Assembly (NCBI GenBank): GCA_025153755.1
Contig: JAOALD010000001.1
Coordinates: 558,001-622,000, forward strand
Length of the DNA: 64,000 bases
Reading direction: 5' to 3'
From: SAR92 clade bacterium H921
GTDB lineage: Bacteria; Pseudomonadota; Gammaproteobacteria; Pseudomonadales; Porticoccaceae
Shown here: positions 1-64,000 of the stretch, in pieces
Layout: each line of letters opens with the position of its first letter
How positions within the stretch are numbered: position 1 is the stretch's first letter
The notes under the pieces: model-generated
What the model saw: the letters and a program-made list of their open reading frames with translations, nothing else
What the model was told of the DNA's origin: nothing
The model's database searches: none
Made by a program: the position numbers and the translations under genes

Positions 1-658
1 TTACCACACCGAAACCAATCTTGTTCCAGAAATCGGCTAGGTTGTAAATAAGATTCATAGTACCAGCGTCTGCTCCACCGCCAAGGTAACCCATAAAGTA
101 ACCAATAGGATAGATAGACCAGCCTACTGTGACCAAGAATGTCATGGTCTTGTATGCTTTTTGAACATTGGGATTCGCCAAGCCAGCATTAACCTGACTT
201 GCTTCACCTTTCATGATGTACCAGATTACATAGATCCATGCTGCCATAGATAGAGCGAACGCAAGGCCCACACCCATAGAGCCAGTTTCGCCCATGTAGC
301 CGAAGATCAGCATTAATGTAGTACCACCTAGGAGGTTCCAGAACACTCGCCCTGGCACTTTACCTACCGCTGACATAATTAAATAGAATTCAACCATCAA
401 CAGCGGCACAGTTAGTAGCCAGTCGATGTAACGAAATTCAGTTGGAGAGGTCCCAGTAGCTACCCACACATCACGCATATAAAAATAATGTACCGCTGCG
501 ATCAATGTAACCAGGCCTGAAACTGTCAAAGAAGTCTTCCACTTGCCCGCAACACGATCGCGCTCAAGGAAGAAGAAAGCTGTGGCAGCAACAAGTGCCA
601 TGGAAATTAGCCAAAAGGACATGCCGACGTAATCGCCGGACGCTAAGTTGTTTGTCAT
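1..658 (-). CDS. Proteorhodopsin, green-tuned (3' end outside window)
   Basis: Seven-helix retinal-binding light-driven proton pump of the inner membrane. The first 219 codons are present and the C-terminus lies off the left edge. Helix C reads RYIDWLLTVPLLMVEFYLI: by the usual proteorhodopsin numbering this gives Asp97 (proton acceptor), Thr101, Leu105 and Glu108 (proton donor). Leu at 105 is the known green-absorbing state. His75 is matched in AAVHYFYMRD. The retinal Schiff-base lysine is visible in the last helix (ADFWNKIGFG). The start ATG at 658 follows an AGGGG ribosome site. It is transcribed alone, divergently from the serine hydrolase. No retinal synthesis genes are in the window. 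Confidence 0.97.
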   Translation of the reverse strand, partial: MTNNLASGDYVGMSFWLISMALVAATAFFFLERDRVAGKWKTSLTVSGLVTLIAAVHYFYMRDVWVATGTSPTEFRYIDWLLTVPLLMVEFYLIMSAVGKVPGRVFWNLLGGTTLMLIFGYMGETGSMGVGLAFALSMAAWIYVIWYIMKGEASQVNAGLANPNVQKAYKTMTFLVTVGWSIYPIGYFMGYLGGGADAGTMNLIYNLADFWNKIGFGVV

Positions 659-997
659 GTGTAACCCCTACTATTAAAACTTTTTATTATTAGTGCCAGC
701 ATGTTTAGCTAGAAGTTCACATACGACACTCCTCGTACAGCTGATCCAGATCTCTTGTACTACGAAGAACTGAAGCCCATAACTTAATCTGTTTTGCGTG
801 GCGGTGCAAATAAATTTTAGAGCGATTTCCAAATCTTGGTCAGTGACAGAGTGAGTTTGAACTAGGCTAGACTTTAATGAGGGATTAATTAATTAAATAA
901 AAGCGCACAAAATGGTACCTAATTTCCACTGGATTGCTGTACAGTCAAGGGCAAATTATGAACTCTAATATACAAAAAAAATATATTTAGGAACGAG
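659..997. promoter_or_regulatory. Divergent promoter region, proteorhodopsin / serine hydrolase
   Basis: This 339-base AT-rich gap separates two genes that point away from each other, so it should carry both promoters. I see no convincing -35/-10 pair, operator or RNA. A TGATCC at 742-747 has no matching -10 after 18 bases and is too far from the next start. Confidence 0.4.
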
Positions 998-2215
998 ATG
1001 TTACGTTTTTTACCCCTTAAATTAGTCTCCGTCGTTTTTTTGCTGATCTCTTCCCCAGTGCCTTATGCCGATGACTTAGAGATTTTTCCCGATCAGCAAT
1101 GGTTGGAGGTTTCGCCGGCTGATGTTCAGGTTGCTCAAAGAAAAATCGATAGACTATTTAATCTATCCTTCGACGATTCTGCTACTCAAGGAGTTGTGTT
1201 AATAAAAAATGGAAAGTTGGTTGGCGAACGTTATGCTGATGGTTTCAATAAAAACTCATACGGTACGTCCTGGTCTATGGCAAAAAGCTTTTATGCGGCG
1301 CTAATCGGCATTTCTATTGACCGTGGTGAGATTAAACATCTAGATGAACCGGTCGCTAATTACCTCGAGTATTTTAATGATGAGCGCAAAGATATTACTA
1401 TTCGAGATCTGCTAAATATGACTAGCGGTTTAGAATTTCCTGAGCACGAACATGAGAATATGTTTTTTTCTGCCGATCATCTTAATTACGCGCGCAGTGT
1501 TGGAGTCGAAAAGGAGGCGGGTTTAACGTTTGAATACAATAACGTTAACTCTATGTTATTGGCAGATATCTTGTTGCAGGCTACAGGTATAGCCGCAGAT
1601 ACGTTACTGCGGCAACGGATTTTTAATAAAATTGGCATTGATGACGCCACCATTTGGCAGGACAGTGTGGGTACACCCTTAACCTATTGCTGTATCGATA
1701 CCACGGCGCGGCAATATTCACGCTTTGGCCTCTTGTTCGCTCGTAGTGGCAGTTGGAGAGGCGAGCAGATTATCTCGAAAAATTTTGTCGACACAACATT
1801 TAGTAAAGTTTGGGACAGCGAAAATAGTGAGAATATTGCGCATAACCGGGGCTATTCTATGCACTGGTGGATTTCTCGCCATGACGACAGGGCAGTTATC
1901 TTCAATGCATCTGGAAAATTTGGCCAATATATCTTTATTGATCGTGCCAATGATGTGGTATTCACACGGATCACTAAATATTACCCTACCAAGGGCTCTA
2001 AGCAGGAGTGGGGTAATTTAAAATATATAAATTGGTTGGGTTCAATTAATTTCCGTATTGCTCTGGCAGGGTTTTTGGATGCATTAGGGCTTATTGATAT
2101 CAAAGGTGATTTATCTACGCCGGCTACCTTTGAATCTGGAACTTCAAAACAATTCTATGATAACTACACGGCTATAGTTGATGCTTTTATTGATATTGGT
2201 CAGCCGATAAAGTAG
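998..2215 (+). CDS. Exported serine hydrolase, class C beta-lactamase family
   Basis: A 405-residue protein with a typical signal peptide (hydrophobic stretch to about residue 24, then YADD). It carries the penicillin-binding-protein/class C beta-lactamase motifs: SxxK in SMAKSFY (nucleophile Ser), a YxN-type motif in FEYNNVN, and a KTG-like turn around SGKFGQ. The family includes esterases, peptidases and beta-lactamases, so the substrate cannot be told from sequence. It should act in the periplasm. The ATG follows an AGGAACGAG ribosome site. It is a single gene, convergent with the photolyase operon. Confidence 0.85.
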   Translation: MLRFLPLKLVSVVFLLISSPVPYADDLEIFPDQQWLEVSPADVQVAQRKIDRLFNLSFDDSATQGVVLIKNGKLVGERYADGFNKNSYGTSWSMAKSFYAALIGISIDRGEIKHLDEPVANYLEYFNDERKDITIRDLLNMTSGLEFPEHEHENMFFSADHLNYARSVGVEKEAGLTFEYNNVNSMLLADILLQATGIAADTLLRQRIFNKIGIDDATIWQDSVGTPLTYCCIDTTARQYSRFGLLFARSGSWRGEQIISKNFVDTTFSKVWDSENSENIAHNRGYSMHWWISRHDDRAVIFNASGKFGQYIFIDRANDVVFTRITKYYPTKGSKQEWGNLKYINWLGSINFRIALAGFLDALGLIDIKGDLSTPATFESGTSKQFYDNYTAIVDAFIDIGQPIK

Positions 2216-2286
2216 TTGGGAAATTTTTTAAAAAACGATTAATACGGGGCTAGGAATATTGCTCCATCGGTTGAAAAATTAGTGAC

Positions 2287-3834
2287 CTAGAGTGCCTCGA
2301 TATTGTCGAGACAGAACTCGGCGCGGGTAATGAGCGCCGCCTTTACTTCTGGATCCATTTTTTCCCAGCTGCGATATGCCATCGCTGTGCGAGGATTTTT
2401 TGAGAACTTCTCGCTGTGTCGTTGCATAAAATGCCAGTAAAGACTGTTAAAGGGGCAGGCTTCTTCGCTGTAGCGCTCCTTAACGCTGTAGTGGCAGTCT
2501 TTACAATAATCACTCATTTTATTGATATAGCTGCCGCTGGATGCATAGGGCTTGGTAGCGATTAGTCCGCCATCAGCAAACTGGCTCATGCCTCGTGTAT
2601 TGGGCATTTCTACCCATTCGATGGCATCAATATAAATCCCTAGGTACCAGTTATCTAGCTGTGCTGGGTCGATACCTGCTAGCATCGCAAAATTACCTGT
2701 AACCATTAGTCTTTGAATATGATGAGCGTAGGCATAGTCTAGTGACTGATCTATGGACTGCTTCATACAGGCCATCTTAGTATTGCCCGTCCAGTAATAA
2801 TCTGGTAGATCACGCTCTGCATCCAGAGCGTTGCGCTCGGCATAACTGGGCATATTGGCCCAATAGACGGCGCGCACATATTCACGCCAGCCTAGAATCT
2901 GCCGAATGAAGCCCTCAATCTGTGCAAGATCGACTGTGCTGTCGCTCTCATCAAAGCGATTAAGCGCCGCTTCGATCACCTGCATCGGGTGCAGGATTTT
3001 ACTGTTTAGGGCGAAGGATATCCGCGAGTGATAAAGACTCCAGCGATTATCGCCCTGTTGAGTCATTGCATCTTGAAATCGGCCAAAGTTTGGTAGGCAG
3101 TGGCGACAGAAAAATTCCAGTAATTCTAGGCTTTGCTGTTCATTTATCGGCCATAGAAGCTGGTCTGTGGTCGAGCCTAGCGATTTGATCTGGTGCCTAT
3201 TGATGCGCTCGCGAATCTCAGTTACCGGATTGGCAAACATTAGGGGCTGGGGTACCTGAGCTAGGTCAGCGGGCTTTAGTTTGTGTCGATTTTCACCATC
3301 GAAATTCCAGCGCTCTCCTTTGGGTTGCTTGCCATCCATTAGCACATCAAAACGCAGGCGCATTTTACGATAAAAAGACTCCATACGGTTGTGTTTACCC
3401 GCATTGATATAACTTGCTATATCGGTCTGTGGTAGCAAAAAGTGCTCAGTGTCACAGCAACAGAGCCGAGCTTCGATATTAAGCGACTGTAACTGCTGAG
3501 AAAGTCTATATTCGTCTGGCTGTTGATACTCAAACACCTGAACGTTGTGTTGCTGGCAAATGGCCTCGATTAGGTGGGGTAGGCTGTCATATCTAGCAGT
3601 GTCATCGAGGGTTAAGTACTTGACCTGATGCTGGTCGCGGCGGAGGGAGTCGGAAAATGATTCCATGGCCGCAAAGAATGCGCACAGTTTTTGAATATGA
3701 TGGGTCACGTAACTGGCTTCTTGATGCAATTCTGCGATCAGATATAACACCCCATCGTCCTGTTGCCTATACCAGGAGTGATGGCGATTAAGTTGATCAC
3801 CTAAAATTAGTCTCAAAGTATGAAATTGGGCCAT
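2287..3834 (-). CDS. FeS-BCP family photolyase (PhrB/CryB-like)
   Basis: A 515-residue cryptochrome/photolyase-related protein of the prokaryotic iron-sulfur type (FeS-BCP). These flavoproteins carry FAD, a lumazine-type antenna and a 4Fe-4S cluster, and repair (6-4) photoproducts in the studied members. The four expected cluster cysteines are Cys356, Cys444, Cys447 and Cys460. Their 3- and 13-residue spacing matches the known cluster site of A. tumefaciens PhrB. The N-terminus starts MAQFHTLRLILGDQLN, typical of the family. It is the second gene of a two-gene operon and overlaps the upstream cryptochrome stop by one base. The lumazine antenna would come from the riboflavin pathway, several steps of which are encoded at 13-17 kb. 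Confidence 0.93.
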   Translation of the reverse strand: MAQFHTLRLILGDQLNRHHSWYRQQDDGVLYLIAELHQEASYVTHHIQKLCAFFAAMESFSDSLRRDQHQVKYLTLDDTARYDSLPHLIEAICQQHNVQVFEYQQPDEYRLSQQLQSLNIEARLCCCDTEHFLLPQTDIASYINAGKHNRMESFYRKMRLRFDVLMDGKQPKGERWNFDGENRHKLKPADLAQVPQPLMFANPVTEIRERINRHQIKSLGSTTDQLLWPINEQQSLELLEFFCRHCLPNFGRFQDAMTQQGDNRWSLYHSRISFALNSKILHPMQVIEAALNRFDESDSTVDLAQIEGFIRQILGWREYVRAVYWANMPSYAERNALDAERDLPDYYWTGNTKMACMKQSIDQSLDYAYAHHIQRLMVTGNFAMLAGIDPAQLDNWYLGIYIDAIEWVEMPNTRGMSQFADGGLIATKPYASSGSYINKMSDYCKDCHYSVKERYSEEACPFNSLYWHFMQRHSEKFSKNPRTAMAYRSWEKMDPEVKAALITRAEFCLDNIEAL

Positions 3835-5171
3835 TAAAAATGACCTTGAACAGATACTGCAGGAGGCTTTGGCCAGTCGGCGGCATCCACTGAGTCGAGT
3901 TCAAGAGTAGGGTGGTTGCTGGCCCAGCGCTCTATGAACTCAAGTTCTGGGTCGTAGATGCGAGTTTGTTTGGCTAGATCAAAGCGTCGGTGGCCGCGGG
4001 GGTCAGATCCAACCCCTGCTAGATACTGCCAATTGCCCCAATTAGACGCCGTATCATAGTCCACTAACTGCTGTTCCATGTAGGCGGCACCGTAGCGCCA
4101 ATCGAGCGCCAGTTCATGAATAAAACAGCTAGCAACAAGCTGGCGTCCGCGATTGCTCATATATCCTGTACTATTCAGCTGTTTCATGCAGGCATTTACG
4201 ATTGGGTAAGGGGTGTTTCCGGAGCACCACTTTTGGAACCTTTCAGGATAAAAGCTAGTGTTAGGGTTGCTAGTTTTGATCCCGCTGAAGGTAAAAAGTT
4301 TTTTGCCATAGCGGTGGGCGTACCACTGAAAGTATTCGCGCCACAGCAGTTCGAAATAAATCCAGTAGGTTGAATCATTAGCTTCTACCTCCTGTTCGTA
4401 GGCGTTCAGGCTATGCACTATACGTCGCGCAGATAGAGAACCATTGGCGAGCCAGGGCGAAAACTTAGTTGAGCAATCCATGCCGTCAAGACCATTGCGA
4501 GTCTGTTTATAAGAACTGGCTAAGTAACTACCGAAGTAACGCTTGAGATGAGCGAGACCCTCTTGCTCACCACCATTGAAAAGAGCACTTTGGCCTATCT
4601 TGATCCCGCTAGGTTTCCATTGTTTGGGAGCCATTGGGCTAGGGGGTAATTGTTTGGGCGGCGCAATAGGTGATTTGATACTGAGCCGCTCAGCCATTTT
4701 ACGAAATTTAGAGAAGCTATCAGGGAATTCTCCAAGCTCAAAGGGTAGTTCATCTTGAGTGAATAAGGTGTGGCTGCTAGTGCGAGTAAAAGTGATCATG
4801 GGGTAACGACTGCGCAGAAGGTGCCAAACATGATTTTCGTAGAATCCAGTATTTTCGCTACAGGAGATTTTAATTACATTGTATTGAGTTATCAGTTGCG
4901 GGATTACATCGAGTGGCGATTCTGCCTTGATGATAAGATGTTGGCTAAGTTTGTTGAGTTGGGTCGATAAATCCATCAGGGATTGCTCGATAAATCGTTG
5001 CCGGAATGGCCCCAAATGGCTCACCGATCTAAAGCTGGTTGACGGCTGTTTGGAATCCAGACAAAACAGACAGATTAGCTCGTCGACCTCAGCTGCTGCT
5101 TTAACTAGCGCGGGATTGTCATCAAAACGCAAATCGTTTTGAAAAAGGAACAAACCAACTCGATGGGACAT
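3834..5171 (-). CDS. Cryptochrome-DASH / deoxyribodipyrimidine photolyase
   Basis: A 445-residue flavoprotein of the photolyase superfamily. The N-terminal antenna-binding Rossmann domain begins VGLFLFQNDLRFDDNPAL. The C-terminal FAD-binding helical domain shows the DASH hallmark segment, with YMSNRGRQLVASC, DWRYGA and a DYDTASNWGNWQY stretch. DASH members repair CPD lesions, mainly in single-stranded DNA, using blue light. It is the first gene of the operon with the FeS-BCP photolyase. A regulatory role cannot be excluded. Confidence 0.93.
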   Translation of the reverse strand: MSHRVGLFLFQNDLRFDDNPALVKAAAEVDELICLFCLDSKQPSTSFRSVSHLGPFRQRFIEQSLMDLSTQLNKLSQHLIIKAESPLDVIPQLITQYNVIKISCSENTGFYENHVWHLLRSRYPMITFTRTSSHTLFTQDELPFELGEFPDSFSKFRKMAERLSIKSPIAPPKQLPPSPMAPKQWKPSGIKIGQSALFNGGEQEGLAHLKRYFGSYLASSYKQTRNGLDGMDCSTKFSPWLANGSLSARRIVHSLNAYEQEVEANDSTYWIYFELLWREYFQWYAHRYGKKLFTFSGIKTSNPNTSFYPERFQKWCSGNTPYPIVNACMKQLNSTGYMSNRGRQLVASCFIHELALDWRYGAAYMEQQLVDYDTASNWGNWQYLAGVGSDPRGHRRFDLAKQTRIYDPELEFIERWASNHPTLELDSVDAADWPKPPAVSVQGHF

Positions 5172-5211
5172 GATTGATCACCGCTTACTGTCGCTGAGTG
5201 TTTGATAGATA

Positions 5212-5231
5212 CCTGTTAGGTACGATAGTAT
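5212..5231. promoter_or_regulatory. Inverted repeat in divergent photolyase/DUF3429 promoter region
   Basis: The 129-base gap between the photolyase operon and the DUF3429 operon contains TACCT-GTT-AGGTA, a perfect 5-bp inverted repeat inside a longer imperfect palindrome. Its place suits an operator shared by two divergent operons. The regulator is unknown and the repeat is short enough to be chance. Confidence 0.3.
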
Positions 5232-5300
5232 TGCGCGATTAGATTCATCCAATCGAGCATACTATTCGTAAACTTGACTCAAACGTAGCAGTGGAACCAA

Positions 5301-5816
5301 ATGCCTTTCCGAACGTCCCAGCACAGATCCTCATATCCAATTACGGCATTTCTAGGCGATTTAGGGGGCCTGCCAATCGCCTTACTTGCGCTACTAATGC
5401 TGCGCGGGTTCCTTGGCGGAGACGGACTGCAGAGCACAGCAGCTTTTGGCCTCTACGCACCCTATATCTTTATTGCTTACAGCGCGGTGATACTGAGTTT
5501 TTTAAGTGGGGCCCTCTGGACTACTGCTCGCTTCGGTGAGACAACTCGGTTATCCTCTAGTGCGATCATACTGAGTAATTTACTGGCTTTAGCTGCCTGG
5601 TCTAGCTTGATGTTGATTTTTGTAGCGCAAATAATGACTATTTTTGCGGTCAGTTTACTCTCAGCTGGCTTTTTAGCCGTTTTGTGGGCCGAGCGCACCA
5701 TGGGCGCACCAGCTGGTGAACACCACAGAGGCTATTGGGCGATGCGATTGCGAGTCACTGGCCTGGTAACACTGTGGCATTTTATGGTAATTTTCATGAT
5801 GATTCAGGAACTGTAA
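5301..5816 (+). CDS. DUF3429 integral membrane protein
   Basis: A 171-residue protein with about five hydrophobic segments, matching the DUF3429 family by its GDLGGLPI start and the APYIFIAYSAVILSFLSGALW core. Function is unknown. Members often sit beside photolyase or other light-stress genes in marine bacteria. It is the first gene of a three-gene operon with the DCC protein and an SDR. The photolyase operon diverges from the same short gap. Confidence 0.85.
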   Translation: MPFRTSQHRSSYPITAFLGDLGGLPIALLALLMLRGFLGGDGLQSTAAFGLYAPYIFIAYSAVILSFLSGALWTTARFGETTRLSSSAIILSNLLALAAWSSLMLIFVAQIMTIFAVSLLSAGFLAVLWAERTMGAPAGEHHRGYWAMRLRVTGLVTLWHFMVIFMMIQEL

Positions 5817-5818
5817 GC

Positions 5819-6217
5819 ATGGCGGAGTTAACGATTTTTTATGATGGTGGTTGCCCACTTTGTGCTGCGGAGATGCGCCATCTCAATAGTTTAAATAGCG
5901 CAGGCAAACTTGCCTTCGAAAACATTTATGCAACTGACTTTGGAGCGCGCTTCCCGCATATAGATCAGTCTGAGGCAGATCGTATACTGCACGGTCAGCT
6001 AGCCAATGGTGAGCTTATCTTTGGTCTGGATGTAACCTTTAACGCCTGGGTGCTGGTTGGCAAACGTAAGTGGGTTGCCATATTACGCTGGCCAATAATC
6101 AAGCATATTGCTGATGTGAGTTACCTGTTCTTTGCTAGGCACCGTTACCTAATTTCTCGCCTGTTAACAGGTCAGGATCGCTGTGAATCCTGTGCCATTG
6201 GTGCACATAAAATATGA
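5819..6217 (+). CDS. DCC family thiol-disulfide protein (DUF393)
   Basis: A 132-residue thioredoxin-fold-like protein with the DCC signature at its N-terminus: YDGGCPLCAAEM, giving a CPLC pair. The start at 5819 is two bases after the DUF3429 stop. A longer upstream extension would run into DUF3429, so it was not used. The C-terminus carries an extra CESC pair, which may form a second redox or metal site. The likely role is thiol-disulfide exchange; the partner is unknown. Confidence 0.88.
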   Translation: MAELTIFYDGGCPLCAAEMRHLNSLNSAGKLAFENIYATDFGARFPHIDQSEADRILHGQLANGELIFGLDVTFNAWVLVGKRKWVAILRWPIIKHIADVSYLFFARHRYLISRLLTGQDRCESCAIGAHKI

Positions 6218-6966
6218 GCCAGGAGCAACATCGCAATGCCTTGGTACTAGGTGCTGGCGGTGGTCTGGGCCAAGCCATTGTCGCCCAGCTATTAACTGAC
6301 ACGTCAATTGACCGCGTTATCGCCGTCAGTCGCAATGCTCAGACCGAGGATTTGTCGAGCCATTGGATGTCCAGCAACAGGCTGACATGGATCACCAGTG
6401 AATATACCGAACCCGCTATGTCGGAGATAGTCGCTCAGTTGATGCCCTTGGCGGGTACTCTAAGTCGGGTCTGTATCTGCCATGGTCTGTTGCACAATGA
6501 CAGTATTTGGCCGGAGAAACGTCTTGAAGATATTAGCGGTGATGCGCTCCACGAAATTTTTCATGCCAATACGGTGATTCCGTCACTGTGGTTTAAGCTT
6601 TTATATCGGCTGTTAGCTGGAAAGCAACGCTGTGTAGTCGCTACCCTAAGTGCCAGGGTAGGCAGTATTGGTGATAATCGCGTGGGTGGCTGGTATGCCT
6701 ACAGAGCGTCAAAGTCTGCGCTCAATATGATGCTTAAAACCATTGCTGTGGAATATGCGCGGCGGGCGAAAAACGTTAAGTTAATTTCATTTCATCCGGG
6801 CACCACAGACACTGCTCTTTCCAAGCCCTTTCAAGCTTCAGTACATAAAGATAGCCTGTTCTCAACGGTTTTTGTCGCAGAGCGATTGACGGGCATTATG
6901 GACCGCGCTGAAGTGGATGGGCAGCTCTCGTATGTGGATTGGGATGGTAAAACAATCCCTTGGTAA
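6214..6966 (+). CDS. Short-chain dehydrogenase/reductase (C-factor-like)
   Basis: A 250-residue SDR. The nucleotide-binding Gly-rich motif is GAGGGLGQA at the N-terminus, and the catalytic Tyr-x3-Lys is YRASK in GGWYAYRASKSALN. The late motif SFHPGTTDTALSKPF resembles C-factor-type SDRs. It overlaps the DCC gene by four bases (ATGA), so the two are translationally coupled. The substrate is unknown. Confidence 0.85.
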   Translation: MSQEQHRNALVLGAGGGLGQAIVAQLLTDTSIDRVIAVSRNAQTEDLSSHWMSSNRLTWITSEYTEPAMSEIVAQLMPLAGTLSRVCICHGLLHNDSIWPEKRLEDISGDALHEIFHANTVIPSLWFKLLYRLLAGKQRCVVATLSARVGSIGDNRVGGWYAYRASKSALNMMLKTIAVEYARRAKNVKLISFHPGTTDTALSKPFQASVHKDSLFSTVFVAERLTGIMDRAEVDGQLSYVDWDGKTIPW

Positions 6967-7168
6967 TGAGCTTTGGTCGCGAGCACGGTGGGTTATCAAT
7001 GATAATTTTGCTCTCATAGGTAATTAGGTGGTCTGCAGCTACGTTGGCCTCATAATGTTAGCTACCAACCTGCTCAGCACAAACATTGAGCAACAGTCTG
7101 TAACCTTTCATCAATCGGACGGTTCCCTTTGTCTAATCCACGAAAACATCTGCTGCTACAGTTCAGAT

Positions 7169-7864
7169 TTAGCGCCTCTTCGCTGTAATGGAGTAGCTTA
7201 GATCGAGTTTGTCTTGAACCTTAATCAATCCGTTCATAACTGAGAAAGGCTCAATATTAAAGTCCGTTTGCAAGATAGAAAAATCTCCGGTGACGGTCAT
7301 GGTGGTCTCGGTAGACTGCACAGATATAGGGTCTAGTTGCAGTGTTTTGGTTATGCCATGAAGGGTTATACTCAAAACTAGGGCGTTGCCATTTAGAGCC
7401 GGTGAGCAGTTTTTTGAATGAATTTCTACAAAGGGGTAGTCGTCCTGTTCGAGGCTTTTCAACATGTTACCTCTAGTGCCAATAATATCTGCTTCTGAGG
7501 GAGTGCTATCTAGATCTGCAGCTGCTCTAAATTTCTGATTATCCACATCAAGCGTGGCTAGAGGCGCGTAAAAGTCTGCACGGCATGCGCCTGTATTTTT
7601 GTGGACTCGCAGATAGCCCTGCAGATCTTGGCTGGCAACAATATGGTCATGCCCCAGTCTAGCCATTAGTCCTCCCCTATAGACGCGCACTAGAACACGG
7701 GAGGTGCTAGGATCAATTTTATAAACCGAATACTGGGGTCCCGATTGCAAATAGATACTTTCCGGAAAGCCAGGTGGCAGGGTTTTACTCGCGATGTACT
7801 CTTGCTGAGCTGCGCAGCTACTGAGTAGTAACGCCATACCTAGAATTGAACATAGGCCTTTCAT
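7169..7864 (-). CDS. YceI family lipoprotein
   Basis: A 231-residue protein with a lipoprotein signal (lipobox LSSC, mature Cys about residue 17), followed by a YceI-type lipocalin-like domain. YceI proteins bind isoprenoid or amphiphilic ligands in the periplasm. Motifs such as MARLGHDH and the repeated beta-strand pattern ending in a DxxxL stretch support this. It is the last gene of the cytochrome b561-YceI-YceI operon and overlaps the upstream yceI by four bases. Confidence 0.85.
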   Translation of the reverse strand: MKGLCSILGMALLLSSCAAQQEYIASKTLPPGFPESIYLQSGPQYSVYKIDPSTSRVLVRVYRGGLMARLGHDHIVASQDLQGYLRVHKNTGACRADFYAPLATLDVDNQKFRAAADLDSTPSEADIIGTRGNMLKSLEQDDYPFVEIHSKNCSPALNGNALVLSITLHGITKTLQLDPISVQSTETTMTVTGDFSILQTDFNIEPFSVMNGLIKVQDKLDLSYSITAKRR

Positions 7865-8430
7865 AGGCTAGGGTTAATTGGATTGAGAACCACATCGAAC
7901 CAAACCTTTACGGCGAGACCAATTTGGTCGCCACTAGCCCATTCATCGCTGCCGATAGAAAAGCTATTGCGTGCCAGCATAAGCTCCCCCCTCATGACGG
8001 CCTCACCCGTTGTTAATAGCCGCCACGAGAAGGGAACGGTAACAGGTTTTTTATAGCCCTTGATTTGTAATTCACCATGAGCAAATACCTTGCCATTGTT
8101 GTCTGTGGTGAATTCTTGGCAACTAAATTTGGCCTCGGGAAAAGCGGTGATATTAAACCATTTGGCGGCGCGTATTTCTGTATTGAGTTCACTGTTGCCC
8201 AAGTCGGCACTGGCGACTAACACGCTTACAGATAAATCTTCTGGTTCACCCTCTTGATCAGTCGTATAGATGACTGCGAATTCTTTAAAGTCGCCATTGA
8301 TTGGCAGCCCTTCATAGCTGGGAGCAAAGTTTAATTGGCTGGCTTGGATATCTGACCGCCAGCTCGTTGCCCAGGTCGGTGGAGGGATTAACAGGCACAG
8401 TAAACTGGCTGTACAAATAATCTGTTTCAC
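7861..8430 (-). CDS. YceI family periplasmic protein
   Basis: A YceI-fold protein of 189 residues when begun at the GTG at 8430. That start gives a clean signal peptide (KQIICTASLLCLLIPPPTWA). Reading further upstream only overlaps cytochrome b561 with an unlikely Cys/Arg-rich tail. YceI domain residues include NTEIRAAKWFNI and AKFSCQEF. YceI genes commonly travel with cytochrome b561, as here, which suggests a redox role with an isoprenoid quinone-like ligand. Confidence 0.85.
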   Translation of the reverse strand: MKQIICTASLLCLLIPPPTWATSWRSDIQASQLNFAPSYEGLPINGDFKEFAVIYTTDQEGEPEDLSVSVLVASADLGNSELNTEIRAAKWFNITAFPEAKFSCQEFTTDNNGKVFAHGELQIKGYKKPVTVPFSWRLLTTGEAVMRGELMLARNSFSIGSDEWASGDQIGLAVKVWFDVVLNPINPSL

Positions 8431-8456
8431 TCTAAAGCTCGCTATTAGATACCTAA

Positions 8457-8993
8457 TCAAAACCACATTCGCCTCATTGTATTGTCCTGCATTAAAAGAT
8501 GATGACGCAGTGCAGCACCTATATGCAATATTAAAACTGCTACAAGGACAAGCACGGATATGTGATGCAATTCGGCGGCCACAGACTTGAGTGACTCGTC
8601 TGGCCCAACTATTGCTGGCAGGGGAATCAGCCAAAATAGTTTAATTGGTATGTTGGCCGCTGAGGAAATTATCCAACCGGAGATAGGCAGAACTGCCATC
8701 AGCCCGTAGAGCAGCCAGTGAGCCGCCTGGCTGATGCACTTTTGGGCGCCGCTTGCACTGAGGGATTGAGGGATAGTGCCTTTGATTCGCCACAGTAAAC
8801 GAATTACGAGCAGTAAAAAAACCAACATACCCAGTGACTTATGCCAGACAAACATATCCATTTTTAGGGGCGAGAGCCTAAGGCTTTCGGCATAAAATCC
8901 CAGAGGTATTTGCAAAAAAATAATAAGGGCGGTTAGCCAGTGCAATACTTTACTCAGCCAGCCCCATTGCTGTGAGGTATTTTTGATACCCAT
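8457..8993 (-). CDS. Cytochrome b561
   Basis: A 178-residue membrane cytochrome with four hydrophobic helices and the heme-ligand histidine pattern of bacterial b561 (SKVLHWLTALIIF, FVWHKSLGM, SQAAHWLLYGLM, ILHIGAALRHHL). It moves electrons between quinones and other partners in the inner membrane. The start at 8993 is chosen for its strong ribosome site (AGGAGAGGCGAA). A longer version to 9089 adds an uncharacteristic polar leader. It is first in the operon with two YceI genes. Confidence 0.88.
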   Translation of the reverse strand: MGIKNTSQQWGWLSKVLHWLTALIIFLQIPLGFYAESLRLSPLKMDMFVWHKSLGMLVFLLLVIRLLWRIKGTIPQSLSASGAQKCISQAAHWLLYGLMAVLPISGWIISSAANIPIKLFWLIPLPAIVGPDESLKSVAAELHHISVLVLVAVLILHIGAALRHHLLMQDNTMRRMWF

Positions 8994-9190
8994 TTCGCCT
9001 CTCCTTTTGAATGCCAATTTGTTAGCTGCTGGTCCAGGGTGCAATTTGCCTCTCGCGTCATAACTAAAATCACTTGCGTTGCCATTCATAACTCGGGTTG
9101 ACTCTATTGATCTGCTACTATCGCGCCCAAGGCTCAGGCAATTTGTCTCTAGAAGCCGTTCAACCAGCGCCCTAAAAACAAGGTAACACT

Positions 9191-10507
9191 ATGAGTGACA
9201 AGCAAAACCTCAGCTGCGACATTGTCGACCTCAGTTACGATGGCCGCGGTATAGGGCGCATTAATGGCAAAACCTGCTTTATTGATGGGGCCCTGCCCAG
9301 TGAAACAGTTACGTTTCGGCTCACCAATCAAAAGCGCAACTATGATGAGGGACGCATTACTCAGGTTACCTCCGTTTCTGAACACCGGGTAGAGCCGAGG
9401 TGCAAACATTTTTATCGCTGTGGTGGCTGTAGTTTGCAACATCTTAACCATCATCAACAACTTGAATTTAAGCAACAGCAATTATTAGCTAATTTGCAGC
9501 GTGGCGGCTTGACGCCACAAATAGTGCTACCCGCTTTGAGCGCCCCCCAGTGGGGTTACAGGCGCAGGGCAAAGTTAGCGGTGCAAAGAGCCAAAGATGG
9601 CCGCTTGTTAATCGGTTTTCGCAATGCCGGAAGCAGACGGATTGAGCCCATCACTCAGTGTCCGATCCTTACTGCGCCGCTGCCAGAGGTGATTAAATTG
9701 TTGCCAAATTGGTTAGCGGCACTTCCTCAGGCAATTAGGATATTTGAGGTCGAGTTGGTCTCCGCGGATCACAGCTTTGCTATTGCAGTTGAGGCGAGTC
9801 GGCTGCCCAGCGACAAAGAGTTGCAGTCAATTCTCTCAGGCCTGCAGGATATGAATTTTGGTGCTGTTCAGCTGTGGTGGAAAACTGGCAAGCAGACGCC
9901 TTTTAAGCGACTGGATTCAGGGCATGATCCATTAACTTTTTCGATCAATAAGGATATTCAACTGGCCTTTGAGCCGGGTCAGTTTATTCAGGTCAATAGT
10001 GAAATTAACCGCCTTATGATTGCTCAGATGCTGGAGTTACTGCCCGATCAATCCATTACCCAAGCGGGCACTGCGATAGATCTTTATTGTGGTACCGGTA
10101 ATCTATCTTTGCCATTAGCGCAGCGTTTCAATAATGTGGTCGGCATAGAGGGGCTAGCGGAGCTGGTCAAGGGTGCGAAAGAGAATGCTCGCATGAACGG
10201 AATCAACAATGTTGAGTTTGCCGTGGCTGATTTAAATCAGTCTCTGTCTGTTGCCAATGTCCATAAGGGTAAGGAGCCCGTTGACCTAGTGTTGCTTGAT
10301 CCGCCCCGCAATGGTGCCGCCCAGATCATGCCCTGGATTGCTAAGACAAAGGCGAGGCAGATTATTTATATATCCTGTCATCCAGCGACTATGATCCGTG
10401 ATGCCGCAGTTTTGACTGAATCGGGCTATAAGCTAGTGGCTGCAGGTGTAATGGATATGTTCCCACATACCAGCCATATTGAAGCTATTACTCTGTTCGA
10501 AAAATAA
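9191..10507 (+). CDS. rlmD: 23S rRNA (uracil(1939)-C5)-methyltransferase RlmD
   Basis: A 438-residue SAM-dependent RNA methyltransferase. The order is an N-terminal TRAM domain, then iron-sulfur cysteines Cys71, Cys77 and Cys80 (RCKHFYRCGGCSLQHL) with the fourth in ITQCPIL. A class I methyltransferase domain with LYCGTGNLSLP and LLDPPRNGA follows, and the nucleophilic cysteine lies in YISCHPATM. Length fits E. coli RlmD. It is monocistronic ahead of glyA. Confidence 0.95.
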   Translation: MSDKQNLSCDIVDLSYDGRGIGRINGKTCFIDGALPSETVTFRLTNQKRNYDEGRITQVTSVSEHRVEPRCKHFYRCGGCSLQHLNHHQQLEFKQQQLLANLQRGGLTPQIVLPALSAPQWGYRRRAKLAVQRAKDGRLLIGFRNAGSRRIEPITQCPILTAPLPEVIKLLPNWLAALPQAIRIFEVELVSADHSFAIAVEASRLPSDKELQSILSGLQDMNFGAVQLWWKTGKQTPFKRLDSGHDPLTFSINKDIQLAFEPGQFIQVNSEINRLMIAQMLELLPDQSITQAGTAIDLYCGTGNLSLPLAQRFNNVVGIEGLAELVKGAKENARMNGINNVEFAVADLNQSLSVANVHKGKEPVDLVLLDPPRNGAAQIMPWIAKTKARQIIYISCHPATMIRDAAVLTESGYKLVAAGVMDMFPHTSHIEAITLFEK

Positions 10508-10630
10508 ACCTTCGCGGCGGTCTTAATCGCCATAAAACTATGCTAATTGGGGTTTAAGGCCCAGCGTGTTTGAGGTATCATTAGAGCTTGTAAAACCACA
10601 TCGTTTTAACGCTCAGGAAAACCCTAAATC

Positions 10631-11890
10631 ATGTTCGATAAAGACCAGACAATTGCAAAGTTTGACGCTGAATTATGGCAGTCTATGCAGCAGGAAGATC
10701 AGCGTCAGGAGCAACATATTGAGTTGATTGCCTCAGAGAACTACACCAGCCCAGCGGTGATGGAAGCTCAGGGCGGTAAAATGACTAATAAATACGCTGA
10801 GGGTTATCCTGGCAAGCGTTACTACGGCGGTTGCGAATATGTTGATGTTGCCGAACAGTTGGCGATTGATCGTCTCAAAAGTCTGTATGGTGCTGAATAT
10901 GCCAATGTGCAGCCCCACAGTGGCTCACAGGCTAACAGCGCGGTATTTCTGGCGCTGATCAAGGGGGGCGACACGGTTCTGGGTATGAGTTTGGCTGACG
11001 GTGGCCACCTAACTCACGGTGCCAAGCCTAACTTCTCAGGCAAACTCTACAATCCTATTCAATATGGGCTCAATGCTGAGACCGGCCTGATCGATTATGA
11101 TCAGGTTGAGGCGTTGGCGATCGAACATAAGCCAGCCATGATTATTGCTGGTTTTTCCGCTTATTCAGGAATTATGGACTGGGCGCGCTTCCGAGAGATT
11201 GCCGACAAGGTAGGCGCCTACCTACTGGTGGATATGGCTCATGTCTCTGGTTTGGTTGCTGCAGGCGTTTACCCGAGCCCAGTTCCACATGCCCACGTGG
11301 TGACATCTACGACTCACAAGACTTTGCGTGGTCCCCGTGGAGGCATTATTTTGACCAATGATGAAGAGATCGCCAAAAAGTGTAACTCGGCGGTTTTTCC
11401 AGGCAGTCAGGGAGGCCCTCTGTGTCATGTCATCGCGGCCAAGGCAGTAGCATTTAAAGAGGCTGCCAGTGAAGAATTTGTTGTCTACCAAAAGCAAGTG
11501 GTTGCCAATGCTCAGGCGATGGCGGCGACGTTTATTGAGCGGGGCTTCAGTATCGTCTCTAACGGTACCGAAAATCACCTCATGCTGGTAAGCCTGATAG
11601 GTAAAGAGTACACAGGCAAGGATGCTGATGCGGCTCTGGGCGAAGCATTTATCACGGTAAATAAAAATGCCGTACCTAATGATCCACGTTCGCCATTTAT
11701 TACCTCTGGACTGCGTGTGGGCACACCAGCTATCACTACCCGTGGCTTTGGTTTGGACGAGACAGTGCAACTTACCCATTGGATGTGTGATGTATTGGAC
11801 AGTTTAGATGGGGATAATTCACAGCAAGTTATCGCCGATACCAAGGCCAAGGTTCTCGAGGTTTGTGGGCGCTTTCCTGTATATGGTTAA
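10631..11890 (+). CDS. glyA: Serine hydroxymethyltransferase
   Basis: A 419-residue PLP enzyme that converts serine and tetrahydrofolate to glycine and methylene-tetrahydrofolate. Near-invariant segments are plain: [37 protein letters not shown], and the PLP lysine in [16 protein letters not shown]. Length is standard. It stands alone and is followed by a strong intrinsic terminator. Confidence 0.98.
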
Positions 11891-11914
11891 GACTGGCTGG
11901 TCAGTAATACCAAG

Positions 11915-11940
11915 GCCCTGCTCGCGCAGGGCTTTTTTTT
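11915..11940 (+). terminator. Rho-independent terminator of glyA
   Basis: A perfect 7-bp GC-rich stem (GCCCTGC/GCAGGGC) with a 4-base loop, followed directly by eight T residues, 25 bases after the glyA stop. Confidence 0.95.
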
Positions 11941-11984
11941 GTCTGCGTTTTTACCTAGGATGGTTGTTTGATGATCAGGGTAAT

Positions 11985-12701
11985 ATGATGAATAAACTGC
12001 CAGTAGAGGCTCGTCTCTCAGCTACTGTGGTATTGTTGCGCGACACAGACCAGGGTCTCCAGACACTGCTGTTGCGGCGTAACCCCAGACTAAAATTTGC
12101 CGCAGGTAGCTGGGTATTTCCAGGTGGTGCAGTAGATCAGATTGAGTTGGATAGATCTTCCAGTCAGATCCAGGCAATAGAAGCGGCTGCGATCAGAGAA
12201 GTCTATGAGGAGTGTGGGCTCAGTGTTACCAGGGAGTCGCTGGTGCATTTTTGCCGTTGGACCACCCCTGAGGGAGAGAAAAAACGTTTTGCTACCTGGT
12301 TCTTTGTTGCCCCAGTAGGGGAACCCGATGCCGAGATAATCATTGATAATGGTGAGATTCATGAGTACCAGTGGGTGCGTCCAGTCCGCGCCCTAGCTCT
12401 CCATGGTCAAGGCCGGCTTGATCTTATGCCGCCGGCCTTTTTGACCCTCTCTTTGCTAAGCCACTATCAGACAGTCGAGGCAGCCTGTGTCGATTTGGCT
12501 CAGAGAGAGCTCTATAGTGTAACGCCCAAATTATCTAAGGCCAGTGGGCAAATGGCGGCCACCTATCCAGGTGATGTGGAATATGAGACCGGTCAAGGAT
12601 CATCTTCTGGGCCACAGCATCGCACCATATTTACCGATAATGGTATGAAATATATTCATTCCGGCGCAGATGTTTCTGAACCGCCTATGGATAGGCCGTA
12701 G
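11985..12701 (+). CDS. Nudix hydrolase
   Basis: A 238-residue protein with a Nudix fold. The Nudix box begins at GGAVDQ, has an enlarged insert, and ends in AAIREVYEECGL with the metal-binding REVxEE core. The long insert resembles the RNU/NUDT19-like or CoA-diphosphatase-like branch, but the substrate cannot be told. The start at 11985 lies just after the glyA terminator. An upstream extension would run back through that terminator. The C-terminal 50 residues are low in recognisable motifs. Confidence 0.85.
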   Translation: MMNKLPVEARLSATVVLLRDTDQGLQTLLLRRNPRLKFAAGSWVFPGGAVDQIELDRSSSQIQAIEAAAIREVYEECGLSVTRESLVHFCRWTTPEGEKKRFATWFFVAPVGEPDAEIIIDNGEIHEYQWVRPVRALALHGQGRLDLMPPAFLTLSLLSHYQTVEAACVDLAQRELYSVTPKLSKASGQMAATYPGDVEYETGQGSSSGPQHRTIFTDNGMKYIHSGADVSEPPMDRP

Positions 12702-12796
12702 ATGGGTGCAGGCGCGCTTTAAATTGCGCAAGATTGTGGGGCTTTAAGTGCGTTATGTTGTGGTAGAATGTGTGTCCAAAATTTCGATGCACTGTT

Positions 12797-13273
12797 ATGT
12801 ATTGCCCCTTTTGTAATGCGGATGACACCAAGGTTATAGATTCACGTCTGGTCGCGGACGGTGGACAGGTTCGACGACGACGCGAATGTGTTGACTGCAG
12901 CGAACGTTTCACCACCTATGAACTCGCCGAACTAGTAATGCCGCGGGTGATTAAAACCGATGGCAGCCGCCAACCATTTGACGAGACCAAGCTGCGAGCA
13001 GGGCTGCAGCGCGCGCTGGAAAAACGGCCTGTATCCATTGAAAAAATCGAAGTTGCGCTGTCACAAATTAAACATTTCCTTCAGGTCACTGGAGAGCGAG
13101 AAGTGTCATCGCGTATTGTCGGTGAGGAAGTCATGCGCCAGCTGCGAGATCTAGACGAAGTTGCCTATGTGCGTTTTGCCTCGGTCTATCGCAGTTTCCA
13201 AGATCTCAGTGAATTTCAAGATGAACTCAATCGATTGACAAAGCTCAAATCTTCGTCGGATGAAGACCAATGA
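12797..13273 (+). CDS. nrdR: Transcriptional repressor NrdR
   Basis: A 158-residue regulator of ribonucleotide reductase genes. It has an N-terminal zinc ribbon (MYCPFC...CVDC, ending ERFTTYE) and an ATP-cone domain starting about residue 45. The start at 12797 gives the family's usual MxCPFC beginning. It overlaps ribD by four bases (ATGA), the common nrdR-rib arrangement of proteobacteria. Confidence 0.97.
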
Positions 13274-14391
13274 GTTTTTCAGTCGCTGACCGCGAGATGA
13301 TGGCCGAAGCTCTAAAGCTGGCCGCTAAAGGGCGCTTTACCACATCTCCGAATCCGACTGTTGGCTGTGTGATTGTGGCCGAGGGCAAGATTATTGGTCA
13401 GGGCTTCACCCGTCCTGCAGGAGGTAATCATGCTGAGGTTGAAGCATTACTCAGCGCTGAAGATGCACGCGGTGCAACCGCCTATGTCAGCCTTGAGCCA
13501 TGCTCTCATCAAGGTAGAACAGGCCCCTGTGTGGACGCATTGATTGGTGCTGGTGTAAGTCGGGTGGTGATTGCCTGCGAAGATCCCAACCCTCAGGTTG
13601 CTGGATCTGGCATAAAGAAACTGCAAGATGCGGGTATTGAGGTTGACAGCGGTCTACTAGAAGATCAGGCGCGCGATCTCAATAGAGGTTTTATAAAACG
13701 CCAGGAGCATGGCACGCCCTGGGTGCTAGTTAAAATGGCTGCTAGCCTCGATGGTCGCACCGCAATGGCCAGTGGTCAGAGTCAGTGGATTACCACGCCA
13801 CCGGCACGTCAGGATGTGCAGAGATTGCGGGCCGCAAGTTGTGCAATTATTACGGGCATAGGTACTCAATTAATGGACGACCCGTCCCTTACGGTGCGTA
13901 TAACCAGTGAAGAGCTCGGCATTCAAGATCGCCTTGAGCAACCATTGCGGGTGGTGGTAGATAGCCAGCTAAAGATGGCGGCTACTGCACGTATGTTCGA
14001 ACAGCCTGGCGCTACACTGATTGCCACTGTTGACGGCCAGAGTCAGCGAGAGAAATCAAGGGCCCTGATTGAAGCCGGCGCCGAGGTGATTTTTCTGCCA
14101 GCTATGGGGGAGCATGTTGACTTGCAGGCCCTATTGCTCGCTTTGGCTGCCCGAGGTTGCAATCAGGTCATGGTTGAAGCCGGTGCCGGTTTGGCGGGAG
14201 CTTTTATAGCTGAAGGGTTGCTTGATGAGTTGGTGTGCTATTGGGCGCCCAAATTATTTGGTAATGACGCAAGACCGATGTTTAATTTGCCGATTAGAAC
14301 TATTGACGCGCACCTGGCCTTATCGGTTAAGGATATGCGTATGATCGGTGAGGATATTAGGGTGACTTTGCACCCAGATAAGGATTATTAA
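13270..14391 (+). CDS. ribD: Bifunctional riboflavin deaminase/reductase RibD
   Basis: A 373-residue protein for two steps of riboflavin synthesis. The N-terminal deaminase has zinc ligands HAEVEALL and [11 protein letters not shown]. The C-terminal NADPH-dependent reductase begins about residue 150 ([16 protein letters not shown]). Length is normal. It is coupled to nrdR upstream. Confidence 0.97.
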
Positions 14392-14570
14392 TGATTTGGT
14401 GTGTTGCTGGTGTGGTCGGATTGGGAATATGGGCCGAAGGTGCAATTGCAAGTTTGAGTCGCTCCATTTATGAGGGCTCAAAGTACCAAAAAAATCTAGG
14501 TTAGATTGCGGCAGTGTTGAATTCAGCGGCGCGCTCAAAATGCATAAAATATTTAAAAGGGCTTTAAAGA
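14392..14570 (+). other. ribD-ribE spacer without recognisable riboswitch
   Basis: A 179-base gap inside the riboflavin run. I checked it for the conserved loops of the FMN riboswitch and did not find them. A separate promoter for ribE is possible but not evident. Confidence 0.4.
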
Positions 14571-15179
14571 ATGTTTACAGGAATTATTAGTGCCATCGGC
14601 GATATTGCCAGCCTCGAAGAGCGCGGTGGTGATGTGCGCCTAGCTATCCGCAGTGGGAACCTAAATCTGACTGATGTGAAACTCGGTGACAGCATTGCCT
14701 GCAATGGTGCCTGCTTAACCGCAGTGGAACTCACTGAAGACGGCTTTATTGCCGACGTGTCAGTGGAGACGTTGAATCTCACAACTATTGGTCACTGGCA
14801 AGCTGGCAGTCGCATTAACATGGAAAAAGCTATGCAGGCCACAGATCGGTTCGGAGGACATATTGTATCTGGCCACGTTGATGGTATTGGCGAGGTGGTG
14901 GCTTTGGAGGAAGATGCGCGCTCTTGGCGTTTTAGGCTTCGAGCACCGCGGGAAATTGCTAAATACATTGCTCACAAAGGTTCAATCACGGTGGATGGCA
15001 CCAGCCTCACAGTTAATCTGGTCGAAGGTGCTGAGTTCGAATTAAATATCGTTCCCCACACAATGCTGCATACAGTAATGGGCGACTATAGGATTGGAAC
15101 CAAGGTCAACCTTGAGGTAGACCTTGTGGCTCGCTACCTAGAGCGGTTGCTGTTGGGTGACAAGGCTGCGGATCAATAA
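14571..15179 (+). CDS. ribE: Riboflavin synthase, alpha chain
   Basis: A 202-residue enzyme that joins two lumazine molecules to form riboflavin. It shows the duplicated lumazine-binding barrels: MFTGIISAIGDI at the N-terminus and RFGGHIVSGHVDGIGEV starting the second repeat. SLTV(N) and MLHTVMGDYRIGTKVNLEVD close the second barrel. It is called ribC in E. coli usage. Confidence 0.96.
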   Translation: MFTGIISAIGDIASLEERGGDVRLAIRSGNLNLTDVKLGDSIACNGACLTAVELTEDGFIADVSVETLNLTTIGHWQAGSRINMEKAMQATDRFGGHIVSGHVDGIGEVVALEEDARSWRFRLRAPREIAKYIAHKGSITVDGTSLTVNLVEGAEFELNIVPHTMLHTVMGDYRIGTKVNLEVDLVARYLERLLLGDKAADQ

Positions 15180-15221
15180 TGCAAGACTAAAGATCAAGAA
15201 AACATGGGAAGAGAACAGAGC

Positions 15222-16340
15222 ATGGTACTTAACACTGTAGAAGAATTACTCGAAGATATCCGCCAGGGCAAAATGGTTATCTTAATGGATGACGAAGATC
15301 GCGAGAATGAAGGCGATCTAGTGATGGCTGCACCTATGGTGCGTCCTCAGGATATCAACTTTATGGCTACTTATGCCAGAGGTCTCATCTGCCTGACATT
15401 AAATGAACAGCGCTGTAAGCAGTTGGCCCTGGGTATGATGGTAGAGGGCGATGGTAACAAGTCGAGTCACAGCACACCGTTTACTCTCTCCATTGAAGCT
15501 ACCGAAGGTGTTACTACGGGTATCTCTGCCGCTGACCGCGCGCGCACTGTGCAGGCAGCGGTTGCTGGTAATGCGCGCCCCGAAGATATTGTTCAGCCCG
15601 GCCATATTTTCCCATTGAAAGCTCAGCCAGGTGGAGTGCTTAGTCGCGCAGGTCATACTGAGGCCGGTTGTGATCTCGCTCGCATTGCCGGTTTTGAGCC
15701 AGCTGCTGTAATCGTGGAAATAATGAATGAAGATGGCACCATGGCACGCCGCGATGATTTAGAGGTCTTCGCCCAAAAGCATGACCTCAAAATTGGCACT
15801 ATCGCCGATTTAATCCATTACCGGCTAGTCACCGAGAAAACTACACAATGTATCAGTGAACGTCCGGTTCAGACCCAGTTCGGTGAATTTAATCTGAAGA
15901 CCTATTTGGATAATGCGCGTAACGAAAAGCATTTTGCTCTAGTGATGGGTGATGTTAGTGGCGACGAAGCTGCGTTGGTGCGTGTCCACATCAATCGCTC
16001 TGCTCGAGACCTGCTAGCCCTTGAGTCCGACAAAGGCTATAACACCTGGTCATTCCATAAAGCGATGGAAGCTATCGCCAAAGAGGGTCGCGGTGCTCTG
16101 GTGTTGCTCTACTATCCCGAAAGTGCAGAGGATATTGACCTTAGTATTGAGCAGATAGTTAATCCAAATAGCAATAAAAATCAGGCTGCTGGTGATGTGG
16201 TCTATCAGCAGGTTGGCACAGGTTCGCAGATTTTGATGGATCTGGGTGTCCACAAGATGCGTCTTATGAGTGCACCGTTTAAATTTACTGGTATATCTGG
16301 CTTTGATCTTGAAGTTATAGAATACGTTGATTGTGAATAG
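15222..16340 (+). CDS. ribBA: DHBP synthase RibB with degenerate GTP cyclohydrolase II-like domain (RibBA)
   Basis: A 372-residue protein. The N-terminal 200 residues are 3,4-dihydroxy-2-butanone-4-phosphate synthase with the acidic loop DDEDRENEGD and HTEAGCDLARIAG. The C-terminal half aligns in position with GTP cyclohydrolase II but lacks the zinc motif C-x10-C-x-C. It is therefore probably inactive for that reaction, as is common in proteobacterial RibBA. A complete RibA occurs at 23251. The start at 15222 is preferred, since family members begin MxLN and a GAAGAG site precedes it. An in-frame ATG at 15204 would add six residues. Confidence 0.93.
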   Translation: MVLNTVEELLEDIRQGKMVILMDDEDRENEGDLVMAAPMVRPQDINFMATYARGLICLTLNEQRCKQLALGMMVEGDGNKSSHSTPFTLSIEATEGVTTGISAADRARTVQAAVAGNARPEDIVQPGHIFPLKAQPGGVLSRAGHTEAGCDLARIAGFEPAAVIVEIMNEDGTMARRDDLEVFAQKHDLKIGTIADLIHYRLVTEKTTQCISERPVQTQFGEFNLKTYLDNARNEKHFALVMGDVSGDEAALVRVHINRSARDLLALESDKGYNTWSFHKAMEAIAKEGRGALVLLYYPESAEDIDLSIEQIVNPNSNKNQAAGDVVYQQVGTGSQILMDLGVHKMRLMSAPFKFTGISGFDLEVIEYVDCE

Positions 16341-16359
16341 CTAGAAATAGGAATTAACC

Positions 16360-16842
16360 ATGAGTGAATTTAGGCCCGAAGAGGGTAAATATGACCTAGG
16401 TGATGTGCGTATTGCAGTTATTGCAGCACGCTGGAACGCTGAGATTACCGATGGTTTACTGGCCGGTGCTGTGCGTGCACTAGCTCGTCATAATATTACC
16501 GGTGAAGCAGTAGAAGAATATCGCGTCCCCGGTGCTTTTGAACTTCCGATAGCAGCACAGCGCGCCGCTCGCACGGGTCGTTTTGATGCAGTTATTACCT
16601 TGGGTTGCGTTATCCGCGGTGATACGCCGCATTTTGACTATGTCTGTTCAGAAACGACCCGCGGTATTGGCGAAGTCGGCCTAAAGGAAAACTTACCAGT
16701 TGCCTTTGGTTTGCTAACCACCGACAACTTACAGCAGTCGCTAGACCGGTCTGGTGATAATGAAGAGAACAAAGGCGAAGAAGCGGCCCTGACTATTTTG
16801 GAAATGCTCGCCGTGTTTAAGCAGATGCAGGGCGCCGACTAA
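16360..16842 (+). CDS. ribH: 6,7-dimethyl-8-ribityllumazine synthase
   Basis: A 160-residue enzyme that condenses the RibB and RibD products to lumazine. Family motifs are IAVIAARWNAEIT, VPGAFELPIAAQ and the catalytic region CVIRGDTPHFDYVC. An AGGAATTAACC leader precedes the ATG, and nusB begins on the base after its stop. Confidence 0.97.
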   Translation: MSEFRPEEGKYDLGDVRIAVIAARWNAEITDGLLAGAVRALARHNITGEAVEEYRVPGAFELPIAAQRAARTGRFDAVITLGCVIRGDTPHFDYVCSETTRGIGEVGLKENLPVAFGLLTTDNLQQSLDRSGDNEENKGEEAALTILEMLAVFKQMQGAD

Positions 16843-17283
16843 ATGTCTAAACCGAAGGAAAAACAAAAGGCACGCAGAATGTTGGTGCAGGCACTGTACT
16901 CTTGGGATGTAGGTGGGACCGATCTCGTGACTATTGAAGCTGAGTTTCATACAGACAACGATATGAGTAAGGTTGACACCGAGCTTTTTCATACTATCTT
17001 ATTCGGCGTGCCTAAAAATCTCGCTGCTCTAGATACGGCCTATGAACCCTATCTTGATCGTGAGAATAAAGAACTCGATCCCGTGTCGCGCGCGGTGTTG
17101 CGCCTGTCCTGTTACGAGATGCTCTTCAGTATCGATGTGCCCTATAAAGTGGTGATTAATGAAGGTGTAAACCTTGCAAAGACCTATGGTCCCACAGATG
17201 CTTATAAGTTTATTAATGGTGTTTTGGATAAAGTGGCCATTGAGAAGCGCGCGGTCGAAGTAGCGGCCAACAGGCGCGCCTAG
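16843..17283 (+). CDS. nusB: Transcription antitermination factor NusB
   Basis: A 146-residue all-helical protein that binds boxA RNA with S10 (NusE) during rRNA antitermination. It begins KQKARRMLVQALYSWDVGG and has the conserved DPVSRAVLRLSCYEML and VVINEGVNLAKTYG segments. It abuts ribH with no gap, a typical ribH-nusB-thiL order. Confidence 0.97.
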   Translation: MSKPKEKQKARRMLVQALYSWDVGGTDLVTIEAEFHTDNDMSKVDTELFHTILFGVPKNLAALDTAYEPYLDRENKELDPVSRAVLRLSCYEMLFSIDVPYKVVINEGVNLAKTYGPTDAYKFINGVLDKVAIEKRAVEVAANRRA

Positions 17284-17316
17284 TCGACCCATACTTGCCA
17301 AGAGGATATAGCTCTG

Positions 17317-18291
17317 TTGGAATTCACATCAACTCAACCCAGAGAGTTTGAGCTTATCGCTACCTACTTTAAAGATCTCACGGATCGGCAGGGAGTCGCG
17401 TTAGGTATTGGCGATGATGGGGCACTGGTAAATCCTAGTACCAATACCCAGCTTGTTGTTGCCACTGACACCTTGGTGGAATCCGTACATTTTCCAGCGC
17501 ATGCCAGCGCCGAACAAATTGCGACCCGCGCACTCTGCGTAAACCTTAGTGATATGGCGGCTATGGGTGCAACACCGCGTTGGTTCACCCTAGCTCTGAC
17601 AATTGAAAAAGCTGACCCAAGCTGGTTAGCGGGCTTTAGTCGAGGCCTCGCTGAGATTGCGAAAGAGTTTGGTGTAGCTCTGATTGGTGGCGATACCACC
17701 TCCGGACCGTTAACTATTTCATTGACCTTGCTCGGAGAAGTAGCTGTAGGCGGTGCTTTGCAGCGCGACGGAGCGAAGGCTGGTGACAGTATCTATGTAA
17801 CGGGCAATTTGGGAGATGGCGCGGCGAGCCTCCACGCTCTGCAATACCCTGATGCAGAACACGAAATACAGCGCTTACGAGCAAGGTTTTATCGGCCGCA
17901 GCCTCAGGTGCAGGTAGGTCAAAAGCTTCAGGGGATGGCCAGCGCCTGTATCGATATATCCGATGGTTTGATTGCTGATCTTGGGCATATTTGCCAAGCA
18001 AGTGGCGTCAGTGCCAACCTAGACTCAAAGCTACTACCTATACACCCAGATGTTACTCGGCAATTTCCGCAACAGGCGTTAGACTGGGCGCTGTCTGGGG
18101 GTGACGACTATCAACTGTGCTTTACTGTGGCAGAATCAAGTCGCGATAGGATTGAAAGGCTCATATTATCCGGAGAACTAGACGCGACAATGATCGGTGA
18201 GATACTGCCTAGCGCAGAGACAGGATCCCTTGTGATGGTTGATAAAATAGGTGCGCAATTAAATAAAGGGTTTGATCACTTTGGCCACTAA
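17317..18291 (+). CDS. thiL: Thiamine-monophosphate kinase
   Basis: A 324-residue enzyme that phosphorylates thiamine phosphate to the diphosphate. Motifs include LGIGDDGALV, ATDTLVESVHF, NLSDMAAMGATPRW and IGGDTTSGPL. Length equals E. coli ThiL. It starts at a TTG, with an AGAGGA site ten bases upstream. No ATG in frame would keep the conserved N-terminal FELI region. Confidence 0.95.
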   Translation: MEFTSTQPREFELIATYFKDLTDRQGVALGIGDDGALVNPSTNTQLVVATDTLVESVHFPAHASAEQIATRALCVNLSDMAAMGATPRWFTLALTIEKADPSWLAGFSRGLAEIAKEFGVALIGGDTTSGPLTISLTLLGEVAVGGALQRDGAKAGDSIYVTGNLGDGAASLHALQYPDAEHEIQRLRARFYRPQPQVQVGQKLQGMASACIDISDGLIADLGHICQASGVSANLDSKLLPIHPDVTRQFPQQALDWALSGGDDYQLCFTVAESSRDRIERLILSGELDATMIGEILPSAETGSLVMVDKIGAQLNKGFDHFGH

Positions 18292-18766
18292 TCCAAGTTT
18301 TTACGAGCTCGCTCGCTCACCTGTTCTGTTATTGGCCTTTGGTTTTGGCAGTGGGCTGTCGCCCAAGGCACCAGGTACTATGGGTACTATTATGGCGATT
18401 CCCCTGTGGTATTTATTGGTGCAGTTACCACCCCAGGCTTATGTTCTAGTGGTCGCAATTTGCGCGGTTGTAGGCGTATTTATCTGTGGATCCGCCGCCG
18501 ATAAACTAGGTGTTCATGATCATGGCGGCATTGTCTGGGACGAATTCGTGGGATTTTGGATCACTATGGCCTTTTTGCCTGTCAGTTACGTAACCCTCAT
18601 AGCAGGTTTTGTTTTTTTTAGACTGTTCGATATTTTTAAACCTTGGCCTATCAGTTGGTTAGATAAAAACATGGGCGGTGGTTTGGGTATTATGATTGAT
18701 GATGTAGTTGCTGGTTTGGCTGCAGGTACTGTTGTTATGTTGTTGCAAAGTTTAACTACAGTTTAA
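18281..18766 (+). CDS. pgpA: Phosphatidylglycerophosphatase A
   Basis: A roughly 161-residue membrane phosphatase of phosphatidylglycerol synthesis. Conserved segments are FGSGLSPKAPGTMGT, HDHGGIVWDEFVGFW and FFRLFDIFKPWPI. The start is a TTG. I chose 18281 because AAAGGG ends ten bases before it. The TTG at 18272 has no room for a ribosome site. Both overlap thiL. Confidence 0.94.
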   Translation: MATNPSFYELARSPVLLLAFGFGSGLSPKAPGTMGTIMAIPLWYLLVQLPPQAYVLVVAICAVVGVFICGSAADKLGVHDHGGIVWDEFVGFWITMAFLPVSYVTLIAGFVFFRLFDIFKPWPISWLDKNMGGGLGIMIDDVVAGLAAGTVVMLLQSLTTV

Positions 18767-18833
18767 AAATAGCTTAAGGACGCAGTCTTGCTTGAATAAA
18801 AAAATAAAAATTTATTGATCTGAGGGAGCTTGA

Positions 18834-20012
18834 GTGAAAAAGAAGCTACGACCGGTCGCCATCGTGGCGGTATTTGTTCTCATAGCGGTGGGTATGACCG
18901 CGTTACGACCTGCGCCAGTCAAAGTTAGTACACCAGAAAATGCGGTTGCGGTGAAAATCCAGAGTATGGAGATGGGCCAGGTTACGCTGGAGGTTGAGTC
19001 CCAGGGTTCGGTGTTACCGCGCACGCGCACGTCGCTGATATCAGAAGTATCTGGTGCTGTGCTGGAAGTTTCTCCTCAGTTTATAGTCGGTGGTAGATTC
19101 GAGCAGGGCGATGTCTTGCTGCGGCTTGACCCCACCGATTACGAGGTGGCTGTGCAACGTGCTGAAGCCGGATTAATTAGCCGCAATGCGCAGCTGACTT
19201 TTGAAAAGGCCCGGGCTACCCAAGCACAAAAAGAATGGGCAATGACTGGGCGACCTCTAGCAGAGGCTCCTATTTTGGCGTTGCGAGAACCCTATCTTGC
19301 TGAAGCTCGAGCCAATGTGCTGCAGGCTGAAGCCGAGGTCAAGCAGGCACAACAAAAGCTCCGCCGTACTACCATTAGAGCGCCCTACAGGGGCATCGTA
19401 TCGGCCAAGTCGGTCGATGTTGGGCAGTACGTGACTGTGGGCACGCCATTGGGGGAAACCTTTGCTATCGATTTTGTAGAAGTAAGACTACCGCTAACGG
19501 ATAAAGATTTATCGATGATGGCGGATATCGGTTTTTTCTCTGCCGAGGTGGCGCCAGAGGTGATTCTAAGCTCTATGGTAGGCGGCTCCAAGGAGCATTG
19601 GTCTGGCGCATTGGTTCGTTCTGAGGGCGTGGTCGATGAGCGCAATCGGTCGCAATATGTGGTTGTGCAGGTTGAAGATCCCTATGGTGCTGAATCCGAG
19701 CAGCCATCAACGCCTCTGTTAGTTGGCACATTTGTGCGTGCTACCCTAGCAGGGAAAACATTAAAAAATATTTTTAATGTTCCCCGCCATGCCATGCTGG
19801 TGGGTAGTAAAGTTGCCCTAGTTGACAGCGAGTCACGCCTGCGACTTACGCCAGTTGAAAGTAGTTTTGGTAATGACGAATCTTACTTTGTCAGTGCCGG
19901 TATTAATGAAGGAGACAGACTAATTGTCAGTGCGCTGGGCATACCAATAGACGGTATGAAAGTTAATCCGCACAGTAAATCCACTGACGAGGTTGGCGAA
20001 AATGGAGAATAG
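18834..20012 (+). CDS. RND efflux periplasmic adaptor (membrane fusion protein)
   Basis: A 392-residue adaptor with an N-terminal membrane anchor (VAIVAVFVLIAVGMTAL), then barrel-sandwich and alpha-hairpin regions. A QAEAEVKQAQQKLRRTTIRAPYRGIVSAK segment marks the hairpin-to-barrel return. It joins the inner-membrane pump to an outer-membrane channel. The start is GTG with GAGGGAG eight bases upstream. It is coupled to the RND permease that follows. Substrate is unknown. Confidence 0.92.
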   Translation: MKKKLRPVAIVAVFVLIAVGMTALRPAPVKVSTPENAVAVKIQSMEMGQVTLEVESQGSVLPRTRTSLISEVSGAVLEVSPQFIVGGRFEQGDVLLRLDPTDYEVAVQRAEAGLISRNAQLTFEKARATQAQKEWAMTGRPLAEAPILALREPYLAEARANVLQAEAEVKQAQQKLRRTTIRAPYRGIVSAKSVDVGQYVTVGTPLGETFAIDFVEVRLPLTDKDLSMMADIGFFSAEVAPEVILSSMVGGSKEHWSGALVRSEGVVDERNRSQYVVVQVEDPYGAESEQPSTPLLVGTFVRATLAGKTLKNIFNVPRHAMLVGSKVALVDSESRLRLTPVESSFGNDESYFVSAGINEGDRLIVSALGIPIDGMKVNPHSKSTDEVGENGE

Positions 20013-23000
20013 AATGTCAGGGCCTATCGCGTGGTTCGCAAAAAATCCCGTGGCAGCTAACTTAATCATGCTGTTTATTGTGGTCGCCGGTAGTATCGGT
20101 GCGTATGGCATTAGTAAAGATATGTTCCCCCGCTCAGAAGTGCCCGTGATACAGATCATTGCTCCCTATCCCGGAGCTGCCCCCGTAGAAGTTGAAAAGG
20201 GCGTTATTTTGCCAATTGAGTCTGCGCTTGAAGGGCTCAAGGGAGTTAAGAAAATCTCCTCTAATGCGAGGCGTGACTCTGCTCTAATTACATTGGATGT
20301 TGAAGTCAATGAAGATATCAATGAAGTGATGGTGCAGGTTGAGAATCGCATCGATGGTATCGTTAATTTTCCCAGTGATCTAGAAAAACCCACGGTTAAG
20401 AAATTTGACTTCTTCGGCTGGGTGATGGGGGTTTCAATATCTGGCCCTATGGGTGATCGCCAGCGGAAGATTTTAGGGCAGCAGGTTTATGACGAAATAA
20501 TGGCGCTGCCCGAGGTTAAGAAGGTCATACTTTGGGGTGTCGATGACTATGAAATAGCCGTCGAAGTAAAAGAAGATCGCCTCAGAGAGTTAAATTTAAC
20601 TTTGGCCGAGGTGGCTCAGGTGCTGCGTGCCTCCTCGCTGGATTTGCCCGCGGGCATTATTCGTGCCGAGGCAGGCAATGTTTTGGTGCGAACCCAGGGT
20701 AAGGCATATGTCGGCGATGAGTTTGCAAATATAGTTTTGCGCAGTCAGGCCGACGGTACTCAGCTATTACTTAGTGATGTAGCTGAGATCAAGGACGGTT
20801 TCACTGAAAGTAATAATGTGGTTCGATTTGACCGTGAAGAAGCGTTTAACCTTGGTATTTTTTCGCTAGAGGATCAGAATATTCTCACCATCAGCGATAC
20901 GGTTAAGAAGTATATTGAGCAAAAACAGGCGGTTCTGCCAAAGGGTTTAAGTATAAGTTATTTTGCTGACGAGTCTTATCACCTGCGTGGCCGTCTCGAT
21001 ATGATGATCGAGAACCTGGCCATGGGTGCTATTTTGGTTGCCATTGTATTGGGCCTATTTCTTAATTTACGCGTAGCCTTTTGGGTTTTATTGGGTATTC
21101 CTGTGAGCTTTTTGGGTGCTTTTTGGTTGATGCCGGTTAACCCCTATCCGGTAACAGTAAATGTACTCAGTCTCTTCGCTTTTATTATGGTGCTGGGTAT
21201 TGTGGTGGACGACGCCATTGTTATTGGCGAGAGTGTCTTCGATGAAGTTGAGGGTGACTACAAGAAAAAGTTAGACGCTGGCCTCAGTCCAACGGCGCTG
21301 TATATTGCCTCGGTAGACACGGTGGTTGCCGGTGCACAAAAAGTAGCAACACCTTCGACTATAGGTGTAATAACCACAATGGCAGCATTTGCACCAATAC
21401 TGTTCGTTGGGGGTAGCTTTGCGGGTTTTCTTGAATCTATAAGTGTCGTGGTAGTTCTGTGCTTAATTTTTTCGCTGGTCGAATCCAAGTTAATTCTACC
21501 CGCTCACTTGGTGGGCCTTCAATTTGGAGGTCCTAAAGCTTATAAACCTGGGCTCATTGCACGCTCGCAAGAGTCGCTAAACAGAGGTTTAAATTATTTT
21601 ATTGATGATATTTTTCAGCCTAACCTAAAACGCATGATCCAAAATCGTTATACGACATTGGCGGTTTTCCTCGGATTATTAATTTTATCGTTTGCTACGT
21701 TAACTAGTGGAATTTCCCGCTTTGAATTTTTCCCCAATGTTCCTGGCAATGATCTTCAGGCACAAATTATTATGCAAGATGGCACTTCGCAAGAGAGCCT
21801 TGACGAAACTATTCTTGAAGTTGAGTCAGCTATCTATGAAATTGATGCCGAGCATCGGAGACAAAACCCAGACAGTGCAGGCCTGGTAGAGCATGTACAA
21901 TTTAATACTCAAAACGATCTGGAGGTTGTTTTCCGCGTCATGCTAACGCCGGCCGAATATCGTACCCTTAGCGCGATAGATATTGAAAAAATGTGGCGTA
22001 AACAGGTCGGCCCATTGCCTAATGTCCGCAAGCAAAAGTATTTTTCCTCACAGGGTCCCTCCGGTGATGCTAGCATCGAGTTGACACTCTCTGGAGCAGA
22101 TCCCAATGAACTCACTAGAGCAAGCGCTGAGTTGCAAGAAAAGCTGGCCGAATACAATGGTGTCTTTGATGTCTATAACAGTCAGGGCGCTGGTGGCCGT
22201 GAGGTATTAGTTAGTCTTAAGCCCTATGCAAGTCAAATCGGTGTCAGCCTCGCTGATGTGGCGAGTCAGGTTCGCCAGGCATTTTATGGGGAGGAGGTCC
22301 AGCGAATTCAGCGTAATACAGAAACCTTAAAAGTTATGGTGCGTTACCCACTTGAGGAACGTCGCTCCATCGCCACTTTAGAAAATATGCATATCCGTAC
22401 CACCAGTGGGCAAGCAATTGCCATAGGTGAAGTGGCGGATATTCGTTTGGGCCTTGGTCTTACGGCGATTAAACGGGTCGATCGGCAACGTACGGTAGCG
22501 GTCACCGCTGACAATGACCCAGAAAGGGTCCAAACCGGCACCGTGATCACTGATATAGAAAAGACCTTTATTCCTCAATTATTGGCTAAATACCCCTCCG
22601 TTCAGTTTGGACTGGGTGGGGCCAGTAAAGAGCAGGGTGTGCTAATCCAGCGTATGTTTATGAGCTTTGCCGCGTCGCTATTTATCATATATGGCCTGCT
22701 GGCGGTGCCGCTGAGATCCTATGTGCAACCGTTGGTAATTATGTCGGTAATTCCATTTGGCTTTATTGGTGCGATTATTGGCCATATTATTTTTGACGTG
22801 TCGATTAATATGCTCTCGGTATTTGGTCTGATTGCACTATCTGGTGTGGTAGTCAATGACAGTCTGATCCTGGTTGAATTTGCCAATCGAGCGCGAGCAG
22901 AAAACACCTCGATCAATGAAGCTCTTTTGATTGCGGGGAAAAAGCGCTTTAGAGCGATTTTGTTGACCACCCTAACAACGTTTGTAGGCCTGCTGCCCAT

Positions 23001-23175
23001 GCTATTTGAAACCAGTGTGCAGGCGCAGTTTGTGATTCCCATGGCGCTATCTCTTAGTTTTGGTATTCTATTCGCCACATGTATCACCCTGATTATTGTG
23101 CCCTGTTTGTATCGAGTGAGCTACGACCTGCGTGAATCTAAAAGGTTTCCCACGCAAGTCGCCCAGGACAGTTGA
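20002..23175 (+). CDS. RND family efflux permease (AcrB/HAE-like)
   Basis: A proton-driven resistance-nodulation-division pump of about 1057 residues with twelve membrane helices and two large periplasmic loops. Family features include KNPVAANLIMLF at the start, PVSFLGAFWLMP, and GIVVDDAIVIGE with its paired acidic residues in helix 4. SLSFGILFATCITLIIVPCLY lies at the end. It overlaps the adaptor by 11 bases. An ATG at 20014 with a better-placed GGAGAA site is an alternative start. Confidence 0.93.
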   Translation: MENRMSGPIAWFAKNPVAANLIMLFIVVAGSIGAYGISKDMFPRSEVPVIQIIAPYPGAAPVEVEKGVILPIESALEGLKGVKKISSNARRDSALITLDVEVNEDINEVMVQVENRIDGIVNFPSDLEKPTVKKFDFFGWVMGVSISGPMGDRQRKILGQQVYDEIMALPEVKKVILWGVDDYEIAVEVKEDRLRELNLTLAEVAQVLRASSLDLPAGIIRAEAGNVLVRTQGKAYVGDEFANIVLRSQADGTQLLLSDVAEIKDGFTESNNVVRFDREEAFNLGIFSLEDQNILTISDTVKKYIEQKQAVLPKGLSISYFADESYHLRGRLDMMIENLAMGAILVAIVLGLFLNLRVAFWVLLGIPVSFLGAFWLMPVNPYPVTVNVLSLFAFIMVLGIVVDDAIVIGESVFDEVEGDYKKKLDAGLSPTALYIASVDTVVAGAQKVATPSTIGVITTMAAFAPILFVGGSFAGFLESISVVVVLCLIFSLVESKLILPAHLVGLQFGGPKAYKPGLIARSQESLNRGLNYFIDDIFQPNLKRMIQNRYTTLAVFLGLLILSFATLTSGISRFEFFPNVPGNDLQAQIIMQDGTSQESLDETILEVESAIYEIDAEHRRQNPDSAGLVEHVQFNTQNDLEVVFRVMLTPAEYRTLSAIDIEKMWRKQVGPLPNVRKQKYFSSQGPSGDASIELTLSGADPNELTRASAELQEKLAEYNGVFDVYNSQGAGGREVLVSLKPYASQIGVSLADVASQVRQAFYGEEVQRIQRNTETLKVMVRYPLEERRSIATLENMHIRTTSGQAIAIGEVADIRLGLGLTAIKRVDRQRTVAVTADNDPERVQTGTVITDIEKTFIPQLLAKYPSVQFGLGGASKEQGVLIQRMFMSFAASLFIIYGLLAVPLRSYVQPLVIMSVIPFGFIGAIIGHIIFDVSINMLSVFGLIALSGVVVNDSLILVEFANRARAENTSINEALLIAGKKRFRAILLTTLTTFVGLLPMLFETSVQAQFVIPMALSLSFGILFATCITLIIVPCLYRVSYDLRESKRFPTQVAQDS

Positions 23176-23250
23176 TCGGCCTAAAAAACCTGCACAAGGG
23201 GGGCTGAGAAGCTACAATGCCCGCTAAATTTTATCTTTGGAGTCAGTCTG

Positions 23251-23844
23251 GTGCTGCGTTTTATCGAATCCTCAAAGTTACCTACTCGCTGGGGCACCTT
23301 TGATATTCATGGCTTTGAGGATCCCTTTAAAGGCAAGGAACATATCGCCATCACCATGGGTGACTGCGCTACTGATGAACCTCTGCTTATTAGAATTCAT
23401 TCTGAGTGCCTAACTGGCGATGCTCTGGGTAGCATGCGCTGCGACTGTGGTGAACAGTTGCAAGAATCTATGAGGCGTATTTCTGAATTGGGTCGTGGTG
23501 GGATTCTATATCTGCGCCAGGAAGGGCGGGGTATTGGACTGGTGAATAAAATTCGCGCCTATAACCTACAGGATCAGGGGGCTGATACTGTAGAGGCCAA
23601 TGAGCGCTTGGGTTTTGGCGCCGACATGCGTGACTACTCCATCTGTGCGCCTATGCTGGAACACCTGGGTGCTAAACAGGTTAGATTGATGACCAATAAT
23701 CCTCGTAAAATAAAAGCATTAAAAGAGTTGGGTATCGATGTGGTTGAACGCGAGCCTATTCAGGCCGAAGCGAATCCGCACAATCTACAGTATCTCTCGA
23801 CTAAAGCCGGTAAATTAGGCCATATGTTTAAGGAACAAAAATGA
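23251..23844 (+). CDS. ribA: GTP cyclohydrolase II
   Basis: A 197-residue enzyme catalysing the first committed step of riboflavin synthesis from GTP. The zinc ligands are intact in [17 protein letters not shown], and the catalytic stretch [14 protein letters not shown] is present. It starts at GTG after a TTTGGAG leader. It supplies the activity missing from the degenerate half of RibBA. It overlaps hisF by four bases. Confidence 0.96.
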
Positions 23845-24611
23845 GTCTGGCCAAGCGAATTATCCCGTGCCTCGATGTCGATAAGGGTCGAGTCGTTAAG
23901 GGTGTGCAGTTTGTTGATATCCGCGATGCTGGAGACCCAGTAGAGGTTGCCCGTCGCTACAACGAGCAGGGCGCGGATGAAATTACCTTTCTCGACATTA
24001 CCGCCAGCCATGAAGCTCGAGATACAACGTTGCACACAGTTGAGCGTATGGCAGGAGAAGTTTTTATCCCTTTGACTGTTGGTGGTGGTGTACGCGAGAT
24101 GCAGGATATTCGCAACCTTTTAAATGCTGGTGCAGATAAGGTTGCGATCAATTCTGCGGCTATCCATAATCCCGAATTTGTTCGCGAAGCGGCACAGCGC
24201 TTCGGCTCTCAATGTATTGTAGTGGCCATAGATGCAAAACAGGTGGAGCAGGGCGATCGCCCGGTCTGGGAAATATTCACCCATGGTGGCCGCAAGCCTA
24301 CAGGCATCAATGCTATCGATTGGGCGGAGCAAATGACGGCCTATGGTGCGGGCGAGATACTGCTAACCAGTATGGATCGAGACGGCACTAAGAATGGCTT
24401 TGATCTAGATTTAACATCACGTATTAGTGATGCGGTGAATGTGCCAGTGATTGCGTCCGGCGGTGTCGGTAATTTACAGCATCTGGTGGATGGTATTGTA
24501 GAAGGCAGGGCAGATGCGGTTTTGGCCGCTAGCATCTTCCATTTTGGTGAGCATACGGTACCAGAGGCAAAGCAGTATATGGCTGAGCGAGGAGTAAACG
24601 TGCGTCTATAA
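23841..24611 (+). CDS. hisF: Imidazole glycerol phosphate synthase subunit HisF
   Basis: A 256-residue TIM barrel that closes the imidazole ring in histidine synthesis using ammonia from HisH. Catalytic aspartates sit in [15 protein letters not shown] and [15 protein letters not shown]. Phosphate loops VGGGVR and ASGGVG are intact. It is isolated from other his genes here and coupled to ribA (ATGA overlap). Confidence 0.97.
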
Positions 24612-24700
24612 CAGTGGCGCCCATGTGTATACCCGTTTGCTTTTGCACCACTGTACCTTGGCATGACTGGCGGGCCTAGTCGCCTCTAGCCTTTATAGTT

Positions 24701-24727
24701 AAAAAAAACCACATTTGCATGTGGTTT
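24701..24727 (-). terminator. Rho-independent terminator of rpoE-chrR
   Basis: A stem AAACCACAT/ATGTGGTTT with loop TTGC, followed on the minus strand by a run of T residues (A run 24701-24708 on the plus strand). It lies about 55 bases after the chrR stop. On the plus strand no T run follows, so it serves the minus-strand operon. Confidence 0.85.
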
Positions 24728-24780
24728 AAAGGTACTACTTTTTGACTTTAGCGTGAATTCGATATTCTCTAACCCCTGAG

Positions 24781-25446
24781 CTACATGGGGTTTGTACGCA
24801 ACCAGGGCTTCATTAAGAATCCCAGAGGATTAGATAATTTGATTGGGGCTGCCAGGGCAGATAAACAGATACATTCTCCGTTTTGGGCGCCCATCGGCTG
24901 ATGCACATCACCGGGTTGACGGAGCAAGAAGTCACCTTCTCTGTACACGGCACGCTCATCGGAGAAGCTACCTTTCAAGACCACTGTGTATTCCAAACCG
25001 TGGTGGTCATGCTTCGGGGTCTTACCACCGGCGCAAATTTTGTGCAGAGCGACCTCAAATTCTTTTTGGCCGGTTTTAAAGCGGGCTATATCAACGGATG
25101 CTGAGAGACGCTTCCAGGTCAATGTTGTGGCTGACCCAGAAATCAGTTTACTCACTGAAAATGGGAATCTAGTGCTAGCAGAGTGCAAGTCTTGGGGCTC
25201 TTTGGCTGGCTGTTTGCCATCAATTGCTGCCATAACCGAATCAAAGACTTCTTCACCAACGGGCTCTGGAGTGGCTTCAGCCATCAATTTAGCGCCGACC
25301 TCATTAAGGCTCATTAAGTCTTCGCGGCACTGCTTACAAAAATGAAGGTGGGCAGACACGCAAATTGAGGCCGCTGTTTCCAGAGTCCCTGCTGCAAACT
25401 CCACCAGCATCGCGTGGTCTGGATGGTAATTTAATTTATTAGTCAT
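24781..25446 (-). CDS. chrR: ChrR-type zinc anti-sigma factor
   Basis: A 221-residue anti-sigma factor that holds RpoE until singlet oxygen or related stress. The N-terminal zinc-binding anti-sigma domain has His-x3-Cys-x2-Cys (HLHFCKQC). The C-terminal cupin has its own metal ligands (HDHHGLEY and a later His in PGDVHQP), which in the family sense the signal. The start at 25446 overlaps the sigma stop by eight bases. A start at 25458 is also possible. Confidence 0.93.
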   Translation of the reverse strand: MTNKLNYHPDHAMLVEFAAGTLETAASICVSAHLHFCKQCREDLMSLNEVGAKLMAEATPEPVGEEVFDSVMAAIDGKQPAKEPQDLHSASTRFPFSVSKLISGSATTLTWKRLSASVDIARFKTGQKEFEVALHKICAGGKTPKHDHHGLEYTVVLKGSFSDERAVYREGDFLLRQPGDVHQPMGAQNGECICLSALAAPIKLSNPLGFLMKPWLRTNPM

Positions 25447-26101
25447 GGATAAGTTCATCTTGCAGTTCTGGGGCTACCAGGATCTGCATTTTTTGAAGTG
25501 CTAAACGCACTCGTGATTTAACGGTTCCCAGAGGCAGCCCCAGTTCGCTGGAGGCCTCTGCATGTGATTTTCCCTCAAGGTAGACCTTGCGTAAGATTTC
25601 ATCTTGTTCTTTGGGAAGTTGGGCGAGCGACTGTTGCACCTTATCCTCACTGCGTTTCTGTCGCAGAAGAGACACTGGCGTTTCCTCATCGGGCTCATGC
25701 CAAAAATCTTCGTTTTCAAGGGGTAGATGTTGAGTGTTACTTTTGCGGCGCAACATGTCGATCCGGCAGTTACGGGCCACGGTGTAAATCCAGGTAGTTG
25801 CAGAGGCCTTTTCTGGATTGTAACCAGCGGCTTTCTGCCAAACCTTAATCATTACTTCCTGAACTAGGTCTTCGCTAAGTCCAGGGAACCAGCCTTCATG
25901 CCGGCTAGCCTGAGCAAAGCTCTTAACAAGGGGTGCAAAGTGTTTGAACAGTTGTCCAAATGCCTGCCGATCGCGGTTCTCACCCACAGAAACGAGCAAC
26001 AGACTCCACTGGTCTGAGCGCTTTCCTGCGAGGTTCAAAACGGCAACACGACTGTTTTTCTCTGTGTGTTTGTCCACGATCTCTTCTTTTTTGTTCAACA
26101 T
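25439..26101 (-). CDS. rpoE: ECF sigma factor RpoE, ChrR-controlled group
   Basis: A 220-residue extracytoplasmic-function sigma factor. Region 2 includes WFPGLSEDLVQEVMIKVWQKA and TWIYTVARNCRIDMLRRK. Region 4 has the helix-turn-helix around KSHAEASSELGLPLGTVKSRVRLALQKM. Its pairing with chrR places it in the singlet-oxygen group studied in Rhodobacter. It is the first gene of the operon and carries its own matching promoter upstream. Confidence 0.95.
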   Translation of the reverse strand: MLNKKEEIVDKHTEKNSRVAVLNLAGKRSDQWSLLLVSVGENRDRQAFGQLFKHFAPLVKSFAQASRHEGWFPGLSEDLVQEVMIKVWQKAAGYNPEKASATTWIYTVARNCRIDMLRRKSNTQHLPLENEDFWHEPDEETPVSLLRQKRSEDKVQQSLAQLPKEQDEILRKVYLEGKSHAEASSELGLPLGTVKSRVRLALQKMQILVAPELQDELIHD

Positions 26102-26129
26102 GCCTACACTGCTTATTGCTACCTTACCA

Positions 26130-26159
26130 TCTTTACGGGCTAAGCAGCGGACTGGATCA
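26130..26159 (-). promoter_or_regulatory. Autoregulatory RpoE promoter
   Basis: On the minus strand, TGATCC (26154-26159), an 18-base spacer, then TAAAGA (26130-26135), about 29 bases before the rpoE ATG. The known Rhodobacter RpoE/ChrR promoter is TGATC(C/T) with a similar spacer and a TAAGA-like -10, so the fit is close. It predicts that the sigma factor drives its own operon. Confidence 0.85.
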
Positions 26160-26517
26160 TCTGATTGTGACTATTATTGATACATAAACAGTGTAGAAGC
26201 CTTTGCCTATGGGGTGAGGCAAGGACAGATGATATTATTACAGCTATCTTTCTGGTTATAAAACTAGGTTATGATACTAGCTGACAATCTGTGGATCACC
26301 AACGGTTGTGCTAATAAGCTCAAACAATATGTTGTTGCTATTGAAGCTTTTGATGGCATCTGCAAGGAACTGAGAGATCTAGGTCCTATTTCGGCATGCT
26401 GCCAGAATGGTTCATGGCCCATGGTACCTGCAAGTATACTTAAGCCTCTAACTTGGGTAAGTGGAATTGGCTTACTGGGCTTGTAAAAAATTATCACTGG
26501 AGTAATAGGATTACATT
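26160..26517. other. rpoE-symporter intergenic region
   Basis: About 360 bases between the divergent rpoE promoter and the symporter. It should hold the symporter promoter. A 71-codon open frame at 26271-26486 has no recognisable protein character, so I do not call it a gene. Nothing else is evident. Confidence 0.4.
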
Positions 26518-27792
26518 ATGAGTCTCACTCAGCGAATCGTCACAGCAATGCTCATGGGCCTCCTTGCGGGAGCCCTTCTTAACTTTGTTTCCAGTGCTAA
26601 TTTGTTGCCACTGGCAGTTCAAAATTGGTTAGATATTTACTTGGTCGACGGTTTATTTGATTCTGTTGGGCAAATATTCGTCCGATCCTTAAAGCTTCTA
26701 GTCGTACCCCTAGTTTTCGTTTCGCTAGTTTGTGGCGTTTCATCTTTAGGTAACAACTCGCGCATGGGTGTGGTCGCGACCAAAACCGTAGCCCTGTACA
26801 TGACCACCACCGCCATCGCTATAGCGCTGGCTATTGCATTCGCCGTGATGATCCAGCCTGGTGCAGGCATTGATCTAGGTCTGGCCAGCGAGTTTGTGGC
26901 CAAAGAAGCACCGCCTTTAAAGACCACGATTATTAATATTTTTCCCAGTAACCCCGTTGAGTCAATGGCCAATGGCAGCATACTGCAAGTTATTGTGTTC
27001 TCGTTGTTGATGGGTCTAGCTATTTCGAAAAGCGGCGCGAAAGGGGCACGTATAGGTGACTTTTTTAATGACGTTAATGAAGTCATTATGACGATGGTTA
27101 TGATTCTAATGAAGCTGGCCCCCTATGGTATCTTTTGCCTGCTCGCCAAACTATTTTCAGATGTGGGTATTGGCATGATTCTCAATCTAGCTAAATACTT
27201 TTTTACCGTACTATTTGTATTGTTACTGCATAGCCTCGGTGTCTATACATTGATTTTTAAGTTTTTCACTGGCCTCAGTGTGAGAACATTTTTAGGTAAG
27301 ATGCGTTCAGCGCTAGCGCTGGCGTTTAGTACGGCCTCTAGTGGTGCGACTATGCCTGTGACACTGCGAACTGTTGAGCAACGTCTGGGGGTGAACAACA
27401 GCGTAGCTTCTTTTACAGTGCCCCTCGGCGCAACCATTAATATGGATGGCACCGCTATCATGCAGGGTGTGGCTACCGTCTTTATCGCACAGGCCTACAA
27501 TATCGGGATTGGTCTCGATGGTTACCTAACTGTTGTGCTTACCGCCACTCTCGCGTCCATAGGTACCGCCGCAGTACCTGGTGTGGGTCTGGTGATGCTA
27601 GTGATGGTGCTAAATCAGGTGGGCCTTCCTGTAGAGGGTATTGGGCTGATTATTGGTGTTGATCGTCTGCTGGATATGACTCGTACTGCAACCAATGTAA
27701 CCGGCGATGCCATGGTCACCACAGTGGTTGCCAATAGTGAGGGTTTTCTTGATCCAACTGTATTTAACGACCCTGAAGCTGGCGTAAGTTAA
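26518..27792 (+). CDS. Dicarboxylate/amino acid:cation symporter (DAACS family)
   Basis: A 424-residue secondary transporter of the GltP/DctA family. It has multiple hydrophobic helices and the hallmark re-entrant and binding motifs: ASSGATMPVTLR, PLGATINMDGTAIMQG and DRLLDMTRTATNVTGDA. It takes up glutamate, aspartate or C4-dicarboxylates with protons or sodium; which one cannot be told. It is a single gene with its own promoter region. Confidence 0.93.
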   Translation: MSLTQRIVTAMLMGLLAGALLNFVSSANLLPLAVQNWLDIYLVDGLFDSVGQIFVRSLKLLVVPLVFVSLVCGVSSLGNNSRMGVVATKTVALYMTTTAIAIALAIAFAVMIQPGAGIDLGLASEFVAKEAPPLKTTIINIFPSNPVESMANGSILQVIVFSLLMGLAISKSGAKGARIGDFFNDVNEVIMTMVMILMKLAPYGIFCLLAKLFSDVGIGMILNLAKYFFTVLFVLLLHSLGVYTLIFKFFTGLSVRTFLGKMRSALALAFSTASSGATMPVTLRTVEQRLGVNNSVASFTVPLGATINMDGTAIMQGVATVFIAQAYNIGIGLDGYLTVVLTATLASIGTAAVPGVGLVMLVMVLNQVGLPVEGIGLIIGVDRLLDMTRTATNVTGDAMVTTVVANSEGFLDPTVFNDPEAGVS

Positions 27793-28060
27793 GACATCCA
27801 ATTGTTTTAAAACACAGAGCCCACTTTTAAAAAGAGTATTCTTAAATGGCCGGCACGGGCCAGATTAGCAATGCGCGACTGAGTTGCTGTTTGTGGTATT
27901 GCTCGATACCTAGCTACTTAACTACCGCGCTGTCGCAGACCGAAGATAGGCCAGTATAAAATTAGCTAATTATTGTGCAAAACCCAACAGATGCCGGCGC
28001 AGCGACTATATTAATAAAACTGCACAATTGAATGAAAAACTAGATCCTAGGAATTTAAAA

Positions 28061-29374
28061 ATGTTAGTTGAGCTTTACCGACAGCATATCGATGAAAAAA
28101 TCACTCGCTTTCAGAGGATTTTAGAAGCCACTGGCTACCAGACTATTGTGATTGGATCCGGTGAGATCAAAATGCAGTTTCAAGATGATATGGCTTATTC
28201 ATTTAAAGCCAATTGTTATTTTCGCGAATGGGCACCTCTAGCTACTAGGGCGGGTTGTTATTTGAAGTTAAATGCAGATACCAGCAAGCCGACATTGTTT
28301 CTGCTGACAGTAGAAGATATTTGGCATACGGAACCAGAGAGTTTGCCCGCCGGTTTTGATCAGGCTTTTGAAATTATCGAATATGCCAGTATCGATGAAA
28401 TTAAAACACATCTCACTGACACAGCCACAGCGTTTATTAATGAGGTCAATACCCTAGAAGTAGCCCCCGGTGATTGGAATAATCAGGCTGTTCTAAATCA
28501 AATAGATTATCAGCGCCGTGGTAAAACAGCCTATGAGCATGACTGTGTGCGGCAAGCTAATCGTCTTGCTGTACCTGCTCATCGTGCGGCGCAGAAGGCC
28601 TTTATGGCTGGTGCCTCAGAGGTGCAGATTGCCGCTGCCTATTTGGCAGCCTGTGATTGCCGTGAGAGTGAAATGCCCTACGGGATTATCGCCGGGGTCA
28701 ATGAGCACGCCGCAGTATTACATCATCACAATTTATTTAAACAGCCACAGACACCGCGCAGTTTCTTGATTGATGCGGGAGTCGAAGTAAATGGTTATGC
28801 CTCAGATATTACCCGCACCTATGCCTATGATTCAGGCAGTGATTTTGCAGCCATGATCCAATTGTTGGATCAGAAACAACTTGAATTGTGTGCAGAGGGT
28901 GGCATCGATAAAAGTCCTCTGGATATTCATGTGTTGTCTCAGCATAAAATTGCTGAGGTACTGATTGATTTTGATGTGCTGAACATGTCCGCAGAGGAGG
29001 CAGTGACCAATGATATTACCGGCTGTTTTTATCCCCATGGGCTGGGTCATCATTTGGGTAGTAATGTCCATGATAAGGGCGCACAACTGGCCAATGCGCA
29101 GGGCGATATAATTCCGCCCTCAGAGAAATATCCAAAACTGCGTTCGGGGTCACCTATGGTCGCCAATCAGATTCATACGGTGGAGCCGGGACTATATTTT
29201 ATTCCAGCGTACTTGGATAAGTTAAAGACCGGAGACTACGCCCGGTTGATTAACTGGACACGGGTTGATGAATTTTTGCCCTATGGCGGAATCCGCATTG
29301 AGGACAACATTATTGTCCATGCTGATAATACGCTGGAAAATCTTACACGTGAGGCATTTGCGGCGATAAATTAA
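28061..29374 (+). CDS. pepQ: Xaa-Pro dipeptidase PepQ
   Basis: A 437-residue M24-family metallopeptidase that splits X-Pro dipeptides. Metal ligands appear in FLIDAGVEVNGYASDITRTY (two Asp), HGLGHHLG (His), HTVEPG (Glu) and GGIRIEDNI (Glu). The start at 28061 aligns with the E. coli N-terminus (LYxxHI) and has AGGA nine bases upstream. A TTG at 28028 would add eleven unneeded residues. One base overlaps the asparaginase-domain gene. Confidence 0.93.
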   Translation: MLVELYRQHIDEKITRFQRILEATGYQTIVIGSGEIKMQFQDDMAYSFKANCYFREWAPLATRAGCYLKLNADTSKPTLFLLTVEDIWHTEPESLPAGFDQAFEIIEYASIDEIKTHLTDTATAFINEVNTLEVAPGDWNNQAVLNQIDYQRRGKTAYEHDCVRQANRLAVPAHRAAQKAFMAGASEVQIAAAYLAACDCRESEMPYGIIAGVNEHAAVLHHHNLFKQPQTPRSFLIDAGVEVNGYASDITRTYAYDSGSDFAAMIQLLDQKQLELCAEGGIDKSPLDIHVLSQHKIAEVLIDFDVLNMSAEEAVTNDITGCFYPHGLGHHLGSNVHDKGAQLANAQGDIIPPSEKYPKLRSGSPMVANQIHTVEPGLYFIPAYLDKLKTGDYARLINWTRVDEFLPYGGIRIEDNIIVHADNTLENLTREAFAAIN

Positions 29375-29862
29375 TGGGTAAATTACAAATTTTTACCACC
29401 GGTGGAACCATCGATAAGGTGTATTTCGATGCTCTGAGTGAGTTTCAAATAGGTGCACCAGTAATCGACAGTATACTAAGGTGCATGAATGTAGGTTTCG
29501 AATATACGATCGATGAGCTAATGCGCCTTGATAGTTTGGATATGACAGACGATCATCGTCGCCAGATTCAACAGGCTGTGGCAGCTGCACGGTCGCAGAA
29601 AGTTCTTATTACTCATGGTACCGATGGCATGGTTCGAACTGCAAGTTGGCTTAGGGAGGTGCCAAATAAAACTATAGTCTTGACCGGTGCATTGCAGCCG
29701 GCTGCGTTTACCAATACCGATGCAGTTTTTAATATTGGCAGTGCTATTGGGGCCATTCAGATGTTAACAGAGGGTGTCTATATCGCGATGAATGGTCAGA
29801 TTTTTAGCGCCGACAATGTGCTTAAGAATCGCACCGAGCGTCGTTTCGAATCAGTAGTTTAG
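29374..29862 (+). CDS. Single-domain L-asparaginase-like protein
   Basis: A 162-residue protein equal to the N-terminal domain of L-asparaginase, with both threonine motifs: TTGGTIDK and ITHGTDGM. Full asparaginases are about twice this length and have a C-terminal domain. This short form ends cleanly (NRTERRFESVV), so it is probably a real small family rather than a broken gene. It overlaps pepQ by one base and may act with it in peptide or amide breakdown. Confidence 0.85.
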   Translation: MGKLQIFTTGGTIDKVYFDALSEFQIGAPVIDSILRCMNVGFEYTIDELMRLDSLDMTDDHRRQIQQAVAAARSQKVLITHGTDGMVRTASWLREVPNKTIVLTGALQPAAFTNTDAVFNIGSAIGAIQMLTEGVYIAMNGQIFSADNVLKNRTERRFESVV

Positions 29863-29871
29863 AAGCCCCGA

Positions 29872-30762
29872 CTAAAGTCCCCGCTGCCATTCCTCTCTAA
29901 GTCGAATGACCCCTGGTTGATTAATCGCCGTATCTACAATTGACAGTAATTTTTCTTTATCTTTACCTAAAACGCCTTTAAGCACTAGATAATTTGAAGC
30001 GTGGTCGCTTCTAAATATGGTTTTGTCCAGTTCTAGGTTATTTAGCAAGATCTGCATTTCACGAAACAATTCTAGTTTCCCGAGCTTGCGCCAGCGACCG
30101 TCAAAAGCCTCCTCGAAACCTGTACTGCCGGTTGGAAATTCAACTACCAATGTGCTCAGGTAATCAGGTTGAGCCGCATTCATTAATCTAGCCGAATTGA
30201 GTGCGTGTTGATGACTGAGTTCAGGCCCACCTAGGCCATTTAAAATCATCACTGAACTCTTCATTCCCGCTTTTTTTATTTTCGTTAGAGCGTTTAAAGA
30301 AGAGTCATAATCCTCCCCTTTGTTAACTAACTTGAGTACTTCATTGTCACCACTTTCGCAGCCTACATACATTAAATTAAGGCCTAGATCATAAAGATCC
30401 TGTAATTCCTCAACAGATTTATTCTTCAAATTACGAGGTAGGCAGTAGGAAGATACGCGCTGAATATCTGGGTAGTACTTGCTAATCATCTGCAAGATAT
30501 CCACCAGCCGGCGAGTACTTAATGTCATCGCATCACCATCGGCAAGAAATATACGCTTTACCGGATAACCAGCTTTATGTAGGCTGCGCAATTCTTGTTC
30601 AATGGTCTCTAAAGACTTGGGGCTAAACCGTTTCTGCTCATCTGTGTACATTTCACAAAATGTACATTTGTTGTAGGAACAACCATTGGTTACTTGCAAA
30701 ATTAACGATCGTGCCTCACTGGGAGGCCGAAATACCGGTTGTATGTAATCGAGAGGATACAT
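29872..30762 (-). CDS. Radical SAM protein
   Basis: A 296-residue protein with a radical-SAM core. The cluster motif is NGCSYNKCTFCEMY, a Cys-x4-Cys-x2-Cys spacing rather than the usual x3-x2, seen in a subset of family members. Downstream motifs KRIFLADGDAM and YVGCESGDNEVL fit the SAM-binding barrel. No extra cluster or accessory domain is visible. The reaction is unknown. Confidence 0.85.
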   Translation of the reverse strand: MYPLDYIQPVFRPPSEARSLILQVTNGCSYNKCTFCEMYTDEQKRFSPKSLETIEQELRSLHKAGYPVKRIFLADGDAMTLSTRRLVDILQMISKYYPDIQRVSSYCLPRNLKNKSVEELQDLYDLGLNLMYVGCESGDNEVLKLVNKGEDYDSSLNALTKIKKAGMKSSVMILNGLGGPELSHQHALNSARLMNAAQPDYLSTLVVEFPTGSTGFEEAFDGRWRKLGKLELFREMQILLNNLELDKTIFRSDHASNYLVLKGVLGKDKEKLLSIVDTAINQPGVIRLREEWQRGL

Positions 30763-30835
30763 ATTGTCTTTCTATTCCGAAGGATTCTGAGCCACTTTCA
30801 ACTGCGCTGTTAGACCATTGAACCCTAAACCCTTA

Positions 30836-31156
30836 TTAGTACTGAGACTCGGGAAGTCGTACCACCATGCCGTCCATAGCCGCTGTAACGTTCACCTGAC
30901 AGGCTAGTCTGCTAGTTGGTTCTTTGGTGTCAAGATAGCCTAGTAGCTCAGCTTCTTGGGTTCCAGCGGTGCCAGTTACCTCTGTCCAACGAGGATCAAT
31001 CATACAATGGCAGGTGCAACATACACAGCAACCGCCGCATTCAGCAACCATACCATCGATCAAGTTATCCATTGCGCCCTGCATTAGGGTAATACCTTCG
31101 GCGACTTCAACACTGTGCTCTGTGCCGTCAAATTCGACATAGTTTATTACTGGCAT
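30836..31156 (-). CDS. 2Fe-2S ferredoxin, adrenodoxin/putidaredoxin type
   Basis: A 106-residue electron carrier. The cluster ligands are Cys40, Cys46, Cys49 and Cys86, the Cys-x5-Cys-x2-Cys...Cys pattern of vertebrate-type ferredoxins. The cluster loop has three or four extra cysteines (ECGGCCVCCTCHC), which is unusual. The FAD reductase gene lies upstream in the same direction, 14 bases away, so the two form an electron-transfer pair. Confidence 0.93.
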   Translation of the reverse strand: MPVINYVEFDGTEHSVEVAEGITLMQGAMDNLIDGMVAECGGCCVCCTCHCMIDPRWTEVTGTAGTQEAELLGYLDTKEPTSRLACQVNVTAAMDGMVVRLPESQY

Positions 31157-31170
31157 CTGTTACTTCCTTT

Positions 31171-32397
31171 TTAAATTAATAATGACTTTAGGTCAGTACT
31201 CTCATCAGCCAAGGAAGCCGCATCACAATCAGTACCTTGTAAAATGAGTTTTTTTGCGAGCATAAAATCTTTTGGTCGATTAATGCAGTCAGCAGCCAGA
31301 ATTTTATTGTTAGCGATATAAAATACGCTAAAGGAGCGACCATTATTGATGTCACCGCGCACTACGACCTCTGTATAACCCTGATTCATGCCAGTAATTT
31401 GCAGTTTGACATCAAATTGATCTGACCAGAACCAGGGTAGTTCCGCGTAGGCCTTCTCTATCCCACATAGACTTGCCGCTGCTGCCTTAGCCTGCTCTGT
31501 CGCATTGGGTACAGATTCTAGGCGCAGGTTACGGTTTAAAATTGGATTAGGATGATTGGTGCAATCCCCGGCTGCGACTATATCTTCATGGCTGGTCTGG
31601 GCAAATTCATTAACCAAGATACCGTTGTCCACTGTTAAACCGGCGTCACTAGCCAGCTCAGTATTGGCGATAACACCAATACCGATAATTGCCATATCTG
31701 CGTCTATGGCGGTGCCATCGGCGCAGATCACTTGAGTTAATGCCTGGTCACCGAGCAGCTTAGCTGCCTGAGTATCAAGGCGGATATCAATACCTTCTTC
31801 TGTGTGCAGGCGTAAATAAAAGGCCGATACCTGAGGGGAAGCAACTCTTTTTAGCAGTCGCGATTCAGTTTCGAGAAGCGTCACTTTGACGCCAAGTTTG
31901 TTTAATGAGGCTGCGGTTTCTAAACCTATATAACCACCGCCAATAATGACCGCAGTTTTGGCCGTTGTGGCCGAAGCTTGAATGCCTTTTACATCATCCA
32001 TGGTGCGCAGGTAATGAACGGCATTTAAGTCAGCGCCGGGAATTGGCAATGGTCGCGCTCGCGCACCGGTACACAGGGCCAATTTATCGAAGCCCAGTAT
32101 TTCGCCACTATCGAGGTGAACCTGTTTGTTTTGGGTATCGATCGAAGTAACCCTAGTACTCAATTTAAATGTTACATTGAGCTTTTGATAGGCTGCGGGT
32201 GCGCGCAAAGCTAGTTGCTCATCGGCAATAGTATTGGCTAGGTAGGCTTTAGAAAGGGGTGGTCGCTGATAGGGTGGATGGTCTTCATCACTGATAACGG
32301 TAATGTTTCCTTCCCAGCCATTTTGGCGCAGGCTGATAATGAGTTGCACGGCGGCATGGCTTGCCCCTATGACAATACAGTGATTACTTGGATTCAT
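31171..32397 (-). CDS. FAD-dependent ferredoxin reductase (CamA-like)
   Basis: A 408-residue NAD(P)H:ferredoxin reductase. It has an N-terminal FAD motif (VIGASHAAVQLI), a central NAD(P)H motif (VIIGGGYIGLETAA) and a second FAD segment (IVAAGDCTNHPN). Such enzymes feed electrons through a 2Fe-2S ferredoxin, encoded next door, to a P450 or dioxygenase. No such oxygenase lies in the window. Confidence 0.92.
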   Translation of the reverse strand: MNPSNHCIVIGASHAAVQLIISLRQNGWEGNITVISDEDHPPYQRPPLSKAYLANTIADEQLALRAPAAYQKLNVTFKLSTRVTSIDTQNKQVHLDSGEILGFDKLALCTGARARPLPIPGADLNAVHYLRTMDDVKGIQASATTAKTAVIIGGGYIGLETAASLNKLGVKVTLLETESRLLKRVASPQVSAFYLRLHTEEGIDIRLDTQAAKLLGDQALTQVICADGTAIDADMAIIGIGVIANTELASDAGLTVDNGILVNEFAQTSHEDIVAAGDCTNHPNPILNRNLRLESVPNATEQAKAAAASLCGIEKAYAELPWFWSDQFDVKLQITGMNQGYTEVVVRGDINNGRSFSVFYIANNKILAADCINRPKDFMLAKKLILQGTDCDAASLADESTDLKSLLI

Positions 32398-32520
32398 AAA
32401 TACAATCTTTTATGGTGGACAAAATTTTGATCTATCTACAGCGAGACGGGATATTTTAGTCTAAAATGCGGTCTCTCCACCAATATGCAATATACTTTTT
32501 TTTAATAGTGAAAATTTTCT

Positions 32521-33951
32521 ATGCAGTCCCGCAGTCAATCCTCTTCGAGTGAGCTAGATTCCATCTTCGGTATTGGTATCGATTTCGGTACCAGCAATAG
32601 CGCTGCAGCAGTGTTTGATGGCCAGCAGGTAATGCTCGTCAATCTTGCTCAGCACAGTGCGATTATGCCGTCTGCTAACTATGTTGATAGAGACTTTGTC
32701 ACCTCCACTGGGCAGAGGGCAATCGACGACTATATCAAAGGTAATCAGGGTAGAAAGGTAGAGCTCAGTGTTGAAGTTTTAGGCGAAGCCAGAACGAGTG
32801 CGGGCAGTGGTGATGGTCCGGCGGGTGAGGGCGAGACCAGTAAGGTCTATGGTCAGGCGTTTAATGATTCAGGTCTGCCCGGACGTCTATTTCGCGGCAC
32901 CAAACGTTTGTTGGGTAACTCAGACAGCGGGCGCACCATGGTTTTTGATCGTGCCTTTCGGCTGGTGGCCCTAGTTACTCCTATATTAGTCGGCATCCGC
33001 AAGGCGCTACAGCACAGATTGGAAGATGTAACACATGCCTGCATTGGACACCCAGTAAATTTTGAAGGTCTAGAGCAGGGGCGCAATGACATTGCCCTGG
33101 AGCGTCTTAGCGAATCCTATACTTATGCCGGCATTACTCGACAGACATTCTGCCCCGAACCTACCGCAGCGGCAATCAGTTATCTGTTTAACCACCCTGA
33201 AAACGAAGGTCAGAGGGTACTAACCGTTGATTTTGGTGGCGGCACATTGGACTTTAGTATTCTCAGTCGAACTGGGGATTCGTTTAGGGTGGAAGCGACT
33301 CATGGCATTGCCCTAGGTGGCGATAAGATAGACCAGACGATTTTTCGTGAATTGGTTTTTCCGCTGTTAGGAAAGGGGGAGCGCTGGAGCCGAGTTGTGG
33401 ATGGCGCGGAAATTGATACGTTGTTTCCCTTTGGCGATTTTGAAGACTTACTGATTAATTGGCCCGTGAGCTATATGCTCAACCAAAATAAATACACAGC
33501 GCCAGTCATGCAGCGCATGGTAGAACCCGATGAGGCGGCAACTAAGTTCAAGCGGCTCTATGATTTAATCAAGCAAAACTACAGCTATCAGATATTTGAG
33601 GCGATCAAAACCTTTAAAGCCGAACTATCTTCACAAGATTCTGCGGTCTTAGATATTCCAGAGATTGATATAGAAGTCAGTCTCGAGCGCTGGGAGTTTG
33701 AGGTGATGATCTCTGACTTGCTGTTTCAACTCGAACAAGCCATCACAATGATACTCAATAAAGTTGGTCTTCAGGCGTCTGATATAGATCTAGTTTTGCG
33801 TACTGGCGGCTCCTCGTTAATTCCTGCGGTAAAAGATATTTTGGATAACCAATTTGCCGGCAAGGTAGTCGAGCATGACCCCTTTACAAGTGTGGCAGCT
33901 GGCTTGGCGATTGCTGATTATTTTGGTTATGGCCTTGAGCGGCCAACGTAA
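32521..33951 (+). CDS. Hsp70-like protein of the YegD type
   Basis: A 476-residue actin/Hsp70-fold ATPase with the phosphate-1 motif GIGIDFGTSNSAAAVFD and phosphate-2 motif TVDFGGGTLDFS. LRTGGSSLIPAVKDIL forms the adenosine region. It lacks the usual Hsp70 substrate-binding C-terminus, as E. coli YegD does. Substrate and partners are unknown. It is a single gene divergent from the ferredoxin reductase. Confidence 0.9.
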   Translation: MQSRSQSSSSELDSIFGIGIDFGTSNSAAAVFDGQQVMLVNLAQHSAIMPSANYVDRDFVTSTGQRAIDDYIKGNQGRKVELSVEVLGEARTSAGSGDGPAGEGETSKVYGQAFNDSGLPGRLFRGTKRLLGNSDSGRTMVFDRAFRLVALVTPILVGIRKALQHRLEDVTHACIGHPVNFEGLEQGRNDIALERLSESYTYAGITRQTFCPEPTAAAISYLFNHPENEGQRVLTVDFGGGTLDFSILSRTGDSFRVEATHGIALGGDKIDQTIFRELVFPLLGKGERWSRVVDGAEIDTLFPFGDFEDLLINWPVSYMLNQNKYTAPVMQRMVEPDEAATKFKRLYDLIKQNYSYQIFEAIKTFKAELSSQDSAVLDIPEIDIEVSLERWEFEVMISDLLFQLEQAITMILNKVGLQASDIDLVLRTGGSSLIPAVKDILDNQFAGKVVEHDPFTSVAAGLAIADYFGYGLERPT

Positions 33952-34074
33952 TTCAAATCAGGTTTAAACCTCTATCCTTTACAAAGATACTTGCATGCGA
34001 CAAGCAAGATAATTAAACTATCGGACAAACAAATATTTTAGCCAGTCAAAGTGCCCCTAGGCACCGGAGAATAT

Positions 34075-37000
34075 ATGAGCACGTCCACTAATCCAAAAGC
34101 CAGTGTCGCTGGTGCTGATCACAACGAGCAAAAAGGTATCCCCCTAAGGTTCGTAACTGCAGCTAGCCTGTTTGATGGCCATGATGCTGCGATTAATATT
34201 ATGCGGCGCATATTGCAAGGCGCTGGGGTTGAGGTTATTCATCTGGCACATAACCGCTCTGTGGCCGAGGTGATTGAAACGGCACTGCAAGAGGATGCTC
34301 AGGGCATCGCCATTAGTTCCTATCAGGGTGGCCACGTGGAGTACTTTAAGTATGCGGTTGATCTGCTTAAAGAGGCGGGAGCGGAGCATATTAAAATCTT
34401 TGGCGGCGGTGGCGGTGTAATTGTCCCAGCAGAAATTAAGGAGCTTGAAGCCTACGGGGTAGAGCGAATTTACTCCCCCTATGACGGTCAGGATCTGGGG
34501 CTGGTCGGCATGATCGATGATATGATCGCGCGCTGTTCTCTGGGCAGTTACAACGATGCCTCGGTCTCCTCTAAAGACCTGAGTGGATCCGATGGCCGGG
34601 GTCAATTGGCTCGCCTGCTCACGGCGATTGAACGCAATGAATTAACTGAAAAACAAAAAGGCTCTCTGCATGAACAGGCACAGTTTCTTGTCAATAAGGT
34701 CCCAGTTTTAGGTATTACGGGCACTGGTGGAGCGGGTAAGTCATCGCTGACTGATGAGTTGATTAGACGCTTTCGTCAGGACAGTGCAGATGAGTTGAAA
34801 ATTGCTGTGTTGGCCATTGATCCGACGCGCAGAAAGACCGGTGGTGCCCTATTGGGTGACCGCATTCGCATGAATGCTATTTATCATGAAAATATTTATA
34901 TGCGGTCTATTGGCACCAGAAGTGCAGCGGGAGAAGTGCCCAATTCCCTGGTCGATATTATCAGCGCGCTGCGATTAGGTGGCTTTGATATGGTCGTGGT
35001 AGAGACGCCGGGTATTGGTCAGGGTGATGCAGGCATAGTGCCCTATGTGGATGTTCCAATCTATGTTATGACCCCAGAATTTGGTGCCCAGAGTCAGCTG
35101 GAAAAAATCGATATGCTCGATTTCGCTGAACTGGCAATTATCAATAAATTCGATCGCAAAGGCAGTGATGATGCCTATCGTGATGTGTGTAAGCAGATAC
35201 AGCGTAATCGCGAAGCCTGGACGCAGATGCCAGAAGAAATGCCGGTATTTGGTACTATTGCCTCGCGTTTTAATGACGATGGCGTAACCGCAGCCTACCA
35301 AGAATTACTTAGCCTGCTGCAGGCGCGAGGGTTGCGTACCTTTACTCAGCATCTGGACAAAGTCACTTGCAGAACACCCTCAGAAAAAACCGTGGTAGTG
35401 CCGGCAGACCGTCAGCGCTATCTAGCTGAAATCTCTGCGGGTGTGCGCGGCTATCATCAGCAGGTAGCAGTACAGGCTAATCTAGCCCGAGAACAGCAAC
35501 AGCTGGCTGCCACCAAAATAATGCTTGAGGATAGTGGCGCCGAGACGCCTGCAACTATTGACGCCTTAATTGCTGAGCGCAAGCAGGCGATGGATGCTAG
35601 AGCGAGCAAGTTGTTGGAAAATTGGCCAGATCAGGTCAAGGCCTATTCCGGTGACGAGAAAGTCGATGTGCTGCCCAATGGCAAAGAGATCATTACCAAG
35701 CTCAACAGTATCTCACTGTCGGGAAATAAAATCTCTCGCGTATCCTTGCCTCGATACGACGACAATGGCGAGTTGGTCAAATGGTTGATGCGCGAAAACC
35801 TACCTGGCGAGTTTCCCTACACCGCCGGCGTGTTTCCATTTAAACGAGAGGGTGAAGACCCTGCGCGCATGTTTGCTGGGGAGGGCGATGCTTTTAAAAC
35901 CAATCGCCGGTTTAAGGCGTTATCTGAGCACAGTGAAGCAAAACGTCTGTCCACCGCCTTTGATTCAGTAACCCTGTATGGTTGGGATCCTGATGAGCGA
36001 CCTGATATTTATGGCAAGGTGGGTAATGCCGGTGTCTCGATTTGTACTCTGGATGACATGAAGGCACTCTATGACGGCTTTGATCTGTGCAACCCAACTA
36101 CCTCTGTGTCTATGACAATTAATGGCCCAGCACCCACTATTTTGGCCATGTTTTTAAATACTGCAATTGACCAGCAGCAGGAAAAGTTTGTCCTTAAACA
36201 CAAGCGCCAGCCAGATGCAGCTGAATATCAATCCCTGCGTAGCCATACTTTAAAGCATGTGCGCGGCACAGTGCAGGCGGATATTCTTAAAGAAGATCAG
36301 GGTCAAAATACCTGTATTTTCTCGACCGAATTTAGTCTGCGTATGATGGGCGATATGCAGCAGTACTTTATTGATCAGGAAATTCGCAATTTCTACTCAG
36401 TATCTATTTCTGGGTATCATATTGCCGAAGCTGGAGCGAACCCAATTTCCCAGTTGGCCTTTACCCTATCCAATGGTTTTACCTTTGTTGAAGCCTATCT
36501 CGCTCGCGGCATGAATATCGATGACTTTGCTCCTAACCTTTCGTTCTTCTTTTCTAATGGTATGGATCCAGAGTACACAGTGATGGGTCGAGTGGCCCGT
36601 CGCATTTGGGCTGTTTCTATGCGTGATCGCTATGGTGCTAACCCACGCAGCCAAAAGCTCAAGTACCATATTCAGACCTCTGGCCGGTCATTGCATGCTC
36701 AGGAAATGAACTTCAATGATATTCGCACTACTCTGCAAGCACTGATCGCGATTTATGATAACTGCAATAGTCTGCATACCAATGCCTATGATGAAGCCAT
36801 CACCACGCCCACCGAAGAATCAGTGCGCCGAGCACTTGCTATTCAGCTGATTATTAATCAGGAATGGGGACTGGCCAAAAACGAAAATCCCAGTCAGGGC
36901 GCTTTTATTATTGATGAGTTAACTGACTTGGTTGAAGAGGCGGTTCTTCAGGAGTTTGAGAAAATCTCTGATCGCGGTGGTGTTCTAGGAGCCATGGAAA

Positions 37001-37359
37001 CTGGTTACCAACGTGGTAAGATTCAAGAGGAGTCGTTGTACTACGAACATAAGAAACACGATGGCTCATTCCCGATTGTGGGGGTGAATACATTCCTTAG
37101 TGATTCTGACGAAGAGCCTATGGAAATTGAGTTGGCCCGTTCAACCGATGATGAGAAGAAGAGTCAGATTAGTCGCCTGCGTGAGTTCCAAGGTGCCAAC
37201 AATGATGAGGCTGAGCAGATGCTTAAGCGCCTGCAACGTGCCGTGAGTCAGGGTGATAATGGCTTTGAAGTATTGATGGATGCAGTGCGTTGTTGTTCGC
37301 TTGGCCAAATTACCAATGCACTGTTTGATGTTGGCGGCCAGTATCGACGAAATATGTAA
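34075..37359 (+). CDS. icmF: Fused isobutyryl-CoA mutase IcmF
   Basis: A 1094-residue coenzyme B12 enzyme interconverting isobutyryl-CoA and butyryl-CoA. Three parts are fused in one chain. An N-terminal B12-binding domain has FDGHDAA, with the cobalt-ligand His. A central G-protein chaperone has P-loop [20 protein letters not shown] and NKFD. The C-terminal mutase barrel starts about residue 560. The start at 34075 has CCGGAGAATAT in front. A TetR regulator follows 30 bases downstream. This fusion order defines IcmF. Confidence 0.95.
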
Positions 37360-37389
37360 TATACAGTTTAGAAATTTAAGAGTTTAAAC

Positions 37390-38016
37390 ATGGCCAAAGC
37401 CCTACGCCTCACTCAGGTTGAGCGCAAAGAAATATCTGATGCCAAAATGCTAGATGCCGCGGTCGACCTTATAGTCGAGCGCGGTGCTGGCCAGACTACT
37501 TTAAAAGATGTAGGCGAAAAGGCCGGGTACTCTCGTGGCCTGGCTGGTTATCGCTTCGGCAACAAAGAGGGCCTTTTCGATTTTGTGCTGCGCTCGGTCG
37601 GCGATCAATGGCTCGGGGAACTAACGCAGGTTACCCAGCAAAAATATGGCTATGAGGCGATTGCCGCCGCACTGGATGCCCATATTCAGTTCTGTGCCGA
37701 TGCGCCGAAACATGTGGAGGCATTTTACCGTCTATGGTTTGAAGCCCTAACGCCCGAATCACAGCTAAAAGGGGTGATCTTGGGAATCCACAAACGTCGA
37801 CGTGCTGACGTGATTAGCTGGTTAGAGCAGGGCATCGAGCGGGAGCTACTGGCACCGACTATTGATAAAGCACTTATCGCCGACCACTTTACAGCATCCG
37901 TGAGCGGAATTGTGTATCACTGGATGAGTGATCCGGACAACCTTGCTGAGATGCGTGCCAACCACAATGGCCTCAAGGATGTGATGCGCGTCATGCTCTC
38001 AGGCGAGTCCAGTTAG
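37390..38016 (+). CDS. TetR family regulator
   Basis: A 208-residue repressor with an N-terminal helix-turn-helix (ERGAGQTTLKDVGEKAGYSRGLAGYRFGNKEGLF) and a ligand-binding C-terminal half. It lies 30 bases after icmF in the same direction, so it probably controls that gene or a CoA-linked pathway. The inducer is unknown. Confidence 0.9.
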   Translation: MAKALRLTQVERKEISDAKMLDAAVDLIVERGAGQTTLKDVGEKAGYSRGLAGYRFGNKEGLFDFVLRSVGDQWLGELTQVTQQKYGYEAIAAALDAHIQFCADAPKHVEAFYRLWFEALTPESQLKGVILGIHKRRRADVISWLEQGIERELLAPTIDKALIADHFTASVSGIVYHWMSDPDNLAEMRANHNGLKDVMRVMLSGESS

Positions 38017-38167
38017 CCTTGTTGCGTTCAAAGGCGATAAAACAACCTTAAACTGCGACCAAATAGAGCATCTGCGCAAAACATATCTTGCATGAGAATC
38101 CCAGCCCGCTTAACCTAGGCCGCTAATAAAAAAACACTACCGATTTGCACTTTAACTGGGGGTACAC

Positions 38168-39406
38168 ATGGCGGGTCCAACTGCGGGAAACTCAACAGCA
38201 ACGGCGGGGGAAGCTCAGCAACAGGGCACTCAGAAATTTGCGTTTATCGCAATGACCTGTCTGTTTTTCTTCTGGGGCTTTATTACCGTTCTAAACGATA
38301 TTCTAATTCCTTTCCTGAAAGAGTCTTTTGATCTTAACTACACCCAAGCGATGTTGGTGCAATTTTGTTTCTTTGGGGCTTACTTCGTAGTCTCGCCATT
38401 TGCGGGCAAGTTAATCGATAAAGTTGGCTATCAGCAGGGCATTGTTATGGGTCTTCTGACCACCGCTGCCGGTTGTATCCTCTTCTATCCCTCCGCTAGC
38501 CTGCATATGTATTCTCTGTTTCTGTTTGCTTTTTTTGTACTGGCCAGCGGTATTACCATCTTGCAGGTTGCGGCCAATCCATATGTTGCCGCGCTGGGGC
38601 CAGAAACCACGGCTGCTAGCCGCTTAAACCTGGCTCAGGCAGCTAACTCGCTGGGGACCACCGTTGGCCCAATTGTTGGCGCTGCATTGATACTGGGAGT
38701 AGCTACTGCCGATGCCTCTGCAGTTCAGGGTCCCTATCTTATGATTGCCGGTATGCTGGTTGCTGCGGCGTTGGTGTTTAGATTTATTAAATTGCCTGTG
38801 TTGGCTCATGTTGAAGCCACAGGTGAAGAGGCTGACGGCAATATCTGGGAACACCGTTCACTGGTGCTGGGGGCGCTGGCAATCTTCCTTTACGTGGGCG
38901 GTGAGGTTTCTATCGGTAGCTTCCTGGTTAACTATTTTGCAGACAGCTCGATTGCAGGTATGAGTGCTGCAGACGCTGGTGAAATGGTCGCTTACTACTG
39001 GGGCGCGGCTATGGCCGGGCGTCTGGTGGGTGCTGGGCTGATGAACTATGTTGCCGCCACTAAGTATCTGGCAGTTAATGCACTGATTGCTATTATCATG
39101 ATCATCGTCAGCATGAATAGCACCGGTGGTATTGCCATGTGGTCTATTCTGGCTGTTGGCTTCTTTAACTCTATTATGTTCCCTACTATCTTTACCCTCG
39201 CAGTTAAGGGGCTGGGCGCAATGACCAGTAAGGGTTCTGGCCTAGTTTGTCAGGCGATTGTCGGCGGTGCTCTTATACCGCTGGTGCAGGGTTTCACCGC
39301 TGATATCATTGGCATTCAGCTAAGCTTTATTGTGCCAATGCTCTGTTATATCTACATTGGATGGTACGCGCTCAATGGCTCTAAAGAGACCTCAACCGAT
39401 AGCTAA
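38168..39406 (+). CDS. Sugar MFS transporter, FucP/GluP type
   Basis: A 412-residue major facilitator with about twelve helices and the family signatures FFFWGFITVLNDILIPF, VQFCFFGAYFV and QVAANPYVAALGP. Members import L-fucose, glucose/galactose or N-acetylglucosamine with protons. The exact sugar is not told by the sequence. An SD-like GGGGG precedes the ATG. Confidence 0.92.
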   Translation: MAGPTAGNSTATAGEAQQQGTQKFAFIAMTCLFFFWGFITVLNDILIPFLKESFDLNYTQAMLVQFCFFGAYFVVSPFAGKLIDKVGYQQGIVMGLLTTAAGCILFYPSASLHMYSLFLFAFFVLASGITILQVAANPYVAALGPETTAASRLNLAQAANSLGTTVGPIVGAALILGVATADASAVQGPYLMIAGMLVAAALVFRFIKLPVLAHVEATGEEADGNIWEHRSLVLGALAIFLYVGGEVSIGSFLVNYFADSSIAGMSAADAGEMVAYYWGAAMAGRLVGAGLMNYVAATKYLAVNALIAIIMIIVSMNSTGGIAMWSILAVGFFNSIMFPTIFTLAVKGLGAMTSKGSGLVCQAIVGGALIPLVQGFTADIIGIQLSFIVPMLCYIYIGWYALNGSKETSTDS

Positions 39407-39433
39407 AATTCGTTAAATCAGTAAAATGCTTAG

Positions 39434-40450
39434 ATGGTCAACCATCTAAAGCAACTTCTGGATATCTGGTACCCGCAGCGAGATTCTCAGCTGTGGGTAC
39501 TGGCTACCGTCTACAAAACCGAAGGCCCTTGCTACCGAAAATCTGGTGCAATGATGCTGTTCAATGACCTAGGTCAGCAGTATGGTCTGCTCAGTGGCGG
39601 CTGCCTCGAAGCCGATATTCAACGTCAGGCTGCAAAGGTTATGCGTAGCCAGCAATCCCTAACCGTCTGTTATGACGGAAGCGACGAAGATGATATTTCC
39701 TATCAGCTCGGTATTGGTTGTGGCGGGACGGTACATATTCTCTTACAGCCGGTGCGGGCGGTCCAAAATTATCTTAATTTAGGCGAGATTCGCGATCATC
39801 TGGCAGACCATGGTCAGGGACAATACTGGCAACTGGTCGATGAAAATAGTGATGCTCACAGCCATTGGCATACCTCTGACTACAGCGATCAGCCGCGGCT
39901 AGTGCACCAAGATAACCAGTGCTGGCTCGTCACTAATATTAAGCCGCAGCCCCATATTTTGATCGTTGGTGGTGGTGTGGATGCACGACCCCTGGTCAGC
40001 ATGGCCAAGGGCTTAGGCTGGACAGTGACTCTCTGGGACTCAAGGCCAGCCAATGCACGGCGAGAATATTTTATGGCAGCCGATACAATCCTAGATTGCC
40101 CGATCACAAGTCTTGTTGATCAGCCCTGGTTTCAGCAATTGGACGCCGCCGTAGTGATGTGCCATAACTTAGAGATGGATGCGCAAGCCATCAAAACGTT
40201 ACAGACTTCTTCGCTGGCCTATCTGGCGTTGTTGGGGCCATTGGCAAGACGGCAACAGGTGTTGGCTCTGGCGCAACTCGACGCCAATAAGTTGCCTATT
40301 CCTATTGCAGGACCAGCAGGATTGGACTTAGGTGGAGAACTGCCCGAGGGGATCGCCCTGTCCATACTTGCCGAATGCCACGGGGTATTGCATCAGGCCA
40401 GCGGTAGATCTCTCAGCGGTGCGTTGACAGTTTCTACTGGCAACCGTTGA
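39434..40450 (+). CDS. XdhC/CoxI family molybdoenzyme maturation protein
   Basis: A 338-residue XdhC-like protein that handles molybdenum cofactor during maturation of xanthine dehydrogenase-type enzymes. It has the N-terminal XdhC domain (GPCYRKSGAMMLF, GLLSGGCLEADI, GIGCGGTVHILLQPV) and a C-terminal Rossmann domain (HILIVGGGVDARPLV). It is overlapped by or abuts the MocA-like gene. No molybdenum hydroxylase subunit lies in the window. Confidence 0.9.
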   Translation: MVNHLKQLLDIWYPQRDSQLWVLATVYKTEGPCYRKSGAMMLFNDLGQQYGLLSGGCLEADIQRQAAKVMRSQQSLTVCYDGSDEDDISYQLGIGCGGTVHILLQPVRAVQNYLNLGEIRDHLADHGQGQYWQLVDENSDAHSHWHTSDYSDQPRLVHQDNQCWLVTNIKPQPHILIVGGGVDARPLVSMAKGLGWTVTLWDSRPANARREYFMAADTILDCPITSLVDQPWFQQLDAAVVMCHNLEMDAQAIKTLQTSSLAYLALLGPLARRQQVLALAQLDANKLPIPIAGPAGLDLGGELPEGIALSILAECHGVLHQASGRSLSGALTVSTGNR

Positions 40451-40455
40451 TTTGT

Positions 40456-41028
40456 ATGATGAATAATATTGCTGTACTTATTATGGCCGCAGGGGCATCA
40501 ACGCGATTTGGCTCTCCTAAGCAGTTGGCTATGTTGCAGGGGCAGACATTGCTTCAGCGCAGTATAGATAGTGCCAAAGCAACTGATCCCCTCAGCGTTA
40601 CGGTAGTGCTAGGTGCTAATCATGGGCGCATTGAGCCCGAGATTACAGGCGCGCAGATTACAGTTAATCACGATTGGCATCAGGGGTTGGGTAGCTCAAT
40701 TGCCTGGGGTGTTAAAAACATTGATCATGAGGCTGATGGGATATTGGTGTTGCTAGCGGATCAGGTGCAAATCAGCACACAGCACCTTGTTCGACTGGCA
40801 GAGGATTTTGATGGTAATAATATCGTCTGTGCTACCTACTGCGGCTCTAGGGGCGTGCCGGCAATTTTTCCGCGCAGTGTTTTTCGCCATTTAGTGGCGC
40901 TTACTGGTGATAACGGTGCCAAGGCGATATTGCAAAATCCTCCTGTCGCGGCGTTAGAAGTTGTGCTTTCCCAAGCGGCGCTAGATATTGATAGAGTTGA
41001 AGATTTAAGCCCATTATTGCAGTCGTAA
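40456..41028 (+). CDS. MocA-like molybdenum cofactor cytidylyltransferase
   Basis: A 190-residue nucleotidyltransferase with the NTP-binding motif LIMAAGASTRFGSPKQL and the metal site VLLADQVQ. It forms MCD cofactor for molybdenum hydroxylases. The start is ATG at 40456 or 40459, close behind xdhC. A TTG at 40447 is less likely. Together with XdhC this points to a xanthine dehydrogenase-type enzyme elsewhere in the genome. Confidence 0.88.
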   Translation: MMNNIAVLIMAAGASTRFGSPKQLAMLQGQTLLQRSIDSAKATDPLSVTVVLGANHGRIEPEITGAQITVNHDWHQGLGSSIAWGVKNIDHEADGILVLLADQVQISTQHLVRLAEDFDGNNIVCATYCGSRGVPAIFPRSVFRHLVALTGDNGAKAILQNPPVAALEVVLSQAALDIDRVEDLSPLLQS

Positions 41029-41064
41029 AAAAACCAATTACCAAAAACCAAAAGGATAAAACTC

Positions 41065-42204
41065 ATGGGCCCATTGGCTGGAGTAAAGATAATAGAGATT
41101 AAAGGTATTGGCCCCGGGCCCTTTGCCGGAATGCTGCTGGCAGATATGGGCGCTGAAGTGATTGTGGTTGAGCGCTCTTCCAAGGGTAGCGGCACGGTTG
41201 CCTTACCAGCTGCCATGGACTGTAATTCGAGGGGTAAAAAGTCCATTGCCCTCAATCTTAAAACCGCTGCCGGCGCCGAAACATTGCTGCGTCTGGTAGA
41301 GTCCGCGGATATGTTATTTGAAGGCTTCCGCCCCGGTGTTGCCGAGCGACTGGGCTTTGGGCCTGAACATTGTCATGCGCGCAATCCTCGCCTAGTCTAT
41401 GGCCGCATTACCGGCTGGGGCCAAACTGGGCCCCTAGCTAAAACCGCCGGCCATGATATTAACTATATTTCACTAACCGGCTCTCTGGCTGCTATTGGCA
41501 ACCCGGATAAACCTACAGTGCCGCTCAATCTAGTTGGCGACTATGCCGGCGGCAGCATGTATCTGGTTATGGGTATGTTGGCTGCACTCTATGAAGCCCA
41601 GCGCTCGGGCAAAGGTGATGTTATCGATGCTGCTATTACCGATGGTTCTGCCAGCCTGATGTCGATGTTTCACAGCATGGATAAACTGGGTGCCTGGGTC
41701 CCTGAACGGCGCAGTAATATGCTCGATGGTCCTGCCCCTTTTTATGATACATACGAAACTAGCGATGGTCGTTTTGTATCCATAGGCTCAATCGAGCCGC
41801 AATTTTACGCACTGCTGGTCGAGAAAACGGGCGTAGATCCCAAAGAATTTGCCAACCCCTACGATAAGAGTCAATGGCCACTGATGAAAGAGCGCTTGAT
41901 AGGGGTATTTAAAACCAAATCCCAGGCCCAATGGTGCGAGTTAATGGAAGGGACGGATCTTTGTTTTGCGCCTGTGCTCAATTACCGTGAAGCGCCATCC
42001 CATCCACATAATGCGGCGCGTAATACCTACATTGAGATTGAGGGCCTAACCCAGCCAGCACCGGCACCCAGGTTTGCCCGTTCTGACTGTGCTACGCCAT
42101 CAGCACCCTCATCCGAAGGTGCTGATACCCAACAAGTACTGTCACAGTGGGGCTTCTCAGAACAGGAAATAACAGCGCTCGGAGACAGTGGAGCACTTTC
42201 CTAA
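41065..42204 (+). CDS. CaiB/BaiF family CoA-transferase or racemase
   Basis: A 379-residue class III CoA-transferase family protein. The N-terminal GPLAGVKIIEIKGIGPGPFAGMLLADMGAEVI and the GYDINYI-like segment (GHDINYISLTG) with the adjacent acidic residue resemble alpha-methylacyl-CoA racemase more than carnitine CoA-transferase. It is the first gene of a run with an FAD monooxygenase and an SDR. Substrate is unknown. Confidence 0.88.
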   Translation: MGPLAGVKIIEIKGIGPGPFAGMLLADMGAEVIVVERSSKGSGTVALPAAMDCNSRGKKSIALNLKTAAGAETLLRLVESADMLFEGFRPGVAERLGFGPEHCHARNPRLVYGRITGWGQTGPLAKTAGHDINYISLTGSLAAIGNPDKPTVPLNLVGDYAGGSMYLVMGMLAALYEAQRSGKGDVIDAAITDGSASLMSMFHSMDKLGAWVPERRSNMLDGPAPFYDTYETSDGRFVSIGSIEPQFYALLVEKTGVDPKEFANPYDKSQWPLMKERLIGVFKTKSQAQWCELMEGTDLCFAPVLNYREAPSHPHNAARNTYIEIEGLTQPAPAPRFARSDCATPSAPSSEGADTQQVLSQWGFSEQEITALGDSGALS

Positions 42205-42220
42205 TGGCACATTTACCTAG

Positions 42221-43399
42221 ATGAAAATTCTTGTCGCAGGCGCCGGAATCGGGGGTCTTACGGCGGCCCTGTGCCTGCATAAAACAGGTCATCAGGTGCA
42301 GCTACTTGAGCAGGCAGCAGAATTTAGCGAAGTGGGTGCCGGTATTCAGTGCGGCGCAAATGCAATTCGAGTGCTAGATTATTTGGGGTTAAAAGACCAG
42401 ATAGAAGCTATTGCGGTGGATCCATTGCGAGCAGATTTTCGTGAGCACAAAACCGGCGCAGTACTTCACAGCCTGCCTTTTGGACAAGATTACGCCCAGC
42501 GCCATGGCGCCCCTTACCTGCATGTGCACCGCGCCGACCTGCATCGAATACTGTCTAACGCTTTTAACGCGCGAGCAGCCTCCGCAGTGACGTTTAACGC
42601 TACCGTGGCCAGCTACAGTGAACAGGACGATAAGGTGACTGTGCAGACCGAGGATGGCCGCCAGTTTGAAGGTGACTGTCTAGTTGCCGCAGACGGCGTA
42701 AAGTCAGTAATTCGCGATCAATTACTTGGTCACAGAGAGCCCGTATTTACTGGCAATATTGCCTGGCGAGGAGTGGTGCCAGCAGACAGATTGCCAGCGG
42801 ACTTTATGGAAAAGACCGTTAGTAACTTTGTTGGCCCCAATAAACATATGGTGATTTACTATTTGCGCCAACAGCAGCTAGTCAATTTTGTCGGTGTGGT
42901 AGAGAGTGATTACTGGGCACAAGATTCTTGGACGCAGAAGGCGCCTTGGCAAGAATTAAAAAATGACTTCGCCGGCTGGCATCCAGCAGTGCAAGCGGTA
43001 ATAGATGCTGTCGACAAAGATGAGTGTTATCGCTGGGCACTGCATAATCACCAGTCATTCAGTCATTGGAGTTCAGCCCGTGTGACCCTACTCGGGGATG
43101 CAGCCCATGCGACCTTGCCTTTTATGGCTTCAGGCGCGGCTATGGCCATTGAGGACGGACGGATTCTACAACGATCCTTAGATCAGGTTTCTAATGTGGA
43201 GCAGGGCTTGAAGTTGTATCAGCGCAACAGACTGGCACGCACGGCAAAAGTACAGGCCATGTCGACGCAAATGGGTCGGCTGTACCATATTAAAAAACCA
43301 TTTTTACTGCGCTGGGCGTTTAAGGCGCTGAGCCTTTTGCCAGGTAAAAAAGATCAGTTTTTGCCCAACTATGACGCCAATACAGTGACCATTAAATAG
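42221..43399 (+). CDS. FAD-dependent monooxygenase (salicylate hydroxylase-like)
   Basis: A 392-residue flavoprotein hydroxylase. It has the N-terminal GxGxxG (VAGAGIGGLTAAL), the DG motif (CLVAADGVKSVIRDQL) and the GD motif (LLGDAAHATLPFMASGAAMAIEDG). Such enzymes hydroxylate phenolic or aromatic acids. The start follows the CoA-transferase by 16 bases. Confidence 0.9.
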   Translation: MKILVAGAGIGGLTAALCLHKTGHQVQLLEQAAEFSEVGAGIQCGANAIRVLDYLGLKDQIEAIAVDPLRADFREHKTGAVLHSLPFGQDYAQRHGAPYLHVHRADLHRILSNAFNARAASAVTFNATVASYSEQDDKVTVQTEDGRQFEGDCLVAADGVKSVIRDQLLGHREPVFTGNIAWRGVVPADRLPADFMEKTVSNFVGPNKHMVIYYLRQQQLVNFVGVVESDYWAQDSWTQKAPWQELKNDFAGWHPAVQAVIDAVDKDECYRWALHNHQSFSHWSSARVTLLGDAAHATLPFMASGAAMAIEDGRILQRSLDQVSNVEQGLKLYQRNRLARTAKVQAMSTQMGRLYHIKKPFLLRWAFKALSLLPGKKDQFLPNYDANTVTIK

Positions 43400-43429
43400 C
43401 GTATTAATAGCTCAATAGAGGAAATAGTA

Positions 43430-44194
43430 ATGAAGCCAGTCTGTTTAGTAATTGGCGCAGGTGCGGGCATAGGCGGTACTGTCGGCAAGCGATTTGCCGC
43501 TGAGGGCTATCATGCAGTGTTATGTCGCCGCAGTGATCAGTCGGGCCTAGATACACTGGTCACCGATATCCAGGCCCAGGGGGGTGATGCCAGCGGCTAT
43601 CTGTTAAATGTGGTCAACGAAGGTGTTGTCGAAAAGTTGGTTGCAGCAGTCGAACAGGATATTGGTCCCATTGAGGTGGTTATTTTTAATCTGGGAGCGC
43701 AGATTGGTGATCGCGGCTTGCAAGATACGTCCTACAAAGCGTTTGAGCGATGCTGGCATATAGCTACCTTTAGTTTATTTCGTACCGCATCCGTTGTCTG
43801 CCCGCTAATGGTAGAGCGAGGTAAGGGCTCGATAATAGTCACCTCTGCCACTGCAGCTGTGCGCGGTAATGCGGGACAGCATGCCCATGCTGCGGCCATG
43901 GGTGCGCGTCGCATGCTGTGCCAGTCTCTGAATGCCGAGTTTGGTCCCAAGGGTCTGCATATTGCCCATGTGTTAGTAGACGGTGCCGTTGATGCCCCAG
44001 ATACCTTAGGTAAGATGCTTGGTGAAGAGCGATTTAAAGCACTGCGTGAAACTCGCGGTATGGACAATGATGGCTTAATCTTACCAGAGAAGGTCGCAGA
44101 TACTTATCTGCATCTTGCTCAACAGCACAGATCAACCTGGACTCATGAGTTGGATATTAGATCCTTCACAGATCTTGCTTGGTGGAATCATTAA
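43430..44194 (+). CDS. Short-chain dehydrogenase/reductase
   Basis: A 254-residue SDR-like protein with GAGAGIGGTVGKRFA at the nucleotide site. The usual catalytic YxxxK is not clear: the matching stretch reads HAHAAAMGARRML, so the Tyr and Lys are replaced. That suggests a divergent or non-redox member. It is the third gene of the CoA-transferase/monooxygenase run, with GAGG upstream. Confidence 0.82.
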   Translation: MKPVCLVIGAGAGIGGTVGKRFAAEGYHAVLCRRSDQSGLDTLVTDIQAQGGDASGYLLNVVNEGVVEKLVAAVEQDIGPIEVVIFNLGAQIGDRGLQDTSYKAFERCWHIATFSLFRTASVVCPLMVERGKGSIIVTSATAAVRGNAGQHAHAAAMGARRMLCQSLNAEFGPKGLHIAHVLVDGAVDAPDTLGKMLGEERFKALRETRGMDNDGLILPEKVADTYLHLAQQHRSTWTHELDIRSFTDLAWWNH

Positions 44195-44233
44195 AACTAT
44201 TTTAGCTAGCTTGAGCTATGGACCCATTGCACC

Positions 44234-44752
44234 ATGACTAACACACCTATCGATGAGATATTTCTAAACTGGCTAAGCGCCAACCAAAAAAATGCTTGGA
44301 TGGTTATTCCTGTACTGGCATTTTTGGAAGCCTGCCCAGGTCTCGGGTTATTGGCCTCTGGCATTATTCTTTTAACAGTGTCGACTATTCTCTACACCGA
44401 ACAGATCGTTAGCCTCTATCTAATCATGCCATTGGCTTTTATGGGTGCCTGTCTATCAGATCATCTAGGTTTTTACCTAGGTCGTTGGTTTGGGCCCAAA
44501 TTTCATCACACTGCCTTCGCTAAAAAACAGGCAGTGCGTCTGCAAAAGGGTGAGGCCTTTATTCTTAAGTACGGCGCTGCCGCCATTATTGTGGGTCGAC
44601 TGATGACAGCAGTGCGTAGCCTAGTACCCATGATGGTAGGCATTAGCGGTACTGACAGAGTGAGATTTACTCTCATTGATATTCTTGCCTGCGCTATCTG
44701 GTCGGCGGGCCTTGGTCTGCTGGTGGTTGGACTGGATAGTTTTATACCCTAA
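44234..44752 (+). CDS. DedA family membrane protein
   Basis: A 172-residue inner-membrane protein of the DedA/VTT family, proposed undecaprenyl-phosphate or lipid flippases. It has LEACPGLGLLASGI and the family arginine motif in VGRLMTAVRSLVPMMVGISG. It is shorter than E. coli DedA. Forty bases separate it from the SDR. Confidence 0.88.
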   Translation: MTNTPIDEIFLNWLSANQKNAWMVIPVLAFLEACPGLGLLASGIILLTVSTILYTEQIVSLYLIMPLAFMGACLSDHLGFYLGRWFGPKFHHTAFAKKQAVRLQKGEAFILKYGAAAIIVGRLMTAVRSLVPMMVGISGTDRVRFTLIDILACAIWSAGLGLLVVGLDSFIP

Positions 44753-45105
44753 CAGGCGGTAATAGCTAAGGCTGAACTTGAACCATCGCCCCCAGTATCT
44801 GGTAAACCTGTTAGCTCAGTATAGGAGCTATTTCGTCTATACCTTTATCATCAAATAAACCAAATAGAATATTTGCATTGAAGAGCAACATAAGAGCGCA
44901 AAAAATAAGACCACCCCATAGAAATAACTCCCCTACCAAAAAGTCTAAATCACCCATAAATACCATTACTTTGATTTATGACAGTGAATCGCCACCTCTC
45001 TCTAGCAAGCCCGGTAATTTTGACTATATTACTAATAAAAACGATAAGGTAATAAATACAGTACGAAAGTAGCAAAAAATTTATTAATTAAAAAGGAACT
45101 TAATT
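44753..45105. other. Intergenic start of accessory region
   Basis: About 350 AT-rich bases with no complete gene. Its right part holds a 72-bp exact copy of a segment of the hydrolase gene (separate entry). The rest shows no recognisable gene. Confidence 0.5.
44995..45066 (+). repeat. 72-bp direct repeat, copy 1 (hydrolase gene fragment)
   Basis: Identical over 72 bases to 46960-47031, which lies inside the exported hydrolase gene and codes for the loop with its predicted catalytic Asp. Three more bases match just before it, after one mismatch. It keeps the coding frame but stops two codons later, so it is a fragment, not a gene. Confidence 0.97.
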
Positions 45106-45435
45106 ATGACAAAACGATGCTTAATCCTCTTTCTAATCATATCTGTCAGTCATGGCGCAATAGCTCAATCAAAATGGTTTGGCGGAACAATAAAAAGGGT
45201 TTACCCACTGGCTAATGGTGACTTTATTCTTATATTCAATAACGACAATCCATCTTGCACCAACCAAAACAAGTACCACTATACAAGCGTGGGTAAAAAT
45301 GGCGTCACTAAAGAAGGCATCCAATTTTTATACTCGGCTGCACTCACAGCGGCCGCATCAGGTAAAAAAGTTAGTATAAATTTTGATTCCAGTGGCAAAC
45401 TTTGTTATGTGAATAGACTCCAAGTGACTTTTTAA
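45106..45435 (+). CDS. Small exported protein, SKWxxGTI family
   Basis: A 109-residue protein with a signal peptide ending AIAQ and two cysteines in the mature part. I do not know the family. It shares a pattern with the broken gene just downstream: SKW-x2-GTI, an NG turn, a cysteine about 25 residues on, GV, an Ala-rich helix and a late Cys. An AAAGGAAC site precedes the ATG. It likely acts in the periplasm or outside the cell. Confidence 0.75.
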   Translation: MTKRCLILFLIISVSHGAIAQSKWFGGTIKRVYPLANGDFILIFNNDNPSCTNQNKYHYTSVGKNGVTKEGIQFLYSAALTAAASGKKVSINFDSSGKLCYVNRLQVTF

Positions 45436-45461
45436 CAATGACAAATGAAAAGGATTTTCAA

Positions 45462-45889
45462 ATGAATATTAAAACATCAATCTCTAAAACTCTATTGCTA
45501 GGTCTGGTCTTGTCTCAATAATATTAAGCCTCACTTCCGTAACCGCGATTGCAGAAAAAGATTCGCCTGCCATTTCTGGCTATGGGGTTCAATCCGCAAG
45601 CAGTAGCAAGTGGTGCAAAGGCACTATCAAAGATGTCTGGGTACAAAGTAATGGCGTGGCTTTTATACATGGCGATTGGCGTGGTACCCACACGACAATA
45701 TGTAGTGTTACCGCAACATGGAAAGGTGTTAAACCTGAAACATGCGCGGCTTGGCTCGGTATAGCCCAACAAGCCCATGCTACCCAGACTGGTGTTGTTC
45801 TCCGTTACAAGAATATCTCTAGCTGTAAGACCATACCCATATTTGGAAATGCACCGGCACCAGACTACATCATGCTGCGCAAGTCTTAA
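45462..45889 (+). pseudogene. Frameshifted small exported protein, paralogue of the upstream gene
   Basis: The frame from ATG 45462 codes MNIKTSISKTLLLGLVLSQ and stops at TAA 45519-45521. The rest of a signal peptide (ILSLTSVTAIA) and the mature domain (SSSKWCKGTIKDVW onward) continue in another frame to 45889. One lost base, or two gained, near 45510 explains this. No slippery run is visible. The mature part has several cysteines. Either the gene is recently dead or the assembly has an error. Confidence 0.8.
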
Positions 45890-45912
45890 ATACAGACTAA
45901 AGGACTAGACTT

Positions 45913-47796
45913 ATGAAAAATTTAACGTCAGTTTTACTGCTGTTCTGCTTATTAAGCAGTTTCAGCTACGCTGAAATCTTTATGCCTCTTAAAGTGGGCG
46001 ATATTACAGTTATGATTCCAATCGGCCCAATACAGGAAAGTGAGGATGAGGAGTCCAGTAAGACTCCCTTGGGCAAAGATGATGATAACGATGGTGTCAG
46101 AGATGATGTTCAGCAAAATATTGTTGCTAAGTACGGCACCAATTCACCCATCGCTACATGGTCACTGGTTATAGCACGAAAGTACCAGAAAATCTTATCT
46201 GGCAATTTAACTGCTCAACAGATTAATCAGCAGATAGCAGATGCCGAGCATCTAAATTCCTGTATACAAAATACCACAGGCACTAACACCGATGGACTAG
46301 GTTATGTTGTGCCACTTCAGTTAAACACGGTAGAGCGCAGTAGAGCCTATTTAACAGCTGCGAGAGATGCCTACCATGAAGCAGGGCCACCCAGTTACAA
46401 AAGTTGTGGTAATAGTGCAACAAGTAAATCGCAGTTGACAAAGGAGGCAAGCAAAATCAATGCCCCGGATTTAAGTGACTATGATGTTTACTTTATTAAT
46501 GGAGTAAATACTAATGAGGATAAAGCAGTTAAAATGAACGAAAGACTGCAAACTCTTATCAAGAAAAATCCAGTCGAGTTACTTTGGAATAAAAACGATA
46601 CCCTTAAACAGTACTTTGATCTGTATGTTGAAAAAATTGGTGAGGTAAATGTTGATAAAACTGATGTGCCAGATTTTTGGAACTTTGTCCTGTTAGGTTC
46701 TGTAAGCCCTGCTATTTCTGGTGCTATTTGGTGGGCTACCCAACGCTGGATGGAGCCAGACCGCGATGTTGGCTATTGGTCTGAACAAGACCTAGAGGAG
46801 ATGATTAAGCGTATAAAAGAATCTCTGGAGAATAAACGTAAAACTTTGGTAGTCTCACATTCTCAGGGTAACTTCTTTTACCGCAATATCCATCAAGCCA
46901 TAGACCAATGGGACACTGACAAAACTAAACAGTGTTTTGCCGGTATTGGTTTTGCGCCGCCTCTCTCTAGCAAGCCCGGTAATTTTGACTATATTACTAA
47001 TAAAAACGATAAGGTAATAAATACAGTACGAGACTTCTGGGGCAACACCCTTGGCGGAAATGTAACAGTGCCGGAGGGCTATAACGATAATAAAAATGGG
47101 CATGGATTGCTTGAAACATACCTTGACCACCCCGCGCCTCTCAAGCGTTTTGAAACGGAGTTAAAACAAGCGGTGAAGCAAATAGATGAGAGTTGCACAG
47201 GCTGTGCAGAACCGGTTGGTAAAAGTGGTCGACAAGGTAAACATCAATACACCTATGCACTCAAAGATACATCTGCTCATAAAGTTGAGATTTCCTTTGA
47301 AGCCTACTCTGTTCCCGACAAAATTCGCATTACCGCAAATGGTAAAACTATTGCCAAAACCAATGGTTTGGTCAGTGGCTTTCATCAATGGCAAATAGAC
47401 TATGACCCTAAAGTGCATGGAACTGAATTTATTGCTCATGTGGATGCACCAGACTCTGCTACTAAGTGGAAGCTATGTATTGATTGCGAAGGGTCAGATT
47501 GTGGTAGTCAGATTGAAAGAAAAAAGGTCAGTTATCTGATTAGGGATGCTAACGATATTCACACAAAATGGGTTTGCGGTAATCACAGGATTGATGGTCA
47601 ATCAGTCCCTGAGTCTGGAGCAGTACAACTAAGCAAGGGGCAGCACAAGTTTTCTGCAGATTGTTGGTGTACTTCAAGACATTTTTGTGGCCGTATCTTT
47701 GGTAATCCAAGTCTTCGTTTAATATCAGCATCTTGCGGTTCAGAAGAGGAATGTAGTTTTGCCGATAAACGAGATGTTATGTTTGAGGTGTATTAA
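45913..47796 (+). CDS. Large exported alpha/beta-hydrolase with Ca-binding segment
   Basis: A 627-residue protein with a signal peptide (to about residue 20). A calcium-type acidic loop DDDNDGVRDD lies at about residues 55-64. The hydrolase core has a lipase-like nucleophile elbow SHSQGN with Ser317. Asp366 (NKNDKV) and His397 (NGHGLLE) stand in the right order to finish a triad. About 230 C-terminal residues with many cysteines form unrecognised modules. Lipase or peptidase activity is likely; the substrate is unknown. Confidence 0.78.
   Translation: MKNLTSVLLLFCLLSSFSYAEIFMPLKVGDITVMIPIGPIQESEDEESSKTPLGKDDDNDGVRDDVQQNIVAKYGTNSPIATWSLVIARKYQKILSGNLTAQQINQQIADAEHLNSCIQNTTGTNTDGLGYVVPLQLNTVERSRAYLTAARDAYHEAGPPSYKSCGNSATSKSQLTKEASKINAPDLSDYDVYFINGVNTNEDKAVKMNERLQTLIKKNPVELLWNKNDTLKQYFDLYVEKIGEVNVDKTDVPDFWNFVLLGSVSPAISGAIWWATQRWMEPDRDVGYWSEQDLEEMIKRIKESLENKRKTLVVSHSQGNFFYRNIHQAIDQWDTDKTKQCFAGIGFAPPLSSKPGNFDYITNKNDKVINTVRDFWGNTLGGNVTVPEGYNDNKNGHGLLETYLDHPAPLKRFETELKQAVKQIDESCTGCAEPVGKSGRQGKHQYTYALKDTSAHKVEISFEAYSVPDKIRITANGKTIAKTNGLVSGFHQWQIDYDPKVHGTEFIAHVDAPDSATKWKLCIDCEGSDCGSQIERKKVSYLIRDANDIHTKWVCGNHRIDGQSVPESGAVQLSKGQHKFSADCWCTSRHFCGRIFGNPSLRLISASCGSEEECSFADKRDVMFEVY
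46960..47031 (+). repeat. 72-bp direct repeat, copy 2 (inside hydrolase gene)
   Basis: Exact copy of 44995-45066. Here it is in its natural coding place, residues about 350-373, including the predicted catalytic Asp366. Confidence 0.97.
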
Positions 47797-47811
47797 AACA
47801 GGAAATAAAAA

Positions 47812-48255
47812 ATGTTAAAAAAACTACTGTTACTATCATTTATCCTTGGACTCTCCTACTGCACCCTATGGGTAGGAGGGTATTCCCATTTGGAACAGAT
47901 TGAGGATGATGAGCATGTGGGCAAAACGCTATTGATTTATCCAACGGCCGGTGAGTTTGTTTTAAAGGAGCATTGGTATTTTGGCAAACGCTCTGGCGAT
48001 AGCTATCTCTCTTCTCAGAAAGCTGTTCGTAATTCTCAAACTCCACCAATCCTGTATAAAACAGTGGGGAAGTATAATGAAGTTTATCATGGAGGTTCAT
48101 TACTTGCCGGAAATGGACTAGTCCAATATCAGGTTAAACAAGTTAAAGGAGAATCAAACAAACGCTTATTTTTCTTTTCTTTTTCTCGCTGCAAAGAACA
48201 AACAGACCTATTCGACCCAGAAACAAACATCAAGATTGATTTTGTTTGTGACTAA
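47812..48255 (+). CDS. Hypothetical exported or membrane-anchored protein
   Basis: A 147-residue protein with an N-terminal hydrophobic segment (LLLLSFILGLSYCTLWVGGY) that may be a signal peptide or lipoprotein signal, and beta-rich remainder. I do not recognise it. It starts 16 bases after the large hydrolase with an AGGAAA site, so the two are probably co-transcribed and may act together. Confidence 0.65.
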   Translation: MLKKLLLLSFILGLSYCTLWVGGYSHLEQIEDDEHVGKTLLIYPTAGEFVLKEHWYFGKRSGDSYLSSQKAVRNSQTPPILYKTVGKYNEVYHGGSLLAGNGLVQYQVKQVKGESNKRLFFFSFSRCKEQTDLFDPETNIKIDFVCD

Positions 48256-48547
48256 TCTGAAGAATCAAGGGGTCAGAGTAGTTTGATTCACAAGGACATC
48301 ACCCTAACGGACATATGCTAGACACTCTTTTAGTTTGGGTCTGTCTTGCGTGGTGCAAGAATCAACCAAAGCCTTTGAGGGAGATCCCACCTATGCAGAT
48401 TGTTGTCGACTCTGGGGCTGTGGAGATTTTTCCAACTCCTTAGGTCGGGGATTATTAGCACTTTCAGAACTTGGGTATAACAAGCTATAATAAAGGTTAT
48501 ACGATATGCTCAATATAGTTAAAATCTGGCTTTGAGGAATGATGCTT
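48256..48547. other. Gap before the peroxiredoxin-like gene
   Basis: About 290 bases containing the REP-like hairpin and a second GAATCAA at 48359 beside a TCTTGC/GCAAGA inverted repeat. No gene is seen. Confidence 0.4.
48262..48289. repeat. REP-like hairpin (GGGGTCAGAGT motif)
   Basis: GAATCAA and TTGATTC form a 7-bp stem around a 14-base loop holding GGGGTCAGAGT. This sequence type is common in repeats tied to REP-associated tyrosine transposases. No transposase is near. Confidence 0.55.
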
Positions 48548-49306
48548 ATGCAGTTGGGATCTTTTCTAGGGATCATTGCCCTAGCTTTATCACTGGGTGT
48601 TACAGCTTTTTGGTTTACTCTGGCACGACGGCTTGCGTTGCCGAACAATAGAACCGGTTTTGTTCTTTTATGGCTAGTATCTGTTGGTGTCGGAGTTATT
48701 GCCCTTATTGAGGGTACAAACTTTATTGGTGGGTTTCCTCCAGTTGTTGCCATTTCAATAAGTAGCCTACTTATCTTCACGGTCTATGTAAGCCCCCAAA
48801 CAGTTGAATCTAGCTATATCATCAAGGTCGGCGATTTCATTCCATCCTTTCAGGCCACTGACGATAAAAATCAGATTTTCGATTCTATAAGTTTAAGGGG
48901 GCATCTGGTACTCATTAAATTTTTCCGAGCGCATTGGTGACCCTATTGTATCGGCGAATTGCGCCGATTGAACGAGCTCCGTGCCGAGATCGATAAACTA
49001 GATATAAAAGTAATCACCGTAAGCACTGATTTGCCACACCAAATCGCAGAAAAGAGACATCTTCATGGAGTTCAGGCAACAATGCTCTCCGATTACGCTC
49101 TTGAAGTGATCGATGCCTTTGGATTGAGGAACACCGCATTCCACAGTGGATTTGGCCTTGATGGGGGAGTCGACGCATTGCCCGTCCCTGCGACTCTTCT
49201 TTTCGATAGCGATGGGAAGCTAGTCTGGATGGATCTTTCCAAGGATTATCAGCGCCGGTCAGATCCGTTAGTCGTGCTAAACGCCATTAAGATTCATTTT
49301 TGCTAG
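48548..49306 (+). CDS. Membrane-anchored peroxiredoxin-like protein with in-frame TGA (probable selenoprotein)
   Basis: The frame reads 130 codons, then TGA at 48938-48940, then 121 codons to TAG at 49306. Residues 1-85 hold about three membrane helices. The rest is an AhpC/TSA thioredoxin-fold domain. Around the stop the reading is VLIKFFRAHW-TGA-PYCIGELRRL, so the TGA stands exactly where family members have the first Cys of WCPYC. Reading it as selenocysteine gives Sec131-x-x-Cys134 in a 252-residue protein. A 7-bp hairpin follows (separate entry). The ATG at 48548 lies nine bases after GAGGA. A simple nonsense mutation is the alternative. Confidence 0.75.
48950..48968 (+). promoter_or_regulatory. 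Putative bacterial SECIS hairpin
   Basis: ATCGGCG (48950-48956) pairs perfectly with CGCCGAT (48962-48968) around loop AATTG. The loop begins 17 bases after the TGA, inside the known bacterial SECIS range. The loop has one G, at its end. If the last G-C pair opens, the loop starts with G, closer to the usual rule. Confidence 0.55.
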
Positions 49307-49466
49307 CTTGCTGTTCCATCGCATCAAAAGCGCTACCTAAATCAGCACGCTCGTTTTTACGATGGTATAGCCATCCAGCTTTACTGCCGAAAGCTATGCT
49401 GCTGCTCCAATTACTAAATTGATTGCTGTGATTAGAGGTTTCCCAGCTACCATATTTTCCATTATG
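49287..49466 (-). pseudogene. Possible gene remnant, unknown
   Basis: A 59-codon open stretch on the minus strand with protein-like composition (NWSSSIAFGSKAGWLYHRK, ending EQQASKNES) but no usable start. It overlaps the peroxiredoxin-like stop. It may be the C-terminus of a lost gene. I do not recognise the family. Confidence 0.3.
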
Positions 49467-49554
49467 TTATGGGTCTCAAAGACCAAAGCGATTTAGATTA
49501 TGTGATGTTTTTACTTAAACAAAAATATAATTCGATGGATTAAAGGATTAAATA

Positions 49555-49674
49555 GTGACCGTTAAACTAACTCTCCAACAACTTGAATCATTCCTCTGGG
49601 AGACCGCAGACATATTCCGTGGTCAGATGGACGCCTCTGAGTTCAAGGACTATATCTTCGGGATGTTGTTCTAA
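49555..49674 (+). pseudogene. Remnant of type I restriction methyltransferase hsdM
   Basis: From GTG 49555 the 39 codons read like the start of Hsd[23 protein letters not shown] then [11 protein letters not shown], followed by TAA. The intact family continues with a phenylalanine/lysine-rich segment into a 500-residue methyltransferase; none of that follows. The type I system once here has been deleted. Confidence 0.85.
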
Positions 49675-49715
49675 AGACTATTCCACACCCAATGCAATGA
49701 CAACTTGAAGTTACC

Positions 49716-50000
49716 TCAAAAACATCCACTTTCAAATTTTATTCCAAACGTTGAGGCGACCTGTTTTTTGTAATCAAAGTCGAAGTAAAACTCAGCAAAT
49801 GCAGTTTTCATCAAGAAGACATTCTTTCCTGATTTCTTTTTTATGAACTCCCCATCAATTTCGAAGGGGAGACCATCCATAAAAAACAATTCACCATTGT
49901 AAGACCATTTATACAAATGGGGATTTACAGGTATATCTCTGATTAGGGTGTGATGATGACTAAGGGTCGGTTTGGAGTATTTTGAGGTATATATGAGCAT
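49716..50000 (-). CDS. Hypothetical protein
   Basis: A 94-residue frame rich in Tyr, Phe and Lys (WSYNGELFFMDGLPFEIDGEF). Composition looks protein-like, but there is no clear ribosome site and no family I know. It sits between the hsdM remnant and the island's left repeat. It could be a small real gene or a fragment. Confidence 0.35.
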   Translation of the reverse strand: MLIYTSKYSKPTLSHHHTLIRDIPVNPHLYKWSYNGELFFMDGLPFEIDGEFIKKKSGKNVFLMKTAFAEFYFDFDYKKQVASTFGIKFESGCF

Positions 50001-50355
50001 ACAAGGGAGTAATGAAAAGTTCCCTTTTTGTTCCCTTTATCTTTTACTTTATCTATAAAGAAAAATAGACTAAATAAGCAATTGTTTTTAATGGAATTTT
50101 GGTAGCTACGGGTGGACTTGAACCACCGACCCCAGCATTATGAATGACGCTGAGAAAACGTAACTCACTGTTTTTACTCAAAATATGGGCGCTCATAGCA
50201 GATTTAAGTCCCACAAGGCCTCATTAGATCTCATTACACTTCCGCAAAAGTCCCCCACTATCATTTACTATCGAAACTGCGATATTCCGTGTTGCCTCTA
50301 ATAAGATGCTAACATGCTCTAATCACATATGAATAAGTAATAGCGAGGGCAGGGA
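50001..50355. other. Left end of the tRNA-Met island
   Basis: About 350 bases holding the left att repeat (50100-50146) and a putative arm-type site near 50238. No gene is seen. Confidence 0.5.
50100..50146 (-). repeat. Island attachment repeat, distal copy (tRNA-Met 3' half)
   Basis: Perfect 47-base copy of 61468-61514. It covers the tRNA-Met sequence from the CCA end to the anticodon stem. The match ends sharply on both sides. This copy lacks the tRNA 5' half, so it is the displaced end left by site-specific integration. Confidence 0.93.
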
Positions 50356-51663
50356 ATGAGATTATTAATTGGCAGTATCTGTCTGATAGGTATCATATTC
50401 AGCTCGATAACTACTCGAGCAGATGAAATAAACCTTATATTGAACTCCCCGATTAATAAAAGTGGACCTTCTAATAACTGCGAACACGATATCTGTAAAA
50501 CGTTACTATCCACTATTTTGACGGCTGAGAAGACTATTGATTTCGCAATATATGGAATGCGAGGGCAACTACATATACTTAAAGCATTGGAATCTGCCCT
50601 CGACAGAGGTGTGACAGTCAGAGGAATTATCGACAAAGATATTGATAACAAAAATTACTACACTGACACATGGATGCTAGAAAATAAGTTCACGAACATT
50701 CGCTCTGATTATGTAAGTGATAAGAAAACTTTGGAAAAGTTAACGAAAAAGAGCTGGTCCAAAAGCAAAAAAAATAAGTGTAAACGTCCCGAAGGACATA
50801 AAGGTCCACTTCAGTGTTTTAAAGGGGAAGGGTATGCTAGTAAATCTGATATTCGCTTTAGCGGGTATATCATGCACAACAAGTTCTTTATCATAGATAA
50901 CAGGTATGTTTGGACGGGATCTGCAAATATTAGCGATACAGGCACTGGTGGTTACAATGCAAATAACGCTCTTTTTATCGACTCAAAGTCTTTAGCAAGT
51001 GTATTTATTGCAGAGTTTGAAAGGATGTATACCGAGGGCTTGTTTCATCGCGCCAAGAAAGTAACTCGAACAGCCAACTCAGTTAGTATGGCAACCTCTC
51101 CAGAACAAAATATTACGGTAGCATTTTCTCCGCAAGACTATGCGGTTTATTCTGCAGTAATGCCAGTTTTAAAGGGTGCTAAAGAGTCAATTGATATAGT
51201 TATCTTTTTCCTAACGCATAAAAACATCGCGATAGAACTAGTGGAGGAACATAAGCGTGGAGTAAAGGTGAGGATTATTATAGATGCTACGGGAGCGACC
51301 AATGAATACTCGAAACATCAATTCTTACGCGAAAAAGGGATTCCAGTTAAGATTGAAAATTGGGGAGGGAAGATGCACATGAAGTCTGCATTGGTAGACG
51401 GAAAGCATCTAATTACAGGCTCAATGAATTGGACATCTGCTGGTGAAAGTAAAAATGATGAGAACACTTTGGTCATTATGGATTTTCACCAAGCTGGTAA
51501 GTTTGGTTCATTTTATAATGATTTATGGGCATCAATAGATGATCGATGGCTCGATGATAAACCTCGACCGGAATCATTTGAGTCTTTATTTTCATGCAAA
51601 GACAGAATCGATAATGATTTCGACAAAAAGATAGATTCTATGGATGATGGGTGTACAAGATAA
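50356..51663 (+). CDS. Secreted PLD-superfamily phospholipase/nuclease-like protein
   Basis: A 435-residue protein with a signal peptide (about residues 1-22) and two complete HKD active sites: HNKFFIID followed by TGSANIS, and HMKSALVD followed by TGSMNWT. Two such sites in one chain give phospholipase D, nuclease or cardiolipin-synthase-like activity. The C-terminus ends in CKDRIDNDFDKKIDSMDDGC, like the Cys-framed DNDxD repeats that bind calcium. GAGG lies seven bases before the ATG. It overlaps or abuts the next gene, so the two form an operon. Confidence 0.85.
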   Translation: MRLLIGSICLIGIIFSSITTRADEINLILNSPINKSGPSNNCEHDICKTLLSTILTAEKTIDFAIYGMRGQLHILKALESALDRGVTVRGIIDKDIDNKNYYTDTWMLENKFTNIRSDYVSDKKTLEKLTKKSWSKSKKNKCKRPEGHKGPLQCFKGEGYASKSDIRFSGYIMHNKFFIIDNRYVWTGSANISDTGTGGYNANNALFIDSKSLASVFIAEFERMYTEGLFHRAKKVTRTANSVSMATSPEQNITVAFSPQDYAVYSAVMPVLKGAKESIDIVIFFLTHKNIAIELVEEHKRGVKVRIIIDATGATNEYSKHQFLREKGIPVKIENWGGKMHMKSALVDGKHLITGSMNWTSAGESKNDENTLVIMDFHQAGKFGSFYNDLWASIDDRWLDDKPRPESFESLFSCKDRIDNDFDKKIDSMDDGCTR

Positions 51664-51667
51664 AATA

Positions 51668-53074
51668 ATGAAAAGTTGGCAGGAATTATCTTGGTTTAAA
51701 AGGAACCTCATCAATACAAAAGCAATTGATCCACTAGAGCATTCGATACGGCTAAAGGAGCGATTAGAGCAGCTTTCTGATGCATTTCTTCGGCGATCAA
51801 AGGGTGCCACGCATAAGGCTGTAGCCGCGAGTGTCGCTCTCAGGTTAACCGCGTTGGGTGGAACTGCACCAGCAATGATGGGAATAGCATCATTATTTGG
51901 GACTGCCTCAACAGGAACAGCCATTAGTACACTATCTGGAGCTGCTTTTAATAGCGCAGCTTTAGCTTGGTTGGGTGGTTCTGTTGCTACGGGTGCCATT
52001 ATAGTATCTGGCGGAACTATTGCAGCAGGGCTTGGTGCACTATATCTATCAAAGAAAGTCAAATTTTTCTTTGATAACGAGAGGAACCTTAAAGATATAC
52101 CTGAAGACGAAAAGATGGTCGCAGAAGGTATTTTAGGTATTTTAAATAGGCTTGAGACTCAAGGAATGTCAGGACCGATATTGTTAAGCCTATGGCAATT
52201 AAATCTTGAACCCATGATTACAAAAATAACACACTTTACTGATGATCGATTTTCAGGCTGGGAGTGGAGTGACCTGAGAAGGCTCAAAAAAGCAGTAAAG
52301 GTCTTAAAAAAGTTGCAAGTTAAAACTGAATATAAGTTGAGTAATGTAGCCAAATTTTCTATATCGGCTTTCTCCGCTACTGTAACGAAATTATTTTTAG
52401 AGGGCATAAAGTATACAAAGCAAGATGAGTTGGTTATGGAAGCATTTAGAAGGACAACAAATGCTTTATCAAATGCTACGCCTGAAGAAATTGGATCATA
52501 TATAGGCCAGCATGAGACGTTAGAGTCAAGGCAGGGCATGCTTAATAATGTAAAGGGTATATTCCATGAGATATCTTATGCATATGATGAAAATAATGAT
52601 GGTGATGATTGGATAGTTGAACTTAGTGTTAAAACTAATGAGCCTGCAGTTGATGTTTGGTTGGTTAATGAAATGAGTGGAGAGAAAATACCTTACCAAT
52701 TAAAGGCAACAGAAAATACTTCCTCAGCCTCAGCTCACTATGAAAAATATCCTGATATTCAAATTTTAGGCAATGAGGAGCTAGCGGAGAGTAGAGATGA
52801 TGTTGAGAGTTCTGGTTTCAGTAATTCGGCTATGGATGAGCAGGTAACTGAAACAACTGACAAGCTTGCTGAAGATGGGTCAGTTAGTCAGATTGTTGAG
52901 GAGTCAATGACGGCAGGGGCAGCAGCAGCATTTATCACCTATACGATTAATTTAGGGGTGGAATTGAAGACAGGAAAAAAGATTAGTGAAGCGACTGCTG
53001 ACTCTTTAAAACCAGCGAAACAATCATTTATGATTGGGGCGGCGCTCGTGACGATAACTGAGCTAATGATTTGA
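51668..53074 (+). CDS. Unknown protein with glycine/alanine-rich membrane segment
   Basis: A roughly 468-residue protein I do not recognise. Residues about 50-125 are glycine/alanine-rich and hydrophobic with short repeats, which suggests insertion into membrane. A soluble helical part follows. At about residues 300-370 lies an acidic beta region (DWIVELSVKTNEPAVDVWLV, then YQLKAT) that loosely recalls PD-(D/E)xK nucleases; this is weak. Another Ala-rich hydrophobic stretch lies near the end. The start at 51668 follows the PLD stop by four bases; an ATG at 51644 overlaps it. Confidence 0.7.
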   Translation: MKSWQELSWFKRNLINTKAIDPLEHSIRLKERLEQLSDAFLRRSKGATHKAVAASVALRLTALGGTAPAMMGIASLFGTASTGTAISTLSGAAFNSAALAWLGGSVATGAIIVSGGTIAAGLGALYLSKKVKFFFDNERNLKDIPEDEKMVAEGILGILNRLETQGMSGPILLSLWQLNLEPMITKITHFTDDRFSGWEWSDLRRLKKAVKVLKKLQVKTEYKLSNVAKFSISAFSATVTKLFLEGIKYTKQDELVMEAFRRTTNALSNATPEEIGSYIGQHETLESRQGMLNNVKGIFHEISYAYDENNDGDDWIVELSVKTNEPAVDVWLVNEMSGEKIPYQLKATENTSSASAHYEKYPDIQILGNEELAESRDDVESSGFSNSAMDEQVTETTDKLAEDGSVSQIVEESMTAGAAAAFITYTINLGVELKTGKKISEATADSLKPAKQSFMIGAALVTITELMI

Positions 53075-53096
53075 TCTTCTAAAGATAATCCCACCC

Positions 53097-53333
53097 TCAT
53101 ATAAATAGGTCTAATCCTGTAAGGAAAAGCATAGCTCGCATGATGAGTTTTGATCTGGCATCTAGTTCTTCATAAGATTTTTTAAGCTGTTCGATTTCGC
53201 GCTTCGCATCATCCCCGCCAGACTTTATCTTTTCTTTTCCTGCTGATGCGGCTGTTGCAAAGGCAATTCCAGCAGATGATAGACCCAAAAATTTCAATGC
53301 CGATCTTCGGCTATAAGCTTTTTGATCACTCAT
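53097..53333 (-). CDS. Small Tat-exported protein
   Basis: A 78-residue protein with a twin-arginine signal (SRRSALKFLG, then an Ala-rich stretch to about residue 32). A short charged helical part and a hydrophobic C-terminal tail (LIMRAMLFLTGLDLFI) follow. The Tat signal implies export in folded form or with a partner. Function is unknown. It lies alone between two plus-strand genes of the island. Confidence 0.7.
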   Translation of the reverse strand: MSDQKAYSRRSALKFLGLSSAGIAFATAASAGKEKIKSGGDDAKREIEQLKKSYEELDARSKLIMRAMLFLTGLDLFI

Positions 53334-53625
53334 AATATGAGCCAGTCCCGCCGCACCTGAGGAGAATTATTGTAAACAGTGCAAGTATTCGTTTCATGAG
53401 CAACTCCCTTTATTATTAACGTTATGATAGCTGAATACCCCCTTCAGTCAAATCAGGGCTAGATCGAGACGAGATGTTCTTGAAGCTTTTGTCACGCATA
53501 GGCTTGATGTCTTTTGGTGCTGTCGGGACGAGTCATATTTTATTGCGCTGGAGTCGCCTCGAACTTGCACCAGACGTGTCAGACACATTATGCTTTCGAA
53601 GCAGTCTAAAGGAGGATTGTGCTAA

Positions 53626-54321
53626 ATGAAAATTATTACTTATAGAGAGATGTGCAATCAGGAGGGAGTTGAGACTATTCAAAGAGGAATGAACTTCAAT
53701 CTTGGATCTAACTACTCAGTCATCCTAATGTCTGTGAAAAAAGGCTCACCCTATAACGACTTTATTTCTGATGACGGCCGCAAAGTAATTTACGAGGGAC
53801 ATGACGTACCTAGCAATCATGCTCCAATCCCTAAGATGGTTGATCAAGCTAAGACTAATCCCTCTGGTACCCTAACTCAAAATGGTAAATTTTTTGAGGC
53901 GGCTAAGGCTTCATTAAAAATAGATAATTATCACATTGTAAGAATTTATCAAAAGATGACCAAAGGCGTATGGGTAGATAATTTTTTCTTTAAATTAATT
54001 GATGCTGACTTTATTCCTGATGAAAACCGGAATGTATTTAAGTTTACTCTTGAGGCTATAAATGAAATACCAGATGGATCAGTTGTGCAAAAAGAGAGTT
54101 TAGACGATGCTAAGGCAGACCACACTAGAGTCATTCCCTCTCATGTGATTCAAGCGGTATGGAAAAGAGATCAAGGAAAATGTGTGATGTGCGAGGCCAC
54201 AGATAACTTGCATTATGATCACTATCTTCCTTATTCAAAGGGGGGCTCGTCCATAAATCCAGATAATATAAGAATCCTTTGTGGAAGGCATAATTTAATG
54301 AAGAGTGACAAAATTGAATAA
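53626..54321 (+). CDS. SRA-like/HNH modification-dependent endonuclease
   Basis: A 231-residue protein. Residues about 25-145 resemble an SRA/YDG modified-base-binding domain (SPYNDFI, KVIYEGHDVP, a DQAK...LTQNG.F segment, VRIYQK...GVW...FFFKLIDA). Residues about 168-231 are an HNH nuclease (WKRDQGKCVMCEA, YDHYLPYSKGG, NIRILCGRHN). This pairing is typical of type IV restriction enzymes that cut methylated or otherwise modified phage DNA. A strong AAAGGAGGA site precedes the ATG. It is a single gene, without a methylase. Confidence 0.75.
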   Translation: MKIITYREMCNQEGVETIQRGMNFNLGSNYSVILMSVKKGSPYNDFISDDGRKVIYEGHDVPSNHAPIPKMVDQAKTNPSGTLTQNGKFFEAAKASLKIDNYHIVRIYQKMTKGVWVDNFFFKLIDADFIPDENRNVFKFTLEAINEIPDGSVVQKESLDDAKADHTRVIPSHVIQAVWKRDQGKCVMCEATDNLHYDHYLPYSKGGSSINPDNIRILCGRHNLMKSDKIE

Positions 54322-54335
54322 ATGAGCTTCACAGG

Positions 54336-56093
54336 TTAATTTTTGTCTTCATTGTCGACATACTCCCAAGTATAGCCTCCTGCTCTTTTTCTATGGCCTC
54401 TACAAACAGAAGTTATCTTTGATGCGTGGACATGGTGTGTTGTTGAACGCATTGCTTTCTCTGCAAGTGCTGTGGTTTCAAATTCTTCTCCCGTTTCAAT
54501 GCATCGGACTGGTTTATGATAAGCTCGTTTTTCTTTTAACGGAGGAATTTTAAGATGATTGAAATTATCTGCTCTAAACCAACGGATACCGTTACTAATC
54601 TGTCTACCATTTTGACTATTGATTATTGATGAGACATTGCCGAATCCAAGGGCTGACGCTTCAGAAACACTACTTAATCGATATTTAACTTCATTTGTTT
54701 CTGCATCGATACCTATGATAGCAATGGGCTGGTTAGACATATCTTTTTCTCTACCGACATCGCGCGGCCCAAACTCGACCGATATAAAGTGATTTAATTC
54801 CTCCTTGTACTCTAAATCATTGATTTTATTTGATTTTATATCATCTGCTAACCTAACTATATAGTTTATTATCTCGGCTTTTTTAGCTTTTTGAAAGATC
54901 TCCGTGTCACCACCCCATCTCTTCCTGTCTTGTAACTGACCTCTAAGACCTTTGGCCTGAATTTCATAATCTCTGAAGTTTGCAAACTTTCGTTTAACCC
55001 GATTCTCTAAAAAATACACATGACGCTCTTTTGATTCAAGCTTAAAAAATATAGTCTTTAGAGAGTAGCCATACCTTTGTTCTAATGTTCTTGTTGTAAC
55101 ACCGACTTTCAAACCACTAATTCCTTCGACCTCCACTTCCATAACCCCAATAACAGCAGACTCACCATATTCGCCGCTTTCAATGAATCTAAGATATCTA
55201 GCGTGTGCTGTTCCCCCTCCTGCAGTTGTACATAGATCACAAATAAACGTTGATCTTTTAAAATGATTGAGATCAACTCTTGGTCGAAATCCATGATCAT
55301 CTTTAGAGCAAAAGTAGCCGATTTTGGATGCCTCGGCTGTTTCATCAAAAATAACATCAAGAATAGTGATGTTATCTGGTAGGTCTCGCATTTGACCGAC
55401 TTTGTTCTTTACGGAAGATAAATCAAGTCGATTTGATTGCATTGCGATGGTCGAACATTCATCACATCCTAATGCCTTGCCGTACTTTAAATTATTAGGA
55501 TTCGTTGTTCTATGTGATGTTTTATGAATCTTACAGTATAAATTTACTGCTTCATGCCACCCCTGAAACTTAGATCGAAGTTCTAGCCTTTCAGATAAAT
55601 GTTCATTAAACCAAAATAGGAATTTTGGCTCCTCTCTTTTTAAGCTATCTCTGGTAACTTGCTCTTTCCAACAGTACTTACAACCTCCATTAAGCAAAGT
55701 AATGTGCTTATCTGGAATTATAAAAAAACTATTCGAATGCTTAACACAGAATATTTTCACATCCGGTGTCTTAGCCGTTTTAAATACAGGTAGAGTATTT
55801 TTGTAACAAAAGCTAATACCATGTTTCTTAGTAGCACGCTGTATCCACCTTGTATGATTTCCAATACGCATCTTTTCTATTGCTTCAGGTGAGTATCGGG
55901 GAGTTTTAGAGTAGTCTTTTGTGTGCTTCCTATAATCAGATTTCGAGGTAGGATCAATACAATCATCGGGAGACCAGCCATTGTTAAGGCGGCCCACAGT
56001 AAGTTGATAGTCAAGGTTATAATTTTTGCTGAATGCCTTAATAGACGGATATTCAGTCCCATCTTTCATTTTTACTTTTCTAGTAATGGACAT
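54336..56093 (-). CDS. GIY-YIG nuclease-like protein with zinc ribbons and NUMOD repeats
   Basis: A 585-residue protein. Three Cys-rich ribbons (about residues 114-145, 184-211 and 261-290) have FCVKH...CKYC, YCKIH...CDEC and FCSKD...CDLC pairs. A GIY-YIG-like core lies at about 310-400 (AVIGVMEVEVEG, GLKVGVTTRTLEQR, then FLENRVKRKF with the catalytic Glu). NUMOD1-type DNA-binding repeats lie at about 470-585. Such mixes occur in homing endonucleases. The start at 56093 has GGAG eight bases upstream; a start at 56117 lacks one. It is last in the Zorya-like operon, 53 bases after the HNH gene. Confidence 0.72.
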   Translation of the reverse strand: MSITRKVKMKDGTEYPSIKAFSKNYNLDYQLTVGRLNNGWSPDDCIDPTSKSDYRKHTKDYSKTPRYSPEAIEKMRIGNHTRWIQRATKKHGISFCYKNTLPVFKTAKTPDVKIFCVKHSNSFFIIPDKHITLLNGGCKYCWKEQVTRDSLKREEPKFLFWFNEHLSERLELRSKFQGWHEAVNLYCKIHKTSHRTTNPNNLKYGKALGCDECSTIAMQSNRLDLSSVKNKVGQMRDLPDNITILDVIFDETAEASKIGYFCSKDDHGFRPRVDLNHFKRSTFICDLCTTAGGGTAHARYLRFIESGEYGESAVIGVMEVEVEGISGLKVGVTTRTLEQRYGYSLKTIFFKLESKERHVYFLENRVKRKFANFRDYEIQAKGLRGQLQDRKRWGGDTEIFQKAKKAEIINYIVRLADDIKSNKINDLEYKEELNHFISVEFGPRDVGREKDMSNQPIAIIGIDAETNEVKYRLSSVSEASALGFGNVSSIINSQNGRQISNGIRWFRADNFNHLKIPPLKEKRAYHKPVRCIETGEEFETTALAEKAMRSTTHHVHASKITSVCRGHRKRAGGYTWEYVDNEDKN

Positions 56094-56146
56094 CTTTTGT
56101 CTCCATATTGGGAGCATCCTGAAAATTATACAAAAGGGACTATTAT

Positions 56147-57034
56147 TTAAGTTCTATTTGAGATGATATGGCGCTCTATATCAGAAGCCACATGCATACT
56201 TTCGTGATGGGGCTGATTTTTATGGCAAAGAGCGCAGAGTACAGACAGGTTGGACCAGCTATTATCTCCCTTCACACCATTAATATGATGGACATGCAAT
56301 CCCTTCTTCATCTGGCTCATATTTACCCCGCAGCTTGAGCATTCCCACCCACATCGTTGTCGAAGCTCAGTCGATATTTTCGGAAAGTCATAAGTGTAGC
56401 CGCCCCGCGGCTGCGATGCTGCGGTATGCTTCGGGGTGAATTTCATAACGTTAAATGTGCCATCGTTTTCATCTAAGTAAGTCTGCAATGAGAAGTTTTT
56501 GACAGCCTCCACTCGATCAACTTTAGGTTGCCTAAGGCTAAAGTCGTGGTATATGAGCTGATCCAAGCAATTTTGGCATGGAGCAAGTCTTATATTGTCT
56601 AAGATGTGATGCTCTCCATGTAGCGAAATTTGATCTGGGTCTCGCTCGCTTGCCTCTACCTGAAACAGTCCTGACTTAGATCTTGAGAGAACATACCGTG
56701 CAAACCTACCTCTCTTTTCCATCCTGACAAGGACATCACACCAAGTAAAGTGGAAGCGGGGGGCGCTCTGTTGAGGAAAATCTGCCTCCAAATCGAGTTT
56801 ACTATTACTGGAATTAAAAATATAAAGGATTGCAAGAGCATTACCTTTATAAGTTAGGAATGATCCTACTGTCTTGATATCCTCTCGTTCAACAATGAGC
56901 CCCTCATTCTTCTCAAGCTGGACAACTACCTTCTCAAAGTCGGACAGCGTAGCCCCAAACTCGAGCTGAGGTAGATCCGAACCAAGACGAGCCCTAAGCG
57001 AATCAAGCCGCTGAAAGCTATCAGAGAGCTTCAT
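56147..57034 (-). CDS. HNH endonuclease of the Zorya-like operon (ZorE-like)
   Basis: A 295-residue protein. The C-terminal part is an HNH domain: CGWECSSCG, LHVHHINGVKGDNSWSNL, VLCALCHKNQPHH. A Cys pair in the middle (CQNCLDQL) may bind another zinc. The N-terminal 180 residues are unrecognised. It overlaps zorB by 14 bases, so it is translated with it. In Zorya type II, zorA and zorB are followed by zorE, an HNH nuclease; this gene stands in that place and is probably the same or a variant. Confidence 0.75.
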   Translation of the reverse strand: MKLSDSFQRLDSLRARLGSDLPQLEFGATLSDFEKVVVQLEKNEGLIVEREDIKTVGSFLTYKGNALAILYIFNSSNSKLDLEADFPQQSAPRFHFTWCDVLVRMEKRGRFARYVLSRSKSGLFQVEASERDPDQISLHGEHHILDNIRLAPCQNCLDQLIYHDFSLRQPKVDRVEAVKNFSLQTYLDENDGTFNVMKFTPKHTAASQPRGGYTYDFPKISTELRQRCGWECSSCGVNMSQMKKGLHVHHINGVKGDNSWSNLSVLCALCHKNQPHHESMHVASDIERHIISNRT

Positions 57035-57716
57035 TACGCTTCAACTCGGTAACACGGTTAAGAAGTTTTTCCTCTGCACGAGTTTTCATTCTAAATTCAA
57101 CTCTGCGAGACTTGTCATAAAGTTCTGTATTACCAGCTTTGATGAGATCACTCGATGACATTCCGTGAGCGGTCATACTTGAAAAACTCCAATCTAGATA
57201 GTCAGAATTTGATGCGATACTGGGGATATTCAGGGCATAGCTCATAACGTTTCTGGATCTATTTTGAGATAGCTCAGTATTGTATATGTACCCACTGAGC
57301 GGAGTATCAGTCCTCTTTATTGTAGAATCGGTATGCCCTTCGATTCTTAGCTCACTTATAGATTCGTTGTACTCCCATACAACTTCCATTAGCCGAGGTA
57401 TAAAATTGTCTAGCAGGATCCTAAAACTTGGGGAGAGGCGCGAGCTCGCCCGCTCAAAGCTCGAATCGCTTTGAAAGCGGATTAACAAGCCACCCTCACA
57501 TATTGACATATTCCAGCGGTCGATATCTTGAGAGAATTCCGCTACTAGATCATCACAAATGTCATCGCGAACATCACTCACTTCATCAAACAATTTATTC
57601 ACGTTCTCAATATATATCACTGCGATAAACAGGAAAATCATCATTAAGCCCGCCATCATATCTGCAGCAGATATCCATGTATCATCATCATTAGAAGTTG
57701 TAGATAAAAATTTCAT
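57021..57716 (-). CDS. zorB: ZorB-like MotB/OmpA-domain motor protein
   Basis: A 231-residue protein. One N-terminal membrane helix carries the motor Asp (Asp19 in WISAADMMAGLMMIFLF). The periplasmic OmpA/MotB peptidoglycan-binding domain follows (IEGHTDSTI, LSQNRSRNVMSYAL, KSRRVEFRM). It should assemble as a dimer inside a ZorA ring and use ion flow. It starts 11 bases after the zorA stop. Confidence 0.85.
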   Translation of the reverse strand: MKFLSTTSNDDDTWISAADMMAGLMMIFLFIAVIYIENVNKLFDEVSDVRDDICDDLVAEFSQDIDRWNMSICEGGLLIRFQSDSSFERASSRLSPSFRILLDNFIPRLMEVVWEYNESISELRIEGHTDSTIKRTDTPLSGYIYNTELSQNRSRNVMSYALNIPSIASNSDYLDWSFSSMTAHGMSSSDLIKAGNTELYDKSRRVEFRMKTRAEEKLLNRVTELKRNEAL

Positions 57717-57727
57717 ATATTGACCTA

Positions 57728-59125
57728 TTAATTCCTAGAAATTTTAGAGGTCAGATCAATTATTTTAGATGCAGATTGCTCATAGGTTTCCACGAACCTA
57801 TCTGTTATCGACACTAAATTATTTCCCATCTTATCAAGCGAACGCTGGAGCTGTTCCTGCATTCCCTTATCTAGGGTCTGCAGCGATTGATTCATTAGTT
57901 CTGTATTCTCGGCAAGAGACTGATCAATGCGCGATTTTATATCATTCGAGGTCGACTTCTGGCTCTCACTAAAGTCTTTAACAATTGACTCAACCTCGGT
58001 ACCCACCTTCTTGGTAGATTCAAGGACATTGTCAGCCGCAATATTAAGGCTATCGAGTACACCCTGAAACTTATTTTGCTGCTCAGCATACATTTTTTCA
58101 GAATTTTCAAATGATGAGGCCATTAAATCATTTAGTCCGCCTGTTAGATCCTTTATCGTTTGCTGAGTTTCCATTTGAGAATCACGCATTGAACCAAACT
58201 GCTTGTCGATGACAGATAGCTCATCCTGAATAGATTGCTTTAAACCCTCCGTTAGATTTGTGATTTGTTCTTTAATGGATGGGACTGCGTTTTCAGCATT
58301 TTTCTTCATTTCATCTAAGGATGATAAGCCCTCATATAGCTGACTCATTCTTTGATCTGTTGCTTCAAAAACAGCAGTGATCTTATCCATGTGTTCGGGT
58401 ATTTGTTGGGTCGAACCCTCGATCAGCTGAACACTCTTTTGCACTTCGTCGATACCACTTTGGGCCGAAAGGAAAGCTTCTGTAAGGGCTCTGACCTGCT
58501 CTTTGTGCTCCTGTTGCCACTCTAACTGTGCCCCGACTGCATCATTGAGTTGCTTAAAGTTATCGCCGAATTGCTCTGATATTTTCTCATTAAAGTCTCT
58601 AATAACAGCCTCTAAAGCCTCTACAAGAGCCTTACTGCCGTCCTCAGAAACTTTTTCTGCAAAGTCTCTAAAGTCATTCCTAAGTTTACTAAACTGAGTT
58701 GAAAGACTTGAATCACCTTCGCCCACCAAAGCCTCTCTAACTTGGTTAGTCCCTTTAGTGATTTCTCGTAGTTCTAGCAGTAAGTCTTCTGCAGATGCAT
58801 CATCTACAGATTGGTTGCTTCGTATTGATGGATAAACCATGCGGAAAAAGAGGCTTGCACCGAGTCCAACCACACTGGATAAAAATGCTAATTTTAATCC
58901 GCCTAGGAGTTTTGGAATTGATCCATCCATGTCGAGAACATCAAAAGCCTGAAGTGCTAAAAAGATACCAAGAAAGGTAAAAAATATACCGAACGACGTA
59001 AGGATAGTCGGTCCATTGGAAGATATAGCTGAGAGAGTCTTGCCTTTTGAGTTGATACCAACAAGACATATAAGGAAGGTGATTAATATTACACATACTG
59101 AAATTAGCTGGAGCGAACTGTCCAT
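57728..59125 (-). CDS. zorA: ZorA-like MotA/TolQ/ExbB-family motor with coiled-coil tail
   Basis: A 465-residue protein. The first 105 residues hold three membrane helices with the MotA/ExbB pattern (GPTILTSFGIFFTFLGIFLAL, LGGLKLAFLSSVVGLGASLFF). The remaining 350 residues are mostly heptad-like coiled coil rich in Glu, Gln, Ser and Lys, the cytoplasmic tail typical of ZorA. It is the first gene of the operon zorA-zorB-HNH-GIY-YIG. It may also be called a MotA/TolQ/ExbB channel protein. Confidence 0.85.
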   Translation of the reverse strand: MDSSLQLISVCVILITFLICLVGINSKGKTLSAISSNGPTILTSFGIFFTFLGIFLALQAFDVLDMDGSIPKLLGGLKLAFLSSVVGLGASLFFRMVYPSIRSNQSVDDASAEDLLLELREITKGTNQVREALVGEGDSSLSTQFSKLRNDFRDFAEKVSEDGSKALVEALEAVIRDFNEKISEQFGDNFKQLNDAVGAQLEWQQEHKEQVRALTEAFLSAQSGIDEVQKSVQLIEGSTQQIPEHMDKITAVFEATDQRMSQLYEGLSSLDEMKKNAENAVPSIKEQITNLTEGLKQSIQDELSVIDKQFGSMRDSQMETQQTIKDLTGGLNDLMASSFENSEKMYAEQQNKFQGVLDSLNIAADNVLESTKKVGTEVESIVKDFSESQKSTSNDIKSRIDQSLAENTELMNQSLQTLDKGMQEQLQRSLDKMGNNLVSITDRFVETYEQSASKIIDLTSKISRN

Positions 59126-59638
59126 GGTTACATCCTAAAGTTTTATCTATTCGTTATTGTATGTCCTTAGATTGCAAATAGGCTACCAAATCTTAGAGAG
59201 AACCCAGAAATAATTAACATATGGCTATGATACCAATGATCTAACCTTTAGCGATGAATCTATGGGGAGTGATCTAACGACTGTTATCCATCTAGCTATC
59301 TCTATTTGTAGATCCTATCAATCGGATAACTCGTGTGTGGGGAAAACTATAAATAATATCTTCCTAAAGTCTCAACCTTCTCTGTTCAGGGCTAGATTAA
59401 GGTTGCTTTTAACTGTATTTTTGTTAAGGTCTTTGACAAGCACCGATTTGATCCAGATTGCGGGGTGCTATATAAGTTCCAGCTAAACCGGACGGTTGAT
59501 GATCTCAACTAGTGAACCCGATTTGGCTCTGCTGGATTGGGTTTTTTGCATTTCATGGGTTGGCTTTCCCTAAAAGCTGGGCATTTGATAACCAGATTGT
59601 GCGCCCGCATTTTGCTAAGCACTAAAGAGGATACTGTT
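59126..59638. other. Divergent promoter region of the Zorya-like operon
   Basis: About 510 bases between zorA (minus) and the small-gene cluster (plus). It should hold both promoters. A 74-codon open frame at 59262-59486 has no protein-like character. The right end contains the first leader repeat. Confidence 0.5.
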
Positions 59639-59644
59639 ATGTCA
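59580..59644 (+). repeat. Duplicated leader, copy 1
   Basis: Sixty-five bases ending in the ATGTCA of the 135-residue gene. It matches 60081-60145 at 61 of 65 positions and includes the ribosome site AAAGAGGATA. All four differences would change an amino acid if translated in the downstream frame, so it is likely a non-coding leader. Confidence 0.93.
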
Positions 59645-60046
59645 CACCAAAAATCTACTCCCTCCGGCCATGAACGGTCCAATAAAAGGACATCGGCAGG
59701 TGTCCGTTTCGCAGATGTCCCAGAGGATTCTCGCCATCTAGTGGAATGGATCGAGGGATGTCACAGTTTTCATGCACAGCTCCCTAGTCTTGACGACCTC
59801 CCTATACCTGTAGCCCTTTCAGAACTGCCAAGACTTCACCCTGATCGCCCAAGAGGCTCTAGAGCGATGTTATGTGCACATGGTGCAAAGGGACGCTTAG
59901 ACGGGCTCAGGGCAGGTGCATGGACGGTTACACCCTTCAATGATTGGCGCTTCGCGGTCTTCGATGATGGTGAGATTGGCTGGATTCCTAAAGAGACTGT
60001 TTTACCTGCGTCGCTGTTTGTTCCATTCAGAAATGATATTAATTAA
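59639..60046 (+). CDS. Unknown protein, SH3-like C-terminus
   Basis: A 135-residue protein I do not recognise. The N-terminal 30 residues are basic and Ser/Thr-rich. The C-terminal part (AWTVTPFNDWRFAVFDDGEIGWIPKETVL) resembles an SH3-type beta barrel closing on GWIP. Upstream is the leader repeat with AAAGAGGATA. It is the first of three plus-strand genes that diverge from zorA. Confidence 0.65.
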   Translation: MSHQKSTPSGHERSNKRTSAGVRFADVPEDSRHLVEWIEGCHSFHAQLPSLDDLPIPVALSELPRLHPDRPRGSRAMLCAHGAKGRLDGLRAGAWTVTPFNDWRFAVFDDGEIGWIPKETVLPASLFVPFRNDIN

Positions 60047-60061
60047 ATCTACTTAATAGGT

Positions 60062-60080
60062 TAGTCGTCCTTAACGACTA
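60062..60080. repeat. Perfect hairpin between small island genes
   Basis: TAGTCGT and ACGACTA form a 7-bp stem with loop CCTTA, just before the second leader repeat. No T run follows, so it is not a standard terminator. It may be an operator or processing site. Confidence 0.5.
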
Positions 60081-60145
60081 GGCATTTGATAACCAGATTG
60101 TGCGCCTGCATGTTGCGAAGCACTAAAGAGGATAATGTTATGTCA
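60081..60145 (+). repeat. Duplicated leader, copy 2
   Basis: The second copy of the 65-base leader, ending in the ATGTCA of the 59-residue gene; 61 of 65 bases match copy 1. Confidence 0.93.
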
Positions 60146-60319
60146 AATATCAATCGACGACCCAATGGTGAGCCCAAAAAACCTGTCTTAAAAAGATATA
60201 AAGGTCGTGTAAAGGTCCAGTATCTAACTCCTGAAGAGGCTCGTGAATTCAACACAAGAATGGGTATACCCAATAGCTATTTAGTTATCGGGCCCACGCT
60301 CAAAGGAGGCCAAGAATGA
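60140..60319 (+). CDS. Small basic protein, unknown
   Basis: A 59-residue protein, Lys/Arg-rich in its first half (KKPVLKRYKGRVKVQYLTPEE). The ATG at 60140 follows the leader's AAAGAGGATAA. It overlaps the next gene by four bases (ATGA). The basic N-terminal half may bind nucleic acid, which is inference. Confidence 0.6.
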   Translation: MSNINRRPNGEPKKPVLKRYKGRVKVQYLTPEEAREFNTRMGIPNSYLVIGPTLKGGQE

Positions 60320-60819
60320 GTATTCACTCAATCCCAATGAGCTTCGCAGATCTGCCTCAACAGCGCGTTTATGAAGTTAAACCGTTGCCTGCAGAAATAA
60401 TGCAATTGTCAGTTGAGCTACTGGATTATGAACAGGAACACGGGCTGGTTGGGATACCGAATGCGCCGACAGAACAATCCCTTGCTTTAGCTCAGGTCGA
60501 GTGGTCATGGAGCCCAATGCATAGCCGAGTAGATCAATATGTCCTCCATAAAGGAGCAGACTATTGGCTACTATGGTGCGGTACCCATGATGATAATGCA
60601 GGAACCGATATAAACCATTGGTTTCCAGCAGCGATCCTACCCATTAGTGATGCGGGCGAAATGCTAGTTGGGGTTACGCTTCTAAAAGCTTTTTGGGATA
60701 GGGAGGTGAGCTGGCTAAATCTAGAGAAATATCACTGGATTAACGCAGAGGGTGTACTATCCGTCGCGGACTTAGAGAGCATTGCGGTAAGCATATGGCC
60801 AAGTGTGGAGGGGGACTAG
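60316..60819 (+). CDS. Unknown protein, Trp-rich
   Basis: A 167-residue acidic protein with many tryptophans (VEWSWSPMHSRVDQYVLHKG, then ADYWLLWCGTHDDN). I do not recognise it. It is coupled to the 59-residue gene by overlap. Its place beside a defence operon may mean a helper or inhibitor, but nothing in the sequence shows that. Confidence 0.65.
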   Translation: MSIHSIPMSFADLPQQRVYEVKPLPAEIMQLSVELLDYEQEHGLVGIPNAPTEQSLALAQVEWSWSPMHSRVDQYVLHKGADYWLLWCGTHDDNAGTDINHWFPAAILPISDAGEMLVGVTLLKAFWDREVSWLNLEKYHWINAEGVLSVADLESIAVSIWPSVEGD

Positions 60820-60860
60820 CAGAGGATTTTGTTCCGCATGGAAGCGTAGCAAAACTAAGT

Positions 60861-61175
60861 TTAGCGACGATCTATAGCAGGGGTGTCGTATATATCCCAG
60901 TTATCGGGAGCAGTCTCGAGATTGGACTTCGTTTCGAGACGCCGCTCTTGCCTTGTAATACCAAACACTGCGATGTGTTGCTCGTCGATGATGCTTTGAA
61001 GCTCTCGCTTATCTAATATCTCGGTAAGGAGCCCAGCTTCCATATAGCCGTCTATTTCGTGGCTAAGCATCTTTCGATGGTCCGACTTGGTGTCGCTGAT
61101 TGAGTAGAACCGTCTGAGGCGATCCTTGATTCCATCAATGTACTTTAATTTTTGGTAATGGCTATTTAATGTCAT
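60861..61175 (-). CDS. Hypothetical protein near island right end
   Basis: A 104-residue charged, mainly helical protein (RELQSIIDEQHIAVFGITRQERR). I know no family. No clear ribosome site is seen before its ATG, and the start is ambiguous because a plus-strand frame begins within it. Confidence 0.5.
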   Translation of the reverse strand: MTLNSHYQKLKYIDGIKDRLRRFYSISDTKSDHRKMLSHEIDGYMEAGLLTEILDKRELQSIIDEQHIAVFGITRQERRLETKSNLETAPDNWDIYDTPAIDRR

Positions 61176-61222
61176 ACAACAATTATACAGAAAAAGTTAC
61201 ACAACTAAGGAATTTAGAAAAC

Positions 61223-61453
61223 ATGAGAGAGTTAAAAAATGGAAACGTAGATGAGTTTTTCTCCAAGGATGAGTTTGATGAGCTTAAAAAGGAGCACTAT
61301 TTTGATGTGACGACGCGATACAGTGCGGTCGAAGTGGCTGAACTTTATCGGGGTGTTGAGGCCTTATGCGGACCAGTATTGGGGCGCAATATTTTGGCGT
61401 TTCCCGCAAAACTCCCGCAAGCAAGTACGAGTGAAAAAGTGATAGTGAGGTAA
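61223..61453 (+). CDS. Small protein next to the attachment site
   Basis: A 76-residue acidic helical protein (VDEFFSKDEFDELKKEHYFD, AVEVAELYRGVEALCG). The start at 61223 has AAGGAA ten bases upstream. A longer version from 61169 overlaps the divergent gene. Its 3' end contains the putative arm-type repeats and lies 14 bases from the att repeat, where islands often keep a directionality factor; no such family is visible. Confidence 0.5.
   Translation: MRELKNGNVDEFFSKDEFDELKKEHYFDVTTRYSAVEVAELYRGVEALCGPVLGRNILAFPAKLPQASTSEKVIVR
61401..61419. promoter_or_regulatory. Putative integrase arm-type sites
   Basis: On the minus strand there are two tandem TTGCGGGA copies about 11 bases apart. A related form (GGGGGACTTTTGCGGAAG on the minus strand) occurs at about 50238-50257 near the other island end. 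Repeats inside both ends are typical of tyrosine integrase arm sites. Confidence 0.4.
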
Positions 61454-61467
61454 ATGATTGATTTTGA

Positions 61468-61514
61468 TGGTAGCTACGGGTGGACTTGAACCACCGACCC
61501 CAGCATTATGAATG
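61468..61514 (-). repeat. Island attachment repeat, tRNA-proximal copy
   Basis: Perfect 47-base copy of 50100-50146, formed by the 3' half of the intact tRNA-Met gene. The island lies between the two. Confidence 0.93.
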
Positions 61515-61544
61515 CTGTGCTCTAACCAGCTGAGCTACGTAGCC
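61468..61544 (-). tRNA. tRNA-Met (CAT), elongator
   Basis: 77 bases including the encoded CCA. The cloverleaf is plain: acceptor GGCTACG/CGTAGCT (first pair G-U), D-loop AGCTGGTTAGAG, anticodon CAT at 61508-61510, and T-loop GGTTCAAGTCC. The length and GGCTACG start match elongator tRNA-Met. It serves as integration site for the 11.4-kb island. Confidence 0.96.
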
Positions 61545-61868
61545 ACAATTTCTTGCATTCCCGTTTTGATCGACAGACCAATAGGGGCGCGCATTTTCGC
61601 CAGACAGCGCCGCTTTGTCAAGAACTTCGGGGCTGTTGCGCCGATTTGGCGATTCACCATAATTTTTGGTAGTTATCCTAGACCAAATACGACCAGTTAT
61701 ACTTCATCTCAAGTATTGGGCAGTTGATCAAATTTCCTCGAATGCTTGCATAGAAAGCTTGTTCCTCTGATCTGTCTTAGCTGCCGGTTTACTTTGTACC
61801 TGTATGATCCTAGGGGCTTTAAATATCTTTGTTTTAACCGCTTGCTGAGATCGACCTAGGTCACAGTG
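61545..61868. other. Intergenic region beyond the tRNA
   Basis: About 320 bases between the tRNA 5' end and the convergent end of the sorbosone dehydrogenase-like gene. It should carry the tRNA promoter, which would lie just above 61544. No gene is seen. Confidence 0.4.
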
Positions 61869-63089
61869 TTAACTATTGGGTTTGAGATTTTCATTGTCCT
61901 CGGAATATTCTACTCGGTAAATCTGCCCGCCTAAATCGTCAGTGATATAAAAACGCCCTTGGCTATCCTGAGTAATGCCAGCGGGACGTCCCATAATGCC
62001 ATCATGTGCTAAGAATCCGCTGACAAAGTCGCGGCTCTGTATATTGCCCTTGTCATCCCAATGCAGCGAGATGACCTTATAACCATCTAATGTGGAACGA
62101 TTCCATGAGCCATGCAAAGCCACTAGTGCGGTGCGTTTGAAGCTGTCAGGGAGGCTTGTGTGGCCTTTGACGAAGTGAATATCCAGTGGCGCATTATGGG
62201 GACGAAAATTAAACGCCGGAACTATGGCAGCGTCGGCAAGATCTGGTCTTTTATGACCAAAATCTGGATCGGGAATATTATCGCCATTGACATAGGGCCA
62301 GCCATAAAAGCCACCTTCCACCACCAGATTCAGTTCGTCTGGTGGGAAGTTATCACCCAGTAAATCACGGGCATTGACAGTGGCATAGAGGTCATTGGAC
62401 CAGGGTGCCCAGTCAAAACCTACAGAGTTACGTAAGCCGCGGGCGAAAATTTGTGGATCGCCGCCGTCAAGCTCAGATCGCAACATAGCCGCATATCTAG
62501 GATCTTCTGGTTCGCAGACATTACAGGGTGAGCCAACTGCAACATAAAGTTTACGGTCTGGTGAAATACCTATGGCTTTGGCTTTATGGATCAGGTCATA
62601 GGGCAGATCTTGAAGAATGGGTTCAATCTCACCAGCAAGTCTGCCGGTACTGTGGTCAAAGAGTACTCGGCTAACTGTGCCGCTTTCACTAAAGTACAGC
62701 CAGTCGCCGTCAAACGCGATGCCTTGCGGTTCATTGAGACCATCTATCAAGACTGTCTGAGTTTCAGCTGTGCCATTTTGGTCTTTATCTTGTAGTAGCA
62801 TAACTTGCCCGCGATCGGCGATGGTAGCAACTAGATCATCTTGCTCTGTGGGGGCGACAAAGCGTACATAGCCGAGATCCTGTGCCACCAGCTCAAGACT
62901 AAAGCCTTGGGGTACCTGTAGGCTGGATTTTTCCGCAGCATTGGCCGAGGTGTTAAGGCCGGCAACAGTACTGGCCATCAGCCAAAATCCGCTGAGGCCG
63001 CCTGGGGTAATGGCGGCAATGTAGCCGGTTCCAGTAACTATTATTGCTAGCAGCCCAAAGGCTGCGCCCTTGGCTATTTTTTTCATCAT
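61869..63089 (-). CDS. PQQ-dependent sugar/L-sorbosone dehydrogenase-like beta-propeller
   Basis: A 406-residue exported beta-propeller. An N-terminal membrane or signal segment (AFGLLAIIVTGTGYIAA) precedes the propeller. Typical parts are LNEPQGIAFDGDWLYF, ISPDRKLYVAVGSPCNVCEPEDP (with a CNVC pair), ARGLRNSVGFDW, and HGSWNR near the fifth blade. Family members oxidise sugars with PQQ in the periplasm. Cofactor and substrate are inferred from the family. Confidence 0.87.
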   Translation of the reverse strand: MMKKIAKGAAFGLLAIIVTGTGYIAAITPGGLSGFWLMASTVAGLNTSANAAEKSSLQVPQGFSLELVAQDLGYVRFVAPTEQDDLVATIADRGQVMLLQDKDQNGTAETQTVLIDGLNEPQGIAFDGDWLYFSESGTVSRVLFDHSTGRLAGEIEPILQDLPYDLIHKAKAIGISPDRKLYVAVGSPCNVCEPEDPRYAAMLRSELDGGDPQIFARGLRNSVGFDWAPWSNDLYATVNARDLLGDNFPPDELNLVVEGGFYGWPYVNGDNIPDPDFGHKRPDLADAAIVPAFNFRPHNAPLDIHFVKGHTSLPDSFKRTALVALHGSWNRSTLDGYKVISLHWDDKGNIQSRDFVSGFLAHDGIMGRPAGITQDSQGRFYITDDLGGQIYRVEYSEDNENLKPNS

Positions 63090-63120
63090 GGAGGTAGCCT
63101 TTTGTGTAACGATTTATTTA

Positions 63121-64000
63121 TTAAGTCTTGTGTACCTTTTTAGCCGCCGCTGAGGTAATTGATCCAGCAACAACCATACTGGCACCGAGCAACGAAATAA
63201 ACCCTAAGGGTTCTACGGAAATGTTCTCGAAGGGCATGAGTTGCACTATACCAACTGTCAGTAGCGGCGTCATTGCGATGGTGGCACTGACTCTAGATGC
63301 TTCGATATGCACCAGAGCTTCGGCAAAGCATCCGTAAGCGATAATGGTGTTGAGGCCACAAAATGCCAGAAGACCCCATTGCAGTCCTGTGAGTTGGTCC
63401 AGAGTCGAGAAATTGCAAAAGGGCAAAAATGCTAGAGTACCGAGCCAATAAATAGCCAGCATGGTTTCTTCTGAGGTGAATTGTTGCAGTAGTATTTTTT
63501 GTATGATGGCGTAGCCGGTCCAGCACATTGCTGCTAAAACAATCATTAGCAAGCCCGCACCATAATCATTGAAGTCGGCAAATACGTCACCCAAATGATG
63601 ATTGAAAAATAATATTAACCCTGAGCCAAAGGCAAAAAAACCTAGCCACTGGAGACTAGAGAATGGTTCTTTAAAGAGAAAAATGCCCGCTAGTAAAAGC
63701 AGCATTGGGGCAACTTGAATCATTACCTGAGCGGCCTCAGGGCTAGTTCGTTCTAAACCAAAAATATATAAGCCATAGTTGCCACAGAGCAAAACGCCGG
63801 CAGCCGTAAGTTGAAAAAATAGCCGAGGCACGCGCAATTTACCACGATTAGGGAGCCGTCTACGCACTATGAGATAGGGTGTCATCAATGCTGCGGCCAA
63901 AGAAAGACGAAAGAAGGTTGTGGTAACCGGATCGATGGTTGTCAATAGGCCGCTTAGGGCAATGGGCAATAGGCCCCACATTGTGGCAGTGGAAAGAGCC
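63121..64000 (-). CDS. EamA/DMT family transporter (5' end outside window)
   Basis: A drug/metabolite transporter with about ten membrane helices. The frame stays open to the right edge, and the first visible residues (ALSTATMWGLLPIAL) fit the middle of helix 1, so the true start lies beyond 64000. An ATG at 63981 would cut helix 1. Substrate is unknown. It lies 31 bases upstream of the propeller gene. Confidence 0.87.
   Translation of the reverse strand, partial: ALSTATMWGLLPIALSGLLTTIDPVTTTFFRLSLAAALMTPYLIVRRRLPNRGKLRVPRLFFQLTAAGVLLCGNYGLYIFGLERTSPEAAQVMIQVAPMLLLLAGIFLFKEPFSSLQWLGFFAFGSGLILFFNHHLGDVFADFNDYGAGLLMIVLAAMCWTGYAIIQKILLQQFTSEETMLAIYWLGTLAFLPFCNFSTLDQLTGLQWGLLAFCGLNTIIAYGCFAEALVHIEASRVSATIAMTPLLTVGIVQLMPFENISVEPLGFISLLGASMVVAGSITSAAAKKVHKT

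Follow-up and report, generated by a model that had tools for sequence, protein, structure and literature searches.

An in-frame UGA that very probably encodes selenocysteine in a membrane-anchored thioredoxin-fold redox protein of a SAR92 clade bacterium

A gene of 252 codons at 48548..49306 (+) of the window, that is, the whole 64,000-nucleotide stretch analysed here from SAR92 clade bacterium H921, carries an in-frame TGA at 48938..48940 (+), and this UGA, at codon 131, very probably inserts selenocysteine (Sec131, written U) at the active site of a membrane-anchored redox enzyme. The gene was delimited by translation, by the Pfam domains PF00578 and PF08534 that span the TGA, and by the conservation of the TGA. 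We hold it highly likely that the gene encodes a selenoprotein, in which UGA131 would be decoded by the SelA, SelB, SelD and tRNA-Sec of the host, with a hairpin downstream assisting. The TGA, its conservation, the machinery and the class of fold are seen in the sequence itself, and from these we infer the actual insertion of selenocysteine.

Reading frame, fold and likely chemistry

The frame 48548-49306 (+) translates into 252 residues with one internal stop, the TGA at residue 131, and terminates with TAG; ATG 48539 and ATG 48542 are further in-frame start candidates. The motif around residue 131 is F-F-R-A-H-W-U-P-Y-C, and relatives have Cys codons in this column, which bears out the first-pass annotation that the TGA takes the place of the first Cys of a W-C-P-Y-C motif. 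Between the TGA and the TAG lie 121 sense codons, a stretch whose chance of staying open at the local base composition is ~0.002. The downstream domain is indeed intact over these 121 codons, as had been proposed: with U written as C, both PF00578 (79.9 bits, cut-off 26) and PF08534 (54.2 bits, cut-off 26.6) match residues 93-236, across the TGA. TGA terminates 5 of the 40 long ORFs in the window, and is thus not simply reassigned. The expected splitting by gene callers was also seen, standard ORF calling giving two ORFs. For the window protein and two related proteins (L054 and L058), all the listed matches to the NCBIfam models PrxU, SelL-related, WAxxUGC, Prx-SUH (listed for L058 only), ResA and TlpA fall far below cut-off. 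Because the ORF call splits the gene and no NCBIfam model covers it, the gene is probably misannotated wherever it is present.

The protein is predicted to consist of an N-terminal membrane part and a C-terminal thioredoxin-fold redox domain (residues 91-252, 48818..49303 (+)) that harbors Sec131 and Cys134. In line with the initial estimate of about three membrane helices, the AlphaFold2 secondary structure places three helices at the N-terminus: helix 1 (residues 3-27, 48554..48628 (+)), which also has a hydrophobic sequence, helix 2 (residues 36-55, 48653..48712 (+)) and helix 3 (residues 63-79, 48734..48784 (+)). The fusion had been called unusual, which holds only in part, as a hydrophobic N-terminus is also seen in Cys versions (L059, L061 and L062, by eye). 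Judged by the positive-inside rule, the family means of charged residues (K+R of 1.85 at the N-terminus and 1.33 in loop 2, with almost no D+E in either; loop 1 and the segment following helix 3 balanced or acidic) lean to a periplasmic redox domain. By contrast, the charges of the window protein itself, with a pair of adjacent Arg residues in loop 1 and no Arg on the opposite side, lean the opposite way, against a periplasmic redox domain.

The three N-terminal helices would hold the product in the membrane, with its one thioredoxin-fold domain bearing the Sec-x-x-Cys pair; UGA131 would be read as selenocysteine with the aid of the hairpin 10 to 28 nt downstream. In the mechanism that we infer, its substrate, donor and side of the membrane included, Sec131 would attack a disulfide or hydroperoxide near the membrane, Cys134 would then form a selenenylsulfide to resolve it, and a donor resembling thioredoxin would reset the Sec131/Cys134 pair.

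Provided that a selenoprotein is made, there is slightly less than an even chance that it would act chiefly as a peroxidase, with peroxiredoxin chemistry, instead of a thiol-disulfide oxidoreductase of the ResA/TlpA type. Its AhpC-TSA and Redoxin domains point to a peroxidase, as do the closest folds (Bcp, AhpC and AhpE) and the alignment of Cys134 with the conserved Cys of peroxiredoxin 2ywn, with the Glu three residues on being kept. However, by profile ResA 4nmu is the top-ranking solved chain (E 1.1e-12), and among the elements of a catalytic peroxiredoxin (TxxC and a later-strand Arg), the Cys is aligned, but Sec131 falls on the Thr of the motif. Moreover, the invariant Pro214 falls on an Arg of 2ywn, which we take to be catalytic, at a position where ResA has a Pro, presumably the thioredoxin cis-Pro. 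The original label of peroxiredoxin-like accordingly suits the domains and folds, but the active site is equally ResA/TlpA-like.

Conservation of the TGA among relatives

A 97%-identical copy (L053), on MAG contig CAJIZO010000124.1 of an independent assembly, shares the TGA, which makes a sequencing error very unlikely. The two copies differ at 19 of 759 bases, and 11 of the 19 differences are synonymous over the whole gene (p 0.0015). After the TGA, 4 of 8 changes are synonymous (p 0.09, not significant), so this pair alone does not decide whether the second half is under constraint.

Within the genus of the window's genome, 26 of 50 genomes, the window's included, have a match at E ≤ 0.001. 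The full-length TGA form occurs in the window's genome only (1/50), the others being weak matches of 21-36% identity. At the Sec column, 14 of the 15 genus loci checked have Cys codons and one has CGT, the check taking in these 15 and leaving out L043, L039-L042 and L044-L052. The locus with CGT (Arg) at the codon aligned to Sec131 is a genus-level Cys paralogue (L026). One of the genus matches (L043, 24% identity) has one internal TGA and one TAA.

At the level of the order, 54 of 390 genomes, including the window's, match at E ≤ 1e-12, and eight of them have an internal TGA (the window's, G325, G410, G394, G301, G268, G088 and G130); the TGA protein of G130 is shorter and different. The latter, at L076 1471-2019 (+), is a short AhpC/TSA protein with W-U-P-Y-C over which no NCBIfam model exceeds its cut-off, and its genome has selA and tRNA-Sec. 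All 20 order-level loci checked that are free of TGA have TGC or TGT at the site. In the class, four of 369 genomes match the profile at 1e-25, the window's among them, the remaining three carrying Cys at this position.

The richest source of relatives is the family of genome G268 (f41), in which 33 of 140 genomes match at 1e-25, in 36 places. A TGA is present in 35 of the 36, the last being a fragment that starts downstream of the site, and it was verified at the same codon in 30 of the 30 places checked, five TGA-bearing places and the fragment lying outside this check. Together with the window, L053, L057 and L060, this gives 34 distinct genes with a verified TGA. L060 is cut by a contig end and stands outside the full-length alignment, in which all 33 homologues, the window included, have TGA at this codon, with the frames open on both sides. 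Decay of the relatives elsewhere in the gene, which would have told against a selenoprotein, was therefore not found in these 33, and together with the TGA in the independent assembly they uphold the view that a random nonsense change is unlikely. The suggestion to look for Cys at Sec131 in homologues gave a divided answer: TGC or TGT in the distant relatives, but TGA throughout the close group. The close group thus appears to have selenocysteine in every verified copy, with Cys confined to more distant relatives. On the tree, Sec and Cys rows separate at a support of 70/85 only, with long branches. With Sec in its close members and Cys in its distant relatives, the group is well suited to testing why bacteria retain selenocysteine.

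Among the 33 homologues, the mean pairwise protein identity is 0.57 before the TGA and 0.72 after it, with a median dN/dS of 0.08 for the first part (from 30 usable pairs) and of 0.07 for the second (from 51 such pairs). A true stop is unlikely, because the second half is better conserved than the first.

Hairpin, selenocysteine machinery and gene mobility

A hairpin that we propose as the SECIS element, at 48950..48968 (+), was identified by complementarity, folding and covariation. Its arms (48950-48956 and 48962-48968) are perfectly complementary over 7 bp and enclose a 5-nt loop, AAUUG (48957-48961). The perfect 7-bp stem is as first described, but the distances of 10 and 17 given then are ordinals, and the actual spacing from the TGA is 9 nt to the stem and 16 nt to the loop. 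In the bSECIS model, the stem has 4-16 bp, the apical loop 3-9 nt, the UGA-loop distance is 16-37 nt and the MFE is up to -7.5 kcal/mol (PMC13188914, Fig. 2), and a G occupies one of the first two apical-loop positions (PMC13188914). According to the parts of this review available to us, some bacterial elements do not conform to the model (PMC13188914). The window's hairpin lies within the ranges for stem, loop size, spacing and energy (7 bp, 5 nt, 16 nt and -11.6 kcal/mol), but its loop lacks the early G. The likeness to bacterial SECIS elements claimed at the outset thus extends to everything but this guanosine. The first two loop columns read AG in 31 of 34 copies and AA in the window, L053 and L057. 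At the gathering threshold, Rfam gave three matches in the window, with no SECIS family among them.

The 46 nt around the hairpin fold at -11.6 kcal/mol (z -1.24), as well as 22 of 200 shuffles do, and the 45 nt after the TGA have a z of -1.87, with 12 of 200 shuffles as good. Fold energies are unremarkable in most of the copies tested; as a proof of a SECIS element they were rejected as weak, and covariation and co-occurrence were used instead. Among 34 copies (32 distinct), 95.1% of the pair cells are standard pairs, eight cells carry changes in both partners and the covariation score amounts to 0.218, the latter two values being reached by none of 500 shuffles. Slid controls gave no double changes. 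Two further measures, pairs changed on both sides and further pair types, are not above the shuffles (359/500 each). The main switch is between Gly GGC plus Arg CGC/CGT and Ala GCC plus Arg CGG, in which the Arg change is silent. The hairpin shows compensatory changes, which rest on few independent switches on the tree, the counts being inflated by relatedness. This stem is not shared by L057 and L060.

In the genome of the host (2.57 Mb, 13 contigs, 98% complete), there are selA (579 bits), selB (398 bits), selD and tRNA-Sec, each over its cut-off. The genes selA, selB and that of tRNA-Sec are adjacent to one another, with selD elsewhere on the same contig, and ARAGORN names the tRNA tRNA-SeC with anticodon tca. 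A search for selA, selB, selC and selD, whose absence would have told against a selenoprotein, therefore found all four. Moreover, the gene and selA tend to occur together: in f41, 29 of the 33 genomes with the gene have selA, compared to 20 of the 107 without it (Fisher p 6e-13, uncorrected for relatedness), and in the order sample 7 of 8 TGA genomes have it, compared to 5 of 46 others (p 3e-5). ARAGORN also named a tRNA-SeC (tca) in G325, G394, G410, G301, G088 and G130. By coordinates, 8 of the 29 f41 genomes with both have the gene and selA on a single contig, within ~15 kb in seven (G325, G394, G875, G904, G867, G825 and G842) and far apart in G896.

The family members with the gene and without selA are G859, G870 and G899 (83, 79 and 89% complete) and G268. 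In G268, rated 100% complete in 6 contigs, selA and tRNA-Sec were looked for and not found, the single match over the tRNA-Sec cut-off being a tRNA-Ser. Its TGA gene (in L110 5700-9937) lies between an IS91-type transposase and a tRNA-Lys, and the three other listed members of its genus have no match to the gene. We take G268 to be a case of recent acquisition or of a remnant, which still counts against a simple story. In the window's own genus, selA is absent from all three congeners tested for it, so the lineage of the window may have gained the selenocysteine machinery as well. G268 and this genus may show whether selenoprotein genes travel without their machinery, and what becomes of the SECIS element then.

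Sequence comparison of the window with 3,952 bases of L053 revealed a sole common block, at 48358..49366 (94.8% identity), which comprises this gene and little else, and the flanks of which are unrelated. The window/L053 pair lies on a long branch (0.65) inside the Sec clade of f41, beside L132 (support 94/83), although the window's genome is from another family. Horizontal movement is likely, because the gene is found in only one of 50 genus genomes and nests within the clade of another family; the lineage of the window probably acquired it in this way. The bin of L053 is labelled Flavobacteriaceae, and the stretch compared has 46.8% G+C. An integrase beside the gene in L053 is not claimed: decayed recombinase-like pieces were seen by eye after a tRNA-Leu, and none of the three matches Pfam. 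Viral or plasmid carriage was rejected for lack of a close viral or plasmid relative. No relative was found in viral_contigs by two scans at the protein level and one by DNA pattern, one phage record matches at 26% identity, and 52 plasmid records match, none over 80% of the query and, among the best 20 of the 52, at no more than 32% identity.

In three relatives, a second gene with an in-frame TGA adjoins this one (L107 13089-14372 (+), L108 9313-10578 (-) and L106 up to 10722 (+)). It has W-U-P-P-C, with AhpC/TSA and DsbD_N domains in this order, and probably encodes another selenoprotein. It is conceivable, though we advance it only tentatively, that a Sec-only membrane redox group, often near selA and beside the second TGA gene in these three relatives, has spread as a small mobile module, sometimes perhaps with the selenocysteine machinery and sometimes without it, as a selenium-dependent membrane redox relay traded between genomes.

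Elsewhere in the window, three genes at 56147-59125 (-) match Zorya type II models: ZorA2 (57728-59125 (-), 252 bits), ZorB2 (57021-57716 (-), 206 bits) and ZorE2 with HNH (56147-57034 (-), 196 bits). The 47 bp at the 3' end of a tRNA-Met gene (61468-61544 (-)) are repeated exactly at 50100-50146, and the two repeats look like the ends of an integrated island with the Zorya genes, just beside the selenoprotein gene. A match to Rfam HPnc0260 at 49988-50137 (59.4 bits, threshold 59) overlaps the tRNA-Met-derived repeat and is probably spurious. A 68-bp repeat (93% identity) occupies 59577-59644 and 60078-60145, with an Rfam SAM-V riboswitch match barely over threshold (41.2 vs 41 bits) on the former copy. 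A 77-bp direct repeat (98.7% identity) lies at 44990-45066 and 46955-47031, the second copy being inside an ORF (45913-47796) without a Pfam match.

With the family a genuine selenoprotein family, the window's copy might nevertheless be poorly translated horizontal cargo whose hairpin has lost the loop guanosine. The loop AA in place of AG, the presence of the gene in 1 of 50 congeners, the long branch and the lack of detected selA and tRNA-Sec in G268 would fit, but the full machinery in the window's genome, the whole-gene excess of synonymous changes against L053 and the perfect stem make this improbable. Less probable still is a true stop in a pseudogene or two neighbouring fragments, which the two called ORFs and the indecisive window/L053 pair would allow, but which is contradicted by the TGA in all 33 aligned homologues with the rest open, by the better conserved second half and by the co-occurrence of selA. 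A selenoprotein gene remains our preferred reading.

Comparison with known redox proteins and selenoproteins

ResA and TlpA have a membrane-tethered thioredoxin-fold domain, the tether being a single helix, compared to three in the window protein. Sec131 and Cys134 align with the C-x-x-C of ResA, and Pro214 with its Pro; the window protein differs in having Sec for Cys and in scoring below the NCBIfam cut-offs for both ResA and TlpA. The eukaryotic selenoprotein U (PRXL2) also combines a Prx-like domain, a UxxC motif and a hydrophobic N-terminus.

Prx-like UxxC selenoproteins have been published from Sargasso Sea and GOS data, and are covered in a 2026 review (PMC13188914), Table 1 of which names a 'Prx-like thiol:disulfide oxidoreductase' (PF00578) and a 'Redoxin family protein' (PF08534). 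As far as the parts of these sources at hand describe them, they share with the window protein a PF00578/PF08534 domain with UxxC, and are set apart by its three N-terminal membrane helices. The fusion domain of GOS Prx-like 3 is described with three conserved Cys residues, whereas the window's group is without a conserved Cys before Sec. The cd02970 peroxiredoxin-like family protein in the same table (PMC13188914) is likewise Prx-like with Sec first in its motif, which is given as UxxS, compared to UxxC in the window protein. The word 'transmembrane' is absent from the text of the review as available (PMC13188914), and a literature search for a membrane-anchored, Sec-containing bacterial peroxiredoxin selenoprotein found no paper. 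Compared to the published Prx-like UxxC proteins as they are described in the parts of the sources available, the new features here are the anchoring in the membrane, a close group with Sec only and the indications of mobility.
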